Assembly: GCF_000758325.1 (NCBI RefSeq)
Contig: NZ_CP009459.1
Coordinates: 4,092,001-4,156,000, forward strand
DNA from: Cedecea neteri
GTDB lineage: Bacteria > Pseudomonadota > Gammaproteobacteria > Enterobacterales > Enterobacteriaceae
Direction: 5' to 3'
DNA length: 64,000 nucleotides
Positions 1 to 64,000 of the stretch are shown one piece after another. The position numbers were made by a program, and so were the translations under genes. The first letter of the stretch is position 1; every line of letters begins with the position of its first letter. The notes beneath the pieces were generated by a model, which saw nothing but the letters and a program-made list of their open reading frames with translations, searched no databases and had not been told where the DNA came from.

Positions 1-2
1 AT

Positions 3-1307
3 AATGTCACCGGCTTTACCGGCGGTTCCCGGGTTAACAGCGGCATGATGTTTATCTCGCTCAAGCCGCTAAGCGAACGCAGCGAAACCGCCCAGCAGGT
101 GATTGACCGGCTGCGCGGCAAGCTCGCCAAAGAGCCGGGCGCCAACCTCTATTTAATGGCGGTGCAGGATATTCGCGTCGGTGGCCGTCAGGCTAACGCC
201 AGCTATCAGTACACTCTGCTTTCGGATGACTTAAGCGCGCTGCGAGAGTGGGAGCCAAAAATCCGCAAAGCGCTGGCGGCCTTGCCGGAGCTGGCGGATG
301 TTAACTCTGACCAGCAGGACAACGGCTCGGAAATGGACCTGATTTACGACCGTGAAACCATGTCGCGGCTAGGGATCAACGTCTCGGACGCGAACAATCT
401 GCTCAACAACGCCTTTGGTCAGCGCCAGATTTCCACCATCTACCAGCCGTTGAACCAGTATAAGGTGGTGATGGAGGTTGACCCGCGCTACACCCAGGAC
501 ATCAGCTCGCTCAACCAGATGTTCGTGATAAACAGCGAAGGGAAGTCGATCCCCCTCTCCTACTTTGCCAAATGGCAGCCAGCGAACGCCCCGCTGTCGG
601 TGAACCATCAGGGGTTGTCCGCCGCATCAACCATCTCGTTCAACCTGCCAGACGGGGTATCGCTTTCTGAAGCCAGCGACGCCATCGACAGAACCATGAC
701 CTCGCTGGGCGTGCCGTCCACCGTGCGCGGCAGCTACGCCGGAACGGCACAGGTGTTCCAGCAAACAATGAACTCGCAGGTGATTCTGATTCTGGCAGCC
801 ATTGCCACGGTGTATATCGTGCTGGGCGTATTGTACGAAAGCTACGTCCACCCGCTAACCATCCTCTCAACGCTGCCTTCCGCGGGCGTCGGGGCACTGC
901 TGGCACTGGAACTTTTCAGCGCCCCCTTCAGCCTGATTGCGCTAATCGGTATCATGCTGCTGATAGGTATCGTGAAGAAGAACGCCATTATGATGGTGGA
1001 CTTCGCGATAGAGGCGCAGCGTAAGGGCGATTTAACGCCGGAAGAGGCGATTTTCCAGGCCTGCCTGCTGCGCTTCCGCCCGATTATGATGACCACGCTG
1101 GCCGCCCTGTTTGGCGCGTTACCGCTGGTGCTGACCAGCGGCGATGGCGCAGAACTGCGCCAGCCGCTGGGGATCACCATCGTCGGCGGACTGGTGGTAA
1201 GCCAGCTGTTAACGCTTTACACCACGCCGGTGGTTTACCTGTTCTTTGACCGACTGAGATTGCGCTTTAGCCGCAAACCCCGTGAAAGTAAGGCTCTGTC
1301 CGTATGA
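3..1307 (+). CDS. mdtC: Multidrug efflux RND transporter MdtC (C-terminal part)
   Basis: The window opens inside this gene; the frame is open from base 3 and gives the last ~434 residues of a protein that is about 1025 residues in E. coli. MdtC is an inner-membrane RND pump subunit that works with MdtB and adaptor MdtA to expel bile salts and novobiocin through TolC. Visible are the end of the periplasmic porter domain and the last hydrophobic block with the RND segment [14 protein letters not shown] and the [11 protein letters not shown] loop typical of TM10-TM12. Its stop overlaps the mdtD start (ATGA), so it is translationally coupled to the next gene. Identification rests on these motifs and on the mdtD-baeS-baeR context; very sure. 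Confidence 0.96.
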
Positions 1308-2719
1308 CTGATTTGCCCACCGCCGTTCGCTGGCAGTTATGGATTGTCGCTTTTGGCTTCTTTATGCAGGCGCTGGACACCACGATTGTTAACACCGCTC
1401 TCCCCTCGATGGCGCACAGTCTGGGCGTAAGTCCGCTGCATATGCATTCGGTGGTGGTGGCCTACGTGTTAACGGTCGCAGTCATGCTCCCGGCAAGCGG
1501 CTGGCTGGCGGACAGAGTGGGCGTTCGCAATATCTTCTTCACGGCTATCGTTCTTTTTACCCTCGGGTCCCTGTTTTGCTCCAATGCTTCAACGCTCAAT
1601 GAGCTTGTTTTGGCCCGTGTCGTTCAGGGCATCGGCGGCGCGATGATGGTGCCAGTTGGGCGCCTTACGGTGATGAAAATCGTGCCGCGTGCGCAGTATA
1701 TGGCGGCGATGACCTTCGTGACGATCCCAGGCCAGGTAGGCCCACTCCTCGGCCCTGCGCTCGGCGGTGTGCTGGTGGAGTACGCCTCCTGGCACTGGAT
1801 TTTCCTGATAAACATTCCTGTCGGCATTGTCGGGGCTATCGCTACCCTGTGGCTGATGCCCAACTACACCATGCAAACTCGTCGCTTTGATATTTCCGGC
1901 TTCCTGCTGCTGGCGTTTGGCATGGCGGCGCTGACGATTGCGCTAGACGGACAAAAGGGCCTGGGCATTTCCAGTGAAACGCTCGGGCTGTTAATCCTCG
2001 GCGGGGTTATCGCCATTCTGCTTTACCTGTGGCATGCGCGCGACAACGAAAACGCGCTGTTCAATCTCAATCTGTTCAACACGAAAACCTTTTCGCTTGG
2101 CCTGCTGGGCAGCCTGTGCGGGCGCATCGGCAGCGGCATGTTGCCGTTTATGACGCCGGTGTTTCTGCAGATTGGGATGGGTTTCTCGCCGTTCCATGCC
2201 GGGCTGATGATGGTCCCGATGGTGCTTGGCAGCATGGGTATGAAGCGTATCGTGGTGCAGGTCGTCAACCGCTTCGGCTACCGCAACGTGCTGGTCGTCG
2301 CCACGCTCGGCCTGGCGCTGATCACGCTGATGTTTATGGGTACGGCCCTGATGGGCTGGTTCTGGCTGCTGCCGGTCGTGCTGTTTATACAGGGCATGGT
2401 TAACTCCATGCGCTTCTCTTCCATGAATACGCTGACGCTAAAAGATCTGCCGGATGACCTCGCCAGCGGCGGCAACAGCATGCTCTCAATGGTCATGCAG
2501 CTTTCCATGAGTATAGGCGTGACCGTCGCAGGCCTGCTGCTGGGCATGTTTGGCCACCAGCAGCTTCCGGCCGGTGGAGAACAGGCTCACAGCATCTTTA
2601 TGTACACCTACTTCTGCATGGCGCTGGTCATTGCCCTTCCGGCATTGCTGTTTGCCCGCGTCCCAAATGACCGTTCAGAAAATACGGTCATCAGCCGCCG
2701 TAAAAGGAGCGAAACATGA
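1304..2719 (+). CDS. mdtD: MFS transporter MdtD (DHA2 family)
   Basis: 471 residues, the expected length for MdtD. It is a 14-TM drug:H+ antiporter-type major facilitator in the inner membrane; the N-terminal motif [13 protein letters not shown] and the loop [10 protein letters not shown] are DHA2 hallmarks. E. coli MdtD has been linked to iron-citrate export rather than to the MdtABC pump itself, so the substrate here is inferred. The start overlaps the mdtC stop by 4 bases, and the stop overlaps baeS by 4 bases, so it lies in one tightly coupled mdtABCD-baeSR operon. No truncation or frameshift is seen. Confidence 0.95.
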
Positions 2720-4110
2720 AACTTTACCGCTCCGGGATCACCGGGAAATTATTCCTCGCCATTTTCTCCACCTGCCTGCTGGTGCTGGCCATCATGCACT
2801 GGGGCGTCAGGTTAAGCTTTGAGCGCGGCTTCATTGACTACATCAAGCGCGGCAATACCCAGCGTATTGAGATGCTAAGTGATGCGCTGGGTGAACAGTA
2901 TGCGCTTCACGGTAACTGGCGCTTCCTGCGGCACAACGACAGGTTTGTATTTCAGATTTTACGTTCGTTTGAGCGCGACGGGGATGAAGCACACGGCATG
3001 CCTCCGCAGGGCTGGCGCACCAAGTTTTGGGTTGTCGATCAAAACTATCAGGTTCTGGTTGGCCCGCGAGAGAAGCTCCCTCCAGACGGCATGCGCAAAC
3101 CGATTAACGTCAATGGGCAGGACGTTGGCTGGGTAATTGCCTCCCCCATTGAGCGTCTGACCCGCAATACTGACATTAACTTCGATCGCCAGCAGCGGCG
3201 CACAAGTTGGATCATCGTCGCCCTGTCCAGCCTGCTGGCGGCAGCGGCCACCTTCCTGCTCGCCCGTGGCCTTCTGGCCCCGGTGAAGCGCCTGGTTGAA
3301 GGTACGCACAAGCTGGCCGCCGGAGATTTTTCCACCCGGGTCGCGGTCGGCAGCCAGGATGAGCTGGGGCGGCTGGCACAGGACTTTAACCAGCTTGCCA
3401 GCACCCTGGAAAAGAACCATAAAATGCGCCGGGCTTACATGGCGGATATTTCTCACGAGCTGCGTACCCCGCTTGCCGTTTTGCGCGGTGAACTGGAGGC
3501 TATTCAGGACGGTGTGCGTCAGTTTACGCCGGAGTCCGTCACGTCACTGCAGATGGAAGTCGCCACCCTGACCAAGCTCGTTGACGACCTGCACCAGCTT
3601 TCCATGTCCGATGAAGGCGCGCTGGCCTACCAGAAAAAATCGCTGGATATCATTGCGCTGCTGGAAGTGGTTGCCGGGGCATTCCGTTCCCGTTTCGATT
3701 CCCGAGGGCTGGCGATACGCCTGGCGCTACCGGAATCCGCTATCATTTTTGGGGACGGAGACCGCCTGATGCAGCTGTTCAATAACCTGCTTGAAAACAG
3801 CCTTCGCTATACCGACAGCGGCGGCCAGTTGGTGATAAGCGGTAAAATCGTGAATCAGCAGTTTGTGATGAGTTTTGACGACAGCGAACCCGGCGTTTCG
3901 GACGAACAGCTCAGCCAGCTATTTGACCGTTTCTACCGCGCAGAAGGTTCCCGCAACCGCGCCAGCGGCGGTTCAGGACTGGGCCTGTCTATCTGCCAGA
4001 ATATTGTGACCGCCCATGGCGGAACGCTAACTGCCTCCCATTCACGCTTTGGCGGCGTTAGTATTACCGTTGAACTTCCTCTGGAAACAGAAACGTCGAG
4101 GACACTATGA
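2716..4110 (+). CDS. baeS: Envelope-stress sensor histidine kinase BaeS
   Basis: 464 residues. An N-terminal TM helix (about 10-30), a periplasmic sensor region (about 31-160), a second TM helix (about 164-185), a HAMP linker, then HisKA and HATPase_c domains. The phospho-acceptor is His247 in the motif ISHELRTP; the ATP-binding G box [11 protein letters not shown] lies near the C-terminus. BaeS senses envelope disturbance (indole, flavonoids, misfolded pilins, metal excess in E. coli) and phosphorylates BaeR. It overlaps mdtD upstream and baeR downstream by 4 bases each, so pump and regulator are co-expressed. Confidence 0.96.
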
Positions 4111-4829
4111 CCGAGCTACCGATTGACGACAGTACGCCCCGTATTTTGATCGTAGAAGATGAACCTAAGCTTGGGCAGTTGCTCATCGACTATCTCCGCG
4201 CGGCAAGCTATGCCCCTACTCTGCTGAACCACGGCGACCAGGTACTGCCGTATGTTCGCCACACGCCGCCGGATCTCATTCTGCTGGATTTGATGCTGCC
4301 CGGTACAGACGGCCTGACGCTGTGCAAAGAGATTCGACGTTTCTCCGAAGTGCCCATCGTCATGGTGACCGCGAAAATAGAAGAGATTGACCGCCTGCTG
4401 GGGCTGGAAATTGGCGCTGACGACTATATTTGCAAGCCTTACAGCCCGCGCGAAGTCGTCGCCCGCGTGAAAACAATTCTCCGCCGCTGCAAGCGTCAGC
4501 TTGCCATTTCAGCCGGGTCGGAAGAAAGCCCGCTGGTGATTGATGAAGGCCGATTCCAGGCCATCTGGCGCGGTAAACTGCTGGATCTTACTCCCGCAGA
4601 GTTCCGCCTGCTAAAAACCCTGTCCCACGAGCCGGGGAAGGTGTTCTCCCGCGAGATGCTGTTGAACCATCTGTATGACGATTACCGCGTGGTCACCGAC
4701 CGCACCATCGACAGCCACATTAAAAACCTGCGCCGCAAGCTTGAAGCGCTGGATACCGATCAGTCATTTATTCGCGCCGTTTACGGGGTGGGTTATCGCT
4801 GGGAGGCGGACGCCGGGCGGGTGATATAA
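4107..4829 (+). CDS. baeR: Response regulator BaeR
   Basis: 240 residues, OmpR/PhoB family. The receiver domain (about 12-125) has the acidic pair ED near residue 17 and the phosphorylated Asp61 in [10 protein letters not shown]; the C-terminal winged helix-turn-helix (about 135-235) contains [11 protein letters not shown] and the recognition region [15 protein letters not shown]. BaeR activates mdtABCD, spy and acrD in E. coli. Last gene of the mdt-bae operon. Intact, expected length. Confidence 0.96.
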
Positions 4830-4939
4830 CCCGTCGTCACAGCTACTACTTCTGGTAACTGTGTAGAAGACAAAAAAACGCTACGATAGAACACAGGCCG
4901 GTCAACATTGACCGGCACCTTCCCTGCAAGGAGATATTC

Positions 4940-5197
4940 GTGGAAAAGTATGTTTTCTATAGCAAAGATATTGCCTTCAATGTCTACCCGAAGGCATCTC
5001 TTGGTAAGGAAGAGAAAAAACAGTTGGCCGCTGATGGATTTCAAAAAATTGGCTTCGAGATAACGGCGACGAATGAAGCCGCCGCGCTCGACAAGTTCAT
5101 CGCGCATTTCAAAGAAAATACCGAAGCGCTGAAAGAGTACACGGAGAATATTGCCTTCGCGTCGGTCCTTTTTGTCGGCGTCCCACTTATCGCCTGA
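4940..5197 (+). CDS. Small conserved-looking protein of unknown function (85 aa)
   Basis: A GTG-started frame of 85 codons with a good Shine-Dalgarno (AAGGAGA at 4928-4934, about 5 bases before the GTG). The composition is plausible for a real protein: a charged, soluble N-terminal three quarters (many Lys/Glu) and a hydrophobic last ~17 residues (AFASVLFVGVPLIA) that could be a tail anchor or a buried helix. I do not recognise the family. It stands between baeR and trhP on the same strand, 110 bases after baeR, where E. coli carries unrelated small genes. Reality of the gene rests on the ribosome site and coding-like composition. Confidence 0.6.
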   Translation: MEKYVFYSKDIAFNVYPKASLGKEEKKQLAADGFQKIGFEITATNEAAALDKFIAHFKENTEALKEYTENIAFASVLFVGVPLIA

Positions 5198-5326
5198 ATC
5201 CGCAAGACGGTTTACTCCCCAGCCTCACGGCGCTACAATTCCCGCCCTTAAATTGTGGTAATCCACTCGACTTTAGCCGCTTCATCAGGTGGAGCGGTTC
5301 TGACCTGATATCAGAACGAGAACTTC

Positions 5327-6688
5327 ATGTTTAAACCGGAACTCCTCTCCCCGGCGGGAACGCTGAAAAACATGCGTTACGCTTTCGCTTACGGCGCAGA
5401 CGCCGTCTACGCTGGCCAGCCTCGCTACTCGCTGCGCGTGCGCAATAACGAATTCAACCACGAAAACCTCCAGCTCGGGATCAACGAAGCCCATGCGCTG
5501 GGTAAAAAATTCTACGTGGTAGTGAACATCGCCCCGCATAACGCCAAGCTGAAAACCTTTATTCGTGACCTTAAGCCGGTTATCGACATGGGTCCGGATG
5601 CGCTGATTATGTCCGATCCAGGACTTATCATGATGGTGCGCGAGGCGTTCCCGGAGATGGATATTCACCTCTCCGTGCAGGCTAACGCCGTTAACTGGGC
5701 GACAGTAAAGTTCTGGAAGCAAATGGGGCTGACGCGCGTGATTCTTTCCCGCGAGCTGTCGCTGGAAGAAATCGCCGAAATCCGCGAACAGGTTCCAGAA
5801 ATGGAGCTGGAGATCTTCGTCCACGGCGCGCTGTGCATGGCGTATTCAGGCCGCTGCCTGCTCTCCGGCTATATCAACAAGCGCGATCCTAACCAGGGGA
5901 CCTGCACTAACGCCTGCCGCTGGGAATATAAGGTTCAGGAAGGCAAAGAAGACGACATCGGCAACATCGTCCACGTGCATGAGCCGATTCCGGTGCAAAA
6001 CGTTGAGCCTACGCTAGGCGTCGGTGCCCCAACGGACAAAGTGTTTATGGTGGAAGAAGCCAAACGTCCAGGCGAATACATGACCGCTTTCGAAGACGAA
6101 CACGGCACCTACATCATGAACTCGAAAGATCTGCGCGCCATCGAGCACGTGGAGCGCCTGACAAAAATGGGTGTGCACTCGCTGAAAATCGAAGGCCGTA
6201 CTAAGTCCTACTACTACTGCGCACGTACCGCGCAGGTGTATCGTCGCGCCATTGACGACGCCGCAGCGGGCAAGCCGTTCGACCCTACGCTGCTGCAAAC
6301 GCTGGAAGGCCTGGCCCACCGAGGTTATACCGAAGGTTTCCTGCGTCGCCATACCCACGACAGCCATCAGAATTACGAGTACGGGCATTCCATTTCCGAG
6401 AGCCAGCAGTTTGTGGGCGAGTTTACCGGCGAACGCCGGGGTGATCTGGCGGCCGTGGCAGTTAAAAACAAATTCCTGCTGGGCGACAGCCTGGAAATGA
6501 TGACCCCGCAGGGCAATATCACCTTTACGCTGGAAACGCTGGAAAACGGCAAATCCCAGCCGATAGACGTGGCTCCGGGCGACGGTCATACCGTATGGAT
6601 GCCTGTACCTCAGGAGATAGCGCTGGATTATGCTCTACTGATGCGCAATCTCTCTGGTCAGACAACCCGTAAACCGCACGCAAACTAG
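5327..6688 (+). CDS. trhP: tRNA 5-hydroxyuridine modification protein TrhP (peptidase U32 family)
   Basis: 453 residues, identical in length to E. coli YegQ/TrhP. U32-family proteins of this branch take part in prephenate-dependent ho5U34 formation at the tRNA wobble base, not in proteolysis. The U32 signature with its conserved cysteines is seen in the region 5830-5940 (motifs GALCMAYSGRC and GTCTNACRW), which is thought to bind an iron-sulfur cluster. The start ATG at 5327 gives MFKPELLSPAG as in relatives. Followed by the CyaR sRNA as in E. coli, which supports orthology. Confidence 0.94.
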   Translation: MFKPELLSPAGTLKNMRYAFAYGADAVYAGQPRYSLRVRNNEFNHENLQLGINEAHALGKKFYVVVNIAPHNAKLKTFIRDLKPVIDMGPDALIMSDPGLIMMVREAFPEMDIHLSVQANAVNWATVKFWKQMGLTRVILSRELSLEEIAEIREQVPEMELEIFVHGALCMAYSGRCLLSGYINKRDPNQGTCTNACRWEYKVQEGKEDDIGNIVHVHEPIPVQNVEPTLGVGAPTDKVFMVEEAKRPGEYMTAFEDEHGTYIMNSKDLRAIEHVERLTKMGVHSLKIEGRTKSYYYCARTAQVYRRAIDDAAAGKPFDPTLLQTLEGLAHRGYTEGFLRRHTHDSHQNYEYGHSISESQQFVGEFTGERRGDLAAVAVKNKFLLGDSLEMMTPQGNITFTLETLENGKSQPIDVAPGDGHTVWMPVPQEIALDYALLMRNLSGQTTRKPHAN

Positions 6689-6719
6689 TGAATTAGGGTT
6701 ATTTTTCGCGCTAAGACCA

Positions 6720-6771
6720 TTCTTAGAAACCGATCACATACGGTTACACAAGATAACGTTATTATTCGCAA
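6720..6771 (+). promoter_or_regulatory. Putative CRP-activated promoter of cyaR
   Basis: An imperfect CRP site, TTAGA-N6-TCACA at 6723-6738 (right half perfect, left half 3 of 5), is centred at 6730.5, exactly 41.5 bases before the inferred CyaR start at 6772. That is the class II spacing. A -10-like TATTAT at 6760-6765 ends 7 bases before the start. CRP-cAMP activation of CyaR is established in E. coli; the site here is my reading of the sequence. Confidence 0.65.
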
Positions 6772-6858
6772 GCTGAAAAACATAACCCATAAATGCTAGC
6801 TGTACCAGGAACCACCTCCTTGGCCTGCGCAATCTCCCTTGCGCAGGCTTTCTTTTTT
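6772..6858 (+). ncRNA. cyaR: Hfq-dependent small RNA CyaR
   Basis: The sequence between trhP and yegS matches E. coli CyaR closely: it begins GCTGAAAAACATAACCC, contains the conserved target-pairing stretch ACCACCTCCTT (complementary to Shine-Dalgarno regions) and ends in a GC-rich hairpin (GCCTGCGC ... GCGCAGGC) followed by a T-run that stops at about 6858. CyaR represses ompX, luxS, nadE and yqaE in E. coli. The terminator stem has compensatory changes relative to the E. coli sequence I remember, as expected for a real RNA. Located just after trhP, the same place as in E. coli. Confidence 0.93.
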
Positions 6859-6938
6859 CCGCTGATTCAGCCAGTTCTTACTCCCCCGCGCCTACTTTGC
6901 TCTACACTTTGATAATGCTCACTTTTCTGAGGTAAGTC

Positions 6939-7838
6939 ATGGAGAGATCCCCGCATTCATTTTTGATTCTGAACGGCAAAGGTGCCGGTAACCCACAGCT
7001 GCGCGAGGCCGTGCACACGCTGCGTGAAGAAGGTTACACCTTGCATATCAGGGTGACCTGGGAAAAAGGTGATGCCGAACGTTACATTGAGGAAGCCCTG
7101 AGCCTCGGCGTAGATACCGTCGTTGCCGGCGGCGGTGACGGGACAATCAATGAAATTGCCACCTGCCTCGCGAAGCTTTCTTCGGGCAGCCGCCCGGCAT
7201 TGGGCATTCTCCCGCTGGGGACGGCCAACGACTTTGCCACCAGCGCCGGTATTCCTGAGGACTGTGAAAAAGCACTGCGCCTCGCGCTGTTCGGCAAAGC
7301 CACCAACATCGACCTGGTGCAGGTCAACGATGAAGCCTTCTTCATCAACATGGCGACCGGCGGATTTGGCACGCGCATTACCACCGAAACGCCGGAAAAA
7401 CTCAAAGCGGCGCTCGGCGGCGTTTCTTACTTTATTCACGGTTTAATGCGCATGGACATGCTCAAGCCGGATCGCTGCGATATTCGAGGGGAAGGCTTTA
7501 GCTGGCAGGGAGACGCGTTGGTGATCGGCATCGGTAACGGCCGCCAGGCAGGCGGCGGGCAACAGCTTTGCCCGGAGGCGTTGATCAATGACGGGCTGCT
7601 TGAGCTGCGGATTTTCACTGGCGAAGACCTGCTTCCCGCGCTGTTAACTACGCTAACGCGCCCGGAAGAAAACCCGAACATTATTGAAGGGAAATCGGCC
7701 TGGTTTGAGATTTCGGCCCCACACGAGATTACCTTTAACCTGGACGGGGAACCGCTGAGCGGACGGCATTTTCGCATTGAAGTGCATCCGAATGCGCTGG
7801 CCTGTCGTTTACCACCTCATTGCCCGCTATTGGAGTAA
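6939..7838 (+). CDS. yegS: Lipid kinase YegS
   Basis: 299 residues, the usual length. Diacylglycerol-kinase-like fold; the nucleotide-binding motif [12 protein letters not shown] lies near residues 62-73, and PLGTANDFA near 97-105. E. coli YegS phosphorylates phosphatidylglycerol in vitro; its physiological lipid is unclear. Start ATG at 6939 is preceded by GAGGT. Single-gene unit between CyaR and an interspersed repeat; convergent with fbaB. Confidence 0.94.
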
Positions 7839-7861
7839 GCCAGCGCGGTGCTGTTTGTTTC

Positions 7862-8012
7862 CCCTCACCCTAACCCTCTCCCCAACAGGGAGAGGGAATA
7901 AAAAGTGCCCTCTGTTGCTTGCTTTACCCCATGCCCCTTTGGGTGATGGAATAAAAAGTGCCCTCTGTTGTTTTCCCCCCTCTCCCCTTTGGGGAGAGGG
8001 CCGGGGTGAGGG
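7862..8012. repeat. Interspersed palindromic repeat, locus 1
   Basis: Begins with CCCTCACCCTAACCCTCTCC and ends with GGGAGAGGGCCGGGGTGAGGG-type sequence, so the ends are inverted repeats and the whole can fold into a long hairpin. Inner short units (GTGCCCTCTGTTG) are repeated twice. It lies in the gap between the convergent genes yegS and fbaB. The same family recurs at 27303, 40636, 49586 and 52539. Confidence 0.85.
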
Positions 8013-8040
8013 ATAATCACGCAATAGGTAAAAAACCGCA

Positions 8041-8075
8041 AAAAAAAGCCCGCTAATTCAAACGGGCTTTTTAGC
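8041..8075 (-). terminator. Rho-independent terminator of fbaB (possibly bidirectional)
   Basis: The stem AGCCCG/CGGGCT at 8047-8068 is flanked by an A-run on the left and T-run on the right, so it can end transcription from both strands. It lies 12 bases beyond the fbaB stop. Confidence 0.8.
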
Positions 8076-8087
8076 TTACGCGATAAG

Positions 8088-9140
8088 TTAAGCGATGGTC
8101 ACTTTCTCATTCAGGTAAACATCCTGCACGGCGTTGATCAGCTTCACGCCATCGGCCATTGATTTCTTGAACGCCTTGCGGCCCAGAATTAGCCCCATGC
8201 CGCCCGCACGTTTGTTAATAACCGCCGTACGTACCGCATCCGCCAGGTCAGTTGCACCGCCTGCGGCACCGCCGGAGTTAATCAGGCCGGCACGGCCCAT
8301 ATAGCAGTTAGCCAACTGGTAGCGCACCAGGTCGATAGGGTTGTCGGTTGTCAGCTTGCTGTAAACTTTTTCGTCGGTGTAGCCAAAGTTTACCGCTTTA
8401 TAGCCGCCGTTATTCTCCGCCATTTTTTGCTTCACGATATCGGCCCCGATAGTCGCCGCCAGGTGGTTAGCCTGCCCGGTTAAGTCGGCGCTGACATGGT
8501 AATCCACCCCGTCTTTTTTAAACGCGGAGTTGCGCAGATAGGCCCACAGCACGGTGACCAGGCCGAGTTCGTGCGCACGTTCAAAGGCGGCGGAGATCTC
8601 TTCAATCTGGCGGCGGGATTCCGGCGAACCAAAATAAATCGTGGCCCCGACAGCAACGGCCCCCATATTGAAAGCCTGCTCAACGCTGGCGTACAGCGTC
8701 TGGTCGTAGGTGGTCGGGTAGCTCAGCGTCTCATTGTGGTTAAGCTTCACCAGGAACGGGATGCGGTGGGCATAGCGACGGGAAACCGAGGCCAGCACGC
8801 CATAGGTCGAGGCCACACAGTTACAGCCCGCTTCGATGGCCAGCTCAACGATGTTTTTCGGATCGAAGTAGAGCGGGTTGGCGGCGAAAGAAGCCCCCGC
8901 CGAGTGCTCAACGCCCTGATCGACGGGCAGAATAGAGAGGTAGCCAGTCCCAGCCAGACGCCCGGTGTTGTACAGCGTCTGCATATTTCGCAGCACCGCA
9001 GGCGGGCGATTGTTATCCACCATCACTCTGTCAACATAATCCGAGCCGGGCAGATAAATCTGGTCTGCCGGAATAGTCATACAACGATGCTGTAACAAGC
9101 CGTCGGCATCTTTGCCAAGCAACTGCGCAATATCAGTCAT
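8088..9140 (-). CDS. fbaB: Class I fructose-bisphosphate aldolase FbaB
   Basis: 350 residues from the ATG at 9140, which gives [13 protein letters not shown], the same start as in E. coli; the open frame extends 68 codons upstream but those residues are not family-like, and GGGAG sits just before the chosen ATG. DhnA-type Schiff-base aldolase: cleaves fructose 1,6-bisphosphate to DHAP and GAP, mainly in gluconeogenic growth. Conserved stretches include [13 protein letters not shown] and the lysine region [11 protein letters not shown]. Monocistronic, with its own terminator. Confidence 0.96.
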
Positions 9141-9414
9141 AATACGCTCCCGTAAAGGCAGCGAGCCCCCTGCCCGCTGCGCATGAAGAATCCTGTTCTG
9201 CCGGGTCGAAAAAACCGGCCGCACTAATCCTGGTACCGAGTGAGGGGATTTGCCAGTTCGAGCGCACTTTTGCCTCCTTTCCAGGAGTAAAGCCAGGTGG
9301 CCACCCCGGCTATTTTTGCAATGGCGATCATAGAATCGACGCAAAGGTATTTAAAAGGTATTATTCATTGGTATGGTTAAGGCACACCCTACACCTGTCA
9401 TGAAGGTCCTGAGC

Positions 9415-10692
9415 ATGAAACGTACAACGATTAGCCTTTCGTTCATGATGTTTATGGAATGGTTTATCTGGGGCGCCTGGTTTGTGCCCCTGTGGCTGTT
9501 CCTCAACAAAAGTGGTTTTACCGCCGGTGAAATCGGCTGGTCTTACGCCTGCACCGCCATCGCTGCTATTCTGTCCCCCATCCTGGTCGGCTCGCTGACC
9601 GACCGCTTCTTTGCCGCGCAAAAAGTGCTGGCGCTGCTGATGTTCGTTGGCGCCGGGCTGATGTATCTCGCCGCCCAGCAAACGGAGTTTGTCTATTTCT
9701 TCCCGCTGCTGCTGGCTTACTCCCTCACCTATATGCCGACCATCGCGCTGACCAACAGCATCGCGTTTTCCAACGTCGACGACGTGGAGCGTGATTTCCC
9801 GCGCATTCGCGTGATGGGCACCATCGGCTGGATTGCCTCCGGGATCGTGTGTGGCTTCCTGCCGCAGATGATGGGCTTTAGCGATATCTCGCCAACCAAC
9901 GTGCCGCTGCTGATCACCGCCATCAGCTCGGTCGCTTTAGGCGTGTTTGCGTTCTTCCTGCCGAACACGCCACCGAAAAGCACCGGCAAGCTGAGCCTGA
10001 AGGTGATGCTGGGCCTGGACGCGCTGGTGCTGCTGAAGGACAAAAACTTCCTGGTCTTCTTCTTCTGTTCCTTCCTGTTTGCGATGCCGCTGGCGTTCTA
10101 CTACATCTTCGCCAACGGCTACCTGACCGAGGTCGGGATGCATAACGCCACGGGCTGGATGACGCTCGGCCAGTTCTCGGAAATCTTCTTTATGCTGGCG
10201 CTGCCGTTCTTCACCAAGCGCTTTGGTATTAAAAAGGTTCTGCTGCTGGGGCTGATCACCGCCGCCATCCGCTACGGCTTCTTTGTCTACGGCGACGCGT
10301 CGCACCTGTTCACCTACGGCCTGCTGTTCCTCGGCATTCTGCTGCACGGCGTGAGCTACGACTTCTACTACGTCACCGCCTACATTTACGTAGACAAGAA
10401 ATCCCCGGTGTATATGCGCACCGCGGCGCAGGGGCTGATTACCCTTTGCTGCCAGGGCTTCGGCAGCCTGCTGGGCTACAGCCTCGGCGGTAAAATGATG
10501 GAAAAAATGTTTGCTTACTCCTCGCCGGTGAACGGCCAGACCTTTAACTGGGCGGGGATGTGGGGCTTTGGCGCAATAATGATTGCCGTCATCGCCGTGC
10601 TGTTCATGGTCTTCTTCCGCGAGTCGGACAAAGAGATTGCTGCCATCGCCGTTGCCGGTGATGAATCTGAAAAAGTATTAAAGGAAGCGTAA
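9415..10692 (+). CDS. yegT: Nucleoside-type MFS transporter YegT
   Basis: 425 residues from the ATG at 9415, matching E. coli YegT in length and in its start (MK.T..LSFMMF). Member of the nucleoside:H+ symporter (NupG/XapB) family with 12 predicted TM helices; the tract EWFIWGAWFVPLWL is typical of NupG relatives. The true substrate is not known. First gene of yegTUV; yegU follows after 2 bases. YegU and YegV suggest uptake and breakdown of a ribosylated compound, which is inference. Confidence 0.94.
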   Translation: MKRTTISLSFMMFMEWFIWGAWFVPLWLFLNKSGFTAGEIGWSYACTAIAAILSPILVGSLTDRFFAAQKVLALLMFVGAGLMYLAAQQTEFVYFFPLLLAYSLTYMPTIALTNSIAFSNVDDVERDFPRIRVMGTIGWIASGIVCGFLPQMMGFSDISPTNVPLLITAISSVALGVFAFFLPNTPPKSTGKLSLKVMLGLDALVLLKDKNFLVFFFCSFLFAMPLAFYYIFANGYLTEVGMHNATGWMTLGQFSEIFFMLALPFFTKRFGIKKVLLLGLITAAIRYGFFVYGDASHLFTYGLLFLGILLHGVSYDFYYVTAYIYVDKKSPVYMRTAAQGLITLCCQGFGSLLGYSLGGKMMEKMFAYSSPVNGQTFNWAGMWGFGAIMIAVIAVLFMVFFRESDKEIAAIAVAGDESEKVLKEA

Positions 10693-10694
10693 TA

Positions 10695-11708
10695 ATGGAA
10701 AATCGTATTCTGGGAGCCTTTTACGGCCAGATGTTAGGTGATGCGATGGGCATGCCGTCCGAACTGTGGCCGCGCTCGCGGGTAAAGGCCCATTTCGGCT
10801 GGATAGACAAATTCCTGCCGGGTCCGGCAGAAAACAACGCCGCCTGTTATTTTGCCCGCGCTAAGTTTACCGATGACACATCGATGGCGCTGGCGCTGGC
10901 CGACGCCATCATCGAGCACCACGGGGCTATCAACCCGGACGCCATTGGCCGCCATATTCTGGCGTGGGCTGAAGGGTTTGATGCGTTTAATAAAAACGTG
11001 CTCGGCCCGACGTCGAAAATAGCCCTGAATGCGATTAAACGAGGTACGCCGGTGAGCGAGCTGGAAAACAACGGCGTGACCAACGGGGCGGCGATGCGTG
11101 CCTCTCCCCTTGGCTGCCTGCTGCCCACGGCCAGTCTCGATGAATTTGTGGACGAGGTCGCGTTAGCGTCAAGTCCAACGCACAAATCGGATTTAGCCAT
11201 TGCTGGGGCAGTTGTGATTTCCTGGGCTATTTCCCGCGCCATTGACGGCGCAAGCTGGGCAACAATTTGTGATGAACTGCCGTCCATCGCCCGCCACGCG
11301 CAGGAAAAACGCATCACGACATTTAGCGCTTCCCTCGCGGCACGCCTGGAATTAGCGCTGAGCGTGGCAAGAAAAGCGCGCGGCACCGAATCCGCCATGG
11401 AAGAGATTTACCAGCTGGTCGGCACGGGCACCAGCACCGTTGAGTCCGTTCCTGCCGCCATCGCAATGGTCGAACTGGCGAAGACTGACCCTAACCGCTG
11501 CGCCATCCTGTGCGCCAACCTCGGCGGAGACACCGACACCATCGGTGCGATGGCCACGGCTATCTGCGGCGCGCTGAACGGCGTGGAAAGCATCGATCCG
11601 GCGTTAAAACAGGAGCTGGATGAAGAGAACCAGCTCGACTTCACGCGCTACAGCCGCATCTTTATGGCCTACCGCCAGCAAAGAGAGGCCAGCTATGAAG
11701 CCAAATGA
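10695..11708 (+). CDS. yegU: ADP-ribosylglycohydrolase-family protein YegU
   Basis: 337 residues. ARH-fold hydrolase: the metal-binding motif FTDDTSMALA (about residues 57-66) and the C-terminal GGDTDTIGAM (about 277-286) are the two halves of the binuclear Mg site of this family. Likely hydrolyses a ribosyl bond of the substrate brought in by YegT. Starts 2 bases after yegT and overlaps yegV by 14 bases, so the three are one operon. Confidence 0.92.
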   Translation: MENRILGAFYGQMLGDAMGMPSELWPRSRVKAHFGWIDKFLPGPAENNAACYFARAKFTDDTSMALALADAIIEHHGAINPDAIGRHILAWAEGFDAFNKNVLGPTSKIALNAIKRGTPVSELENNGVTNGAAMRASPLGCLLPTASLDEFVDEVALASSPTHKSDLAIAGAVVISWAISRAIDGASWATICDELPSIARHAQEKRITTFSASLAARLELALSVARKARGTESAMEEIYQLVGTGTSTVESVPAAIAMVELAKTDPNRCAILCANLGGDTDTIGAMATAICGALNGVESIDPALKQELDEENQLDFTRYSRIFMAYRQQREASYEAK

Positions 11709-12675
11709 ACTGCTGAGCAAGCTGCCCCTGCTTCAGGCTCAACGTCCGGTTTGCGTGCTCGGCTCGGCGGTGATTGACGTCATCGCCGACGCCTACGCCC
11801 TGCCGTGGCGAGGCTGCGATATCGAACTGCACCAGCAGGGCGTGAACATCGGTGGCTGCGCGCTGAACATCGCCATCACGCTTTCTCGTCTCGGCATCGA
11901 CTCGCAGAACGCGCTGCCGATTGGCCAGGGGACCTGGGCCGACATTATTCACAACAGCCTGGAAAAACAGCACATCCGCAGCGAGATCCACACCGATGCG
12001 GGAGACAACGGCTGGTGCCTGGCGCTGGTCGAACCCGACGGCGAACGTACCTTTATGTCGTTTCGCGGCGTCGAGCATCAGTGGAATCAGGCCTGGCTTG
12101 ACGGCCTGACCATCCCGCCAGGTAGCCTGCTGTCACTTTCTGGCTACCAGCTTGCCGGGCCGTGTGCGGAGCTGCTCGTTGGCTGGCTGGAGTCGCTGCA
12201 GGCAATTACGCCGTTCATCGACTTTGGCCCGCGTATTGCGGATATCCCGCAGCCGCTGCTGGCAAGGATTATGGCCTGCAAACCGATTGTTTCGCTCAAC
12301 CGTCAGGAAGCGGCGATTGTTGCCGAATGGCTTGAGGTCGATCCTGAAAACATCGAAGCGATTTGCCGCGCATGGCAGACCCGCTACGCCAGCCCGCTGA
12401 TCGTTCGTTTAGATAAGGACGGCGCGTGGTTTGCCGACGGCAATAGTATGGGGATCGCTGCGCCCTTCCCGACCAGCGTCGCGGATACCATCGGCGCTGG
12501 CGACAGCCACGCGGGCGGCACAATTGCTGGCCTGGCGGCAGGCTGGAGCCTGGAAGAAGCGGTCAGCCTCGGGAATGCGGTAGCCAGCTACGTGGTCGGC
12601 CACCGGGGCGGGGACTGCGCGCCAAAACTCGCGCAGCTGGAGCAAACCTTACTCCTCGCAGACGAAAACGTATAA
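11695..12675 (+). CDS. yegV: PfkB-family sugar/nucleoside kinase YegV
   Basis: 326 residues from the ATG at 11695 (MKPNELLSKL), chosen over the longer frame because the PfkB domain begins soon after and the start overlaps the yegU end. Ribokinase-like fold: N-terminal GGCALNIAITLSRLG and the C-terminal catalytic motif DTIGAGDSHAGG with the base Asp. It probably phosphorylates the sugar or nucleoside released by YegU. Its 3' end overlaps the convergent yegW by 27 bases. Confidence 0.92.
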   Translation: MKPNELLSKLPLLQAQRPVCVLGSAVIDVIADAYALPWRGCDIELHQQGVNIGGCALNIAITLSRLGIDSQNALPIGQGTWADIIHNSLEKQHIRSEIHTDAGDNGWCLALVEPDGERTFMSFRGVEHQWNQAWLDGLTIPPGSLLSLSGYQLAGPCAELLVGWLESLQAITPFIDFGPRIADIPQPLLARIMACKPIVSLNRQEAAIVAEWLEVDPENIEAICRAWQTRYASPLIVRLDKDGAWFADGNSMGIAAPFPTSVADTIGAGDSHAGGTIAGLAAGWSLEEAVSLGNAVASYVVGHRGGDCAPKLAQLEQTLLLADENV

Positions 12676-13395
12676 GTCGCTGCGGCAGTGGCTGATGCTG
12701 TACTCGATGGGCCGGTTGTGGGGATCGAACGCCACCTGTTTGATGACCAAAACCGGCACTGGCGTTTCCAGTTTGATATGTGACTGGAATTCGCTGTCCG
12801 GCATTCGGGCGCTGACCCGGCTGCGCGTGCGCTGCGGAATAATGTTCTGGCTGCGGAAGTAGTCGTACAGCGAAACGCCAATCTCATCCGGGTCGGCAAT
12901 CAGCCCGGTCGGCACGTAAGACTCTTCGATAGACACCGCATCTTCATCCACATAGCGAATGCGCTTGAGCAGAAAAACCTCGCTTTCCGCCGGGATCGCG
13001 AGCTGTTCCGCCACGTCTGCCGGGCATTTCACAACGCGTTTGTTCACCCACAGCGTATTTGGCTTTTTACCCCGGAGCACAACCTGCTGAGAAAACCCTC
13101 TCGCCTCTTTCAGCGAATACTCAAACGTCGCATTAATTTGCGTCCCGTAGCCGCGCGAGCGCGTCACCACGCCTTCATCTTCCAGCGCCTGCATCGCCTT
13201 GCGCACGGTAATTCGCGACACGCCCGTGAGCTGGCTGAGATCGCGCTCCCCCGGCAGGATGTTGCCCTGCGGCAACAGGCCCGCGCGCACGGCGTTTTTC
13301 ACCGTTTCGACAAACTTGAGGTACAGAGGAGCGTTATCCGGGGCGGCAAAGCGCTGTTTGAGCTGTTCAACTAACTGGTGATGAGCCTGTTCCAT
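12649..13395 (-). CDS. yegW: GntR/HutC-family regulator YegW
   Basis: 248 residues from the ATG at 13395 (MEQAHHQLVEQL), the same length as E. coli YegW. N-terminal winged helix with GERDLSQLTGVSRITVRKAM, C-terminal UTRA effector domain. It sits convergent to yegTUV, which it presumably represses in response to the imported substrate; this is inference from position. A palindrome over its own promoter (13436-13446) suggests autoregulation. Confidence 0.93.
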   Translation of the reverse strand: MEQAHHQLVEQLKQRFAAPDNAPLYLKFVETVKNAVRAGLLPQGNILPGERDLSQLTGVSRITVRKAMQALEDEGVVTRSRGYGTQINATFEYSLKEARGFSQQVVLRGKKPNTLWVNKRVVKCPADVAEQLAIPAESEVFLLKRIRYVDEDAVSIEESYVPTGLIADPDEIGVSLYDYFRSQNIIPQRTRSRVSARMPDSEFQSHIKLETPVPVLVIKQVAFDPHNRPIEYSISHCRSDLYVFVCEE

Positions 13396-13435
13396 GGTAC
13401 GCAATTGTCCGGCAGGGAAGATGAAGCCAGTATAG

Positions 13436-13446
13436 TACCATTGGTA
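13436..13446. promoter_or_regulatory. Palindromic operator-like site upstream of yegW
   Basis: TACCA-T-TGGTA is a perfect 5-1-5 palindrome, next to TATACT/TACTAT which can serve as -10 for yegW on the minus strand. A related string CATTGGTAT occurs at about 9367-9375 before yegT. Candidate YegW binding site; inference only. Confidence 0.4.
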
Positions 13447-13481
13447 TTATGCTGGCTAAAAACTTCTCGTTTAACCGACAG

Positions 13482-14282
13482 TTACCACCATTCGTGAAAA
13501 TGATGCACCGGGCCAATGCCGTGCCCGACTTCCAGCGAATCCGCCTGCGCCAGCGCTTTAGACAACCAGATTTTTGCGGCAGCCACTGTTTGCGCCCAGT
13601 CATCATGGCGGGGGCGGAGCGCAGCCAGCGCGGCAGATAAAGTACAGCCGGTGCCGTGGGTGTTTTTTGTTTGCACACGCGGGGCGGTAAAACGCTGAAC
13701 ATCGTGGCGGGTAAACAGCCAGTCCGGGCTTTCTGCGTCGTCGAGGTGCCCGCCTTTCATCAGCACAGCTTCGCAGCCCATTGCCAGCAGCGCTTCACCC
13801 TGTTCGCGCATCTCTTTTTCACTGCGCGCATGGGGCGCATCCAGCAGCGCAGCCGCTTCCGGGAGATTGGGCGTGATCAGCGCGACATGCGGCAATAGCT
13901 TCCGGCGTAAGCTGTCCACCGCCGACGGGGCCAGCAGCGGATCGCCGCTTTTCGCCAGCATCACCGTGTCCAGTACCACGTTTGGAGCCTTATAGAACGC
14001 CAGCCGCTCTGCCACAGCTTCAACGATATCGGCCTCCGCCAGCATGCCGATTTTTGTGGTGTCGATGCGCACGTCGCTCAGGACAGAATCTAACTGCGCC
14101 GCCACAAACTCAGGCTCAATGCGGTAAACGGACTGCACGCCACGGGTATTTTGCGCCACCAGCGCGGTGATCACACTCGTGCCGTAAGCACCGAGTGCGG
14201 AGAAAGTTTTCAGATCGGCCTGGATCCCCGCCCCACCGCTTGGATCGGTTCCGGCGATGGTTAATGCGTTGATGCGTTTCAT
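13482..14282 (-). CDS. thiD: Hydroxymethylpyrimidine/phosphomethylpyrimidine kinase ThiD
   Basis: 266 residues. Ribokinase-fold enzyme that phosphorylates HMP to HMP-P and HMP-PP for thiamine synthesis. Visible: N-terminal [20 protein letters not shown] and the C-terminal anion-hole motif [16 protein letters not shown]. The start overlaps the thiM stop by 4 bases, so thiM-thiD is one transcript read leftward under the TPP riboswitch. Confidence 0.96.
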
Positions 14283-15067
14283 GCCAGCACCTCCGCGTTC
14301 AGCAGATAAAGGGCATCGAGGAAGGCTGGAGTAAAACTGCCCGGCCCGCAGCTGGCGGCGATGGCCTGCTCGCCGGCCAGCGCCATAAAGCGGCAGGCGC
14401 TGGCGACGTTATCCAGCCTGTCCCCTGGTAAAGCGCAGCACGCAGCCACCACGGCGGAAAGCGCGCAGCCGGTGCCGACCACACGCGTCATCAGTTCTCC
14501 ACCGCCGGTCACGGCAAGCGTTCGCTCGCCGTCGGTGACGTAATCCGTTTCTCCCGTCACGGCAACCACCGCGCCGGTTTCGCGCGCCAGCTTTTGCGCC
14601 GCCGGAATAGCCGAAAGCGCATCATCGGTACTGTCCACGCCACGCCCTCCGGCCTGCTCGCCCGCTAACGCCATAATTTCAGACGCGTTTCCACGAATGG
14701 CGGCGGGTTTCAGTTGAATAATGTCGCGAGCAAAACGCGTGCGGAAAGCCAAACCACCCACGGCGACCGGATCAAGCGCCCACGGCGTTCCGGCGCTATT
14801 GGCGGCGTGAATGGCCGCCAGCATTGCCGTCGCCTGCCCGGAAGTCAGGGTGCCAATATTGACCAGTAGCGCACTGGCAAACCCGCTAAACTGCGCCGCT
14901 TCTTCGGCTTCAGTCACCATCGCCGGGGCAGCCCCAAGCGCCAGCAGCACGTTCGCGGTAAAGGTTTGCACTACGTCATTGGTCATACAGTGAACCAGCG
15001 GCGAATGCTGGCGGAGGTGGTGTAAAACAGAGACGGCGGTCGCGCCGGGTAGCAGGTCAGGTTGCAT
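14279..15067 (-). CDS. thiM: Hydroxyethylthiazole kinase ThiM
   Basis: 262 residues, usual length. Salvage kinase that phosphorylates 4-methyl-5-hydroxyethylthiazole. Conserved stretches [33 protein letters not shown] and the catalytic [10 protein letters not shown] are all present. It is first in the thiM-thiD operon; its leader carries a TPP aptamer. A mobile element has been inserted right upstream of that aptamer, so the native promoter is now about 2.7 kb away (see the element). Confidence 0.96.
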
Positions 15068-15079
15068 AACGGTAAGGCT

Positions 15080-15113
15080 CCTGTCCGGCGTGAAAGAAGG
15101 GACGCCGGACAGG
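15080..15113. repeat. REP-like hairpin in the thiM leader
   Basis: CCTGTCCGGCGT and ACGCCGGACAGG form a 12-bp stem with a 10-base loop. It lies between the TPP aptamer and the thiM start. A second, inverted and near-identical copy is at 15264-15294 on the other side of the aptamer. Confidence 0.75.
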
Positions 15114-15115
15114 CA

Positions 15116-15200
15116 TCTGACTTCCCTACGCTGGCATTATCCAGATCAGGTGGTACGGGTATTTCTCAGCCTTCACAAAGAAGGGCACCCCGAGTCATTT
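15116..15200 (-). promoter_or_regulatory. TPP riboswitch (THI element), thiM copy
   Basis: Read on the minus strand it has all conserved TPP aptamer blocks: GACTCGGGGTGCCC, the thi box CTGAGAAATACCCG, ACCACCTGATC and GGATAATGCCAGCGTAGGG, and it closes with AAGTC, which pairs with GACT to form P1. It therefore looks complete and sits directly before thiM. TPP binding represses thiMD expression in enterobacteria, mainly at translation. The 77 bases 15124-15200 are repeated perfectly at 17817-17893. Confidence 0.95.
15124..15200. repeat. Attachment-site direct repeat, thiM side
   Basis: 77 bases from CCCTACGCTGG to CGAGTCATTT, identical to 17817-17893. To its left the chromosomal AAGTC completes aptamer stem P1; to its right lies element DNA. 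It is therefore a hybrid junction whose shared core is the riboswitch. Confidence 0.92.
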
Positions 15201-15263
15201 GGTAAAACAATCTTCTGATATATCGCCAGCTTAAGGTAAGTGGCTCGTTAGCACAAGCCCGCC

Positions 15264-15294
15264 TGTCCGGCGTCCCTTCTTCACGCCGGACGGA
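15264..15294. repeat. REP-like hairpin inside the element, inverted copy
   Basis: GCCTGTCCGGCGTCCC and GCCGGAC repeat, in opposite orientation, the hairpin found at 15080-15113. The two copies flank the thiM-side aptamer as an inverted pair. Confidence 0.65.
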
Positions 15295-15324
15295 GCAACG
15301 CATTATCTCACTTTTATACCAGTT

Positions 15325-15346
15325 TTATCACAGCGATTATCACAGC
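15325..15346. repeat. Tandem direct repeat, possible integrase arm or regulator site
   Basis: TTATCACAGC occurs twice, 12 bases apart centre to centre (15325-15334 and 15337-15346), about 125 bases inside the attachment repeat. Short direct repeats at such a distance are typical of integrase arm-type sites; function not shown. Confidence 0.45.
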
Positions 15347-15370
15347 TAACAGGTTAGATTGTTTTCAAAT

Positions 15371-15388
15371 ATCTAGCCCTATCTAGCC
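15371..15388. repeat. Second tandem direct repeat upstream of the 49-codon ORF
   Basis: ATCTAGCC is present twice, 10 bases apart (one helical turn), 25 bases before the Shine-Dalgarno of the small ORF. Could be an operator for that gene or another arm-type site. Confidence 0.4.
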
Positions 15389-15427
15389 GTAACTTGCTAC
15401 CCTCCGGAGCAATAAGGAGAAAAACGC

Positions 15428-15577
15428 ATGAACGCTTTAACATTTTATTTAAACCATCCTAAGGTTTGTGAGTGGATGTTTTTGATAGGTGTACTTACAA
15501 ATAGACAAACCATGGAGAAGAGGAAAATGTACAGCAGACGCATTAACATGCGAGACATTATTAGCCTCGCATTGTGA
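15428..15577 (+). CDS. Small ORF in the element (49 aa), unknown function
   Basis: ATG at 15428 with a strong Shine-Dalgarno (AAGGAG at 15414-15419, 8 bases away) and a stop TGA at 15575-15577, 3 bases from the stop of the convergent AbiJ-like gene. The product starts MNALTFYLNHPKVCEW and is basic in its second half (EKRKMYSRRINMR). I do not recognise it. Size, charge and position in a minimal integrative element would fit an excisionase, a regulator or an antitoxin-like partner, but no motif proves this. It is the only gene on the plus strand of the element. Confidence 0.5.
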   Translation: MNALTFYLNHPKVCEWMFLIGVLTNRQTMEKRKMYSRRINMRDIISLAL

Positions 15578-15580
15578 TAA

Positions 15581-16396
15581 TTAATCGCTCATCTTAGAAA
15601 TAAGATAATTACTGAACGCGCTACAGATAACCAACATATACCGAGCATCTTCTAAGGTTGGCTCCTCGCTATCATCCGTTAACGCATGACGTATTCCGCC
15701 TTGGTCACTTGTATATCCGTATAATTGTTGAAAGGCTCGTTTCATTGCAGGATGAATATGACCTTTATCCTCTATAGTTTTAAGACAATCTCCAAGAGTG
15801 CCTTTATCATTGCCGGAGATTTTTTTGCAGAGAGATTCAATAGCAGAGATAGATTCTTTAATTGAGTTTCTAAAATCAGGTTGTTCTCTGTTAGATAGCA
15901 AAGATAGCGCTCTATTAAAGTGTAATCTAGATGCATTAGTCCCAATATTCATTGCACCATCAATACTATCAATCTCTTCTGGTGATATAATCGGAGTTAT
16001 GAGTTCATTGATTATCGAGTACCCTAGACACATCCTTTTGAAAATTTTATTGTAAGGTTCACTCAAAAATGGAGAAACACTTACTGTATATTCAACAAAA
16101 TCTAATACCTCATGCCACTCTGCTAATCTAAAAAAGTCTTTCATGTATTCTTTTAAATCTTTATAGCTGCTTAATGGGTATTCAAAAATAGGCTCTTCGT
16201 CTGCGGGGAGATATAAAAAGCCACACCAGAACTCGGATATTATTTTGTGTGCAGCATGCTCAAAGTATTTCTTTATTAATAGCTCTGAATACAAGCAACT
16301 CCATAATGCTGTTCGAGTGTTTTCGTTTATTACTTCGACTTGAAGAGTGTCCTCAACTGCAACATGTCCATATCTTTGAGAGAACGGTCTAGCCAT
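15581..16396 (-). CDS. AbiJ-like abortive-infection protein (putative phage defence)
   Basis: 271 residues from ATG 16396. The N-terminus (PFSQRYGHVAVEDTLQVE, then NENTRTALWSCLY) looks like the AbiJ N-terminal domain type that precedes HEPN-like effectors; the C-terminal third is helical with conserved Asn/Ser-rich helix (RNSIKESISAIESLC), LGDCLK and QGGIRHALTDD (Arg236-His237), resembling the HEPN-type Abi C-terminal domain. I infer an RNase-like abortive-infection effector. It is co-directional with and 38 bases behind the integrase, and markedly AT-rich with rare codons compared with chromosomal neighbours, as expected of a recent arrival. A role in element stability instead of defence is possible. 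Confidence 0.7.
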   Translation of the reverse strand: MARPFSQRYGHVAVEDTLQVEVINENTRTALWSCLYSELLIKKYFEHAAHKIISEFWCGFLYLPADEEPIFEYPLSSYKDLKEYMKDFFRLAEWHEVLDFVEYTVSVSPFLSEPYNKIFKRMCLGYSIINELITPIISPEEIDSIDGAMNIGTNASRLHFNRALSLLSNREQPDFRNSIKESISAIESLCKKISGNDKGTLGDCLKTIEDKGHIHPAMKRAFQQLYGYTSDQGGIRHALTDDSEEPTLEDARYMLVICSAFSNYLISKMSD

Positions 16397-16434
16397 CGCT
16401 TATGTGCCTTATCGCTGTGTTAGTTATGAAGCGT

Positions 16435-17817
16435 TTAACGCCAGTCAAGTCCATCAATGATATGGCATACAACCGATAGAGGGAAGGTGTGGAGATATCG
16501 TCTTGTTATCCCCGTACCAGTTTTCTCATGACCTATCACTTGTTGAAGGTGAGTAATGTCATTCATCCAACCAGAGGCCGCAGTGACAACGCTATGTCTG
16601 AAGCTGTGGACAATACGCCGTTGATTTTGGATATCCCTGTATGGGATGTGTAAAGCGTCCCTAACATCGGACAACACCTTACCAATCTTAGCCATGTTAC
16701 TTCCTGCCACTTCTGGAAACAGCTTATCAAGCTTACCTGCAACAAACTCTAAGAAGCCCAAATCAATTAGATGCTGATGCAAAGGAACCTGTCTCACTGC
16801 GTTATCGGTCTTCCCTTCTTTGATTAGAAGATAGTGACGATTGCTATCATCATCAAAGCACACTTGGGATGTGGTGAGAGTGGCTAGCTCTCCCCTTCTG
16901 GCTCCAGTGTATGCAAGCAATAAGATAATCCATTTAAGCCAATCCTGTTTAGCCTCTTCGATTGCATACCTAACCAAAGATTTCATTTCGCTATTAGTGT
17001 AAGCCCCATATCTAGCAGACGATGGCGGGGCTGTTACGCCGTCAGTAGGAGCTACTGAAAGAACGCCTTTATCCTCAGTGAGATATGTTTTGAACAGGGA
17101 TTTATAGATTTTAAGATGCTTATGGATTGCCTCAGTTCCTAACAAATGCTCCTCAGGGATGTCATCACAGGATAGGAGTTGCTCGATTGTCATTGAGCGG
17201 TATGGCTGAACAACACGTTTAGGGAGGCCAGTAACAGCTTCCATAACATGTTTGATGTCTTGCCTTGTGATACTTCTTACGTCCCTCTCTGCGTCCAATA
17301 CAGTTAACATCACCTCCATGTAACGCTCATTAGCGCAATGAATTGCCGCCGTCCAAGATTTCCCCTTGTCCTTAACGTACCGCCCCCAAGCCTCCCCTAA
17401 AGTGAGTACGCTTCTATCCCAGTCGGTTACATCCACACTGTTTGTTGGCGCTGCAATGGTGGGCTTTATATACAAATCCGGTGAAACTCTTGCAGCCCTA
17501 TAGAGCATTCTGGTTTGGGTGAGTTCTTCCATCTGGCTAGATAGCTTTTCCGGGGGACATGCCCCCGCTTTCACATTAAGCATGGAAGGCATTAAAGCTA
17601 TCATCAATGTATTAGCTTCCCTGTGGCTATCCGTACCAAGGGAACGTCTAAACATTTTGCCGTCTGGCAAACAGAATTGAACGTAGTAAATCGAATGGCG
17701 GAGGAAGGTATAACGAATGCACTTAGTAATCAAAATCAACACAGCCTCTGTCTCAGTGATGAAAATCAAGTAGACAGAAGAATGATTAACCATATGAAAT
17801 ACATAGATATTTAACAC
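16435..17817 (-). CDS. Tyrosine recombinase (integrase) of the thiM-riboswitch element
   Basis: Up to 460 residues. All catalytic residues are seen: Arg307 in TGARRGEL, a beta-hairpin Lys in IKEGKTDNAVRQVPL, HSFR (His404, Arg407), His430 in VIGHE and Tyr441 in TRRYLH. An N-terminal segment (about 33-75) and a SAM-like core-binding domain (about 140-250) precede the catalytic domain. The longest start is GTG at 17817, whose first base is the last base of the attachment repeat; the internal GTG or TTG near codons 26-27, which follows a GAGG, may be the real start. Host-promoter read-through from the broken thiM leader could drive it in the integrated state. Confidence 0.93.
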   Translation of the reverse strand: MLNIYVFHMVNHSSVYLIFITETEAVLILITKCIRYTFLRHSIYYVQFCLPDGKMFRRSLGTDSHREANTLMIALMPSMLNVKAGACPPEKLSSQMEELTQTRMLYRAARVSPDLYIKPTIAAPTNSVDVTDWDRSVLTLGEAWGRYVKDKGKSWTAAIHCANERYMEVMLTVLDAERDVRSITRQDIKHVMEAVTGLPKRVVQPYRSMTIEQLLSCDDIPEEHLLGTEAIHKHLKIYKSLFKTYLTEDKGVLSVAPTDGVTAPPSSARYGAYTNSEMKSLVRYAIEEAKQDWLKWIILLLAYTGARRGELATLTTSQVCFDDDSNRHYLLIKEGKTDNAVRQVPLHQHLIDLGFLEFVAGKLDKLFPEVAGSNMAKIGKVLSDVRDALHIPYRDIQNQRRIVHSFRHSVVTAASGWMNDITHLQQVIGHEKTGTGITRRYLHTFPLSVVCHIIDGLDWR

Positions 17818-17893
17818 CCTACGCTGGCATTATCCAGATCAGGTGGTACGGGTATTTCTCAGCCTTCACAAAGAAGGGCACCCCGAGTCATTT
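17817..17893. repeat. Attachment-site direct repeat, promoter side (broken TPP aptamer)
   Basis: Identical to 15124-15200. Read on the minus strand, the aptamer core is intact but it runs into TGTTAAAT instead of AAGTC, so the 3' strand of stem P1 is lost. This copy is next to the ancestral upstream region of thiM and directly before the integrase gene; it may no longer switch. Confidence 0.9.
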
Positions 17894-18343
17894 ACAGCAA
17901 TATGTTGTGATTAATGCAGGTCATTAATCCGTGAAGAGAATGGTAATCCTGGCGGGAAGCCTTGTAAACGGCAAAAGCAGCGCTTTGTGGATTGTAGGTA
18001 GCGAGTTGTATTTGCGCCTGCTTAACTTAAGGGCGATTTGGTGAAGGAATTATCTCGCCGAATTTAACTGCCTCTGCCTATTTTCATTCCACAACCCCCT
18101 TCATAATCGGACTTTCAAACGTAAGTCTTTCGCCCCGATTGTAACAGCCGTGTAAGCGCCCAGGCACCTGTACAAGTGATGAATGTGAACGGCCTGTTTT
18201 CGCCATTTTAAACACTCTCAACTAAGAATTTTCTTATGATTTAGATCAAGGATTGCATTGTCACATTCCGGGATAGTTCACCGCCGTTATCAGTGCACTC
18301 AATAATGCACTGGAACGTTCAATTTATTTATGGTGAGAGAAAA
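17894..18343. other. Intergenic region between the element and the adhesin gene
   Basis: No convincing gene. On the minus strand, TTAATG-17-CATATT (about 17900-17929) may be the original thiM promoter. On the plus strand the right part holds the FNR-like site at 18236-18249 and the leader of the adhesin gene. Confidence 0.5.
18236..18249 (+). promoter_or_regulatory. FNR-box-like site upstream of the adhesin gene
   Basis: ATGAT-TTAG-ATCAA differs from the FNR consensus TTGAT-N4-ATCAA at one position. It is 94 bases before the adhesin start, compatible with anaerobic control; a CRP/FNR-family relative is also possible. Not tested. Confidence 0.4.
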
Positions 18344-19243
18344 ATGAAATTCGTTAACGTTAGTCAATCACTGGCCGTGGTGTTGAGTATTTTCGTGTTT
18401 TCGGCTTCTGCCCGGGCCGATATGGTGAGTGATTTCTATAACAGCATGGTGAATAAAACGATTACCTGGCAGAACGCCAATGCACGTTTTGAAAGTATGG
18501 ATGCAACGCAACAGCAGGCTGTGCGAGATTATGACCACGCCCATAATACAAACTTTACGAGTGATTTTGTGAGTGGGATTACCACCACGCCGCATCTGGA
18601 TGCCCCACATTCTATCGTCGCCAGCACACTTACGCCGTCAAAGACGACGGTTGTGGACCCGATAGTACCGCCCACAATGGACAAGGGTAGACACCTGGAC
18701 AGCACGGCAACAGATGCCGACCGCCAGGCAGCCAAAGATAAAGCGATGGTCGAATACGTTCAATCCCACGTTAAAAACGGTGTGGATGGTAAAAACGGAA
18801 CAGATGGTATCAACGGCAAAAATGGCCTGGTGACCACTGAAACGAAACTCGATACGGCAACGCAGGCGCGCGTTTCCACTAACGCTAACAATATTTCTTT
18901 AAATACTGAACACGCAGAAAATAATACCCGCCTGATTCAGGACAACAGCCAGTCGATAGGCAAATTAAATAACGCATTCTCTGCATTAAAAGATGAAGTT
19001 AACCATAATCAAAAAGAGGCCAACGCGGGTATTTCTGGCGCGATGGCAATGAGCAATATACCGCAGGTTATGAATAATCAAACCGTGGCTATAGGGGCAG
19101 GTATTGGCGGCTATGAAGGCGAAAATGCTTTAGCCGTGGGCGCCTCTACACGTATCGGAAATACTGTTGTTGTGAAAGCCACCGTCAGTGACGATACGGA
19201 AAACAATGTGGGTTACGGCGCGGGGTTATCTGTAGGCTGGTAA
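18344..19243 (+). CDS. Short trimeric autotransporter-like adhesin with YadA anchor
   Basis: 299 residues from ATG 18344 (MKFVNVSQSL). Signal peptide to about residue 25 (SASARA). Residues 26-145 form an unrecognised head; 146-161 is a collagen-like run of Gly-x-x (GVDGKNGTDGINGKNG); 165-225 is a coiled-coil-like stalk rich in Asn; 225-299 is a YadA-type anchor (VAIGAGIGGYEGENALAVG ... GAGLSVGW) ending in the aromatic Trp. Such proteins trimerise in the outer membrane and mediate adhesion. It is much shorter than YadA. An FNR-like box lies upstream. Next to lpxO, it makes a small surface-remodelling pair. Confidence 0.85.
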   Translation: MKFVNVSQSLAVVLSIFVFSASARADMVSDFYNSMVNKTITWQNANARFESMDATQQQAVRDYDHAHNTNFTSDFVSGITTTPHLDAPHSIVASTLTPSKTTVVDPIVPPTMDKGRHLDSTATDADRQAAKDKAMVEYVQSHVKNGVDGKNGTDGINGKNGLVTTETKLDTATQARVSTNANNISLNTEHAENNTRLIQDNSQSIGKLNNAFSALKDEVNHNQKEANAGISGAMAMSNIPQVMNNQTVAIGAGIGGYEGENALAVGASTRIGNTVVVKATVSDDTENNVGYGAGLSVGW

Positions 19244-19380
19244 GTTTTTCCAGGCAACATTTACTTCGCTAAAACCACTGCTAAGCTCTATTTCAGCGCC
19301 TTTTCAAAGGCGCATTTTTGGCAGTCGGGGCTTTGGCCCGGCAGGGAATGAGCAGAAAAACACAGTGGTCAGATAACAAT

Positions 19381-20283
19381 ATGAAATATATTATTTTACT
19401 CATCATTATTATTTCAGTGGTCTATGTGCATTACCGCGGCAAGATTCGTTTTCGTTTCTGGCGGCAGCTGTCGGACCATTCCACGTTTACCGCCCCGCTT
19501 AACGGTTTTATGTATCTTTTCTCCAGGGTGCCGAATACGCCCTATTTAACACCGGAAACCTTTCCCGAGCTGACAAAGCTGCGGGAAAACTGGGAAGTGA
19601 TCCGCGACGAAGGTATGCATCTGCAACAAATGGAGCAGATAAAAGCCGCAGAAAAATTTAACGACGCCGGTTTCAACTCCTTCTTTAAAACGGGCTGGAA
19701 GCGCTTTTACCTGAAATGGTATGAAAACGCTCACCCGTCGGCCAGCATACTGTGCCCGAAAACCACCGAACTGCTGCGCACCATTCCGTCCATCAAAGCT
19801 GCGATGTTCGCCACCCTGCCCGACGGCAGCCGCCTGCCGAGGCACCGGGACCCGTACGCCGGTTCGCTGCGTTTTCACCTTGGGCTTGCGACCCCGAATG
19901 ACGATCGCTGCTTCATTGAAGTGGACGGGAAACGCTATAGCTGGCGGGACGGCGAAGGCGTACTGTTCGATGAAACCTATATTCACTACGCGGAAAACAC
20001 CAGCGGCGAAAATCGCCTGATTTTGTTCTGCGACGTGGAAAGACCGATGCGCTACCGCTGGGCTCAGGCGGTTAATCACTGGCTGGGGCGTAACCTGATG
20101 AGCGCCGCGTCGGCACCTAACGATGAAAACGACCGTATCGGTGGTATCAACCGTGCATTCCGCTACATCTATCAGATTCGTATCGTCGGCAAGAAGCTGA
20201 AAAGCTGGAATAAGACGGTGTACTACATCGTGAAATGGTTCCTGTTCGGCGGGATTGCCGTGCTTATCTGGCAGGCGTTTTAA
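19381..20283 (+). CDS. lpxO: LpxO-like lipid A 2-hydroxylase (Fe(II)/2-oxoglutarate dioxygenase)
   Basis: 300 residues from ATG 19381, close to LpxO of Salmonella (about 302). N-terminal TM helix (2-18) and a C-terminal hydrophobic helix (about 283-299); catalytic Asp/Asn-beta-hydroxylase-fold domain between. The iron ligands are seen as His155-x-Asp157 in RHRDPYAG and His202 in YIHYAEN, with Arg212 in NRLIL for 2-oxoglutarate. LpxO hydroxylates the 3'-secondary acyl chain of lipid A at the inner membrane, using O2. E. coli K-12 lacks it. Ends at a bidirectional terminator. Confidence 0.9.
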   Translation: MKYIILLIIIISVVYVHYRGKIRFRFWRQLSDHSTFTAPLNGFMYLFSRVPNTPYLTPETFPELTKLRENWEVIRDEGMHLQQMEQIKAAEKFNDAGFNSFFKTGWKRFYLKWYENAHPSASILCPKTTELLRTIPSIKAAMFATLPDGSRLPRHRDPYAGSLRFHLGLATPNDDRCFIEVDGKRYSWRDGEGVLFDETYIHYAENTSGENRLILFCDVERPMRYRWAQAVNHWLGRNLMSAASAPNDENDRIGGINRAFRYIYQIRIVGKKLKSWNKTVYYIVKWFLFGGIAVLIWQAF

Positions 20284-20290
20284 GCAAAAA

Positions 20291-20316
20291 ATCGGGCCTC
20301 TTAAAAGAGGCCCGAT
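20291..20316. terminator. Bidirectional Rho-independent terminator
   Basis: ATCGGGCCTCTT / AAGAGGCCCGAT, an 11-12 bp stem with a tiny loop, with A-run on the left and TTTC on the right, separates lpxO from the convergent doxX gene. Confidence 0.85.
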
Positions 20317-20326
20317 TTCAAACGAA

Positions 20327-20731
20327 TTACCGCAGTTGACGCTGCAGGCGGCGCGTATCAAAGCTCAGGGATGTCGCCCCTAGCGCAGAGATTTGCAGCA
20401 GGCCCGACGCAATCATCAGGTTCTTCAGGAAGTGCAGCACGGTGTTCTGGTCAGCAAAGTTGTGGTGGAAAAACACCGCAGTCGCCACGGTGAACACGGC
20501 CAGCAGCGCCGCAACCAGCCGGGTGCGGTAACCCACCAGCAGCAGGACGCCGCCCCCGACCTCAGCCAACAGAGCAATAAGATACCCCAGTAACGGGAAT
20601 GGCAGTCCTACCGATGCGATATAGCCCTGCGTCGCCTCAGGTGCAGCAATTTTCCCCAACCCGCTGACGATAAAAATCGCGGCAATCACAATGCGACCCA
20701 CGGTCGCGAAATTAGTAGCGTATCTGTCCAT
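20327..20731 (-). CDS. DoxX-family membrane protein
   Basis: 134 residues, four predicted TM helices (about 10-28, 45-66, 72-90, 102-122). The sequence FIVSGLGKI and the GYxxRLVA region are typical of the DoxX family, whose enterobacterial members are often linked to redox or thiosulfate/quinone stress. It lies 38 bases after the azoreductase gene on the same strand, so the two probably form an operon under the divergent LysR regulator. Confidence 0.85.
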   Translation of the reverse strand: MDRYATNFATVGRIVIAAIFIVSGLGKIAAPEATQGYIASVGLPFPLLGYLIALLAEVGGGVLLLVGYRTRLVAALLAVFTVATAVFFHHNFADQNTVLHFLKNLMIASGLLQISALGATSLSFDTRRLQRQLR

Positions 20732-20769
20732 TCGGATTTCCCGTTAAATTAACTGGTGCCCGGCCGTTA

Positions 20770-21381
20770 TCAGGCCAGCGACGCAATCTGGTTTTTCGCA
20801 TCTGCAATTGCGGCACTTTTCGCTTCGTCGCCACGGCCCAGGTTTTCTGCGCGGATAATGGTCACGTCGGTCAGGCCAATAAATCCCAGCACCGCTTTCA
20901 GATAGGATTCCTGATGCTCCAGGAATGCCGCCGGGCTGTCACCGGTGTACTGACCGCCGCGAGAAGAAGCGATAAACACTTTTTTGCCTTTTGGCAGCAG
21001 GCCTTCCGGGCCGTTGGCGCCGTACTGGAAGGTGCGTCCAGCCACACAAACGCGGTCGATCCACGCCTTAAGCTGGGATGGAATAGAGAAGTTGTACATC
21101 GGCACGCCAATGACAATCACATCCGCGGCGAACAGGTCGTCAATAAACGCCCCACCGGCAGCGAGATCTGCACCCAGCTCAGCGTCGGTCACTTCTGCGC
21201 CCTGGAAAGCGGCAATGTGCTTGTCCGACAGGTGCTGAGCCGGGGACTGCACCAGGTCGCGGTAAATAACGGTGGCACCGGGGTGCAGCGTTTTCTGGCG
21301 GGCAACAATCTCCGCCGACAGCTGGCGGCTGACGGAATAACCGCCCAGAACACTGGTATCAATATGCAGGATAGTCGACAT
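20770..21381 (-). CDS. FMN-dependent NADH:quinone/azo reductase (AzoR family)
   Basis: 203 residues from ATG 21381 (MSTILHIDTSVLGGYS); AGAGG precedes it by 8 bases, and the longer upstream frame is not family-like. Flavodoxin-like fold: phosphate-binding DTSVLGGYSVSR, the conserved PMYNFSIPSQLKAWIDR and SRGGQY. Members reduce quinones and azo dyes in the cytoplasm. It is a paralogue-like relative of E. coli AzoR rather than a clear orthologue. Forms an operon with doxX and is divergent from a LysR regulator at 21637. Confidence 0.88.
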   Translation of the reverse strand: MSTILHIDTSVLGGYSVSRQLSAEIVARQKTLHPGATVIYRDLVQSPAQHLSDKHIAAFQGAEVTDAELGADLAAGGAFIDDLFAADVIVIGVPMYNFSIPSQLKAWIDRVCVAGRTFQYGANGPEGLLPKGKKVFIASSRGGQYTGDSPAAFLEHQESYLKAVLGFIGLTDVTIIRAENLGRGDEAKSAAIADAKNQIASLA

Positions 21382-21636
21382 AGTTTTAGCCTCTGAAATG
21401 GAGCCTGGTTTAGGGGATAAGCGCGTTAAGAGTTTTTTTAAAGCCGTTAACATAGGTGTGCTCAATCTTTAAGATTCGCTGAACATGGCTGCCACTATGC
21501 CACCGCCTTTCCCACCCGAATAGCCGTTATATTTCGATGCAATCCATCGCCCTGACCGATACATCACCGCCAATGACAAAGCCTTACCGAAGGGCTATAT
21601 TGCGCTTCATCCCTTCACTGCCACGCAGGAATCACA

Positions 21637-22572
21637 ATGCTGGACGGTATTTCGCTGGACCAACTTCGCACGTTTATTGCCGCCGTCGATGAAGGCAGCT
21701 TCTCTGCGGCCGCCCGCAAGATGTACCGAGCCCAGTCGGTGATCAGCGATTTGATTAAGGGGCTGGAAGCCCAGATCGGCGTGCAGCTGTTCGACCGTTC
21801 CGGCCGCTACCCAAAGCTAACGCCTGAGGGGGAAGTGCTGCTGATCGACGCCCGCTGCATTGTTTCTGGTGTTGATTTTATGAAGGCGAGAGCGCGCGGT
21901 ATGTCGTCCGGGCTGGAATCGGAACTCTCGGTGGTGGTGGACGTTTTCTTCCCGCTGGAGGCGATGACGTCGGCAGCCAAAGCCTTCCGCGAACAGTTTC
22001 CCGGCACGCCGCTGCGCCTGTTTGTTGAGGCGCTGGGCGGCGGCTACAAACCGGTGCTTAACGGCAGTGCAGGGATTGGCATTCTGGGCTCACTGCCTGA
22101 TATGCCGGCCTCGCTGACCGGGGAACGTCTGACCGGCGTTTCGCTGGTGATGGTGGCCGCGCCCGATCACCCGCTGGCGCAGTTCGAAGGCATGGTGCCA
22201 AAAGCGGAGCTGACCAAACACGTTCAGCTGGTGCTGACCGACCGCTCGGAGCTTTCCAAAGGGAAAGAGTTTGGCGTGATGTCGCCTTCCACCTGGCGGC
22301 TGGGCGATCTGCTGGCCAAACACGCCTTTTTGCTCGACGGCCTCGGCTGGGGCAGCATGCCGTCACACGTTGTCGAACGGGATATTCGCGAGGGGCGGCT
22401 GGTGCGGCTGAGCATTGAGGATGTTCCGCCGGGCGGGCTCGCGCTGCCGATGTTTGGCGTCTACCCGATTGCCTCCCCGCCCGGCCCGGCCGGTCGCTGG
22501 CTGATTGAGCGGCTTAAAAACCTCTGCCCGGCAAAACTGGCCGCCAGTTCGCCCAAAACTAGCGGCGAATAA
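21637..22572 (+). CDS. LysR-family transcriptional regulator
   Basis: 311 residues. N-terminal winged HTH (about 6-65) with LRTFIAAVDEGSFSAAARKM, then linker helix and substrate-binding domain. Start ATG 21637 follows CGCAGGAATCACA. Divergent from the azoreductase-DoxX pair with a 255-base gap, so it likely controls that operon, perhaps in response to quinones or electrophiles; this is inference. Its 3' end overlaps the convergent acetyltransferase gene by 14 bases. Confidence 0.9.
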   Translation: MLDGISLDQLRTFIAAVDEGSFSAAARKMYRAQSVISDLIKGLEAQIGVQLFDRSGRYPKLTPEGEVLLIDARCIVSGVDFMKARARGMSSGLESELSVVVDVFFPLEAMTSAAKAFREQFPGTPLRLFVEALGGGYKPVLNGSAGIGILGSLPDMPASLTGERLTGVSLVMVAAPDHPLAQFEGMVPKAELTKHVQLVLTDRSELSKGKEFGVMSPSTWRLGDLLAKHAFLLDGLGWGSMPSHVVERDIREGRLVRLSIEDVPPGGLALPMFGVYPIASPPGPAGRWLIERLKNLCPAKLAASSPKTSGE

Positions 22573-22999
22573 ACAACCGGTGAGTCATCCTCGCCTCACC
22601 GGAAACGGCCTGAAATCCAGCCGCTTCATAAAAACGAAAGGCGTGTTCGGGAGCATGGGTGTTATAAAAATCAAACCAGTGCTCTCCGCCGGCAATCAGG
22701 GCCTTCAGCAGTTGCTGCCCTACCCCTTTCCCCCGCCAGGCAGGGCTAAGGTAAAGGTGTCGAATACGCCCCGCGCGCTCATCGCCTGAAAACGGGTCGC
22801 GATTCAGCCCACCAATACCGACCAGTTCTTCACCAGCAAAGACACCCAGTAGTTTTTCACCAGGGAAGTCAAAACGGTTTTCTCCGCTAAGCCAGTTTGC
22901 TTCAAGGCGGCGCAGCATATTGTAATGTTCCTCAATGCTTTGCGCTTTGAGTGAGGCAAAGCCTTTGTTATCCGGCGTCACCAACATTATTCGTAGCAC
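22559..22999 (-). CDS. GNAT-family N-acetyltransferase
   Basis: 146 residues from GTG 22999, chosen because GGAGG sits 7 bases upstream; a longer frame to 23023 lacks this. The acetyl-CoA binding motif is HLYLSPAWRGKGVGQQLLKAL (about residues 82-102, V..xxRGxGxG). A wide range of substrates is possible. It is transcribed leftward just after the kinase-like gene (start-stop gap 26 bases), so the two may be co-transcribed. Confidence 0.85.
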   Translation of the reverse strand: MLRIMLVTPDNKGFASLKAQSIEEHYNMLRRLEANWLSGENRFDFPGEKLLGVFAGEELVGIGGLNRDPFSGDERAGRIRHLYLSPAWRGKGVGQQLLKALIAGGEHWFDFYNTHAPEHAFRFYEAAGFQAVSGEARMTHRLFIRR

Positions 23000-23025
23000 A
23001 GTTATCCCTCCCATTAATCCCACTG

Positions 23026-23772
<747 letters not shown>

Positions 23773-23776
23773 CTAT

Positions 23777-23795
23777 GAGATCGATTATCATTCCC
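23777..23795 (+). promoter_or_regulatory. Fur-box-like sequence upstream of the iron-binding protein gene
   Basis: GATTAT-C-ATTCCC within this segment resembles the last part of the Fur 6-6-1-6 array (GATAAT GATAAT C ATTATC). It lies about 30 bases before the start at 23827. Moderate match; gene context supports iron control. Confidence 0.4.
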
Positions 23796-23826
23796 TTCCT
23801 AAAATTTCCCGTTCTGAAGGTCATCC

Positions 23827-24957
23827 ATGTTCACAGTGTTTACCGCCAAAGCTCGCTGGCTGCTCGCCGCCGTTGCCCTGCTGAGCTTCGCCGCCCAGGC
23901 CGCCCCGATTGTTGTTACCGACGTAGCGGGCCGGGAAGTGACGCTGCCCCATCCGGCAAAGCGTGTGATGCTGGCCGATGCCCGAGCCCTGCTGGCGCTG
24001 AATATTATCCACCCGAAGGATCCGCTGGAAAACATCATTGCCTGGGATAACTCGCTGAAGACCAAAGCGCCTGACCTGGCGGACGCCTATGCGCGAAAAT
24101 TCCCGCAGGTGAGCAAAATCACGATGTTTGAAAACCCGTACTACACGGATTTCAGCGTTGAAAACGCGGTCACCTTACAGCCTGACCTGATCATTTTTGA
24201 CATCGGTGTACTGGCCAAGCTGAAGAACAGCGGCGTGCTGAGTAAGCTGGAAAAAGTGGGCATTCCGGTGCTGATTATCGACTTCCGCCAGCAGCCGTTG
24301 ACCAACACCCTGCCAAGCATCGAGCTGCTGGGTAAAGTGTTTGATGAGCAGAAAAACGCCGACGCGTTTATTCAGCATTACCAGCAGCGGATGAACCTGG
24401 TACGCGAGCGCGTAGCCACGCTGAAACCTGAGCAGCGCCCGAGCGTGTTTATTGAGCGCGCGGCAGGCATTCGCGGCGACGAATGTTGCCAGACCTTCGG
24501 CAAGGGCAGCTACGGCCAGTTTATTGATACCGCCGGTGGCAACAATATTGGCAGCAAACTGTTCCCGGAAATGAGCGGCCAGGTGAATACCGAGCAGGTG
24601 ATCACCAGCAACCCGGACTTTTACCTGATGACCGGAGCCGACTGGAACCGCGGTAACCGTTCGCCAAAAGCCGTGCCGTTAGGCTATATGGCCGATAAAG
24701 CCGTGGCCGAACAAAAGCTCAAAGGGCTGATGAACCGTACCGGCATTAACGTGCTGACGGCGGTGAAGGAGAAGCGCGTGATGGCAATTTATCATCAGTT
24801 CTACGACTCTCCGCTGAACTATATTGCGGTAGAAGCCATCGCGAAATTTCTGCACCCGGATCTGTTCAAGGACATCGACCCGCAGGCCGATATCGAGCAG
24901 GTTCATAAGCAGTTCACCGCATTGGACTACAGCGGCGTGTTCTGGGTCACCCCATAA
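23827..24957 (+). CDS. Periplasmic iron-siderophore ABC binding protein
   Basis: 376 residues with a signal peptide cleaved near AAQA-AP (about residue 25). Class III solute-binding (FepB/FecB/BtuF-like) fold: N-lobe begins IVVTDVAGREVTLPHPAKRVML, and the linker helix follows around FDIGVLAKL. It would bind a ferric chelate after passage through the receptor encoded just downstream. No permease or ATPase gene is adjacent, so it must share an inner-membrane transporter encoded elsewhere. AAGG before ATG 23827 supports the start. Confidence 0.87.
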   Translation: MFTVFTAKARWLLAAVALLSFAAQAAPIVVTDVAGREVTLPHPAKRVMLADARALLALNIIHPKDPLENIIAWDNSLKTKAPDLADAYARKFPQVSKITMFENPYYTDFSVENAVTLQPDLIIFDIGVLAKLKNSGVLSKLEKVGIPVLIIDFRQQPLTNTLPSIELLGKVFDEQKNADAFIQHYQQRMNLVRERVATLKPEQRPSVFIERAAGIRGDECCQTFGKGSYGQFIDTAGGNNIGSKLFPEMSGQVNTEQVITSNPDFYLMTGADWNRGNRSPKAVPLGYMADKAVAEQKLKGLMNRTGINVLTAVKEKRVMAIYHQFYDSPLNYIAVEAIAKFLHPDLFKDIDPQADIEQVHKQFTALDYSGVFWVTP

Positions 24958-25003
24958 AGTAAAAACAATCCGGGCTGAATCCAAAGCCCGGCCATCCGAT
25001 TCG

Positions 25004-25035
25004 CCGAGCGCTAAGTCCATTGCTCGGTTTTTTTT
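25004..25035 (+). terminator. Rho-independent terminator after the binding-protein gene
   Basis: CCGAGC / GCTCGG stem followed by eight T residues. It separates the binding protein from the receptor gene, so the latter has its own promoter. A second stem (CCGGGC/GCCCGG, 24970-24991) precedes it. Confidence 0.85.
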
Positions 25036-25088
25036 GCTTACTTTTTGTCTTATTCCGAATTATTGCTTAACAAAACTATTTACTTGAA

Positions 25089-25107
25089 AATAATTATCAT
25101 TAAGATT
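25089..25107 (+). promoter_or_regulatory. Fur box upstream of the TonB-dependent receptor
   Basis: AATAATTATCATTAAGATT matches the 19-bp Fur consensus at about 12 of 19 positions, in an AT-rich promoter 54 bases before the start. Fits iron-repressed expression. Confidence 0.55.
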
Positions 25108-25160
25108 GTCATTTCTAAAAAATACACATAACAGCAAACCAACGTTGTAAAGGAATGATG

Positions 25161-27296
25161 ATGCGCCCCCTTTTTCGTGTCTCTCTTCTGGCAAGCGCTA
25201 TAGCATTTGCGCTGCCAGCGCTCGCCGCAGATAACACTCAAACAGATAAAGCTCCCGCAGATAAAAAAGCTGACGACATTACCGTCGTCGGCAACTGGCT
25301 GGATAACCCGGACACCAGCACCGTGCTGCTTAACCACCCTGGCGCTCGCTCGATCGTGACCGATCAGCAGCTTCGTGAACAAGGCTCAGAGACGGTAGCA
25401 GATGCGCTGAAAGGCATTCCTGGCGTCCAGGTGCGTGACAGCAACGGCACCGGCGGCAGCGACATTTCGCTCAACGTTGGCGTGCGCGGCCTGACTTCAC
25501 GTCTGTCACCGCGCTCCACCATCCTGATGGACGGCGTGCCTTTGGCGGTGGCGCCTTACGGCCAGCCACAGCTTTCCATGGCACCGCTGGGCATCGGTAA
25601 CATTCAGTCCGTGGACGTGGTTCGCGGCGGCGGCGCGGTGCGCTATGGGCCGCAAAACGTCGGCGGCGTGATTAACTTTGTCACTCGCGACATTCCTAAA
25701 GAATTTGGCGGCACCGTCAGCGCGCAGACCCAGGGCGCCAGCCACGGCGGCCTGAAGACGCTGACCAGCGCGTCCGTGGGCGGCACGTCCGATAACGGTT
25801 TTGGCGCAGAACTGCTTTACTCCGGCCTGCACGGCCAGGGCTACCGGGACAGCAACGACAATACCGACATCGACGATTTCATGCTGAAGACCAAGTACAA
25901 CTTCACCGATCGCGATGAGCTGCAGGCTAACTTCCACTATTACGATGCCAAAGCCGGGATGCCGGGTGGCCTGAGCAGCGCTCAGTACGCCGCTAACCCG
26001 TTCCAGTCCACGCGTCCGTGGGATCAGTTTGAAGGCCGCCGCAAGGATATGTCCTTCAAATATAAGCACACCGAAGACGATAAAAAGCTGGAAGTCCTGA
26101 CCTACTTTACCGACAGCTATCGCGGCAGCGATATTGCCCAGAAGTCCGGAGATAAAGGCCTGTACCAGATGGGCTCTTTCCCACGCCATTACACTACCTG
26201 GGCGGTGGAGCCAACCTACTCGCAGCTGTTCCGCTTCTGGGATATGTCTCATGAAGTTACCCTGGGCTATCGCTATCTCAATGAGACGGCCGATGAGAAG
26301 GCCTATCGCTCCGGCTCCTACGATCCGAATAAAACTTTCGCGATGCCGGACGCCTCGACCTACTATCAGCACACCTACGGCGGCACGGCGGCCAACGCAT
26401 TCTATATTGATGACGCCATCAACGTTAGCGACTGGACGATTACGCCAGGTCTGCGTTATGAAAGCATCAAAACGCACATCAGCGATGAATTTAATAAGAT
26501 CGATCGCCAGAAAACTTACAGCCAGCCGCTGCCTTCCCTGAGCGTGATGTACCACCTGACGGACTCCTGGAAACTGTTTGCCAACGCCAGCACCTCCTTC
26601 GGCAGCATGCAGTACTTCCAGCTGACCAAAGGCGGGAACGGTAGCCAGCCAGCGCCAGGCCTGACGCCTGAAAAAGCGCATACCTATGAGTTCGGTACCC
26701 GCTACGACGACACGGTGATCAAAGCCGAAGCGACGCTGTTCTATATCGACTTCAACGATCAGCTGCAGTACATCAGCAATACGGTAGGCTGGACCAACCT
26801 GGGTGCCACCAAGCATCAGGGGATTGAACTGGCGCTGAATTACGATCTGAGCGAGCTGAACCGCGCGCTGGACGGCGTGAGCGTGTACACCACTTACACC
26901 TATACCAAAGCGACAACCAACGACGGTGATTTCGCAGGGAAAGATCTGCCTTATTACTCCCGCCAGGTTTATACCGCAGGGACTCGCTATGCGACCGGCA
27001 ACTGGGTATGGAATCTGGACAGCTTTGCTCAGTCCAAGCAGCGCTCTCCGGGCACCGGCTCAACTTATGTCACCGACGAAAGCGCCGACGGACAACTGGG
27101 TAATATCGCAGGCTACATGGTGTGGAATATGCGCGGCGAGTATGACTTAGGGCCGTCAATGTCTCACTTGAAGCTCGGCGCAGGGATTAAAAACCTGTTC
27201 GATCAGCGGTATTACACTCGCTCCAGCGACAATAACTTCGGTAAATACGTAGGCGAGCCTCGCACCTTCTTCGTGCAGGCTTCGATGGCGTTCTGA
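25161..27296 (+). CDS. TonB-dependent ferric-chelate receptor (FecA-like, no signalling domain)
   Basis: About 711 residues. Three ATGs follow each other (25155, 25158, 25161); the third has the best spacing from AAAGGA (25149-25154). Signal peptide to about ALAA; TonB box DDITVVG near residue 40; plug domain with VRGLTSRLSPRSTILMDGVP and VDVVRGGGAVRYGPQNVGGVINFVTR, closely FecA-like; 22-strand barrel ending in the terminal Phe. Unlike FecA, it lacks the ~75-residue N-terminal signalling extension, and no fecIR genes are near, so it should be under Fur only. The substrate, perhaps ferric citrate or a related siderophore, is not provable here. Confidence 0.9.
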   Translation: MRPLFRVSLLASAIAFALPALAADNTQTDKAPADKKADDITVVGNWLDNPDTSTVLLNHPGARSIVTDQQLREQGSETVADALKGIPGVQVRDSNGTGGSDISLNVGVRGLTSRLSPRSTILMDGVPLAVAPYGQPQLSMAPLGIGNIQSVDVVRGGGAVRYGPQNVGGVINFVTRDIPKEFGGTVSAQTQGASHGGLKTLTSASVGGTSDNGFGAELLYSGLHGQGYRDSNDNTDIDDFMLKTKYNFTDRDELQANFHYYDAKAGMPGGLSSAQYAANPFQSTRPWDQFEGRRKDMSFKYKHTEDDKKLEVLTYFTDSYRGSDIAQKSGDKGLYQMGSFPRHYTTWAVEPTYSQLFRFWDMSHEVTLGYRYLNETADEKAYRSGSYDPNKTFAMPDASTYYQHTYGGTAANAFYIDDAINVSDWTITPGLRYESIKTHISDEFNKIDRQKTYSQPLPSLSVMYHLTDSWKLFANASTSFGSMQYFQLTKGGNGSQPAPGLTPEKAHTYEFGTRYDDTVIKAEATLFYIDFNDQLQYISNTVGWTNLGATKHQGIELALNYDLSELNRALDGVSVYTTYTYTKATTNDGDFAGKDLPYYSRQVYTAGTRYATGNWVWNLDSFAQSKQRSPGTGSTYVTDESADGQLGNIAGYMVWNMRGEYDLGPSMSHLKLGAGIKNLFDQRYYTRSSDNNFGKYVGEPRTFFVQASMAF

Positions 27297-27302
27297 TAAC
27301 GA

Positions 27303-27457
27303 CCCTCACCCTAACCCTCTCCCTAAAAGGGAGAGGGGATAAAACGGTGTTTCTCCCCTACCTTCAGGGGAGGATGAAGGGATAATGCGGTATTTCTCCC
27401 TCATCTTCCGGGGAATTTTTCCCCCTCTCCCTTTGGGAAGAGGGCCGGAGTGAGGGG
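27303..27457. repeat. Interspersed palindromic repeat, locus 2
   Basis: Begins CCCTCACCCTAACCCTCTCC and ends GAGGGCCGGAGTGAGGGG. Lies in the gap between the convergent receptor and ascB genes, filling nearly all of it. Same family as 7862-8012. Confidence 0.85.
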
Positions 27458-27461
27458 AAAA

Positions 27462-28904
<1,443 letters not shown>

Positions 28905-30365
28905 TTAAAGTGTTTTTACTGCATTATCTGGTCGTACCAACGCCGCACTGCTGCCCTGCTCTTTGGCTTTCACGTCCTCCACGGGAATATCTTCAAAGCC
29001 GAGAATAAGCGTAGTAATAAACGACAGCACCACGGCCAGAATCATCACCGCTACCACCCAAACGATGCTCATCGGGTTGGCGGGATCGAAGAACTGCACG
29101 CTGGTGAATAGCCCCGGCGAGGCCATGGAATGGCTGGCCAGCCCGCCGATACCGGCAACGGCACCGCAAATAAAACCGCTGATAAGGCAGGCAACCAGCG
29201 GGCGCTTCAGCCGCACCGCGACGCCGTAAAGTGCAGGTTCAGAAATACCCGCCACGATTGCCGACGCGGCGGCTGCAAGCGCCGTCTGCCGCAGTTCAGG
29301 GTTTTTCGTCCGCCAGGCGACGGCCAAAGATGACCCGCCGAGGGACAGGTTAGCGCCAATTTCCGACGGCATAACCATGCCCTCTTTGCCCGTTTCGGCG
29401 ATGGTTTGAATGATTGTTGGCGTAAAGACGCGGTGCATGCCGGTCATCACCAGCAGCGGCCAGATAGCCCCCATGATGGCGACGGAAAGCCAGCCCAGAT
29501 AGCCGTGTACGGTGTACACCAGCGAAGAGATCCCGCTGCCAATCCAGATACCCACCGGCCCAATCAGCAAAATCGCTATCGGCGCGGAAACCAGCACGAT
29601 CAGCATCGGCTTGAGGAAGTTTTTGGTCACCGCTGGCGTGATACGATCCACCCCTTTTTCGATGTACGACAGCAGCCAGGTCATTACCAGCGCTGGGATC
29701 ACCGTATAGGTGTATTTCACGGCGGTAACGGGGATGCCCATAAAATCAACCGCCTGCCCCTGGGCCGCCTTTGCCATCAGATCAATAAAGGCCGGATGCA
29801 CCAGCACCCCGGCGATAGCAATCGCCAGCGACATGTTGGTTTTAAATTTCACCGCGGCAGAAGCCGCCACCATCACCGGCAGGAAGAAGAAAGCGCCGTC
29901 GCCGATGAGGTTAAGAATGATTAGCGTCGAGGAGGTCGTTTCAAATACCCCGGTCATGGCGAGGATCATCGCCAGCAGCTTCACCATCGAGCCGCCGATA
30001 ATCGCCGGGATAAGCGGCGACATAGTGCCAATCAGCGCATCCAGGATGCCTGCCCCGATGCGTTTCAGGGTCAGTTTGCCTTTTGTCACCGCCAGCGGCC
30101 TGTCGCCTGCCCCTTCGGGGAGATGTTTCAGCACTTCAGCGTAGGCCTGGGACACCGTGTTGCCGATAATGACCTGGCATTGCTGGTCGTTTTTAACCAC
30201 GCCCAACACGCCGGAAATGGCCTTCAGCCGGGCGCCGTCCACCCTTGCATCGTCCTGTAATACAAAGCGCAGGCGCGTCATGCAATGGGTTACCGCCACC
30301 ACGTTTTCCGCGCCGCCTAAAGCCTCAACAATCTGTCGGGATACTGCCTCGTACTTGTTAGCCAT
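28905..30365 (-). CDS. ascF: PTS beta-glucoside (arbutin/salicin/cellobiose) EIIBC component AscF
   Basis: 486 residues from ATG 30365 (MANKYEAVSRQ). N-terminal EIIB domain with the phospho-Cys in VTHCMTRLRFVL (Cys28), then the EIIC membrane domain with about 10 helices and the conserved GITEP-like ISEPALYGVA. There is no fused EIIA domain, so phosphate must come from another EIIA. Imports and phosphorylates beta-glucosides. Divergent from the repressor gene ascG with a palindromic operator between. Confidence 0.93.
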   Translation of the reverse strand: MANKYEAVSRQIVEALGGAENVVAVTHCMTRLRFVLQDDARVDGARLKAISGVLGVVKNDQQCQVIIGNTVSQAYAEVLKHLPEGAGDRPLAVTKGKLTLKRIGAGILDALIGTMSPLIPAIIGGSMVKLLAMILAMTGVFETTSSTLIILNLIGDGAFFFLPVMVAASAAVKFKTNMSLAIAIAGVLVHPAFIDLMAKAAQGQAVDFMGIPVTAVKYTYTVIPALVMTWLLSYIEKGVDRITPAVTKNFLKPMLIVLVSAPIAILLIGPVGIWIGSGISSLVYTVHGYLGWLSVAIMGAIWPLLVMTGMHRVFTPTIIQTIAETGKEGMVMPSEIGANLSLGGSSLAVAWRTKNPELRQTALAAAASAIVAGISEPALYGVAVRLKRPLVACLISGFICGAVAGIGGLASHSMASPGLFTSVQFFDPANPMSIVWVVAVMILAVVLSFITTLILGFEDIPVEDVKAKEQGSSAALVRPDNAVKTL

Positions 30366-30395
30366 GAGGTGAAACTCTCTTGTTATGATTTTGTA

Positions 30396-30408
30396 GGTAA
30401 CCGGTTCC
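30396..30408. promoter_or_regulatory. AscG-type operator
   Basis: The palindromic core AACCGGTT is at 30399-30406, in the ascF-ascG gap, 34 bases before the ascF start. A CCGG-centred palindrome of this type is the expected site for a LacI-family repressor such as AscG. Confidence 0.6.
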
Positions 30409-30557
30409 ACACAATCATGTGTAGTTTAAAATAAGATCACAATAACTATTTTTATGAAGATCGTTTTTTGTGATTCAGCTCGAAATACAGGCCACGCTGC
30501 GCCCTGGCCGCGAAAAGTGTAAAATGGTCAGAAATGACGAACTTACGAGAAGCCTTT

Positions 30558-31580
30558 ATGTCGACGATGCAGGAAGTGGCGAAAAAAGCAGGCGTATCAA
30601 AGGCGACCGTTTCGCGCGTGTTGTCAGGCAAGGGCTACGTGAGCGAGGCCACTAAAACGCAGGTGTACCAGGCCATTCAGGAAACGGGGTATCGCCCCAA
30701 TCTGCTGGCACGCAATCTGGCGACCAGTAAATCAGGCTATATCGGCCTGGTGGTAACCAACACGCTGTACAGCGGAAATTATTTTAGCGAACTGCTTTCC
30801 CAGGCCGCCCTAAAGCTGGAAGCCAGCGGGCGTCAGCTGATTCTGGTCGACGGCAAACACAGCGCCCAGGAAGAGCAGGCCGCCGTGCAGTTTCTGCTCG
30901 ATTTGCACTGCGACGCGGTGATCATTTACCCGCGATTTTTGAGCGTGGATGAGATGGATGCGCTGATTGAGCAGCATAAGCAGCCGATCATGGTGATGAA
31001 CCGCAAGCTGCGCAAACATCAGAGCCACTGCATTTGCTGCGATCACAAAGGCTCCAGCTTCAAGGCCACGCGCTACCTGATTGACCAGGGCCATCGGGAT
31101 ATCGCCTTTATCACCGGCGTCCTCGACTCCCCCACGGCGAGAGAACGCCTGTCTGGCTACCGCGAAGCGCTGGAACAGGCCGGGCTGCCGGTCCGGGACG
31201 AGCTAATCGCCACCGGAAAATGGACGCCTGCCAGCGGGTCTGCGGCGGTAGAAACGCTGCTCTCAGCGAAACAGGATTTTAGCGCCCTGGTCGCCAGCAA
31301 CGATGACATGGCTATCGGCGCTATCAGCAGGCTCAACCGGGCGGGCCTGTCGGTGCCAGGCGATGTGTCGATTATTGGCTTTGATAATGTCCCGACCGGG
31401 GCTTTTCTCTCCCCGCCGCTGTCGAGCGTGAAAGAGCCGGTGAGCGAGATGATCCATGAGGTGATTAACCGTCTGACGGCGATGCTGGACGGCGGCTATT
31501 TCTCACGGGATAACTTGTACAGTTCGGAGATGATCGTGCGGGATTCTGTGGCGAAAGGGCCGTATTTTCAACCAAAATAA
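30558..31580 (+). CDS. ascG: LacI-family repressor AscG
   Basis: 340 residues from ATG 30558 (MSTMQEVAKKAG); GAGAAG precedes it by 5 bases. HTH at residues 4-25 (EVAKKAGVSKATVSRVLSG), hinge helix NLLARNLAT, then a periplasmic-binding-like effector domain. The segments IIYPRFLSVDE, GKWTPASG and SALVASNDDMAIGA are near identical to E. coli AscG. Represses ascFB until a beta-glucoside is present. Divergent from ascF. Confidence 0.93.
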   Translation: MSTMQEVAKKAGVSKATVSRVLSGKGYVSEATKTQVYQAIQETGYRPNLLARNLATSKSGYIGLVVTNTLYSGNYFSELLSQAALKLEASGRQLILVDGKHSAQEEQAAVQFLLDLHCDAVIIYPRFLSVDEMDALIEQHKQPIMVMNRKLRKHQSHCICCDHKGSSFKATRYLIDQGHRDIAFITGVLDSPTARERLSGYREALEQAGLPVRDELIATGKWTPASGSAAVETLLSAKQDFSALVASNDDMAIGAISRLNRAGLSVPGDVSIIGFDNVPTGAFLSPPLSSVKEPVSEMIHEVINRLTAMLDGGYFSRDNLYSSEMIVRDSVAKGPYFQPK

Positions 31581-31589
31581 GGTAAAAGA

Positions 31590-31614
31590 AAAAGGAGCGA
31601 AATTCGCTCCTTTT
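31590..31614. terminator. Bidirectional terminator between ascG and the GlcG-like gene
   Basis: AAAAGGAGCGAA / TTCGCTCCTTTT is a near perfect palindrome with A-run and T-run, 9 bases after the ascG stop and just before the convergent gene's stop. Confidence 0.85.
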
Positions 31615-31620
31615 CTGTCA

Positions 31621-32037
31621 TTAAACGCGGCTACCGAACACCGCTTCTAAGGCAAAGGCAGCAATTAGCCCATCCTGCTCTTTCGTGGCCCCCGACACGC
31701 CAATTGCGCCAATAACCACGCCTTCAGCGTTGCGCAGCGGGATACCGCCGTCAATGCCGACCAGCCCACCGTTGCTGTTTTCCAGCGAATACGCCGGGCC
31801 GTTCGGGTGCAAATTAGCGCCGACATCTTCGCTGTTGGCCTGGAACAGCACCGCCGTCCGCGCTTTGCGCATAGCGATATCAATGGTGGCCAGGAATGTG
31901 CCGTCCATGCGGGCAAAGGCCGTCAGGTGGCCGCCGCTGTCCAGCACTACCACGGAAACCGGCGGGAAGCTGTGGGTCTCCACCGCCGTTTTTACGCTGG
32001 CGATCAGCGCTTCTGCAAGAACTAAACTGACTGTCAC
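31621..32037 (-). CDS. GlcG/HbpS-family protein (DUF336), putative heme or cofactor-binding
   Basis: 138 residues. The family hallmarks VVVLDSGGHLTAFARMDG and a Gly-rich end (GIDGGIPLRNAEGVVIGAIGVSGA) are clear. Members are small cytosolic or exported proteins that bind heme or cobalamin-like ligands, or serve as accessory proteins of glycolate or diol metabolism; the role here is unknown. It follows the MFS gene by 10 bases, so the two form an operon. Confidence 0.85.
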   Translation of the reverse strand: MTVSLVLAEALIASVKTAVETHSFPPVSVVVLDSGGHLTAFARMDGTFLATIDIAMRKARTAVLFQANSEDVGANLHPNGPAYSLENSNGGLVGIDGGIPLRNAEGVVIGAIGVSGATKEQDGLIAAFALEAVFGSRV

Positions 32038-32047
32038 GATGAAAACC

Positions 32048-33271
32048 TCAGTGCGCTAACGGGGGATGTTTTTTGGCGTCAATAACCGCCCAGGTGTGGA
32101 TCAGCAACCCGAAGACCGCCAGAATTGCGCCCACCCAGCCGGTGGACTCCCAGCCAAAGCCTGCGGAAATAGTCACCCCGCCAAGCCAGGCACCTAACGC
32201 GTTAGCGATGTTAAACGCCGAGTGGTTCATCGCCGCCGCCATAGTTTGCGCGTCACCGGCAACGTCCATCAGGCGAATTTGCAGCACCGAGGAAAGTGAC
32301 ACCATCGTGCCAACCAGCATCACGGTGACCGCCCCCAGCCACGGATAGTGCGAGGTGTAAACGTAAGCGCTGAGCACCAGAATCGCCCAAATCAGCAGCA
32401 GGCGAACGGTTTTCTCCAGCCCGCGATCTGCCAGGCGGCCGCCGACGATATTGCCGACAATCATGCCGAGGCCGAACATCGACAGGATCACCGGGATCAT
32501 GCCTACCGACTGATGCGCCAGCTCCAGCATGGTAGGCTTCACATAGCTGAAGACTGAGAACATTCCGCCGCTGCCAATCGCGCCGATAGCCAGCGTCAGC
32601 AGCACCTGCTTGCGGGTCAGCGCGGTCAGTTCACGCAGCGGACTGGCGTCTTTATCTCCGGCATGCCAGGGCACCCAGGCCCGAACCAGAATCAGCGTCA
32701 ATACCGCCAGGCCACCGACGATGGCAAACGCGCTGCGCCAGCCGAACAGCTGCCCAATGGCCGCCACGGCGGGCACGCCCAGTAAGTTGGCTATCGTCAG
32801 GCCCAATAGCACCATCGACACCGCCTGCGCCCGCTTCGAACGCTCAACAAGGCTTGCCGCCAGCAGAGCCGCAACGCCGAAGAATGTGCCGTGCGGGAAA
32901 CCGGCCAGGAAGCGCGCCAGCATCATGGAGTAGTAGCCTGGTGCAAAAGCACTCAGCAGGTTGCCAACGGCAAACATCGCCATGAGAGCAATCAGGAAAT
33001 CACGCCGCGCCATACGGGCTCCCAGCACGGCCAGCAGCGGAGCGCCGACCACCACGCCCAGCGCATAAATGCTGATCAGGTGGCCCGCAGAGGGAATAGA
33101 AACGTGCAGCCCGTTTGCGGCATCGGGCAGCAATCCCATGATGACGAATTCGCCGGTGCCGATGGCGAAGCCGCCCATGCCGAGCGCAAACAGCGCTTTC
33201 AGCAGCCCCGCTCGCGACAGGGAAACCGTCTTAGCCCCCTGTTCCAGGGCTTGTTCATTAAGTGATGACAT
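32048..33271 (-). CDS. MFS transporter, DHA1 family (AraJ-like)
   Basis: 407 residues from ATG 33271 (MSSLNEQALEQG); upstream codons to 33322 are less likely as start. 12 TM segments; the N-terminal pattern GGFAIGTGEFVIMGLLP and GVVVGAPLLAVLGARMARRDFL (MFS motif A) and SGxPHGTFFGV resemble AraJ/YdhP type sugar or drug exporters. Substrate unknown. First gene of a two-gene operon with the GlcG-like protein, and 68 bases from the aldo/keto reductase on the same strand. Confidence 0.88.
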   Translation of the reverse strand: MSSLNEQALEQGAKTVSLSRAGLLKALFALGMGGFAIGTGEFVIMGLLPDAANGLHVSIPSAGHLISIYALGVVVGAPLLAVLGARMARRDFLIALMAMFAVGNLLSAFAPGYYSMMLARFLAGFPHGTFFGVAALLAASLVERSKRAQAVSMVLLGLTIANLLGVPAVAAIGQLFGWRSAFAIVGGLAVLTLILVRAWVPWHAGDKDASPLRELTALTRKQVLLTLAIGAIGSGGMFSVFSYVKPTMLELAHQSVGMIPVILSMFGLGMIVGNIVGGRLADRGLEKTVRLLLIWAILVLSAYVYTSHYPWLGAVTVMLVGTMVSLSSVLQIRLMDVAGDAQTMAAAMNHSAFNIANALGAWLGGVTISAGFGWESTGWVGAILAVFGLLIHTWAVIDAKKHPPLAH

Positions 33272-33339
33272 AGTTTTTTGACTTGTGCAGGTGAACAACA
33301 AAATGCGCCCGGCACGGTTCACCGGAGCGCGAGAGACTA

Positions 33340-34341
33340 TTACAGCGATGTTTTACGGTGTGGAGGTGCCATGAATTCGGCCCCCAACGGGGTGCTAATA
33401 TACCTGGCTAAAATGTGATCAATATCGCATTTATCTTCGGCGGTCAACGTCCAGCCGGACACGTCTTCCACCCCGTCGAGCTGTTCAGGACGACGAGCGC
33501 CCCACAGTGCGATGGTGGGACCGGCATCCAGCACCCAGCGCAGCGCCAGGGCCATCACGCTCTTGCCGTAGCGCTCTGCAGCAAACGCTTTTAATGCTTC
33601 GACTGCGGCCAGATATTGCGCAAAGCGCGGCGGCTGGAATTTCGGATCAAAGCTGCGCAGGTCACCTTCGCCAAACACGGTTTCCGGCGTCATGCGGCCA
33701 GACAGCAGGCCACGGCAAATCGCGCCGTAGGCCAGCACCACCATCTGATGGTATTTCGCATAGGGCAGCAGATCGGTTTCGGTCGCACCGCGTTCAAACA
33801 GATTGAGCGGTGGCTGCATGGTTGCCAGCGGCGCGGCGCTGCGGAATCTGTCCATCTGCGCTGGGGAATAGTTGCTGACACCGAGGGCGCGGAATTTTCC
33901 CTGCTGATGCAGCGTTTCCAGCACGCGCGCAGTTTCGTCTATCGCCACTAAATCGTCCGGCCAGTGCACCTGGTACAGGTCGATATAGTCCGTTTGCAGG
34001 CGGCGAAGCGAGTCTTCAATTTCCTGACGAATGCGCTGCGGCGTGGAATTACGCGTGACCCGCCCGGCATCGTCCCAGTCCAGCGCCACTTTGGTGGCAA
34101 TAATAGCCTTGTCCCGGCGGCCCACCAGCGCTTTGCCCACAACCTCTTCGGAGTGCCCAAAGCCGTAGACTGGCGCGGTATCAATCAGGTTGATGCCTCG
34201 CTCCAGTGCCTCATGCAGCGTCGCTATCGACTGCCCGTCGTTGCTGCCACCCCACATGCTGCCGCCAATGGCCCATGTGCCCAGGCCGATACGGCTGACG
34301 GGCTCAGAGATGCCCGCGATATGAATCGTTTCGATTGCCAT
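33340..34341 (-). CDS. Aldo/keto reductase
   Basis: 333 residues. TIM-barrel AKR: the catalytic tetrad is seen as Asp in LIDTAPVYGFGHSE with Tyr, Lys in IATKVALDW and His in DLYQVHWPD; the C-terminal NADPH-binding region is VMALALRWVLDAGPTIALWGAR. Substrates of this branch (YgdS/Tas-like) are varied aldehydes and ketones. Start ATG 34341 gives MAIETIHIAG. Divergent from a LysR regulator at 34431, which probably controls it. Confidence 0.9.
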   Translation of the reverse strand: MAIETIHIAGISEPVSRIGLGTWAIGGSMWGGSNDGQSIATLHEALERGINLIDTAPVYGFGHSEEVVGKALVGRRDKAIIATKVALDWDDAGRVTRNSTPQRIRQEIEDSLRRLQTDYIDLYQVHWPDDLVAIDETARVLETLHQQGKFRALGVSNYSPAQMDRFRSAAPLATMQPPLNLFERGATETDLLPYAKYHQMVVLAYGAICRGLLSGRMTPETVFGEGDLRSFDPKFQPPRFAQYLAAVEALKAFAAERYGKSVMALALRWVLDAGPTIALWGARRPEQLDGVEDVSGWTLTAEDKCDIDHILARYISTPLGAEFMAPPHRKTSL

Positions 34342-34430
34342 GATTTACCCCTGTCTGTTCTGTGAACCAATTGTAACTCATGTTAAGTTGAATTAATTTC
34401 AACGAACCCTTGATGACAGAGGCCCCTTTT

Positions 34431-35342
34431 ATGCCGGTTCCGGTCCGCGGCGAACTCGCCGATCTCAACGTGTTTTTGACCATCTGCCGCCGGAAAAGCT
34501 TCCGTCTTGCCGCCTCTGAGCTGGGCGTGTCTACCTCTGCGCTAAGCCACACGATGCGCGGGCTGGAGGAGCGGCTTGGGGTGCGCCTGCTCAACCGCAC
34601 CAGCCGCTCCGTTGTGCCTACCGACGCCGGCGAAGCGCTGCTTGGGCATCTGGAAACCGGGTTTTCCCATATCCGTATGGCGCTTGATGAGCTGGATCAT
34701 TACCGCGAATCCCCGGTCGGGCGGCTGCGGATTAATATTCCACGAGACGCCGCCCAGCTGCTGTTTGCGCCGGTACTGGCAAAATTTATGGCGATGTATC
34801 CCCGGCTACAGATGGAGATTACCGTCGACAACACGCTGGTTGATATTATCGGCAGCGGCTACGACGCCGGGATTCGCTACGGGGAGAGCGTCCCCAAAGA
34901 CATGATTGCGATGCCGGTAACGCGCAAGCTTAAGTGGATTGTGGTGGCCTCACCGCAGTATTTAAGAAATACCTCTCACCTCCCGCTGAACCACCCGGAC
35001 GATCTCTTTCAGCACCAGTGCATCCGGATGCGGCTCGGCAACGGTACGCTGTATAAATGGGAGCTTAATCGGGGCCAAGAGGCGCTGGCGCTGGATGTGC
35101 CCGGCTCGTTAATCCTCAATGAAAGCGAAATGATCATTGATACGGCCTTGAACGGCTTTGGGCTGGCTTATTGCCTGGACGTGCGAGTGCGGCCGCTGCT
35201 GGAAAGCGGGCAACTGGTGCAGGCTATGCCGGAATGGGTTTGTGAAGATGAACCGATGGTGATGTATTACCCCAGCCGCAGGCAGCTCCATCCCGGCCTG
35301 CGCCGGCTTATCGAGATGATGCGGGAGGCCACGCTGTACTGA
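34431..35342 (+). CDS. LysR-family regulator divergent from the aldo/keto reductase
   Basis: 303 residues from ATG 34431, with AGAGG 8 bases upstream; another ATG at 34413 lacks a ribosome site. N-terminal HTH LNVFLTICRRKSFRLAASELGVSTSALSH with a C-terminal effector domain. LysR proteins of this subclass (CrgA-like) often control an adjacent divergent oxidoreductase, so the aldo/keto reductase gene is the expected target. Confidence 0.9.
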   Translation: MPVPVRGELADLNVFLTICRRKSFRLAASELGVSTSALSHTMRGLEERLGVRLLNRTSRSVVPTDAGEALLGHLETGFSHIRMALDELDHYRESPVGRLRINIPRDAAQLLFAPVLAKFMAMYPRLQMEITVDNTLVDIIGSGYDAGIRYGESVPKDMIAMPVTRKLKWIVVASPQYLRNTSHLPLNHPDDLFQHQCIRMRLGNGTLYKWELNRGQEALALDVPGSLILNESEMIIDTALNGFGLAYCLDVRVRPLLESGQLVQAMPEWVCEDEPMVMYYPSRRQLHPGLRRLIEMMREATLY

Positions 35343-35378
35343 TTTTTATCGGGTAGACAGAACAACAACATTGATGAG

Positions 35379-35401
35379 GCGGGTGAGAGACTCTCACCCG
35401 C
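35379..35401. repeat. Perfect 11-bp inverted repeat between LysR and yehS
   Basis: GCGGGTGAGAG-A-CTCTCACCCGC. The arms are perfect with a 1-base centre, in the convergent gap of the LysR gene and yehS. No T-run follows on either strand, so it may serve as an mRNA end-stabilising hairpin or a protein site rather than a standard terminator. Confidence 0.6.
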
Positions 35402-35409
35402 ACAACGTC

Positions 35410-35883
35410 TTATTCCGCTTTCGCTGGCTTCAGGCGCTGGGTCAGGCCGCGCAGGAAGTAGCGCAGGAACTGATCGCCGCACTCGCGGTAGTTTTTATGA
35501 TCCGGGTTACGCATCATGGCGGTAATTTCCGGCATAGAAATGCGGAACTGCTGCGCGGTCAGGATTTCCAGCACGTCGTCAGACTTCAGTTCAAAGGCGA
35601 TTCGCAGCTTTTTCAGAATAATGTTGTTGGTCATCCGACGCTCAAGCTTCGGCTCCGGCTTGCTTTCGTCTTTGCCGCGTTTGAAGTAGATCAAACCGTT
35701 GAGAAAGTTTGCCATGATCAGATCCGGGCAGGCTTTAAAGCCCTCTTCGTCTTCTTTCTTTAACCACGGAACGATCTGTTCCGCAGGGACGTCAGTACCG
35801 GTCAGGGCAAGGATCTTAACGATTCCATCGTTATTCAGGTTCAGCATGTAGCGAACGCTTAGCAGTACATCATTATTCAACAT
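35410..35883 (-). CDS. yehS: DUF1456 family protein YehS
   Basis: 157 residues against 156 in E. coli. Contains two similar halves with the repeated pattern KEDEEGF.xCPD and ITAMMRNPDHKNYRECGDQFLRYFLRG. Function unknown; orthology is clear from similarity over the full length. In E. coli it lies in the yeh cluster near metG, in agreement with its place here. Confidence 0.93.
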   Translation of the reverse strand: MLNNDVLLSVRYMLNLNNDGIVKILALTGTDVPAEQIVPWLKKEDEEGFKACPDLIMANFLNGLIYFKRGKDESKPEPKLERRMTNNIILKKLRIAFELKSDDVLEILTAQQFRISMPEITAMMRNPDHKNYRECGDQFLRYFLRGLTQRLKPAKAE

Positions 35884-36051
35884 GGGGCAATCTCAGGGCT
35901 CAAAAGCGGGCAGTATATAGAGAAGCGAACGCGTTGTAACAAAAACCGCGCGGATTTGTCCGCCGGAGCTAAATTTACCGGCGGCGAATTGGCACTCTTC
36001 AGGCTTAAGGGTAGACTCAATGGGCTAACTTTCATCCTAAAAGGCAATCAT

Positions 36052-36504
36052 TTGATCCTACGACTTTGGCAAGAATCCGACCGTCCCTTCTTACGTACCC
36101 TTTACCTTCACGCCCGCCGTAAAGCCTGGCCCTGGCTCGACGATAGCGCCTGGCAGCTCGAAGACTTTGACAGTGCTACTCAGGATGAACGCATCTGGGT
36201 GGCCGAAGATAACGGCCACCGCATCGGCTTCGCCTCCGTTTGGGTGCAGGATAATTTCTTGCATAACCTGTTCGTCAGCCCGGAACATCAGGGAACAGGG
36301 GCGGGAAAGGCGCTGCTGGAGAAAGTGCAGAGTGAATTTACCGGCACGGGTTCGCTCAAATGCCTGGCGAAAAATGAGCACGCGATTGAGTTTTATCGCC
36401 GTAACGGCTGGCATATTGAGGCGCCGGGAGACGGGCCGGACGGTGAATATTATTTAATGCATTTTGTATTGAAGTCATTCCCCTCCCCGAAAGTGGCGGG
36501 ATAG
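36052..36504 (+). CDS. GNAT-family N-acetyltransferase
   Basis: 150 residues if started at TTG 36052 (AAAAGG 7 bases upstream; the family pattern LILRLWQESDRPFL begins there). The frame stays open to 35956 but those codons are not family-like. Acetyl-CoA loop is NLFVSPEHQGTGAGKALLEKV and the C-terminal YRRNGWHIE is typical. Substrate unknown. A TTG start means low translation or a misassigned start. Confidence 0.8.
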   Translation: MILRLWQESDRPFLRTLYLHARRKAWPWLDDSAWQLEDFDSATQDERIWVAEDNGHRIGFASVWVQDNFLHNLFVSPEHQGTGAGKALLEKVQSEFTGTGSLKCLAKNEHAIEFYRRNGWHIEAPGDGPDGEYYLMHFVLKSFPSPKVAG

Positions 36505-36535
36505 GGAACGAAAAAAGTAGCGTTGATGACATTGC

Positions 36536-37159
36536 TTACGCGACACCATTATTGCCATGACGCCGAAAGGCCGGGCGCTGGTTCAGTGCGGTAAACCAGC
36601 GCTCAATTTCCGCCATCTGAGGATGAGCGAACGGCGTCATCTTCCAGCGATTAACCGACAGGCCAAGGACAATATCCGCGAGGGTAAACTGGCTGCCAGT
36701 GACCCATGCTCCGGTTTTCTGCAGTTGCTCATTGATAATTTGCACACAACCTGTCCAGGCAGAAATACTTTCCTGAATCTGATTCGCATCCTGAAAACGT
36801 GGATCCCTACGTACCAGAGCCATGAACGCATACCGCCAGGCCGTGTTAAATTCCGTTGCCTGCCAGTCCATCCAGCGCTCAACGTCCGCCGCCCCTTGCG
36901 GTGTGGAAGGCAGCAGGTCTTCCCGCCCCGCTTTGCGCGCCAGATAACGACAGATGCTGTTCGACTCCCACAGCACAAAATCGTCATCCAGCAGTACCGG
37001 CACCAGGCTATTAGGATTGAGGGCGAGGAAATCCTCAGACTGAATCGACCGGAACCCGCTCCCATAATCTTCCTGCAGGTATTCCACCCCCGCCTCTTCG
37101 CAGGTCCATAGCGCTTTGCGTACGTTAATTGATGTGCGTTTACCCAGTATTTTTATCAT
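36536..37159 (-). CDS. Glutathione S-transferase family protein
   Basis: 207 residues from ATG 37159 (MIKILGKRTSINVRKAL). Thioredoxin-like N-domain with NSLVPVLLDDDFVLWESNSICRYLA (the cis-Pro and Glu-Ser glutathione site), helical C-domain with LADIVLGLSVNRW. Similar to the second GST at 45477, but not close enough to be a recent copy. Detoxification of electrophiles is the likely role. Confidence 0.9.
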   Translation of the reverse strand: MIKILGKRTSINVRKALWTCEEAGVEYLQEDYGSGFRSIQSEDFLALNPNSLVPVLLDDDFVLWESNSICRYLARKAGREDLLPSTPQGAADVERWMDWQATEFNTAWRYAFMALVRRDPRFQDANQIQESISAWTGCVQIINEQLQKTGAWVTGSQFTLADIVLGLSVNRWKMTPFAHPQMAEIERWFTALNQRPAFRRHGNNGVA

Positions 37160-37282
37160 CGCCTGCAAGCCTCAATCACAGATAGATGCTGACGCTTTGA
37201 CAGCCACAGGCTGCGCCGAAAGCCATCTAATTAGGGTCGTCGGGAGTTTGAAAAACGAAAGAATTTGGCGATAACTGCAAAC

Positions 37283-37314
37283 AAAAAACGCCTCTGCCAT
37301 GAAGGGAGAGGCGT
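37283..37314 (-). terminator. Terminator of mrp
   Basis: On the minus strand ACGCCTCT / AGAGGCGT forms an 8-bp stem followed by six T residues. It is 7 bases beyond the mrp stop. Confidence 0.8.
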
Positions 37315-37320
37315 CTCGTT

Positions 37321-38433
37321 TTACACCGCTCTGAAGGCAATCTCGCTCGGGATCACGTCCCCGTTCCAGTAAAGCTGAGCCGCCACGCGCCCCGCCAATT
37401 CGCGGTAGAGCGTTGCGATGTCGCTTTCCGGGCGATTAATGACCGTTGGCTTACCGGCATCCAGGTCTTCACGCAGCGTGATGTGCAGCGGTAACTGCCC
37501 CAGCAGCGTGGTGTGATACTGTTGCGCCAGTTTCTCCGCGCCTCCGGTGCCGAAGATAGGCTCCTGATGGCCGCAGTTGCTGCAAATATGAATGCTCATA
37601 TTCTCAACAATACCCACCACCGGCACCTCAACTTTCTCGAACATCACGATCCCTTTGCGAGCGTCGATCAGCGCGATGTCCTGCGGCGTGGTCACAACCA
37701 TCGCCCCGGTGACTGGGATGTTTTGCGCCAGCGTCAGTTGGATGTCACCGGTGCCCGGCGGCATATCGATCACCAGGTAATCCAGATCCGGCCACAGCGT
37801 TTCTTGCAGCATTTGCATCAGCGCTTTGCTGGCCATCGGACCGCGCCATACCATGGCATTTTCGTCGGTGACGAGGTAACCGATCGAGTTAGTCGCCAGA
37901 CCGTGCGCCACGATCGGTGCCATGTGCTTGCCGTCCGGGGACGTTGGGCGCTCGTGTTCAGCCCCCAGCATGGTTGGGATCGACGGGCCGTAAATATCGG
38001 CATCCAGAATACCAACTTTGGCCCCTTCGGCCGCCAGCGCCAGCGCCATGTTTACCGCGGTGGTCGATTTTCCCACTCCGCCTTTGCCGGAGCTGACGGC
38101 AATAATATTTTTAACGCCGTTAATGCCTGGCTGGTTTTTCACCCGCTTCAGCGTGGCAATGTGATGGCTTAGCTTCCAGTCCACCGCCTTCGCGCCGGTG
38201 ATCCGCAGCAGGTCAGCGCTGCAGGTCTCTTTTAAGGCATCAAACCCGCTTTGCCAGGCGAACGGCATCTGCAGTTCAACGTGCAGCGTGTCGTCAAGCA
38301 TGGCGACATGGTGCAGCGCTTTCAGCGCGGTGAGGTTGTGCTTCAAGGTAGGGTGCTGAAAATTAGCCAGGGTCCCGGCTACCATCGCGCGTAGCTGTTC
38401 CGGGGACTTGCTGGACGGGGATTGCGAATTCAT
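37321..38433 (-). CDS. mrp: Iron-sulfur cluster carrier ATPase Mrp (ApbC)
   Basis: 370 residues against 369 in E. coli. N-terminal DUF59-like region (about 10-95), deviant Walker A SSGKGGVGKSTTAVN (near 115), Walker B-like DYLVIDMPPGTGD, and the cluster-binding CSNCG. Transfers Fe-S clusters to targets and is needed for thiamine synthesis in some species. Divergent from metG with a shared 162-base promoter region. Confidence 0.95.
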   Translation of the reverse strand: MNSQSPSSKSPEQLRAMVAGTLANFQHPTLKHNLTALKALHHVAMLDDTLHVELQMPFAWQSGFDALKETCSADLLRITGAKAVDWKLSHHIATLKRVKNQPGINGVKNIIAVSSGKGGVGKSTTAVNMALALAAEGAKVGILDADIYGPSIPTMLGAEHERPTSPDGKHMAPIVAHGLATNSIGYLVTDENAMVWRGPMASKALMQMLQETLWPDLDYLVIDMPPGTGDIQLTLAQNIPVTGAMVVTTPQDIALIDARKGIVMFEKVEVPVVGIVENMSIHICSNCGHQEPIFGTGGAEKLAQQYHTTLLGQLPLHITLREDLDAGKPTVINRPESDIATLYRELAGRVAAQLYWNGDVIPSEIAFRAV

Positions 38434-38595
38434 CCCGACTCCTTATGTTTTTATCGGACATTGCAATCCGCTAAGCATACCAGAAACCACGCGGCCTATT
38501 CATGTGCGGTTATTGCGGGCTTTGGGGTTACTAAACAATTGCCAATCCGGTAATATCGAAGCCCCCTTTTTTAATCAGAGGATGCAATCCCGACT

Positions 38596-40632
38596 ATGAC
38601 TCACCCCGCGAAGAAAATATTGGTAACGTGCGCCCTGCCGTACGCAAACGGCTCAATCCACCTCGGTCACATGCTGGAGCATATTCAGGCTGATGTCTGG
38701 GTCCGTTACCAACGAATGCGCGGCAACGAGGTTAACTTCATCTGCGCAGACGACGCCCACGGCACGCCTATCATGCTGAAAGCACAGCAGCTGGGTATCA
38801 GCCCAGAGCAGATGATTGCCGAAATGAGTCAGGAGCATCAGACTGATTTTGCAGGCTTTAACATCAGCTATGATAACTATCACTCCACCCACAGCGACGA
38901 GAACCGCGAGCTGTCGGAGCTGATTTATGGCCGCCTGAAAGAGAACGGTTTTATTAAAAACCGCACGATTTCTCAGCTCTACGATCCGGAAAAAGGCATG
39001 TTCCTGCCGGACCGTTTTGTCAAAGGCACCTGCCCGAAATGTAAAGCTCCGGATCAGTACGGCGATAACTGCGAAGTGTGTGGCTCCACCTACAGCCCAA
39101 CCGAGCTTATCGATCCAAAATCCGTGGTGTCCGGCGCAACGCCTGAAATGCGTGACTCCGAGCACTTCTTCTTCGACCTGCCGTCCTTCAGCGAAATGCT
39201 GCAGGCGTGGACCCGCAGCGGCGCGCTGCAGGAGCAGGTGGCGAACAAGATGCAGGAGTGGTTCGAATCTGGTCTGCAGCAGTGGGATATTTCCCGCGAT
39301 GCGCCTTACTTCGGCTTCGAAATCCCGAACGCACCGGGCAAATACTTCTACGTCTGGCTGGATGCGCCAATCGGCTACATGGGTTCCTTCAAGAACCTGT
39401 GCGACAAGCGCGGCGACACCACCAGCTTCGACGAATACTGGAAGAAAGATTCCACCACCGAGCTGTATCACTTCATCGGCAAAGACATCGTGTACTTCCA
39501 CAGCCTGTTCTGGCCGGCCATGCTGGAAGGCAGCAACTTCCGCAAGCCAACCAACCTGTTTGTTCACGGCTATGTGACGGTCAACGGCGCGAAGATGTCC
39601 AAGTCTCGCGGCACCTTTATCAAAGCCAGCACCTGGCTGAAGCACTTTGATGCCGACAGCCTGCGCTACTACTACACCGCGAAGCTCTCTTCCCGTATTG
39701 ACGATATCGACCTGAACCTGGAAGACTTCGTTCAGCGCGTGAACAGCGACATCGTCAACAAAGTGGTTAACCTGGCCTCTCGTAACGCCGGCTTTATCGC
39801 CAAGCGTTTTGACGGCGTGCTGGCCGCAGAGATTGCCGATCCAGAGCTGTACAAAACCTTCACCGACGCGGCAGAAAGCATCGGCGAAGCGTGGGACAGC
39901 CGCGAATTTGGCCGTGCGATCCGCGAAATCATGGCGCTGGCGGACATTGCGAACCGCTACGTGGACGAGCAGGCTCCGTGGGTGGTGGCTAAGCAGGAAG
40001 GCCGCGATGCCGACCTGCAGGCCATTTGCTCCATGGGCATTAACCTGTTCCGCGTGCTGATGACCTACCTGAAGCCGGTTCTGCCGTCGCTCACCGAGCG
40101 TACAGAAGCCTTCCTGAATGCCGAACTGAGCTGGGACAGCATCGCTACGCCGCTGCTGAACCACAAGGTAAACAGCTTCAAGGCGCTGTATAACCGCATT
40201 GAAACCAAACAGGTGGAAGCGCTGGTGGAAGCGTCTAAAGAAGAAGTGAAAGCGCTGAACGCTGCGCCGGTAACCGGCCCGCTGGCGGACGATCCAATTC
40301 AGGAGACCATCAGCTTTGATGATTTCGCGAAAGTGGATATGCGCATTGCGCTGATTGAAAAAGCAGAATTCGTGGACGGCTCCGACAAGCTGCTGCGCCT
40401 GACGCTGGATCTCGGCGGCGAGAAACGCAACGTCTTCTCCGGCATTCGTACCGCTTACCCGGATCCGTCTAAGCTGGAGGGTCGTCTGACCGTGATGGTG
40501 GCCAACCTCGCACCGCGTAAGATGCGCTTTGGCGTCTCTGAAGGGATGGTGATGGCCGCAGGTCCTGGCGGGAAAGATATCTTCCTGCTGAGCCCGGACA
40601 GCGGTGCTCAGCCTGGCATGGCGGTTAAGTAA
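38596..40632 (+). CDS. metG: Methionyl-tRNA synthetase
   Basis: 678 residues, usual size 677. Class I synthetase: HIGH motif HLGH at residue 21-24 region, zinc knuckle with CPKC and CEVC, KMSKS as AKMSKSRG, and a C-terminal tRNA-binding OB fold ([18 protein letters not shown]) that dimerises the enzyme. Divergent from mrp as in E. coli. Its 3' flank is different from E. coli: repeats and then mdfA. Confidence 0.98.
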
Positions 40633-40635
40633 TTC

Positions 40636-40885
40636 CCCTCACCCCAGCCCTCTCCCCACCGGGGAGAGGGTGAAAAAACAGATTTATCCCGCTTTATCTC
40701 CACGCCCGTTCAGGGATGGGCTGCAAAACAATCAAACTACCTTGTTTTTATCCCTTCTCCTTTTTAGAAAGGGGAATATGGCAATTTACCCTGTTTTTAT
40801 CCCCTCTCCCTTTTAGGGAGAGGAATATGGCGATTTACCCTGCTTTTGTCCCCTCTCCCTTTTAGGGAGAGGGTTAGGGTGAGGG
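40636..40885. repeat. Interspersed palindromic repeat cluster, locus 3
   Basis: Opens with CCCTCACCCCAGCCCTCTCC and closes with GAGAGGGTTAGGGTGAGGG. Inside, a unit TATCCCCTCTCCCTTTTAGG is present in near tandem with diverged copies (about 40740-40870), separated by AATATGGC.ATTTACCCTG. Between convergent metG and mdfA. Largest copy in the window and located at the synteny break. Confidence 0.85.
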
Positions 40886-40890
40886 TAAAA

Positions 40891-42123
40891 TCAGGCGTCT
40901 CTTGCCTGCCCAACAGTTTTATCCTTCAGGAACAACACCATCAGGCCAAGCCAAACCGCCCCGCCCAGCAGGTTAAACAGGCTGAACAGACCGTTGCCGC
41001 CGAACTGGTAGGCGTGCTTGCTCAGCTCAATACCGACGGTAAAGATCAGCATCTGCAGCATGCCCATCGCCGCCGACACCGTGCCTTTGCTCATCTCGCT
41101 GGCAAACAGCGTCAGGCGCACCAGGCCCGCATTCGCCAGGCCGATGCCAAAGGCGTACAAACTCAGGCCAGCGGTCATCCACAAATATGCATGAGAAGAA
41201 ACCACCGTAGCCACTGCCGCCACAACCAGGCCAGGCACAATCCACCAGCCACCCATGATGATCAGGCTGCGTACGCTACGGCGGGACGTCAGTTTGGCCA
41301 GGACCAGGTTACCGAGGATCAGCGCGCCGAAAATAGGCACCTGCAGCAGACCGTATTCATAGCTGCTGAGGTTCTCCCCGCTAATGATAATCACCGGCGA
41401 CTGGGCAATCCACGCCAGCAATGGCAGGCTCACAAAGCCCGTCGCTAGCGCGCCCGAAACAAAACGCAGGTTTTTCAGTACCAGCTTGTAGTCGCGACCA
41501 AGCTCTTTCAGCGAAAGCTTTTCGCCGAGGCGAGTCGCCGTTTCTGGCATCGCTTTGTGCAGCCCAAAGAAAGAGACGGCGGCCAGCAGTGCAAACAGCA
41601 CGAACATCGTTTCCCACGGAGCCACATGGATCCACGCCGCGCCCACCAGCGGCCCAAGCAGCGGCGCGATGAGCGCCACGTTCGCCATCAGCGCGGTTAT
41701 CTTGATGCAAACCGACTCTTCGAACGACTCCTGAATAGCGGCGTAGCCCACCGCGCCAATAAAGCACAGACTGACGCCCTGCAGGAAGCGCAGGAAGGTG
41801 AACTGCTGAATATCCTGGGCCAGCAGCGTCGCGAGGCAGGTGACAATAAACCAGACCACGCCAGTCAACATCACCGGGCGGCGGCCTATACGGTCAGACA
41901 GCGGCCCGAGCAGCCACTGCAGGAACATCCCGCCCGCCAGGTAAGCCGTCATTGAGGTCGGCACCCATTCCACGCCCGCCTGGAACTGATCCACCACGGC
42001 CAGCATCCCCGGCTGGATCATGTCATTGCCGATATAAGTTGAGAATTCGTAGAGCACCAGGCAGAGCGGGAACAGCAGCGCCTGACGGCCTAACGATTTG
42101 TTAGCTATCGTATTATGTTGCAT
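40891..42123 (-). CDS. mdfA: Multidrug MFS transporter MdfA (Cmr)
   Basis: 410 residues, exactly the E. coli length. 12 TM helices; the essential membrane acid Glu26 ([17 protein letters not shown]) and Asp34 are present, as is motif [15 protein letters not shown]. Proton antiporter for chloramphenicol, ethidium and other cationic or neutral drugs, and Na+(K+)/H+ exchange at alkaline pH. Single gene, convergent with metG, divergent from ybjG. Confidence 0.96.
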
Positions 42124-42452
42124 TAGGAACTCAGAAGATAAAGAAACGCGCAGAGTGTATTCAATTGCCCGTGCCAGCGGTAGTCAACGGCTGACAAATA
42201 GCACGGGGTGTAAAGCCGCGCACATCATACCTCAATTCTATTAAGGATTTCTTAATCTGTGATGAATATTCTGCTGCCATGAATTTAAGGTCGGCACTGT
42301 GTTAGCAAATACCAGATGAAATATTTTCCTAAACCAACGGTAAATAAGACAAAACTGCTTTACCGTCTGCCGCCCTGCTTCTATCTTTTCCCGCTTTGCA
42401 TCCTGATAATACGGGCTGCTATTTTTAGCTGGTTTTCCCGGGAGAAGGCCAG
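42124..42452. other. Promoter region between mdfA and ybjG
   Basis: No large frame on either strand. AT-rich between 42230 and 42420. It contains the PhoP-box-like site at 42330-42346 and the regulatory regions of both divergent genes. Confidence 0.6.
42330..42346 (-). promoter_or_regulatory. PhoP-box-like direct repeat upstream of ybjG
   Basis: On the minus strand TATTTA-N5-GGTTTA matches the (T/G)GTTTA-N5-(T/G)GTTTA PhoP box with one mismatch. ybjG is PhoP-controlled in E. coli, but the site is reverse oriented relative to ybjG, so it needs proof. Confidence 0.35.
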
Positions 42453-42575
42453 ATGATGCGCGGGGCGCACTTTTTCAGCCACAGCCTGTGGACAGGTTGT
42501 TGGGTAGGGTTAATCCAGGTGGCGCTTCACGGCGCGATATCCACCTGGTCAGTTAAAGCACAGGACAAGTCATGA
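42453..42575 (+). CDS. Putative 40-aa small protein or leader peptide coupled to ybjG
   Basis: Double ATG at 42453/42456 behind GGAGAAGG, 40 codons, stop TGA at 42573-42575 overlapping the ybjG start ATG at 42572 (ATGA). The product starts MMRGAHFFSHSLW and has a hydrophobic middle (WTGCWVGLIQVALHGAI) that may span a membrane. The precise overlap and good ribosome site argue for real translation; a hairpin (42515-42548) lies inside it and could couple its translation to ybjG. No homologue is recognised. Confidence 0.5.
   Translation: MMRGAHFFSHSLWTGCWVGLIQVALHGAISTWSVKAQDKS
42515..42548 (+). promoter_or_regulatory. Hairpin just before the ybjG start
   Basis: CCAGGTGG (42515-42522) and CCACCTGG (42541-42548) form an 8-bp stem 23 bases before the ybjG start, inside the candidate 40-codon ORF. 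Translating ribosomes would open it. Confidence 0.45.
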
Positions 42576-43180
42576 TGGAAACGCTCAACCAGAATCTGTT
42601 TTTGCTCATTAATGCCACCCCGTCGTCGCCGGAGTGGATGATAAAGCTGGCGATATTCTTTGCCCGCGATCTGATCAGCATCGTCCCGCTGCTGATCGTC
42701 GCGCTCTGGCTTTGGGGTCAGCGTAAGCAGATGCCGGCCCAGCGCCAGGTGGTGATCAAAACCGGCATGGCGCTGGTGATTAGCGTGGTGTTGTCATGGG
42801 TCATTGGGCAGTTGTTCCCGCATCCGCGTCCTTTTGTGGTCGGGCTGGGCTATAACTTCCTGCACCACGCGCCGGATGATTCTTTCCCGAGCGACCACGG
42901 CACGGTGATCTTCACCTTCGCGCTGGCATTTTTATGCTGGCACCGCGTCTGGTCCGGCGTGATGTTATTTGTTATCGGCTGCGCGATTGCCTGGTCCCGC
43001 GTTTACCTCGGCGTGCACTGGCCGCTGGATATGCTCGGCGGCCTGCTGGTCGGCATGAGCGCCTGTCTGCTGTCGCAGATCGTCTGGAATCTGCGCGGGC
43101 CACAAATCCACCAGCGCCTGAATCAGATTTACCGCTACTGCTTCGCATTGCCTATCCGTAAAGGCTGGGTGCGTGACTAA
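42572..43180 (+). CDS. ybjG: Undecaprenyl-diphosphatase YbjG
   Basis: 202 residues (198 in E. coli). PAP2-family membrane phosphatase with several TM helices; the three-part active site is seen as the region HPRPFVV (C1), PSDHG (C2, residues about 107-111) and SRVYLGVHWPLD (C3). Recycles undecaprenyl diphosphate in the periplasm for peptidoglycan synthesis and gives bacitracin resistance. Followed by a terminator. Confidence 0.95.
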   Translation: MMETLNQNLFLLINATPSSPEWMIKLAIFFARDLISIVPLLIVALWLWGQRKQMPAQRQVVIKTGMALVISVVLSWVIGQLFPHPRPFVVGLGYNFLHHAPDDSFPSDHGTVIFTFALAFLCWHRVWSGVMLFVIGCAIAWSRVYLGVHWPLDMLGGLLVGMSACLLSQIVWNLRGPQIHQRLNQIYRYCFALPIRKGWVRD

Positions 43181-43210
43181 GCGGTGCGCCACAGGTAAGA
43201 TGCATTAACT

Positions 43211-43236
43211 AAAGCCCTGCCTTAGCGGGGCTTTTT
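43211..43236 (+). terminator. Rho-independent terminator of ybjG
   Basis: AGCCC-GC / GC-GGGGCT stem followed by five T residues, 31 bases past the ybjG stop and before deoR. Confidence 0.85.
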
Positions 43237-43253
43237 AATGTTCAGAGGCCGCT

Positions 43254-44018
43254 ATGGAAACCCGCCGTGAAGAGCGCATTAACCGCCTGCTACAGGCGCT
43301 GAAGCGCAGCGATAAAATTCATCTCAAAGAAGCCGCTCAGTTGCTGGGCGTCTCCGAAATGACCATCCGCCGCGACATTAACAGCGAACCGGGTCAGGTG
43401 GTGCTGCTAGGGGGATATGTCGTGCTGGAGCCCCGTAGCGCTGGGGCGAGCCACTATCTACTGAGCGATGAAAAAACGCGTCAGGTGGAAGAGAAGCGCC
43501 ATGCCGCCAGGCTTGCGGCGCAGCATGTGCAGCCACATCAAACCGTGTTTTTCGACTGCGGGACGACCACGCCTTACATCATCGACGCCCTTGACGACGA
43601 CCTGCCGTTTACCGGCCTGTGTTATTCCCTCAACACCTTTCTGGCGCTGCAGGATAAACCCAACTGCCGGGTAATTTTAAGCGGCGGCGAGTTTCACGCC
43701 AGTAACGCGATTTTTAAGCCGATTAATTTCCAGGAGTGCCTGGGGAATATCTGCCCGGATATTGCGTTTTTCTCGGCGGCAGGCGTGCATCTGCGCCACG
43801 GCGCAACCTGCTTTAATCTTGATGAGCTACCGGTGAAGCATTGGGCATTGAATATGGCCCAGCGTAATATCCTGGTGGTGGATGACACTAAGTTTGGCAA
43901 GGTTCGCGCCGCCTGCATGGGGCCGCTGACGGCGTTTGATACGGTGATTACCAATCGGCCTCCCGCCGCAGAGTTTATAGACTTTGCCGCGGCGGAAAAC
44001 CTGACGCTAACGTGGTAG
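43254..44018 (+). CDS. deoR: Deoxyribose operon repressor DeoR
   Basis: 254 residues (252 in E. coli). N-terminal DeoR-type HTH with RRDI (VSEMTIRRDINSE, about 29-45); C-terminal sugar-phosphate sensing domain with FFDCGTTTPYIIDAL and DDTKFGKVRAACMG. Represses deoCABD and related genes until deoxyribose-5-phosphate appears. Convergent with dacC, 4 bases apart. Confidence 0.94.
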   Translation: METRREERINRLLQALKRSDKIHLKEAAQLLGVSEMTIRRDINSEPGQVVLLGGYVVLEPRSAGASHYLLSDEKTRQVEEKRHAARLAAQHVQPHQTVFFDCGTTTPYIIDALDDDLPFTGLCYSLNTFLALQDKPNCRVILSGGEFHASNAIFKPINFQECLGNICPDIAFFSAAGVHLRHGATCFNLDELPVKHWALNMAQRNILVVDDTKFGKVRAACMGPLTAFDTVITNRPPAAEFIDFAAAENLTLTW

Positions 44019-44022
44019 TCGC

Positions 44023-45228
44023 TTAAGAGAACCAGCTCCCGAACCAACCGTGGAGCTTCATCAGCACAAAGTCCCACATGCGGCTGAAGAAGCCGCCCTC
44101 TTCAACCGGCTCCATCACCAGCAGCGGGCGCTGTTCAATGGATTTGCCGTTGAGCTGGAAGTCGATAGTGCCGACGGCCTGGCCCTTTTTCAGCGGCGCG
44201 GTTAGCTGAGGTTCGTTCAGCGTAAAGCTGGCTTTCAGGTTTTTCAGCTGACCGCGAGGAATGGTCACCGAACCGCCCTCACCCGCCCCCAGATTGACTT
44301 CGCTCTTATCGCCAAACCAGACGCGCTGGGTCACGAAAGTCGCGTCAGGTTTGATTGGCGTTACGGTTTCGAAGAAGCGGAAGCCCCAGGTCAGCAGCTT
44401 TTCGCTCTCGTTAAAGCGAATGCGGTCGGTTTTCGTGCCCAGCACCACGGAAATCAGGCGCATATCACCGGACGTTGCCGAAGCGACCAGGTTATAGCCC
44501 GCACCCTCGGTGGTGCCGGTCTTCATGCCGTCAACGTTGAGGTTGGAACTCCACAGCAGGCGGTTGCGGTTCGGCTGCTTGATATTGTTAAAGGTGAACT
44601 CTTTTTCTTTGTGTACCGCGTACTCGTCCGGCACGTCATGGATCAGCGCCTGGCCCAGCAGCGCCATGTCGCGCGCGGTGCTGTACTGCCCCGGAGCATC
44701 CAGACCGTGAACGGTTTTAAAGGTGGTGTTGGTCAGCTTGAGCTTCTGCGCGTAGTTGTTCATCAGGCTGACAAACGAGTCCTGGCTGCCCGCCACATAG
44801 TCGGCAATCGCGATGCTGGCGTCGTTCCCGGACTGAATAATGACGCCTTTGTTCAGATCTTCCACCGAGACTTTATCGCCTGGTTTCAGGAACATCAGCG
44901 AAGAGCCGCGCAGCACCGGGTTACCGGTGGCCCAGGCATCTTTCCCGATAGTCACCATATCCGTCAGGTGAATCTTGCCTGCTTTCAGCGCCTGCCCTAC
45001 CACGTAACTGGTCATCAGCTTGGTCAGACTTGCCGGATCGAGCTTTTCGTCGGCATTTCCTTCCGCCAGCACCTTCCCGCTGGCGTAATCCATCAAAATC
45101 CAGGCTTTGGCATCGACCTGGGGAGCATCTGCGGTCTGCTCAGCGCTCAGCGCAGGAGCCGCTATCAGTAGCAGGGTTGTCCCTGCGACTAAACCACGTA
45201 GTGTTGCAGGCATTTGCAAGATCGTCAT
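44023..45228 (-). CDS. dacC: D-alanyl-D-alanine carboxypeptidase DacC (PBP6)
   Basis: 401 residues from ATG 45228 ([12 protein letters not shown]), near the 400 of E. coli. Signal peptide to about ALSA; active-site SLTK ([10 protein letters not shown]), SGN (QSGNDASIA) and KTG ([12 protein letters not shown]) in order; C-terminal beta domain and an amphipathic anchor helix ([17 protein letters not shown]). Trims the last D-Ala from peptidoglycan pentapeptides. Extended start at 45282 rejected because signal sequence begins later. Confidence 0.96.
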
Positions 45229-45476
45229 AAAACCACCTGAGTATCCATTCTTAAAAAATTCACGGTGCGCACCGCCACCCAAAAGTCAGGGTGTGAGTAA
45301 TAACGCACGAATCCACTTAAAGAAACATAGAGTTGGTAAAGTTTTTTAAGTTTATTCGATATCTGCACGAGTTGCCGCCGTCACGCCATTTTTTTTAGCT
45401 TCGGTTGAGAAACAGTGGTGTTTTCGTGACCGGAGCCGGGCATACTCGATGTCCACCTGCAAAAAAAGGAACCATC

Positions 45477-46103
45477 ATGATTACCGTTTGGGGCAGAGAT
45501 AATTCCACCAATGTCAAAAAAGTGCTGTGGTGTCTGGAAGAGCTGAACTTGCCATACCGCTCCGTGCCCGCGGGCGGAAAATTTGGCCTGACGCACGATG
45601 CTGAATACCTGGCGATGAACCCGAATGGCCTGGTGCCGTGCATTCATGACGACGCACACGGGCTTACGCTGTGGGAATCCAATACTATCGTGCGTTACCT
45701 GGCGGCTGAATATGGCCGCGATTCGCTGTGGGTCGATAGCCCCGCCGAGCGTGCTAAAGGCGAAAAATGGATGGACTGGTCCGCTACCGCGGTTGCAGGC
45801 CCTTACCGCGGCGTCTACGCCAGCCTGGTCAGAACCCCGCCGGAAGAACGCGATCAGAAGCTAATTGAACAAAGCATTGCGGCCTGCAACAAGCTGTTTG
45901 CCATTGCGGATGCGGAACTGGCTAAACAGCCGTGGCTGGGTAGCGAAGCCTTTGGCCTGGGCGACCTCGCCTTTGGCCCACAAATCTACAGCCTGCTCAA
46001 CCTTGATATTCCGTGGGATGCGGTGCCAAACCTTCAGCGCTGGTATCAGCAGCTGACCCAGCGCCCGGCGTTCAAGAAAATTGTGATGATCCCGCTGACC
46101 TGA
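45477..46103 (+). CDS. gstB: Glutathione S-transferase GstB
   Basis: 208 residues from ATG 45477 ([18 protein letters not shown]), after AAAAAAGGA; matches E. coli GstB in length. Thioredoxin-like N-domain with [27 protein letters not shown], helical C-domain with [13 protein letters not shown]. Conjugates glutathione to halo-acetates and similar. The stop is 1 base from the stop of convergent yliI. Confidence 0.94.
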
Positions 46104-46104
46104 T

Positions 46105-47226
46105 TTAGCTTTCGGTCGGGCTGATTTTTAGCAGCTCGCCGTCAGATTCGTCGGTCAGGACATACAGATAGCCGTCCGGGCCGACGCGCACATCGCGAAT
46201 ACGCTGCTTGCGATCCCCCAGTAGCCGCTGCTCCCCCGTCACCTTGTCTCCGTCCAGCGTCAGTTCAATCAGATTCTTTTCTTTGAGCGCACCGATAAAC
46301 AGCCTGCCTTTCCACTGCGGGAAGGTGTCAGCCGCATAAAACGCCATGCCGCTTATCGCCGGAGAGACTTGCCAGTAATGAATCGGCTGTTCTGTGCCTT
46401 CTGCTTCTCCCCCTTTGGCTTCAGGGATCTTAAGCCCGCTGTAATTAACGCCCCAGGTCGCCAGCGGCCAGCCGTAGTTTTTTCCGGCTGCCGGGATATT
46501 GATTTCATCGCCACCTTTCGGCCCGTGCTCGTTTAGCCACAGCTCGCCGTTGGCCGGATTAATAGCTAATCCCTGCGGGTTACGGTGCCCGTAAGACCAA
46601 ATTTCAGGCCGGACACCAGGTTTGCCAACAAACGGGTTGTCCTGCGGGACGGAACCATCAACATTAAGCCGCACCACTTTGCCCTGCAGCTTATCGAGAT
46701 CCTGGGCTGTGGCCCGCTCGTTGTTTTCCCCTAACGCAATAAACAGATGGCCTTGCCCATCAAACACCATGCGTCCGCCGAAATGGTTGCCGATGGAGAG
46801 TTTTGGCGCCTGACGGAACACAACCTTAAAGTTTTCCAGCCGTTTCAGATCCCGGCTTAACGTCCCATACCCGACAGCAGTACCGGCTTTATTGTCGCTG
46901 CCGCCTTCGGCAAAGCTAAGCCACACGCGGCGGCTGTTGGCAAAATCCGGGGCCAGCACAACGTCCAGTAAACCACCCTGCCCATGGGCCCAGACAACGG
47001 GCACGCCGCGAATCGGCGCGGACAAACCCTTGCCCTGTTGCCACAGATGCAGCTCCCCGCCGCGCAGGGTAATCAACATGCCCTGGTTATCAGGTAAAAA
47101 GTCCAGCGCCCACGGGTGAGGCAGGTTAGTTTGCAGGACTTCAACGTTGGTTTTGGCAGCCAGAGCATAAGAGGCAGAGAAAAGTAGCGAGGCGGCAATA
47201 AGCGTGCGGGACGGGAACGGTGGCAT
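46105..47226 (-). CDS. yliI: PQQ-dependent aldose sugar dehydrogenase YliI
   Basis: 373 residues, signal peptide to about ALAA. Six-bladed propeller of the soluble glucose dehydrogenase family; conserved HPWALDFLPDN, WAHGQGGLLDVVLAPDF (with the catalytic His), GNHFGGRMVFD, NEHGPKGGDEIN and DVRVGPDGYLYVLTDE are present. Periplasmic, needs external PQQ in E. coli. GGAGATCGCC before ATG 47226 supports the start. Also named asd; the function in vivo is little known. Confidence 0.94.
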   Translation of the reverse strand: MPPFPSRTLIAASLLFSASYALAAKTNVEVLQTNLPHPWALDFLPDNQGMLITLRGGELHLWQQGKGLSAPIRGVPVVWAHGQGGLLDVVLAPDFANSRRVWLSFAEGGSDNKAGTAVGYGTLSRDLKRLENFKVVFRQAPKLSIGNHFGGRMVFDGQGHLFIALGENNERATAQDLDKLQGKVVRLNVDGSVPQDNPFVGKPGVRPEIWSYGHRNPQGLAINPANGELWLNEHGPKGGDEINIPAAGKNYGWPLATWGVNYSGLKIPEAKGGEAEGTEQPIHYWQVSPAISGMAFYAADTFPQWKGRLFIGALKEKNLIELTLDGDKVTGEQRLLGDRKQRIRDVRVGPDGYLYVLTDESDGELLKISPTES

Positions 47227-47337
47227 GGCGATCTCCTGGTTTTGGCTATCCGTTAAGGGTAGCTGCCGGAGACAAGCCAGCGCCTGGTTTTACATAACAT
47301 TAAGAACGGGGAGCCTGGCAGACTCCCCGCGCTCGGA

Positions 47338-47721
47338 TCAGGCTTCTATGGCCTTTCCGCGTTCTGCCAGCGCATTCAGGCTACGGCTGAGCTGCATCAG
47401 GCTGGCTTCAAGTTTTGCCGCATCAACCGCGATGTATTGCGGGCAATCTTTGCGCCCGCTCATCAGGCAAAGTGCGGTAGATGAACACGCCTCAACGGCA
47501 TGGCGAAAATCATCTTTTTCGTCGTCGGCCAGGCTCGCCTGCAGCACAAAAGCAGCATCGCGGCTCCGGTGACAGACATCCAGCAAACGAGTCCGCAGCT
47601 GTTCGCTTTCGCTGACAGACATGTACCCTTTGGCCTTTCTCAACGCCAGGTAGGCGGCAATTTCTCCCTTCGCGGCCTGCAGTTTTTTCAACAGGTCGTG
47701 TTTGACCGTACATCCGGACAT
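47338..47721 (-). CDS. bssR: Biofilm formation regulator BssR
   Basis: 127 residues from ATG 47721 (MSGCTVKHDLL), equal to E. coli BssR; the core AAYLALRKAKGYMSVSES and CLMSGRKDCP match, the rest is diverged. In E. coli BssR represses biofilm formation through indole and AI-2 signalling in glucose. The ribosome site GGAGGATG precedes the start; next to it is an inverted repeat (47736-47756). Confidence 0.88.
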   Translation of the reverse strand: MSGCTVKHDLLKKLQAAKGEIAAYLALRKAKGYMSVSESEQLRTRLLDVCHRSRDAAFVLQASLADDEKDDFRHAVEACSSTALCLMSGRKDCPQYIAVDAAKLEASLMQLSRSLNALAERGKAIEA

Positions 47722-47735
47722 AAGGCATCCTCCTC

Positions 47736-47756
47736 GTGGGTTACCCATTAACCCAC
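47736..47756. repeat. Inverted repeat abutting the bssR ribosome site
   Basis: GTGGGTTA-N5-TAACCCAC, a perfect 8-bp inverted repeat, ends 3 bases before the Shine-Dalgarno of bssR in the direction of transcription. It could be an operator or an mRNA hairpin that affects initiation. Confidence 0.5.
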
Positions 47757-47964
47757 AGGTTAAGTATGGTCAAAGGGGGATAATTCGCGGCTAATATCTT
47801 TCGCATTTGATGCTATTTTCCAGGCAAGCCGGAGTATGTGGTGGGTAAACAGAAGCGGAATAAATCATCTCTGACGCAAACTGCAATTCTCCAGTACAAA
47901 TTCCCGCCCAACCTCTGTAGAATCCCTGCCCTAATCTTTCTAATAATTGAACACTTTTTAAGCT

Positions 47965-49290
47965 ATGAGCAATGTGACCCAACAACCCCGTATCGGGTTT
48001 GTCTCCCTCGGCTGCCCGAAAAACCTCGTGGACTCCGAACGCATCCTGACTGAACTGCGCACCGAAGGCTATGACGTGGTGCCAAGCTATGACGACGCCG
48101 ACATGGTCATCGTCAACACCTGCGGCTTTATCGACAGCGCCGTACAGGAATCGCTTGAAGCCATCGGTGAAGCGCTGAACGAAAACGGTAAGGTGATTGT
48201 CACCGGTTGCCTGGGCGCAAAAGAAGATCAGATCCGCGAAGTGCATCCGAAGGTGCTGGAAATCACCGGCCCACACAGCTACGAGCAGGTTCTGCAGCAC
48301 GTTCACCACTACGTGCCAAAACCGCAGCACAACCCGTTCCTGAGCCTGGTGCCGGAACAGGGCGTGAAGCTGACGCCGCGTCACTACGCGTATCTGAAAA
48401 TTTCCGAAGGCTGTAACCATCGCTGCACCTTCTGCATTATCCCGTCCATGCGTGGCGATCTGGACAGCCGCCCAATCGGCGACGTGCTGGCAGAGGCAAA
48501 ACGTCTGGTTGAAGCGGGCGTGAAAGAGCTGCTGGTGATCTCTCAGGACACTTCCGCTTACGGCGTGGACGTTAAGCACCGCACCGGGTTCTGGAACGGT
48601 GCTCCGGTCAAAACCAGCATGGTGAGCCTCTGCGAGCAGCTGGCTAAACTGGGCGTCTGGACTCGCCTGCACTACGTTTATCCGTACCCGCACGTTGACG
48701 ATGTGATCCCGCTGATGGCGGAAGGCAAAATTTTGCCGTACCTCGACATTCCGCTGCAGCACGCCAGCCCGCGTATTCTGAAACTAATGAAGCGCCCAGG
48801 CTCTGCGGATCGTCAGCTGCAGCGCATCAAGCAGTGGCGTGAAATCTGCCCTGATCTGACCCTGCGCTCGACCTTTATCGTTGGCTTCCCGGGTGAAACC
48901 GAAGAAGACTTCGAGATGCTGCTCGACTTCCTGAAAGAAGCGCGTCTGGATCGCGTGGGCTGCTTCAAATACAGCCCGGTTGACGGCGCCACCGCCAACG
49001 AGCTGCCGGACCAGGTGCCGGAAGAAGTGAAAGAAGAGCGCTGGAACCGCTTTATGCAACTGCAGCAGAAAATCTCTGCCGAGCGTCTGCAGGAGAAAGT
49101 GGGCCGCGAGATTCTGGTCATGGTCGATGAAGTGGACGAAGAAGGCGCCATTGGTCGCAGTATGGCGGATGCCCCAGAAATCGACGGCGCGGTTTACCTG
49201 AATGGCGAAACGAAGCTGAAACCAGGCGACGTTGTCCGTGTGAAAGTTGAAAACGCGGATGAGTACGATCTGTGGGGTTCAGTGGTTTAA
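47965..49290 (+). CDS. rimO: Ribosomal protein S12 methylthiotransferase RimO
   Basis: 441 residues, exactly the E. coli length. Radical-SAM methylthiotransferase: N-terminal cluster cysteines in [22 protein letters not shown] and TGCLGA; radical [11 protein letters not shown] (residues 150-157); C-terminal TRAM domain. Thiomethylates Asp88 of S12. Divergent from bssR. Followed by a long hairpin and repeat-filled region. Confidence 0.97.
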
Positions 49291-49310
49291 TTTTTCCCAG
49301 TCTGTTCTGC

Positions 49311-49370
49311 ATAACAAAGGGCTCTTTGTGAGAACGGTGAATATTCCGTTCACTTCCAGCCCTTTGTTAT
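49311..49370 (+). terminator. Long hairpin downstream of rimO
   Basis: ATAACAAAGGGCT (49311-49323) and AGCCCTTTGTTAT (49358-49370) are a perfect 13-bp inverted repeat; inside, GAACGG and CCGTTC add a second stem. No T-run follows, so it may be a terminator-like or repeat-encoded structure. It overlaps the outer edge of the composite repeat. Confidence 0.6.
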
Positions 49371-49464
49371 ATGCAGCCTCTGAACTTGTGAACGGCTCGG
49401 GGGAGTCACCGTCACTCCCCCGAGACCCCGGACTCCCGGCGAAATAAATCGACCGCTGAAGCGG
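49344..49464. repeat. Composite inverted repeat, left arm (~121 bp)
   Basis: Begins TTCCGTTCACTTCCAG and ends with the palindrome CCGCTGAAGCGG. The reverse complement of 49752-49872 aligns to it without gaps, with identical ends and about two thirds identity in between. It contains its own hairpin CTCGGGGGAGT / ACTCCCCCGAG (49397-49425). Confidence 0.7.
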
Positions 49465-49585
49465 CAGACCTCGGTTTTATCTCCCAGTCCTGGGTCGGAG
49501 AGAAAACGGAGGCGATTTAAGCCGGAACCGTGCCTCGCGTTACAACTAACATTTTCCTCAGCTGCAGTGTTGCTTCTTGTTTTTA

Positions 49586-49688
49586 CCCTCACCCTAACCC
49601 TCTCCCAGAGGGAGAGGGAATAGATAGCGTACTGTACTGACCTGTTGTTTTCTCCCTCGCCCCTTTGGGGAGAGGGTCGGGGTGAGGG
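49586..49688. repeat. Interspersed palindromic repeat, locus 4
   Basis: CCCTCACCCTAACCCTCTCC to GAGAGGGTCGGGGTGAGGGG, the shortest copy. It lies at the middle of the composite inverted repeat between convergent rimO and the MipA-like gene. Confidence 0.85.
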
Positions 49689-49751
49689 GAAGAAGTGTTT
49701 CCGGTTCCTTTTCAAAGACCCCGAATGTTTGGGTGATAGCCGGTGGGTTTA

Positions 49752-49872
49752 CCGCTTCAGCGGCGATGAGCTCGCCGGGCGCCGGGGGTTGTCAGGGGGC
49801 ATGGCGTAATGCCACCTGACACGTTCACCGGCGCAGTGACTACATATGAAACTGTACTGGAAGTGAACGGAA
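49752..49872. repeat. Composite inverted repeat, right arm (~121 bp)
   Basis: Starts CCGCTTCAGCGG and ends CTGGAAGTGAACGGAA; inverse of the left arm at equal length (109 bases between outer and inner motifs in both). Its own hairpin, TGTCAGG.GGCAT / ATGCC.CCTGACA, has a different sequence from the left one although the stem is kept. Confidence 0.7.
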
Positions 49873-49920
49873 CCTAAGCCGATCGTTCATAGAAGATATT
49901 GGTAACGGGGAGCCAGCCCC

Positions 49921-50661
49921 CTAAAACGTATAACTCATCCCCACCGTTAACTCCCGCAGGTTATTCTTATTCACCATTGGGCTGTCGCTGATAGCACTCG
50001 GATAAAAACGCTGGGTGAACTGCGCCCAGGTGTTCCAGAGCGGTGTCCAGGCGTAGTTCATTGCCAGCTGCGCGTAAGGCACGATACTGCCCTTTGGCCG
50101 CCATGTCGCGAGGCCCGTTTTTGCCGATTCTTTATCTGAAACACCGTAGTAATAGCGCGTGTTTTGCGCATTCGAAAAATCCATTCCGGCTTCTGGCACT
50201 AGCGTGAAATCACCCCACTGTGCCATTGCGATATAGGCTGAATTCGCCGTAATGCCGTTGCTGACGCCCAGCGTGTCGCCCGCAAGCGTCGCGCTGAACG
50301 CACCTATCGTAGTGGTGTATTGCATCGTCATGCCGCCCATCATCGTGCTGTGGCGGTTATTCAATCCCCGCAGCGCGGGCGTCTGCCCGGTATCCGCCCG
50401 ATACAAAGTGTCGTAGTAATAGACTTTCGCGCGCAGTAACAGCGTGTCGGTATTGATGAAGTTATAGCCCGCCTCAGTGCCGTCGAGATACCAGGTTTTG
50501 CCGTCGTAGCCGACGTAGGGCAGCGCCCAGCGAAGCTGGTGCCGGGTTTGATAAGGGGTTTGATACAGGCCACCCTGCGCGCCAAGCGACCAGTTGGCCG
50601 CCGGGCAGGCAGTGGCAATCAGCAACGGGCTGAGCAGAAGTGCCCCGGTTATCTTTCTCAT
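49921..50661 (-). CDS. MipA/OmpV-family outer membrane protein
   Basis: 246 residues from ATG 50661, behind GGAGTGAAG; signal peptide to about ACPA (residue 21). Repeated amphipathic beta-strand pattern and a C-terminal LTVGMSYTF ending in Phe show an outer-membrane barrel; N-terminal NWSLGAQGGLYQTPYQTR and YLDGTEAGYNF agree with the MipA/OmpV family. In E. coli K-12 yliE and yliF occupy this place, so the gene is a local replacement. Role unknown; relatives are scaffolds or small porins. Confidence 0.82.
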   Translation of the reverse strand: MRKITGALLLSPLLIATACPAANWSLGAQGGLYQTPYQTRHQLRWALPYVGYDGKTWYLDGTEAGYNFINTDTLLLRAKVYYYDTLYRADTGQTPALRGLNNRHSTMMGGMTMQYTTTIGAFSATLAGDTLGVSNGITANSAYIAMAQWGDFTLVPEAGMDFSNAQNTRYYYGVSDKESAKTGLATWRPKGSIVPYAQLAMNYAWTPLWNTWAQFTQRFYPSAISDSPMVNKNNLRELTVGMSYTF

Positions 50662-50697
50662 TTCTTCACTCCAGGGCAACAAATCTACTGCCTCAGC

Positions 50698-51609
50698 TTA
50701 ACCTTTAATTTTCGGATCCAGCGCGTCCCGCAGCCCATCCCCCAGCAAGTTGAACGCCAGCACGGTAAGGAAGATGGCGAGGCTCGGGAAAATAGCCACG
50801 TGCGGGGCAATCACCATATCTGCCCTCGCTTCATTTAGCATTGCGCCCCACTCCGGCGTCGGTGGCTGAGCCCCGAGGCCGAGAAATGACAGGCTTGCGG
50901 CGGAGATAATCGAGGTCCCGATGCGCATCGTGAAATACACCACAATCGACGAAACGGTTCCCGGCAGAATATGCCGGAAGATGATAGTCGCATCCGGGGC
51001 ACCAATGCTACGAGCAGACTCAATAAAAGTTTGCTGTTTCAGCACCAGCGTGTTGCCGCGCACCAGGCGGGCAAAGGCCGGAATACTGAAAATCGCCACC
51101 GCAATAATCACGTTGGTCATGCCGCTGCCCATCACCGCCACCACCGCAATTGCCAGCAGAATACCGGGAAAAGCGAACAGCACGTCGCAGATTCGCATGA
51201 TAATGCGATCCCACCAGCCTTCGTAATAGCCCGCCAGCAGGCCAAAGAAGGTCCCAATCAGCGCCCCAATCAGCACAGAAAAGACCCCGGCCGCCAGCGA
51301 TATTTGTGCCCCGACCAGCACTCGGCTAAAAATGTCTCGCCCCAGCGAATCAACGCCAAACCAGTGCAACATCGATGGGCCGTCGTTTAGTCTGTCGTAA
51401 TCAAAGTAGTTTTCCGCATCAAAGGGGGCAATCCACGGCGCGATGAGCGCAATCACTATAAGCAAAAGCACAAACAGCCCGGCGGCCATCGCCACGGGTT
51501 GCTGGCGAAAACGCCGCAGAAACTCGCTCCACGGGGTACGAATTTGCCCGGCACGCACCACGGGCATCGCGTTGACTATGGCCTGGCGTCGCCAGTTTAA
51601 AAGTCGCAT
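50698..51609 (-). CDS. gsiD: Glutathione ABC importer permease GsiD
   Basis: 303 residues, equal to E. coli GsiD. Inner-membrane permease of the peptide/nickel (DppC) family; N-terminal cytosolic segment, about six TM helices and the EAA loop [19 protein letters not shown] that contacts the ATPase. Works with GsiC, GsiA and GsiB in glutathione uptake. Two bases follow between the gsiC stop and this start. Confidence 0.95.
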
Positions 51610-51611
51610 CC

Positions 51612-52532
51612 TTATTTGTACCTGATGGCCGGGTTAATGGCGGCATACAGCAAATCCACCACTAAGTTGATCACAATAAACTCCAGCGAAAACAGCAGAA
51701 CCTCGGCCTGAATAACCGGGTAATCACGCATCTCCACCGAATCCACCAGCAGGCGCCCTAATCCCGGCCAGTTAAACACTTTTTCCACCACAATCGAGCC
51801 GCCAAGCAGGAAGCCGAACTGCAACCCCATCATGGTGATCACCGGGATCATAGCGTTTCGCAGGCCGTGTTTCACCACGATCAGCGTTTCGCTCACGCCT
51901 TTCGCCCTGGCGGTACGCATGTAATCTTCGTGCAGCACATCCACAAACGACGCGCGGGTGAATCTCGCCATGACCGCCGCCACCGCCGCGCCAAGGGTAA
52001 TGGACGGCAAAATATAATGCTGCCAGCTGTCGGCACCCACCGTGGGAAGCCAGCCCAGCTCAACCGAGAAGACCTGCATCAGCAGCATCCCCAGCGCAAA
52101 GGCCGGGAATGAAATGCCGGACACGGCAATGGTCATGCTCAGGCGATCCGGCCAGCGGTTACGCCAGACGGCGGCCACAATCCCGGTCGCCAGGCCAAAC
52201 AGCGTCGCCCATGCCATGCTGGTCAGCGTCAGCCACAGCGTGGGCATAAAGCGGCTGGCGATTTCTTCAGACACAGGACGGCGCGAAACCAGCGAGGTGC
52301 CAAAGTCACCTTGCACGACGTGCGTGATGTAATGCAGGAACTGCCGCCACAGCGGTTGATCCAATCCCAATTGTTTGCGAACAAGTTCGATGACTGTGGC
52401 ATCCGCTTCCGGCCCGGCAATCAGGCGCGCCGGGTCGCCGGGCAGCAGATGCACGAACAGGAATACCAGCACCGCGACGATGAACAGCGTCGGGATCAGG
52501 CCTAAAAGGCGTTTGAGGAAATAGTTAAACAT
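51612..52532 (-). CDS. gsiC: Glutathione ABC importer permease GsiC
   Basis: 306 residues, the E. coli length. DppB-type permease: N-terminal [31 protein letters not shown] and the EAA loop [25 protein letters not shown]. Partner of GsiD in the membrane. It is separated from gsiB by a 200-base repeat (52539-52723), which is unusual inside an operon. Confidence 0.95.
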
Positions 52533-52538
52533 CGCCGC

Positions 52539-52723
52539 CCCTCACCCTAACCCTCTCCCCAGAGGGGAGAGGGAATAAAGAGACAGAGCATTGAGTCCCT
52601 CTCCCCATAGGAGAGAGGTTGCAGAAACAAACTTTGTTTCCCCCTCTCCCCATAAGGCAGAGGTTGCAGACACAGACTTCGGTTTTCCCCCTCTCCCTTT
52701 CAGGGAGAGGGCCGGGGTGAGGG
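52539..52723. repeat. Interspersed palindromic repeat, locus 5, inside the gsi operon
   Basis: CCCTCACCCTAACCCTCTCC to GAGAGGGCCGGGGTGAGGG with inner tandem units (CCCCTCTCCCCATA..., GTTGCAGACAC...). It fills the gsiB-gsiC gap completely, the only copy of five that lies between two genes in the same direction. Confidence 0.85.
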
Positions 52724-52734
52724 TCATCATCACG

Positions 52735-54273
52735 CTACTTCAGATCCGCATTATCAAAACTAAACCCGGTATCCGGCATCACGTAGAACCCGGTGAGATT
52801 TTTGCTGTGGGCAGAAACCAGTTTTTCCACCACCAGCGGCACCCACGGAGACTCTTTCCAGATCGTATCCTGCGCGTCTTTGTACAACTTCGCTTTCTCT
52901 TCCGGCTTGGTGGTTTTCAGCGCATCGGCCAGGTCTTTGTCCACCTGTGGATTGCTGTAAAACGCGGTGTTAAACAGCGTTGGCGGCCAGTTCTGAGAAG
53001 CAAACAGCGGCGACAGCGCCCAGTCAGCCTCGCCGGTAGACGCTGACCAGCCGGTGTAGAACATTCTCACGCCGCTCTCTTTCTGCCCTTTCGCTTCCAC
53101 TTCGGCCGCACGCTGCCCGGCGTCCATCGCCGTCACTTTCACCTTGATGCCCACCTGCGCCAGCTGCTGCTGGGTAAACTGCAGGACTTTCTGCGCGGTG
53201 CTGTGGTTGTGGGACGACCAGAGCGTGGTTTCAAAGCCGTTCGGGAAACCCGCTTCTTTCAGCAGCGCTTTGGCTTTGGCCGGATCGTAGGGCCAGGGTT
53301 TGAATTTCTCAGCATAGGCGAGCGACGGCGGCACCACCCCTTCTGCTGGCGTAGCGAAGCCGGAGAACGCCACTTTCACCAGCGCCTGGCGGTTAATCGC
53401 ATAGTTGATGGCTTCGCGAACTTTCGGGTTATCAAACGGCTTCTGGGTGACGTTCATACTGATGTAACGCTGCATGATAGACGGTGAAGCAACCAGCTCA
53501 AGTTTGCTGTTTTTCTCCAGCACGCCCGCCTGCTCGTAAGGGATCGGGAACGCGAACTGTGCCTCACCGGTTTGCAACATTGCCGCACGGGTGTTGTTAT
53601 CCACGACCGGGCGCCAGGTAATGCTGTCCAGCTTCGGCAGGCCCTGCTGCCAGTAACCGGCGAATTTCTTCACCTTCACAAAATCGGTCTGGTTCCAGGT
53701 ATCCAGCTGATACGGGCCGGTCCCCACCGGGTGGAAGCCGATATCTTTGCCGTATTTTTGCAGCGCAGCCGGGGAGATCATCGCCGTCGCCGGGTGGGCC
53801 AGAATATTGATGAACGCCGAGAACGGCTCTTTTAAGGTGATTTTCACCGTGGAAGGATCGACCACTTCCGTTTTGGCAATGGTTTTATACAGGTTGTAGC
53901 GCTTGAGATGGTTGTCCGGGTTGCTGGCGCGGTCGAGGTTCGCTTTTACCGCCTCGGCATTGAAGTCGGTTCCGTCCTGAAACTTCACGCCCGTGCGCAG
54001 CTTGATAGTGTACACCAGGCCATCGTCAGACACTTTGTAGCTTTCTGCCAGCACATTCTGCAGCTTCATGTCTTTATCAAGCCCGAACAGCCCTTGATAG
54101 AACGACTTCGCCACCGCCTGCGACAGCGTGTCATTCGCGTCGTAAGGATCGAGAGTGGTGAAGTTTGAGGCCACCGCTACGACGACATCTTTAGCAGCGA
54201 AAGCGGGCGTGGCGATAACGGCGGAGGCAAGTCCCGCCGCCAGCAGCCATTTTTGCGTTGTGTTAGCTGTCAT
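52735..54273 (-). CDS. gsiB: Glutathione-binding periplasmic protein GsiB
   Basis: 512 residues, equal to E. coli. Signal peptide to TPAFA-A (about residue 26); SBP_bac_5 fold with [27 protein letters not shown] and the family signature [18 protein letters not shown]. Captures glutathione in the periplasm for GsiCD. 12 bases after gsiA. Confidence 0.95.
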
Positions 54274-54285
54274 TATTGTTTTCCT

Positions 54286-56160
54286 TTATAGGCGATTTTC
54301 ACTGCTACCGATGGGGTGACGGGCAACAAAATGCCCCGGCCCCACCGCAACCAGCGGTGCTACGTGCGGTTCATCCCCCAGGCTGCGCGTGGCGCTGGGG
54401 ATCTCATCAGACACTAAAACAGGCTTGCGTCCCTTGCGGGTTGGGTCAGCTACCGGTACCGCCGCCATAAGTTTACGGGTGTACGGATGCTGCGGGTTTT
54501 CAAACACGGCGCGGCGTGGGCCAATTTCAACAATCTGGCCCAGATACATTACCGCCACGCGATGGCTGATGCGTTCCACGACGGCCATGTCATGAGAAAT
54601 AAACAGAAAAGCGATGCCAAATTCGCGCTGCAGGTCGAGCAGCAGGTTAACAATTTGCGCCCGAATCGACACATCCAGCGCCGAGACGGACTCATCGGCA
54701 ATCACCACCTTCGGGTTCAGCGCCAGCGCGCGGGCAATACAAACCCTCTGCCGCTGGCCGCCGGAGAACTCATGCGGATAGCGCCATGCATGTTCCGGCT
54801 GTAATCCTACGCGTTCAAGTAGCCAGGCGACGCGCTGCTGGGCCTCTTCTTTGGGCATGGCCTGGTGCACCAGCAGCGGCTCCATAATGGAGTAGCCGAC
54901 GGTCTGACGCGGATCCAGCGAGGCATACGGATCCTGAAAAATAAACTGAATGTCTTTGCGAACGTGCTGCAGCTCGCCGTTAGGCAAATTATCAATACGC
55001 TGGCCGTTAAAGGTGATGGTGCCGCCCTGAGTTTCCACCAGCCGCAGCAGCGAGCGCCCGGTGGTCGATTTACCACAGCCGGACTCGCCCACCAGCGCCA
55101 GCGTTTCGCCCGGCAGTAAATCAAAACTCACCTTTTCAACAGCGTGCACCTGGCGCGTCACCCGGTTGAATATTCCGCTACGCAACGGGAACCGGGTCAC
55201 CAGATCCCGCACTTCCAGCACCGGCTTCGCGCCGTGGGGAATAGTGTCCTGCTCGGTTTCAGGCTCTTGTCGATTCGGTTGACCAGGGGCTATCAGCGGG
55301 AATTTGCGCGGTAAATCGCTGCCATTCATGGCGCCCAGGCGCGGAACCGCGGCCAGCAAAGCCTGAGTGTAGGCATGCTGTGGGTTCTGGAATATTTGCT
55401 CCACGGTGCCGGTTTCGACCGCTTCTCCCCGGTACATCACCAACACCCGGTCAGCGATGTCGGCCACCACGCCCATATCGTGGGTGATAAAAATGACGCC
55501 CATCTGCATTTCATCCTGCAGAACACGAATAAGCTGCAGAATTTGTGCCTGGATAGTCACGTCGAGGGCGGTCGTTGGCTCATCGGCGATCAATACTGCC
55601 GGGCGGCAAGAGAGCGCCATGGCAATCATCACTCGCTGGCGCATCCCCCCGGAAAGCTGGTGCGGATAGCGGTTCAGGATGGCCTGTGCTTCAGGAATAC
55701 GCACGCGTTCCAGCATACGCTTCGCTTCCGCCAGCGCCGCACGGCCATCCAGCTTTTGGTGTAACCGGATGGATTCCGCGATTTGTTCGCCCACGGTGAA
55801 CACCGGATTAAGCGAGGTCATCGGCTCCTGGAAAATCATCGCTACATCCGCCCCACGCACGCGACGCATCTGGGCGTTACTCAGTTCGGGCAGGTTCAGC
55901 ACCTCTTTATTACGCCGACGCAGCAGCAGCTTGTCGCAGCTAACCTGTCCGCCGCCCTGCTCCAGCAGGCGCATCAGCGCCATTGCCGTGACCGACTTAC
56001 CGGAACCTGATTCGCCCACGATAGCCAGCGTTTCGCCCCGGTTAAGGGTCAACGACAGGTGACGCACCGCGTCGGTGACCTGCTCCTGTTGGCGGAAGCG
56101 AATATTGAGGTCGCTAACGGCAAGCACCTGCTCGTCCGGTAGCTCATGACTGTGCGGCAT
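54286..56160 (-). CDS. gsiA: Glutathione ABC importer ATPase GsiA
   Basis: 624 residues (623 in E. coli); a tandem of two ATPase domains. Walker [13 protein letters not shown] and [13 protein letters not shown]; signature: [11 protein letters not shown] and [11 protein letters not shown]; Walker [13 protein letters not shown] and [12 protein letters not shown]. The second B motif has Ser in place of Pro after Glu, also seen in dipeptide ATPases. The start ATG shares bases with the iaaA stop (TAATG), so iaaA-gsiABCD are co-translated. Confidence 0.95.
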
Positions 56161-57113
56161 TAACTCTCCTGGTCACGATAAATTCCTACATTCGGGGCGT
56201 CGCCAACAAAGCCAAAGCCACGGTACATTCCTTCGCTGTTAAACGGCAGCGCGACGTTCCCCTGATTGTCGATGGCAATCATGCCGCCGCTGCCGCCCAG
56301 CGCGGGCAGTTTCTCCATCACCACGCGGTCAACGGCCTGCTGCAGGCTTAGCCCGGAATACTCCATCAGGGCAGCAATGTCGTAGGCCGCCAGCGTGCGG
56401 ATAAAAACTTCGCCCGTGCCGGTGCAGGACACGGCCACGTTGGCATTATTGGCATAGCAGCCCGCGCCAACTAAGGGCGAATCCCCTACCCGGCCCGGCA
56501 GTTTATTGGTCATTCCGCCGGTGGACGTTGCCGCCGCCAGATTACCGAATTTATCCAGCGCCACTGCGCCTACCGTGCCAAATTTTTTATCGGCATCAAT
56601 TGGCTCAGCCGCGTCATGGTCCAGCAGCGTCTGTTGGCTTTCACGGGCGCGCAGCAGTTGCTGATAGCGTTCTTCGGTGGAAAAAAGCGTGGCCTCTACC
56701 GGCTCAAGCCCATTCTGCACGGCAAAACGCTCCGCCCCTTCGCCAATCATTAGCACGTGCGGGCTGTTTTCGAGCACCAGCCTTGCCGCCAGAATCGGGT
56801 TGCGAATATGGCTCACACCCGCCACCGCCCCGGCATTCAGGCTGTTGCCGTCCATCACGCAGGCGTCCAGCTCATGTGTACCAGTGCTGGTGAACACCGA
56901 GCCTATCCCGGCGTTGAACAGCGGGCACTCTTCCAGCAAGCGCACCGCCTCGGTCACCGCGTCCAGCGCGCTGCCGCCGCGTTCAAGGATCTGCTGCCCG
57001 GCTTCAACAATGCCGGAGAGCGCGCTAATAAATTGCAGCTCTTTTTCTGGCGTCAGATGGGCGCGGGTCAGGGCTCCGGCCCCGCCATGAATAGCGATAA
57101 CGGCTTTAGTCAT
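56160..57113 (-). CDS. iaaA: Isoaspartyl peptidase / L-asparaginase IaaA
   Basis: 317 residues from ATG 57113 ([15 protein letters not shown]), a start that fits E. coli IaaA (321). N-terminal nucleophile hydrolase: autocleaves before Thr in [10 protein letters not shown], making alpha and beta subunits; [23 protein letters not shown] is the substrate loop. Removes isoaspartate from peptides; also linked to glutathione or other gamma-linked peptide use with gsiABCD. First gene of that operon; estA lies upstream. Confidence 0.95.
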
Positions 57114-57275
57114 TCGGCATTGCCTGTTGAAAGTGGTATCCGGCAGCGTTTTTTCTATAAATATCAGAATCGTTGCCAAACATTGATACGATTTTTGAAT
57201 ATAGAAAGACGTAAAAGTGTTGTAAAGAAAATTGACTTTACTCAGTGAATCCCGGCCCGCCCCGGAAGAGAGAGA

Positions 57276-57309
57276 AAATGGCGACTTATGAAACTAAAGT
57301 CGCCATTTT
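57276..57309. terminator. Bidirectional terminator downstream of the esterase gene
   Basis: AAAATGGCGACTT / AAGTCGCCATTTT with A- and T-runs forms a 13-bp stem. It serves the minus-strand esterase gene and could also insulate the iaaA promoter region. Confidence 0.85.
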
Positions 57310-57328
57310 TTAGGGTAATAACATAATC

Positions 57329-59305
57329 TTAGAACTTCGCGCTGATCCCCACGCTGTAACTCGTCTGGTTCCCGTCGCTTAAGCCTGCCGTCTGTGCCAC
57401 CGCCGCGAATGCGGACACGGTATTCGAAAGTGGCATATCTGCCCCGATGGCAATATCGGCCCAGTTTTTATCCAGCTGTTCGCCGCTACGGCTGAAGGTC
57501 AGCGCCGTGGATTTTAGGCCGCCGTTCGCCCGGTAGCTGTCATCGCCGAACTGATGGCGATAGCTTGCCTGCGCCCAGGGATTAATGACGCCCAGCTTCG
57601 TGTCCACGCGCCAGCCCGCGCTGCCGATTTGCGAATGGCCGTTCTGGTCGCCAAAGCGCATAGCCGTGCTGCTGCTGCCGTTTTCGCTGTAGCCATTCAC
57701 GTGGCTGTAATCCCAGGCGTATTGCAGCACCGGCCCCGTAGTCAGCCAGGTCGTGACGGGGATATCGTAGCCAGCCGTTAATCTCGCGCCGTACAGCCTG
57801 CCGTCGGTGTCGCCTTTTTCCGTGCGGGTTAGCTGCCCCAGCGTGATATCGCGCTGAATATTGGTGAAGTCGGCGGAAAGATAATGCACGTCACCGTTCA
57901 GCCAGGCCTGGCCCGCGCGAAGCTGGCCAAAGAGTGCCGCCTGAAAACCTCGGGTGTCGTAGCGGTAGCCGTCATCCGGGCGCTGATTGTCCAGCGAACC
58001 GGCGATCAGCCCGCCCAGCACCACGTTTTCGTTCAGCTGATAGTCGAGACCGACGGTCAGGTTGTTGGTGTTGCCTTTGCCGTCACCGGTTTCGCTATTG
58101 CCGCTGTAACGCTGATACGCCCCGCTGTAACCGCCAAACACGCCCAGTGAACCTGCGGCGTTATCGCCCTGGCGCAGCTGCTGATAGCGGCTATCAAGCG
58201 TTGCCCGGCTGCCGCGCACCATCGCCTGCGTGCCCTGGCTCAGGCGGGTGACCTGCACCGGGGCGACGATAATCGACTCAATGTACTGGGCTATGATGGT
58301 GTGAACCTGCGGACTCGGGTGGAAATGATCGGCAAACAGATAATCCTGAGCGCCGTTAAATCCAGGCGTGGAGCTGGTGCAATCTGTCGCCGCCACGCCC
58401 GGAGGACAGGCCATCCCGGCGGTGTTTGTCAGGCCGAATGCCTGAGGATTGGCCAGAATCTCCTGGAAGACGCCGTTGATGTCCGCCCGGGCGATATTTC
58501 CCCCATGCTGCAGCAAGGCCTGATCCTCAGCGCTGTTGTAGAACATGGTGAGCAAAGCGGCCTGCTGCACGGCCTGATCGTAGGCGGCTATCAGCTGTGC
58601 GGCCACGCCCTGCTGAACGAGTGGATTGGAACTGACGACGGAAGCCGCCGCCTGCAGCGCCTGATGAATCGCCTGCTGACGGCTCGCCAGGTCAGGCGTT
58701 TGCGCCGCATCCAGAGAAGCATAGGCAGCCTGAATAGCAGGCGTAGCCGCCGCCCCAAGCCCGGCGCTGAGAACTAATTCCATTAGCGTTGGCGTCGCGC
58801 CAATATTCGGGACGTTCGGCACCACCACCAGCCCGGCACCCGCATCAAGCAAAGCCCCCACCTGCGCGGCGGCGTTGGCGGCGCTGTTGGCGGCTATTCC
58901 CTGCGCCAGCGCAGGCTGAGTGGCCGCGGCGGCAAGGTCGTTGCCACCGATCCAGTGAATGTATAAGCCGTTGCCGTCCGCCCGACCGCCGGTTTGGTTT
59001 AGATAGCGCTGAACCTGGCTTTGCGTATTATCGGCAGGATTAAGCGCGGGCACAGCGGTGCCTCCGCCTGCGGCATAGTTGCTCCCACCTTCGCGGGAGG
59101 GCGTCAGCGTCAGGCCATAATGGGCGGCGAGCTGTTCGTCATAGAGTTTGTTCTGGCTGCTGTTCCAGGTCCAGCGTCCGTTGTTGCCGGTATCGCTGAG
59201 GCTGTCGCCAAAAACGGTGAGGGAATCAAAGGCAAATGCGGAGGAGGTGAAACCCACCGCGGCGGTCAGCATACTGAATTTAAATGCTTTTTGTTTGCTT
59301 ATCAT
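57329..59305 (-). CDS. Autotransporter GDSL esterase (EstA/ApeE type)
   Basis: 658 residues from ATG 59305, with AAGGAAG 5 bases upstream; an extended frame to 59467 is not used. Signal peptide to about SSAFA (residue 25). Passenger SGNH hydrolase: block I VFGDSLSDTGNNG (Ser35), block III GGND, and catalytic Asp/His in DHFHPSPQVHTI. Ala-rich helical insert about residues 150-270. C-terminal ~280 residues form the autotransporter barrel ending with Phe. Surface lipolytic enzyme as ApeE of Salmonella, PhoB-controlled there. Inserted between iaaA and moeA, which are adjacent in E. coli. Confidence 0.9.
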   Translation of the reverse strand: MISKQKAFKFSMLTAAVGFTSSAFAFDSLTVFGDSLSDTGNNGRWTWNSSQNKLYDEQLAAHYGLTLTPSREGGSNYAAGGGTAVPALNPADNTQSQVQRYLNQTGGRADGNGLYIHWIGGNDLAAAATQPALAQGIAANSAANAAAQVGALLDAGAGLVVVPNVPNIGATPTLMELVLSAGLGAAATPAIQAAYASLDAAQTPDLASRQQAIHQALQAAASVVSSNPLVQQGVAAQLIAAYDQAVQQAALLTMFYNSAEDQALLQHGGNIARADINGVFQEILANPQAFGLTNTAGMACPPGVAATDCTSSTPGFNGAQDYLFADHFHPSPQVHTIIAQYIESIIVAPVQVTRLSQGTQAMVRGSRATLDSRYQQLRQGDNAAGSLGVFGGYSGAYQRYSGNSETGDGKGNTNNLTVGLDYQLNENVVLGGLIAGSLDNQRPDDGYRYDTRGFQAALFGQLRAGQAWLNGDVHYLSADFTNIQRDITLGQLTRTEKGDTDGRLYGARLTAGYDIPVTTWLTTGPVLQYAWDYSHVNGYSENGSSSTAMRFGDQNGHSQIGSAGWRVDTKLGVINPWAQASYRHQFGDDSYRANGGLKSTALTFSRSGEQLDKNWADIAIGADMPLSNTVSAFAAVAQTAGLSDGNQTSYSVGISAKF

Positions 59306-59515
59306 CAGTTCTTCCTTGCAAGGTTTTTTATTAGCCACAATGACTATAGTCAATAGCAATTGACGCGCTGCCCGAGCGTAAAGAAGAAACGTGACAACGT
59401 GATGTAACGCATGTCCGACCACTGATGAAAGGTTTTTGCTGATCCCAGACATGCCGTCCGGCGGCATTTTCTGCCATACTAAGGCCTTATTTTGCCCCTG
59501 CTCCAGGAGTCATGA

Positions 59516-60748
59516 ATGGAATTTACCGCCGGGCTGATCCCGCTTGAAACCGCGCTTGAACAGATGTTGTCCCGTATTCATCCGCTGTCTGAAACAGAAA
59601 CCCTGCCGCTGCTGCTGGCCACGGGCCGCGTCACGGCGGCCCCGGTGGTCTCACCGCTGGATGTCCCCGGTTTCGATAACTCAGCGATGGACGGCTACGC
59701 GGTGCGGCTGGCGGATATCAAAGCCGGGGGCGCGCTGCCCGTCGCCGGTAAAGCCTTCGCCGGACAACCATTCAGCGGCGAATGGCCTGTGGGTACCTGC
59801 GTGCGCATCATGACCGGTGCGCCGATCCCTGCCGGAGCCGAAGCCGTAGTGATGCAGGAAGAGACGGAAGTGACCGAAAGCGGCGTGCGTTTTAACGCCG
59901 TCGTGAAGAACGGGCAGAACATTCGCCGCCGTGGCGAGGATATTCATCAGGGCGCCAGCGTGCTCGCTGCAGGCGTGAAGCTGACCGCTGCCGAACTGCC
60001 GCTGATTGCCTCTCTGGGCATCCCGGAAGTGAAGGTCTACCGCAAAGTACGTGCGGCAGTGTTCTCCACCGGGGACGAACTTCAGCTTCCGGGCCAGCCT
60101 CTGGCCGAAGGCCAAATCTACGATACCAACCGCCTGGCGGTACACATCATGCTGGAACAGCTGGGCTGCGAAGTGATTGACCTCGGCATCGTTCGCGATG
60201 ACCAGGCCGCCCTTCGCGCGGTGTTTGAAGAAGCCGACAGCCGCGCGGACGTCGTCATCAGCAGCGGTGGTGTTTCGGTAGGCGAAGCCGATTACACGAA
60301 ACAAATCCTCGAAGAGCTGGGCGAAGTCGGCTTCTGGAAGCTGGCGATTAAACCGGGCAAACCGTTTGCCTTTGGGCGCCTGAAAAACAGCTGGTTCTGC
60401 GGTCTGCCGGGCAACCCGGTTTCTGCCGCCCTGACCTTCTACCAGCTAGTGCAGCCGCTGCTGGCGAAGCTAAGTGGGCAAATCGCCAGTCCTCTGCCGC
60501 CGCGCATGCGCGTTCGCACCGTCGGCAAGCTGAAGAAATCCCCAGGTCGACTCGACTTCCAGCGCGGCATTTTGCGCCGCAATGAGCAAGGCGACCTGGA
60601 AGTGTTAAGCACCGGGCATCAGGGATCGCATATTTTCAGCTCCTTCAGCCAGGCCAACTGTTTTGTGGTACTGGAGCGAGAGCGCGGCAACGTCGAAGCC
60701 GGGGAATGGGTTGAGGTCGAGCCGTTTAATCCGCTGTTCGGAGGCTGA
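59516..60748 (+). CDS. moeA: Molybdopterin molybdenumtransferase MoeA
   Basis: 410 residues (411 in E. coli). Inserts Mo into adenylylated molybdopterin. Conserved: [30 protein letters not shown], and the MPT-binding [12 protein letters not shown] and PGKPFAFGR segments, followed by GLPGNPVSA. Followed after 1 base by moeB. Confidence 0.96.
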
Positions 60749-60749
60749 A

Positions 60750-61496
60750 ATGGTCGAGCTTAGCGATGAGGAAATGCTGCGCTACAACCGCCAGATTGTG
60801 CTACGCGGCTTTGACTTTGAGGGCCAGGAAAAGCTGAAGGCTTCGCGAGCTCTCATCGTCGGGCTGGGCGGGCTGGGCTGCGCGGCGGCACAGTATCTGG
60901 CGGCCGCGGGCGTGGGCCAGCTCACGCTGCTCGATTTCGATACCGTTTCGCTCTCAAATCTCCAGCGGCAAACGCTGCACAGCGATGCCGCGATTGGCAA
61001 ACCGAAGGTGGATTCCGCGCGGGATTCACTGGCGGCAATTAATCCGCATATCCAAATTGACACCGTCAATGCGCTGCTCGAATACCCTCAGCTTTCCGGG
61101 TTGATCGCCCGCCACGATGTGGTGCTGGACTGCACCGATAACGTGGCTATTCGCAACCAGCTCAACCGCGGTTGCCATCAGCATAAGATCCCGCTGGTGT
61201 CCGGGGCGGCCATTCGCATGGAAGGCCAGGTCAGCGTCTTCACGTATCAGGATAATGAGCCCTGCTACCGCTGCCTGAGCCGTCTGTTTGGCGAAAGTAC
61301 GCTGAGCTGCGTGGAGGCAGGCGTTATGGCCCCGCTGGTGGGAATTATCGGCTCGCTGGAAGCCATGGAGGCAATCAAGCTGTTGGCAAACTACGGCACC
61401 CCAGCGCGAGGGAAAATCGTGCTTTACGATGCGATGACCTGTCAGTTCAGAGAGATGAAGCTGGCGCGTAACCCGCAGTGTGAAGTGTGCGGGTAG
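60750..61496 (+). CDS. moeB: Molybdopterin-synthase adenylyltransferase MoeB
   Basis: 248 residues from ATG 60750 (MVELSDEEMLRYNRQ), about the length in E. coli (249). E1-like enzyme: GLGGLGCAAAQYLAAAGVG nucleotide loop, LSNLQRQ, DCTDN, and zinc cysteines CYRC and CEVC. Activates the MoaD C-terminus. Forms an operon with moeA, followed by a terminator. Confidence 0.96.
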   Translation: MVELSDEEMLRYNRQIVLRGFDFEGQEKLKASRALIVGLGGLGCAAAQYLAAAGVGQLTLLDFDTVSLSNLQRQTLHSDAAIGKPKVDSARDSLAAINPHIQIDTVNALLEYPQLSGLIARHDVVLDCTDNVAIRNQLNRGCHQHKIPLVSGAAIRMEGQVSVFTYQDNEPCYRCLSRLFGESTLSCVEAGVMAPLVGIIGSLEAMEAIKLLANYGTPARGKIVLYDAMTCQFREMKLARNPQCEVCG

Positions 61497-61503
61497 AAAC
61501 GAG

Positions 61504-61532
61504 AACGGGGATATCATTATCCCCGTTATTTT
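61504..61532 (+). terminator. Terminator of moeAB
   Basis: AACGGGGATA / TATCCCCGTT stem with a short loop, then TATTTTT. It reaches the stop of the convergent mgtE gene and may serve both. Confidence 0.85.
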
Positions 61533-62578
61533 TAGACCGCCAGATCGGTGAGCATCACCTTGGCGATTTCGAAGTAAATCAGCAGCCCGGTTCCGTCGAT
61601 TAAGGTCGTGATAAACGGCGCAGATACCACGGCTGGATCAATATTCACCTTACGCAGCAGCATCGGAATAATTGAAGAAACAATCGCGCTCCAGACGGTG
61701 ATGGCGATGAGCGTCAGGCTGACCACCATCATCACTTCCATACCCACGCCCAGCATCCACGCCCGTATAAACCCGGCGGTACCAATCGTTAAGGCAATCA
61801 GCACCGAGGCCGAGATCTCCTTACGCAGAATAGCGCCCAAATCCTTTAGCCCAACTTCGCCGAGCGCCATCGCCCTGACCAGCGTCGAGGTAATTTGTGT
61901 GCCAGTGTTCCCGCCGGTGCCGATCAGCAACGGGATAAAGAACGCCAGCGCAATCGCCGCTTCAAGCTGATCTTCAAACGATTTAATCACCGAGCTGGTG
62001 TAAGCCTCGGCCACAAACAGCAGCAGCAGCCAGACCGATCTTTTGCGCCACAGCGTAAAAACGCTGCTTTGCAGATAAGGCGTTTCCAGCGGCGACGACG
62101 CGCCCTGCAGCTGGCTGTCCAGCGTGTTTTCGTCCTCAAGTAGCTGAGCGATTTCCTGCGGGCCCAGCACGCCTTTCAGCTTGCCGTAGCTCAGCACCGG
62201 AATGTAGTTAGAAGCCGACTTTTTGATATCCACGCAGGCTTCATGGCGCGTTTTTTCCGGCGTTAATGAGAATGCCACGGGCCGCATCAGGTCACTGAGC
62301 AGCGCCTCTTTGTCGGCCTGCAGCAGCGATTTTACCGGCACGAGGCCAAACAGATGAGCATCGTCGTCCACCACAAATATCTGCGACGGGATCTGCTCAT
62401 TTTTAATGCCCGAACAGAACAACGCCTGCGCATCCTGCACCGAAGTGCCCGGCGGTAAAGCGATGTAATCCTGGCTCAGGTAAGCCAGTACGGTATTTTG
62501 TGAGTCTGAGGATGGCAGTTTAACGGACACGGCCAGTGAAGCGCGGGAGTGCGCTGAGGTATTAGTCGAAAATGTCAT
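61532..62578 (-). CDS. mgtE: MgtE-family magnesium channel, without N domain
   Basis: 348 residues against about 450 for full MgtE. Two CBS-like segments (about 25-85 and 90-145) are followed by five TM helices with the pore motif GTGGNTGTQ and the C-terminal DPAVVSAPFITTLID. The N-terminal superhelical domain that gates the channel in Thermus is absent; short forms like this occur in other proteobacteria. Moves Mg2+ (and perhaps Co2+) inward. Its leader has an M-box riboswitch, so it is made when Mg2+ is low. E. coli K-12 has no MgtE. Confidence 0.9.
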   Translation of the reverse strand: MTFSTNTSAHSRASLAVSVKLPSSDSQNTVLAYLSQDYIALPPGTSVQDAQALFCSGIKNEQIPSQIFVVDDDAHLFGLVPVKSLLQADKEALLSDLMRPVAFSLTPEKTRHEACVDIKKSASNYIPVLSYGKLKGVLGPQEIAQLLEDENTLDSQLQGASSPLETPYLQSSVFTLWRKRSVWLLLLFVAEAYTSSVIKSFEDQLEAAIALAFFIPLLIGTGGNTGTQITSTLVRAMALGEVGLKDLGAILRKEISASVLIALTIGTAGFIRAWMLGVGMEVMMVVSLTLIAITVWSAIVSSIIPMLLRKVNIDPAVVSAPFITTLIDGTGLLIYFEIAKVMLTDLAV

Positions 62579-62642
62579 GATTTTTCCCCGGTTACTGTTT
62601 TAAAAATAAACAGTCCTCATCCTGGGGCGAAGCAAGATATGA

Positions 62643-62818
62643 GAGTGCTGACGCTATCTCCATGTCTCGGTTTTAGCACTGTACAACGTATCCCCAAAAG
62701 CGGGGGAAGTTACCTGGGGTTATACCTTCGCTCGATATAACCTGTCCTAATCTTGGGCGTCTCTCGACGTCGTCAGATCAGCAACCTATGTTTGTACAGG
62801 AGCCTCGCCTAACGAGAT
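62643..62818 (-). promoter_or_regulatory. M-box (ykoK) magnesium riboswitch upstream of mgtE
   Basis: On the minus strand the conserved M-box blocks are in order: CTCGTTAGGCGAGGCTCCTGTA, AACATAGGTTGCTG, GACGTCGAGAGACGCC, then TACAGTGCTAAA near the end. The aptamer ends about 65 bases before mgtE; the CCCCCGCTTTTGGGG hairpin lies inside it and other stems between it and the start may form the expression platform. Mg2+ binding would shut off mgtE. Known M-boxes control mgtE or mgtA-type genes. Confidence 0.85.
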
Positions 62819-62914
62819 ACTGCAAGTCTTCCGCGGCCTATAGTAGGGATTTAAACTTCAGGCGCAAGGCAAAGAGCCTGCGCTGTTTAGGGTTTATTTA
62901 TGCTTTTTTTCTGC

Positions 62915-63985
62915 TCAGTCGTAGAGTTTATCGCTGGTCACCGCCGGCCTGCCTTGCCCCGCACCCACTCGCCGCACTGACGCCTGCACCTTCAGCGTGC
63001 CGCCCAACAGAATATTCACCACCGGCGCTTCCGGGCGCATCAGGCGCTGCTGCAGCAGCTGAACCGCCTCCTCACCCAGCTCGTCTCTGGGAACATGAAC
63101 CGAGGTTAAAGCCACATCATGAATTTCGGCCAGGTTAAAGCCGTCGATGCTCATCACCGACATATCCTGCGGCACGCGCAGCCCTGCTTTTTGCAGAGCG
63201 CTGACGGCTCCCGCGGCCATGAAATCGCCCCCGACTAACAGCGCGCTCGGCCAGGCCGGCCGCGGCGTAGCCGCCAGATAGTCGCTGATTAAGGCCTCGC
63301 TCTCTTTGGCACCGAAGCTTTGGGCGACCAGCAGATGCCGGGTTTCATCAAACGACAGATTACGGCAGTCCCACGCATCCCGAATCCCGGCGAGGCGCAG
63401 CTCCATGGTGTAGCGACGCAGGCACATTAGCGTTAGCACGCCTTTATGTCCCATGTCGAACAGATAATTTGCGGCAAAGCGGCCCGTCATCAGGTGATCC
63501 GGCGTGACGCCAGAAAGACGCATTTTGCGATCCTGGCAGTTGATCAGCACGCAGGGCTTGCCCAGATCCGCCGCCAGATCGTGGATGTGCGTATCATCAA
63601 TCCCCAACAGAATGGCCGCTTCGGTTTCCGGCTCGTTCATCTTACTGAGAAACAATCCGGTATCGCTGTCATTCTCTTCCAGTGTGCAGAAGCGCAGCCT
63701 GGCGTCGTGAGGCACCAGCGCCTTGCCGATGCCCTGCATCACTCGGTAGTAGAAGACATCCAGCCGCTCATCAAACGCCCGACGGGGCGCAAAAACCACC
63801 AGGCTGTTGACCAATAATCTGCCCGCCGCAATACCCTGCAATACCCCCTTCGCTTTGGCGCAGGCCAGTACCCGCTGGCGGGCCGACTCGCTGGTATTCC
63901 CCTTGCCCGCCAGCACGCGGGAAACGGTGCTTATCGACAGCCCCGTTTGCGCGGCAATTTCGGTGATTTTTAGCGTTTTACTCAT
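62915..63985 (-). CDS. LacI-family transcriptional regulator
   Basis: 356 residues. HTH at about 6-28 (KITEIAAQTGLSISTVSRVLAGKG), hinge region ATTAACAGRLL-like IAAGRLLVNSL, then a periplasmic-binding-protein-like domain with LINCQDRKMRLSGVTPDHLMTGR and VMSIDGFNLAEIHDVALTSVHVP. The target operon is probably just outside the window to the right or elsewhere; no sugar genes are next to it here. Between it and mgtE lies only the M-box leader, so they are transcribed in the same direction but likely as separate units. Confidence 0.9.
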   Translation of the reverse strand: MSKTLKITEIAAQTGLSISTVSRVLAGKGNTSESARQRVLACAKAKGVLQGIAAGRLLVNSLVVFAPRRAFDERLDVFYYRVMQGIGKALVPHDARLRFCTLEENDSDTGLFLSKMNEPETEAAILLGIDDTHIHDLAADLGKPCVLINCQDRKMRLSGVTPDHLMTGRFAANYLFDMGHKGVLTLMCLRRYTMELRLAGIRDAWDCRNLSFDETRHLLVAQSFGAKESEALISDYLAATPRPAWPSALLVGGDFMAAGAVSALQKAGLRVPQDMSVMSIDGFNLAEIHDVALTSVHVPRDELGEEAVQLLQQRLMRPEAPVVNILLGGTLKVQASVRRVGAGQGRPAVTSDKLYD

Positions 63986-64000
63986 TTTGTGATCGACGCC

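Follow-up and report, generated by a model that had tools for sequence, protein, structure and literature searches.

Why does the thiM operon of Cedecea neteri stand beside two TPP riboswitch aptamers with an integrase gene between them? In the window (the whole 64,000-nt stretch of DNA that was analyzed), positions 15124–15200 and 17817–17893 form a direct repeat identical at 77/77 bp, and both copies matched the TPP aptamer RF00059 on the minus strand (74.6 and 65.1 bits; Rfam gathering score, 54.3). The G+C content of the intervening DNA (15201–17816) was 41.6%, compared with 55.9% for the window and 62.0% for thiMD. Identity, RF00059 scores, and G+C content thus agreed with the earlier note, which had described two perfect thiM aptamer copies around an AT-rich 2.6-kb unit. 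The genome (G000) is a single contig of 4.66 Mb.

Structure of the locus

The features of the locus, in window coordinates, are:

13482–14282, minus strand: thiD, next gene in the target operon (ORF and Pfam-type match)
14279–15067, minus strand: thiM, hydroxyethylthiazole kinase, behind the target riboswitch
15106–15202, minus strand: complete TPP aptamer RF00059, 74.6 bits, both P1 strands present
15124–15200, minus strand: thiM-side att copy; a presumably element-derived 5′ part of the TPP aptamer and a host 3′ part leading into thiM
15131–15144, minus strand: P5/L5-encoding dyad CTGG-ATAATG-CCAG, thiM-side copy; proposed core site (crossover interval computed; dyad its likely seat)
15201–17816: element interior, 2616 bp, not present at empty sites L111 and L112
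15261–15281: perfect inverted copy, 21 nt, of thiM leader stretch 15094–15114, inside the left end of the element
15581–16396, minus strand: candidate defence cargo gene (Pfam AbiJ_NTD4; PADLOC candidate family PDC-S32)
16435–17814, minus strand: tyrosine integrase (int), on the strand of the aptamer and just downstream of the far copy; the frame opens with GTG at 17817
17817–17893, minus strand: far att copy adjoining int; host 5′ aptamer part running into element DNA, without the 3′ P1 strand, 65.1 bits
17824–17837, minus strand: P5/L5-encoding dyad CTGG-ATAATG-CCAG, far copy (RF00059 alignment and crossover interval)
17894–18602: host DNA adjoining the single aptamer at empty sites L111 and L112 (comparison with those sites)

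The integrase ORF matched Pfam Phage_integrase (4.7e-9), and residues R306, K335, H403, R406, H429, and Y440, which we take to be the tyrosine-integrase catalytic set, were invariant across an 8-row alignment; this fits the earlier description of an integrase with a full catalytic set abutting one copy. The two main proteins of the unit were the integrase and an AbiJ-like protein. Neither matched a transposase family in Pfam, and neither was a primase, AlpA, capsid, or packaging protein as expected of a phage satellite. The unit had the marks of an integrative element, namely an integrase with catalytic residues, direct repeats at its ends, and an empty site in relatives. The AbiJ_NTD4/PDC-S32 gene (15581–16396) was missing from the earlier note.

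Empty sites and recurrence of the layout

A thiM match was found in all seven other genomes of the genus. Two of the seven (L111 and L112) had an empty site with one aptamer and no insert, in which the sequences corresponding to window positions 12779–15200 and 17817–18602 meet at a single 77-bp aptamer. Relatives of this kind, with a single-copy thiM locus, were what the earlier note had proposed to look for, and the case that it had named as damaging, element-free relatives with two aptamers, is the opposite of what L111 and L112 contain. Upstream of the aptamer in L109 and L110, the sequence resembled the left end of another element (by eye). Beyond the aptamer itself, L113–L115 matched the right flank of the window over about 20 bp and again farther to the right, and nowhere else. 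A chance origin of the 77-bp repeat was ruled out because empty sites exist and because the layout recurs in other genomes.

Among the matches listed for 294 genomes of the family, all 11 integrases with at least 49% identity over at least 300 residues (in G000, G199, G239, G188, G146, G140, G064, G065, G099, G186, and G075) had a TPP aptamer beside the 5′ end. A scan of contigs from 84,980 species returned 25 integrase relatives and a viral-contig scan returned one; these overlap several of the 294-genome set, and two of them share one genome. A 26-bp aptamer core (≤4 mismatches, both strands searched) lay just upstream of int in 24 of the 26 relatives, always on the int strand. The two exceptions (L074 and L078) were 5′-truncated integrase remnants that still lay inside a thiM island. 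The association between integrase and aptamer that the earlier note had expected in further genomes was therefore the rule, and integrases always located at unrelated sites, which it had named as evidence against its reading, were not observed.

The distance from core to int was 5–108 bp in 26 of 33 listed loci, and in 27 of these 33 the ThiM start lay 52–64 bp past the gene-side core, the remaining six being int-side contigs or middle copies (L038, L039, L041, and L088), the viral contig L079, and L045, in which the aptamer precedes thiD and thiM was not found at the locus. In L041 the core-to-int distance was 449 bp and the integrase match started at residue 134; L035 had no int distance in the 33-locus list, and its aptamer was 73 bp from the int match in the family-genome scan. 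Hosts included Trabulsiella, Enterobacter, Klebsiella, Citrobacter, Pantoea, Erwinia, Cedecea, and Rahnella, and Erwinia typographi carried two tandem elements with three aptamers.

In E. coli, the aptamer was matched in 5373 of 5426 genomes at 5664 places (the 291 extra places are not all assigned to an element). The unit of int and aptamer was found in 190 of the 5426 genomes, a genome being counted if one place in it matched at least 80% of a 275-bp query (112 bp from int, then the spacer and the aptamer); some int similarity was found in 218. The core preceded int in all seven E. coli int loci read (L001, L107, and L123–L127). In L126 and L127, int was broken. A viral scan with the window integrase as the single query protein gave no matches, and tblastn with the same protein gave two phage and 10 plasmid records, all at ≤42% identity, the best being an rnpB-site locus (L003).

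The earlier note had also suggested that the target would be conserved across bacteria, and this was not borne out. Every element of this integrase family (family 1) with a readable far side lay at a thiM or thiD aptamer in Enterobacterales, and the other three TPP aptamers of the Cedecea genome were 2, 3, and >3 bases off the target P5/L5 16-mer.

Probable rebuilding of the gene-side aptamer

Both strands of P1 (GACTC and AGTC) were present in the gene-side copy in 24 of 24 aptamer pairs, as the earlier note had claimed for the complete aptamer before thiM, and the 3′ P1 strand (AGTC) was present in the int-side copy in 0 of 24. The gene-side copy also had the higher Rfam score in every pair (71.2–78.4 vs. 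35.3–65.1 bits), and all gene-side copies were above the RF00059 gathering score. The 24-pair counts leave out L038, L039, L041/L042, L074, L078, L079, and L091 (one copy in the fetched stretch), L088 (both copies before int), L122, and E. coli L123–L127. Thus, as in tRNA-type replacement, the crossover lay inside RNA-encoding sequence and a complete target stood on one side. The target was RF00059 and not a tRNA or tmRNA gene, so the element works like a tRNA-site element but is not one.

The E. coli A11 locus illustrates the exchange. Its int side had K-12-like upstream DNA and GTATC (compared with K-12), and its thiM side had foreign upstream DNA, a different P3, and GTACC, followed by the E. 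coli leader. In all 24 pairs, the left end of the family-1 element brought the 5′ half of the aptamer, extending about 55 bp beyond the core, and flanks beyond the aptamer varied widely between elements. Pairing was kept in 95.3% of cells in the gene-side copies (P1, 97.5%; P2, 100%; P3, 81.7%). Covariation of the gene-side aptamers was not above that of shuffled alignments (104 of 500 as high), that is, the pairs were conserved and not covarying.

Restoration of a promoter by the left end of the element could not be shown. A promoter scan of the window's left end gave one site vs. 0.5 expected, which is near chance, and comparison of this left end with native thiM upstream DNA found no similarity (scores 12–17; run without shuffles). 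When 18 left ends were compared with the native upstream DNA of L111 using 200 shuffles (L088 having no gene-side copy), those of L107, L080, and L085 scored 112–122 (shuffled maxima, 21–23), seven others beat all 200 shuffles with scores of 29–47, and L034 beat them by one point; L035, L081, L001, L043, L040, L084, and L090 were not above the 200 shuffles.

A second integrase family at the same aptamer

In E. coli 2015C-4136CT1, a second integrase was found between rcnR and a satellite-like region. This integrase (family 2), which has an Arm-DNA-bind_3 domain, bears no meaningful resemblance to family 1 (BLASTP E 0.52). It was found in 75 of 5426 E. coli genomes. A query of int2 and its flank was also matched over at least 80% of its length at one place in 75 genomes, a count that tests adjacency weakly because int2 alone makes up 79% of the query. 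The rcnR-side aptamer was cut after GAAATACCCGTAT in five of five strains (2015C-4136CT1, HS4, CUVET16-819, A34, and VG35A2), so that family 2 uses another point of the same aptamer than family 1. Both thiM sides read (2015C-4136CT1 and CUVET16-819) had the 3′ part of the aptamer only, scoring 34.0 and 33.3 bits, below 54.3, and family 2 thus appears to leave the thiM aptamer broken in these two cases; the stretch fetched for A34 ended short of thiM and ran into other chromosomal genes. Annotations of family-2 elements were PICI-like, e.g., primase and Icd-like (likeness by eye). The viral contig L079 was dropped as a candidate attP; its left side has family-2 end sequence, and by eye we take it for a place where a family-2 end meets the int end of a family-1 element.

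The two families together bear on the best surviving alternative, in which the target of the integrase is an intergenic site, overlap with the riboswitch is incidental, and no selection acts to rebuild the aptamer. Rebuilding does not follow automatically from insertion, as the broken aptamers of the two family-2 cases show, and covariation lends selection no support. On the other hand, family 1 brought in the 5′ aptamer half in all 24 pairs, pairing in P1 and P2 was almost or entirely preserved, and this half was retained although the flanks beyond the aptamer differ widely. We therefore regard mere overlap as unlikely.

Position of the crossover

Differences between the two copies on the 5′ side extended to core position 0 in pairs with identical cores, to 7 in L087, and to 14 in L086; differences on the 3′ side started at 27 or 29 (24 two-copy loci). 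Differences inside the core were found in L063 (12–14) and L045 (8, 10, and 23) and may reflect later decay. When these two loci were set aside, the exchange fell within core positions 8–26, CTGGATAATGCCAGCGTAG, or part of this interval. In the Rfam alignment, CTGG and CCAG are the P5 strands, AUAAUG is the P5 loop, and CCUG/UAGG is P4. The copy differences thus put the crossover within the P4–P5 arm, with the P5-encoding dyad CTGG-ATAATG-CCAG as its likely place. With a 6-bp centre, such a dyad fits the needs of a tyrosine recombinase.

The repeat could instead be a target-site duplication or a homologous-recombination scar of a transposon or plasmid insertion, with the integrase as a passenger, and some relatives do have IS elements in or beside the locus. 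Against this, the copies end at the same aptamer positions, often with differing 5′ parts, the int-to-core distance is short in many hosts, and the two main proteins of the window unit are without a Pfam transposase match; such an origin is very improbable. Least credible of all is a regulatory pair of tandem TPP riboswitches enclosing an integrase gene by accident: both window copies do score as TPP aptamers, but single-aptamer empty sites exist, no int-side copy in the 24 pairs has a 3′ P1 strand, and the copies are about 2.2 to 17.1 kb apart.

We conclude that 15124–17893 is very probably a small integrative element whose tyrosine integrase would recombine attP with attB inside the P4–P5 arm of the thiM TPP aptamer, with strand exchange most likely at the central 6 bp of the dyad. 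The attP site would carry its own 5′ aptamer part (P1 5′ strand, P2, and P3), so that integration would put a working aptamer back before thiM and leave a second, 3′-truncated aptamer before int. The native thiM upstream sequence would then lie upstream of int and thiM would take whatever promoter the left end of the element brings, so that the two upstream regions would be swapped. Comparative support for this mechanism is strong and comes from empty sites, direct repeats, the same clade at the same site, and the P1 asymmetry of the aptamer pairs.

Cargo

The cargo set comprised 154 ORFs of at least 120 codons from 20 elements, integrases included. Ten large or int-near cargo proteins, picked non-randomly, were submitted to PADLOC; seven gave clear matches (Old-like, AbiU, PD-Lambda-2_B, PDC-S25, REase_II/HATPase twice, and type IV restriction), two gave weak matches, and one had no match. 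One of the weakly matching proteins (L083) was a flagellin by Pfam. The larger relative L080 had Phage_cap_E and tape-measure matches.

The E. coli B-LamR island has four protein accessions in common with the element of E. coli MRE162, which has int and the far aptamer. The B-LamR island has no annotated integrase, and an IS1 lies at the corresponding edge. We infer that its HTH and DUF6998 genes are ECD_02033/02034 of PMC5487053.

Sister integrases

RNase P RNA was found near int in twelve loci with more distantly related integrases (L003, L015–L018, L096, L100–L104, and L106), and a second copy of its 3′ end was found at the other side in four of the five loci examined; at the fifth (L048), the far rnpB repeat was not found. 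Four other sister loci had a perfect 15–18-bp repeat around a dyad, which was CGCC-TTCACA-GGCG in three. In L050 this repeat lay just before an ORF named RluB by NCBIfam; in the other three loci the gene was judged by eye. Rfam Trp_leader matches in the regions of integrases with 33–36% identity suggested a trp-leader att site, which was rejected because the direct repeats are situated outside these matches; at the one locus where the gene was tested, they preceded rluB.

In the tree, the TPP-site integrases (26 rows) were set apart from all others by a branch with support 100/100, and each site label required one change (TPP, 26 rows; rnpB, 11; rluB, 4). L074 was dropped for lack of sequence, and four rows were less than half filled. 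The rnpB rows L100, L104, and L106 are on very long branches, and their joins are therefore unsure.

A broader reading, for which we see about as much reason as against it, is that structured RNAs beyond tRNA and tmRNA make up a general class of integrase targets that has gone unrecognized among "intergenic" sites. A single lineage of integrases would have moved between hairpin-encoding dyads in P5 of the thiM aptamer, at the 3′ end of RNase P RNA, and in front of rluB. For both families the thiM riboswitch would be a common hotspot, rebuilt by family 1, which would leave vitamin control intact, and broken by an unrelated satellite family, which would make TPP control reversible by excision ("regulated riboswitch integrity"); both families would put the thiM upstream region before int. 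The contrast at this one riboswitch, with rebuilding by family 1 and breakage by family 2, is a natural experiment, and the result suggests that "intergenic" island sites merit re-examination for structured RNA.

Comparison with known systems

Genomic islands that target tRNA and tmRNA genes were reportedly treated by Williams in 2002. A search of the main texts of open-access papers found, among the matches listed, no report of a riboswitch as attachment site, consistent with the remark in the earlier note that this is not known to be a described class. The comparisons point to an apparently new kind of attachment site that is widespread and has been used repeatedly by elements of a familiar kind, and a ligand-binding mRNA element would thus join the known landing sites of mobile DNA.

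The likeness to tRNA-targeting elements that rebuild their target, which the earlier note had drawn, holds for the logic of replacement (24 of 24 pairs). As described in the announcement of TIGER/Islander (PMC12424338), tRNA/tmRNA islands share with the present elements an integrase beside one att copy, an identity block in RNA-encoding sequence, and replacement by attP. The target here is a cis-acting riboswitch in an mRNA leader, and the replaced part is the 5′ part, so that the upstream region of the target is displaced too. The site classes in that announcement are tRNA/tmRNA (33.8%), protein-coding (43.4%), and intergenic (22.8%), and the word "riboswitch" is absent from its main text.

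Enterobacterial PICI satellites with gene-replacing or gene-breaking att sites, as presented in PMC10111431, likewise carry a replacement sequence in attP, and disruption without replacement is read there as regulated gene integrity. By annotation they resemble the family-2 elements (primase and Icd-like, by eye), whereas the window unit consists of int and a single cargo gene. The main text of PMC10111431 contains no riboswitch, thiM, rcnR, or rnpB. In ICEKp1 at tRNA-asn, recombination changes the upstream region that drives int, according to PMC13023037. The driver there is a tRNA promoter, and the driver of int in the present elements would be the thiM upstream region with a truncated aptamer.

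The thiM island of E. coli B lies at the same locus as the TPP-site elements, and its ecoBLmcrX is the classical r6/rglA(B) restriction (PMC5487053, in whose main text the words "riboswitch" and "integrase" are absent). The TPP-site elements explain a variable locus of E. coli and its relatives, at which several elements bring defence-like genes, and they probably account for the McrX island of E. coli B as well.

Inverted copies in the element left ends

Perfect inverted copies of the thiM leader were found in the left ends (the ends facing thiM) of two elements, and the window carried two further RNAs that we took to be ordinary:

Window, 15261-15281 versus 15094-15114: perfect inverted copy of the thiM leader, 21 nt
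Locus L034, 17990-18014 and 18162-18186: perfect inverted copy of the thiM leader, 25 nt
Window, 6770-6854: CyaR sRNA
Window, 62651-62823: M-box magnesium riboswitch

In both elements, the leader copied was that of the element's own host. In some other left ends (L035, L037), we saw an inverted sequence nearly identical to the aptamer core, the 26-bp stretch around the inferred crossover.

Other insertions and integrase sites

The thiM aptamer was also entered at GAAATACCCGTAT by an integrase unrelated to family 1, the window-type elements (L128/L129, E. coli 2015C-4136CT1; L130-L135). Insertion by this second family left a truncated aptamer in both thiM sides read (n = 2). In genome G222 (L045, 1971-3058), the aptamer precedes thiD, no thiM was detected, and the integrase is a remnant.

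RNase P RNA lay near sister integrases (L003, L015-L018, L096, L100-L104, and L106), and four of the five sister-integrase loci examined carry a second copy of its 3′ end at the opposite end. Among deeper integrases (L050-L053), dyad repeats precede a gene, which is rluB in L050.

Islands and larger family-1 elements

The E. coli B thiM island (L122, B-LamR, 11983-16511), with IS1 at its lost end, shared four protein accessions with another E. coli element (L124), which retains the integrase and the far, integrase-side aptamer. Among the larger family-1 elements, L080, L125, and L127 have a gene for a major capsid protein, and L080 and L127 also have one for a tape-measure protein. These capsid-encoding elements would constitute a satellite type, which merits separate study.
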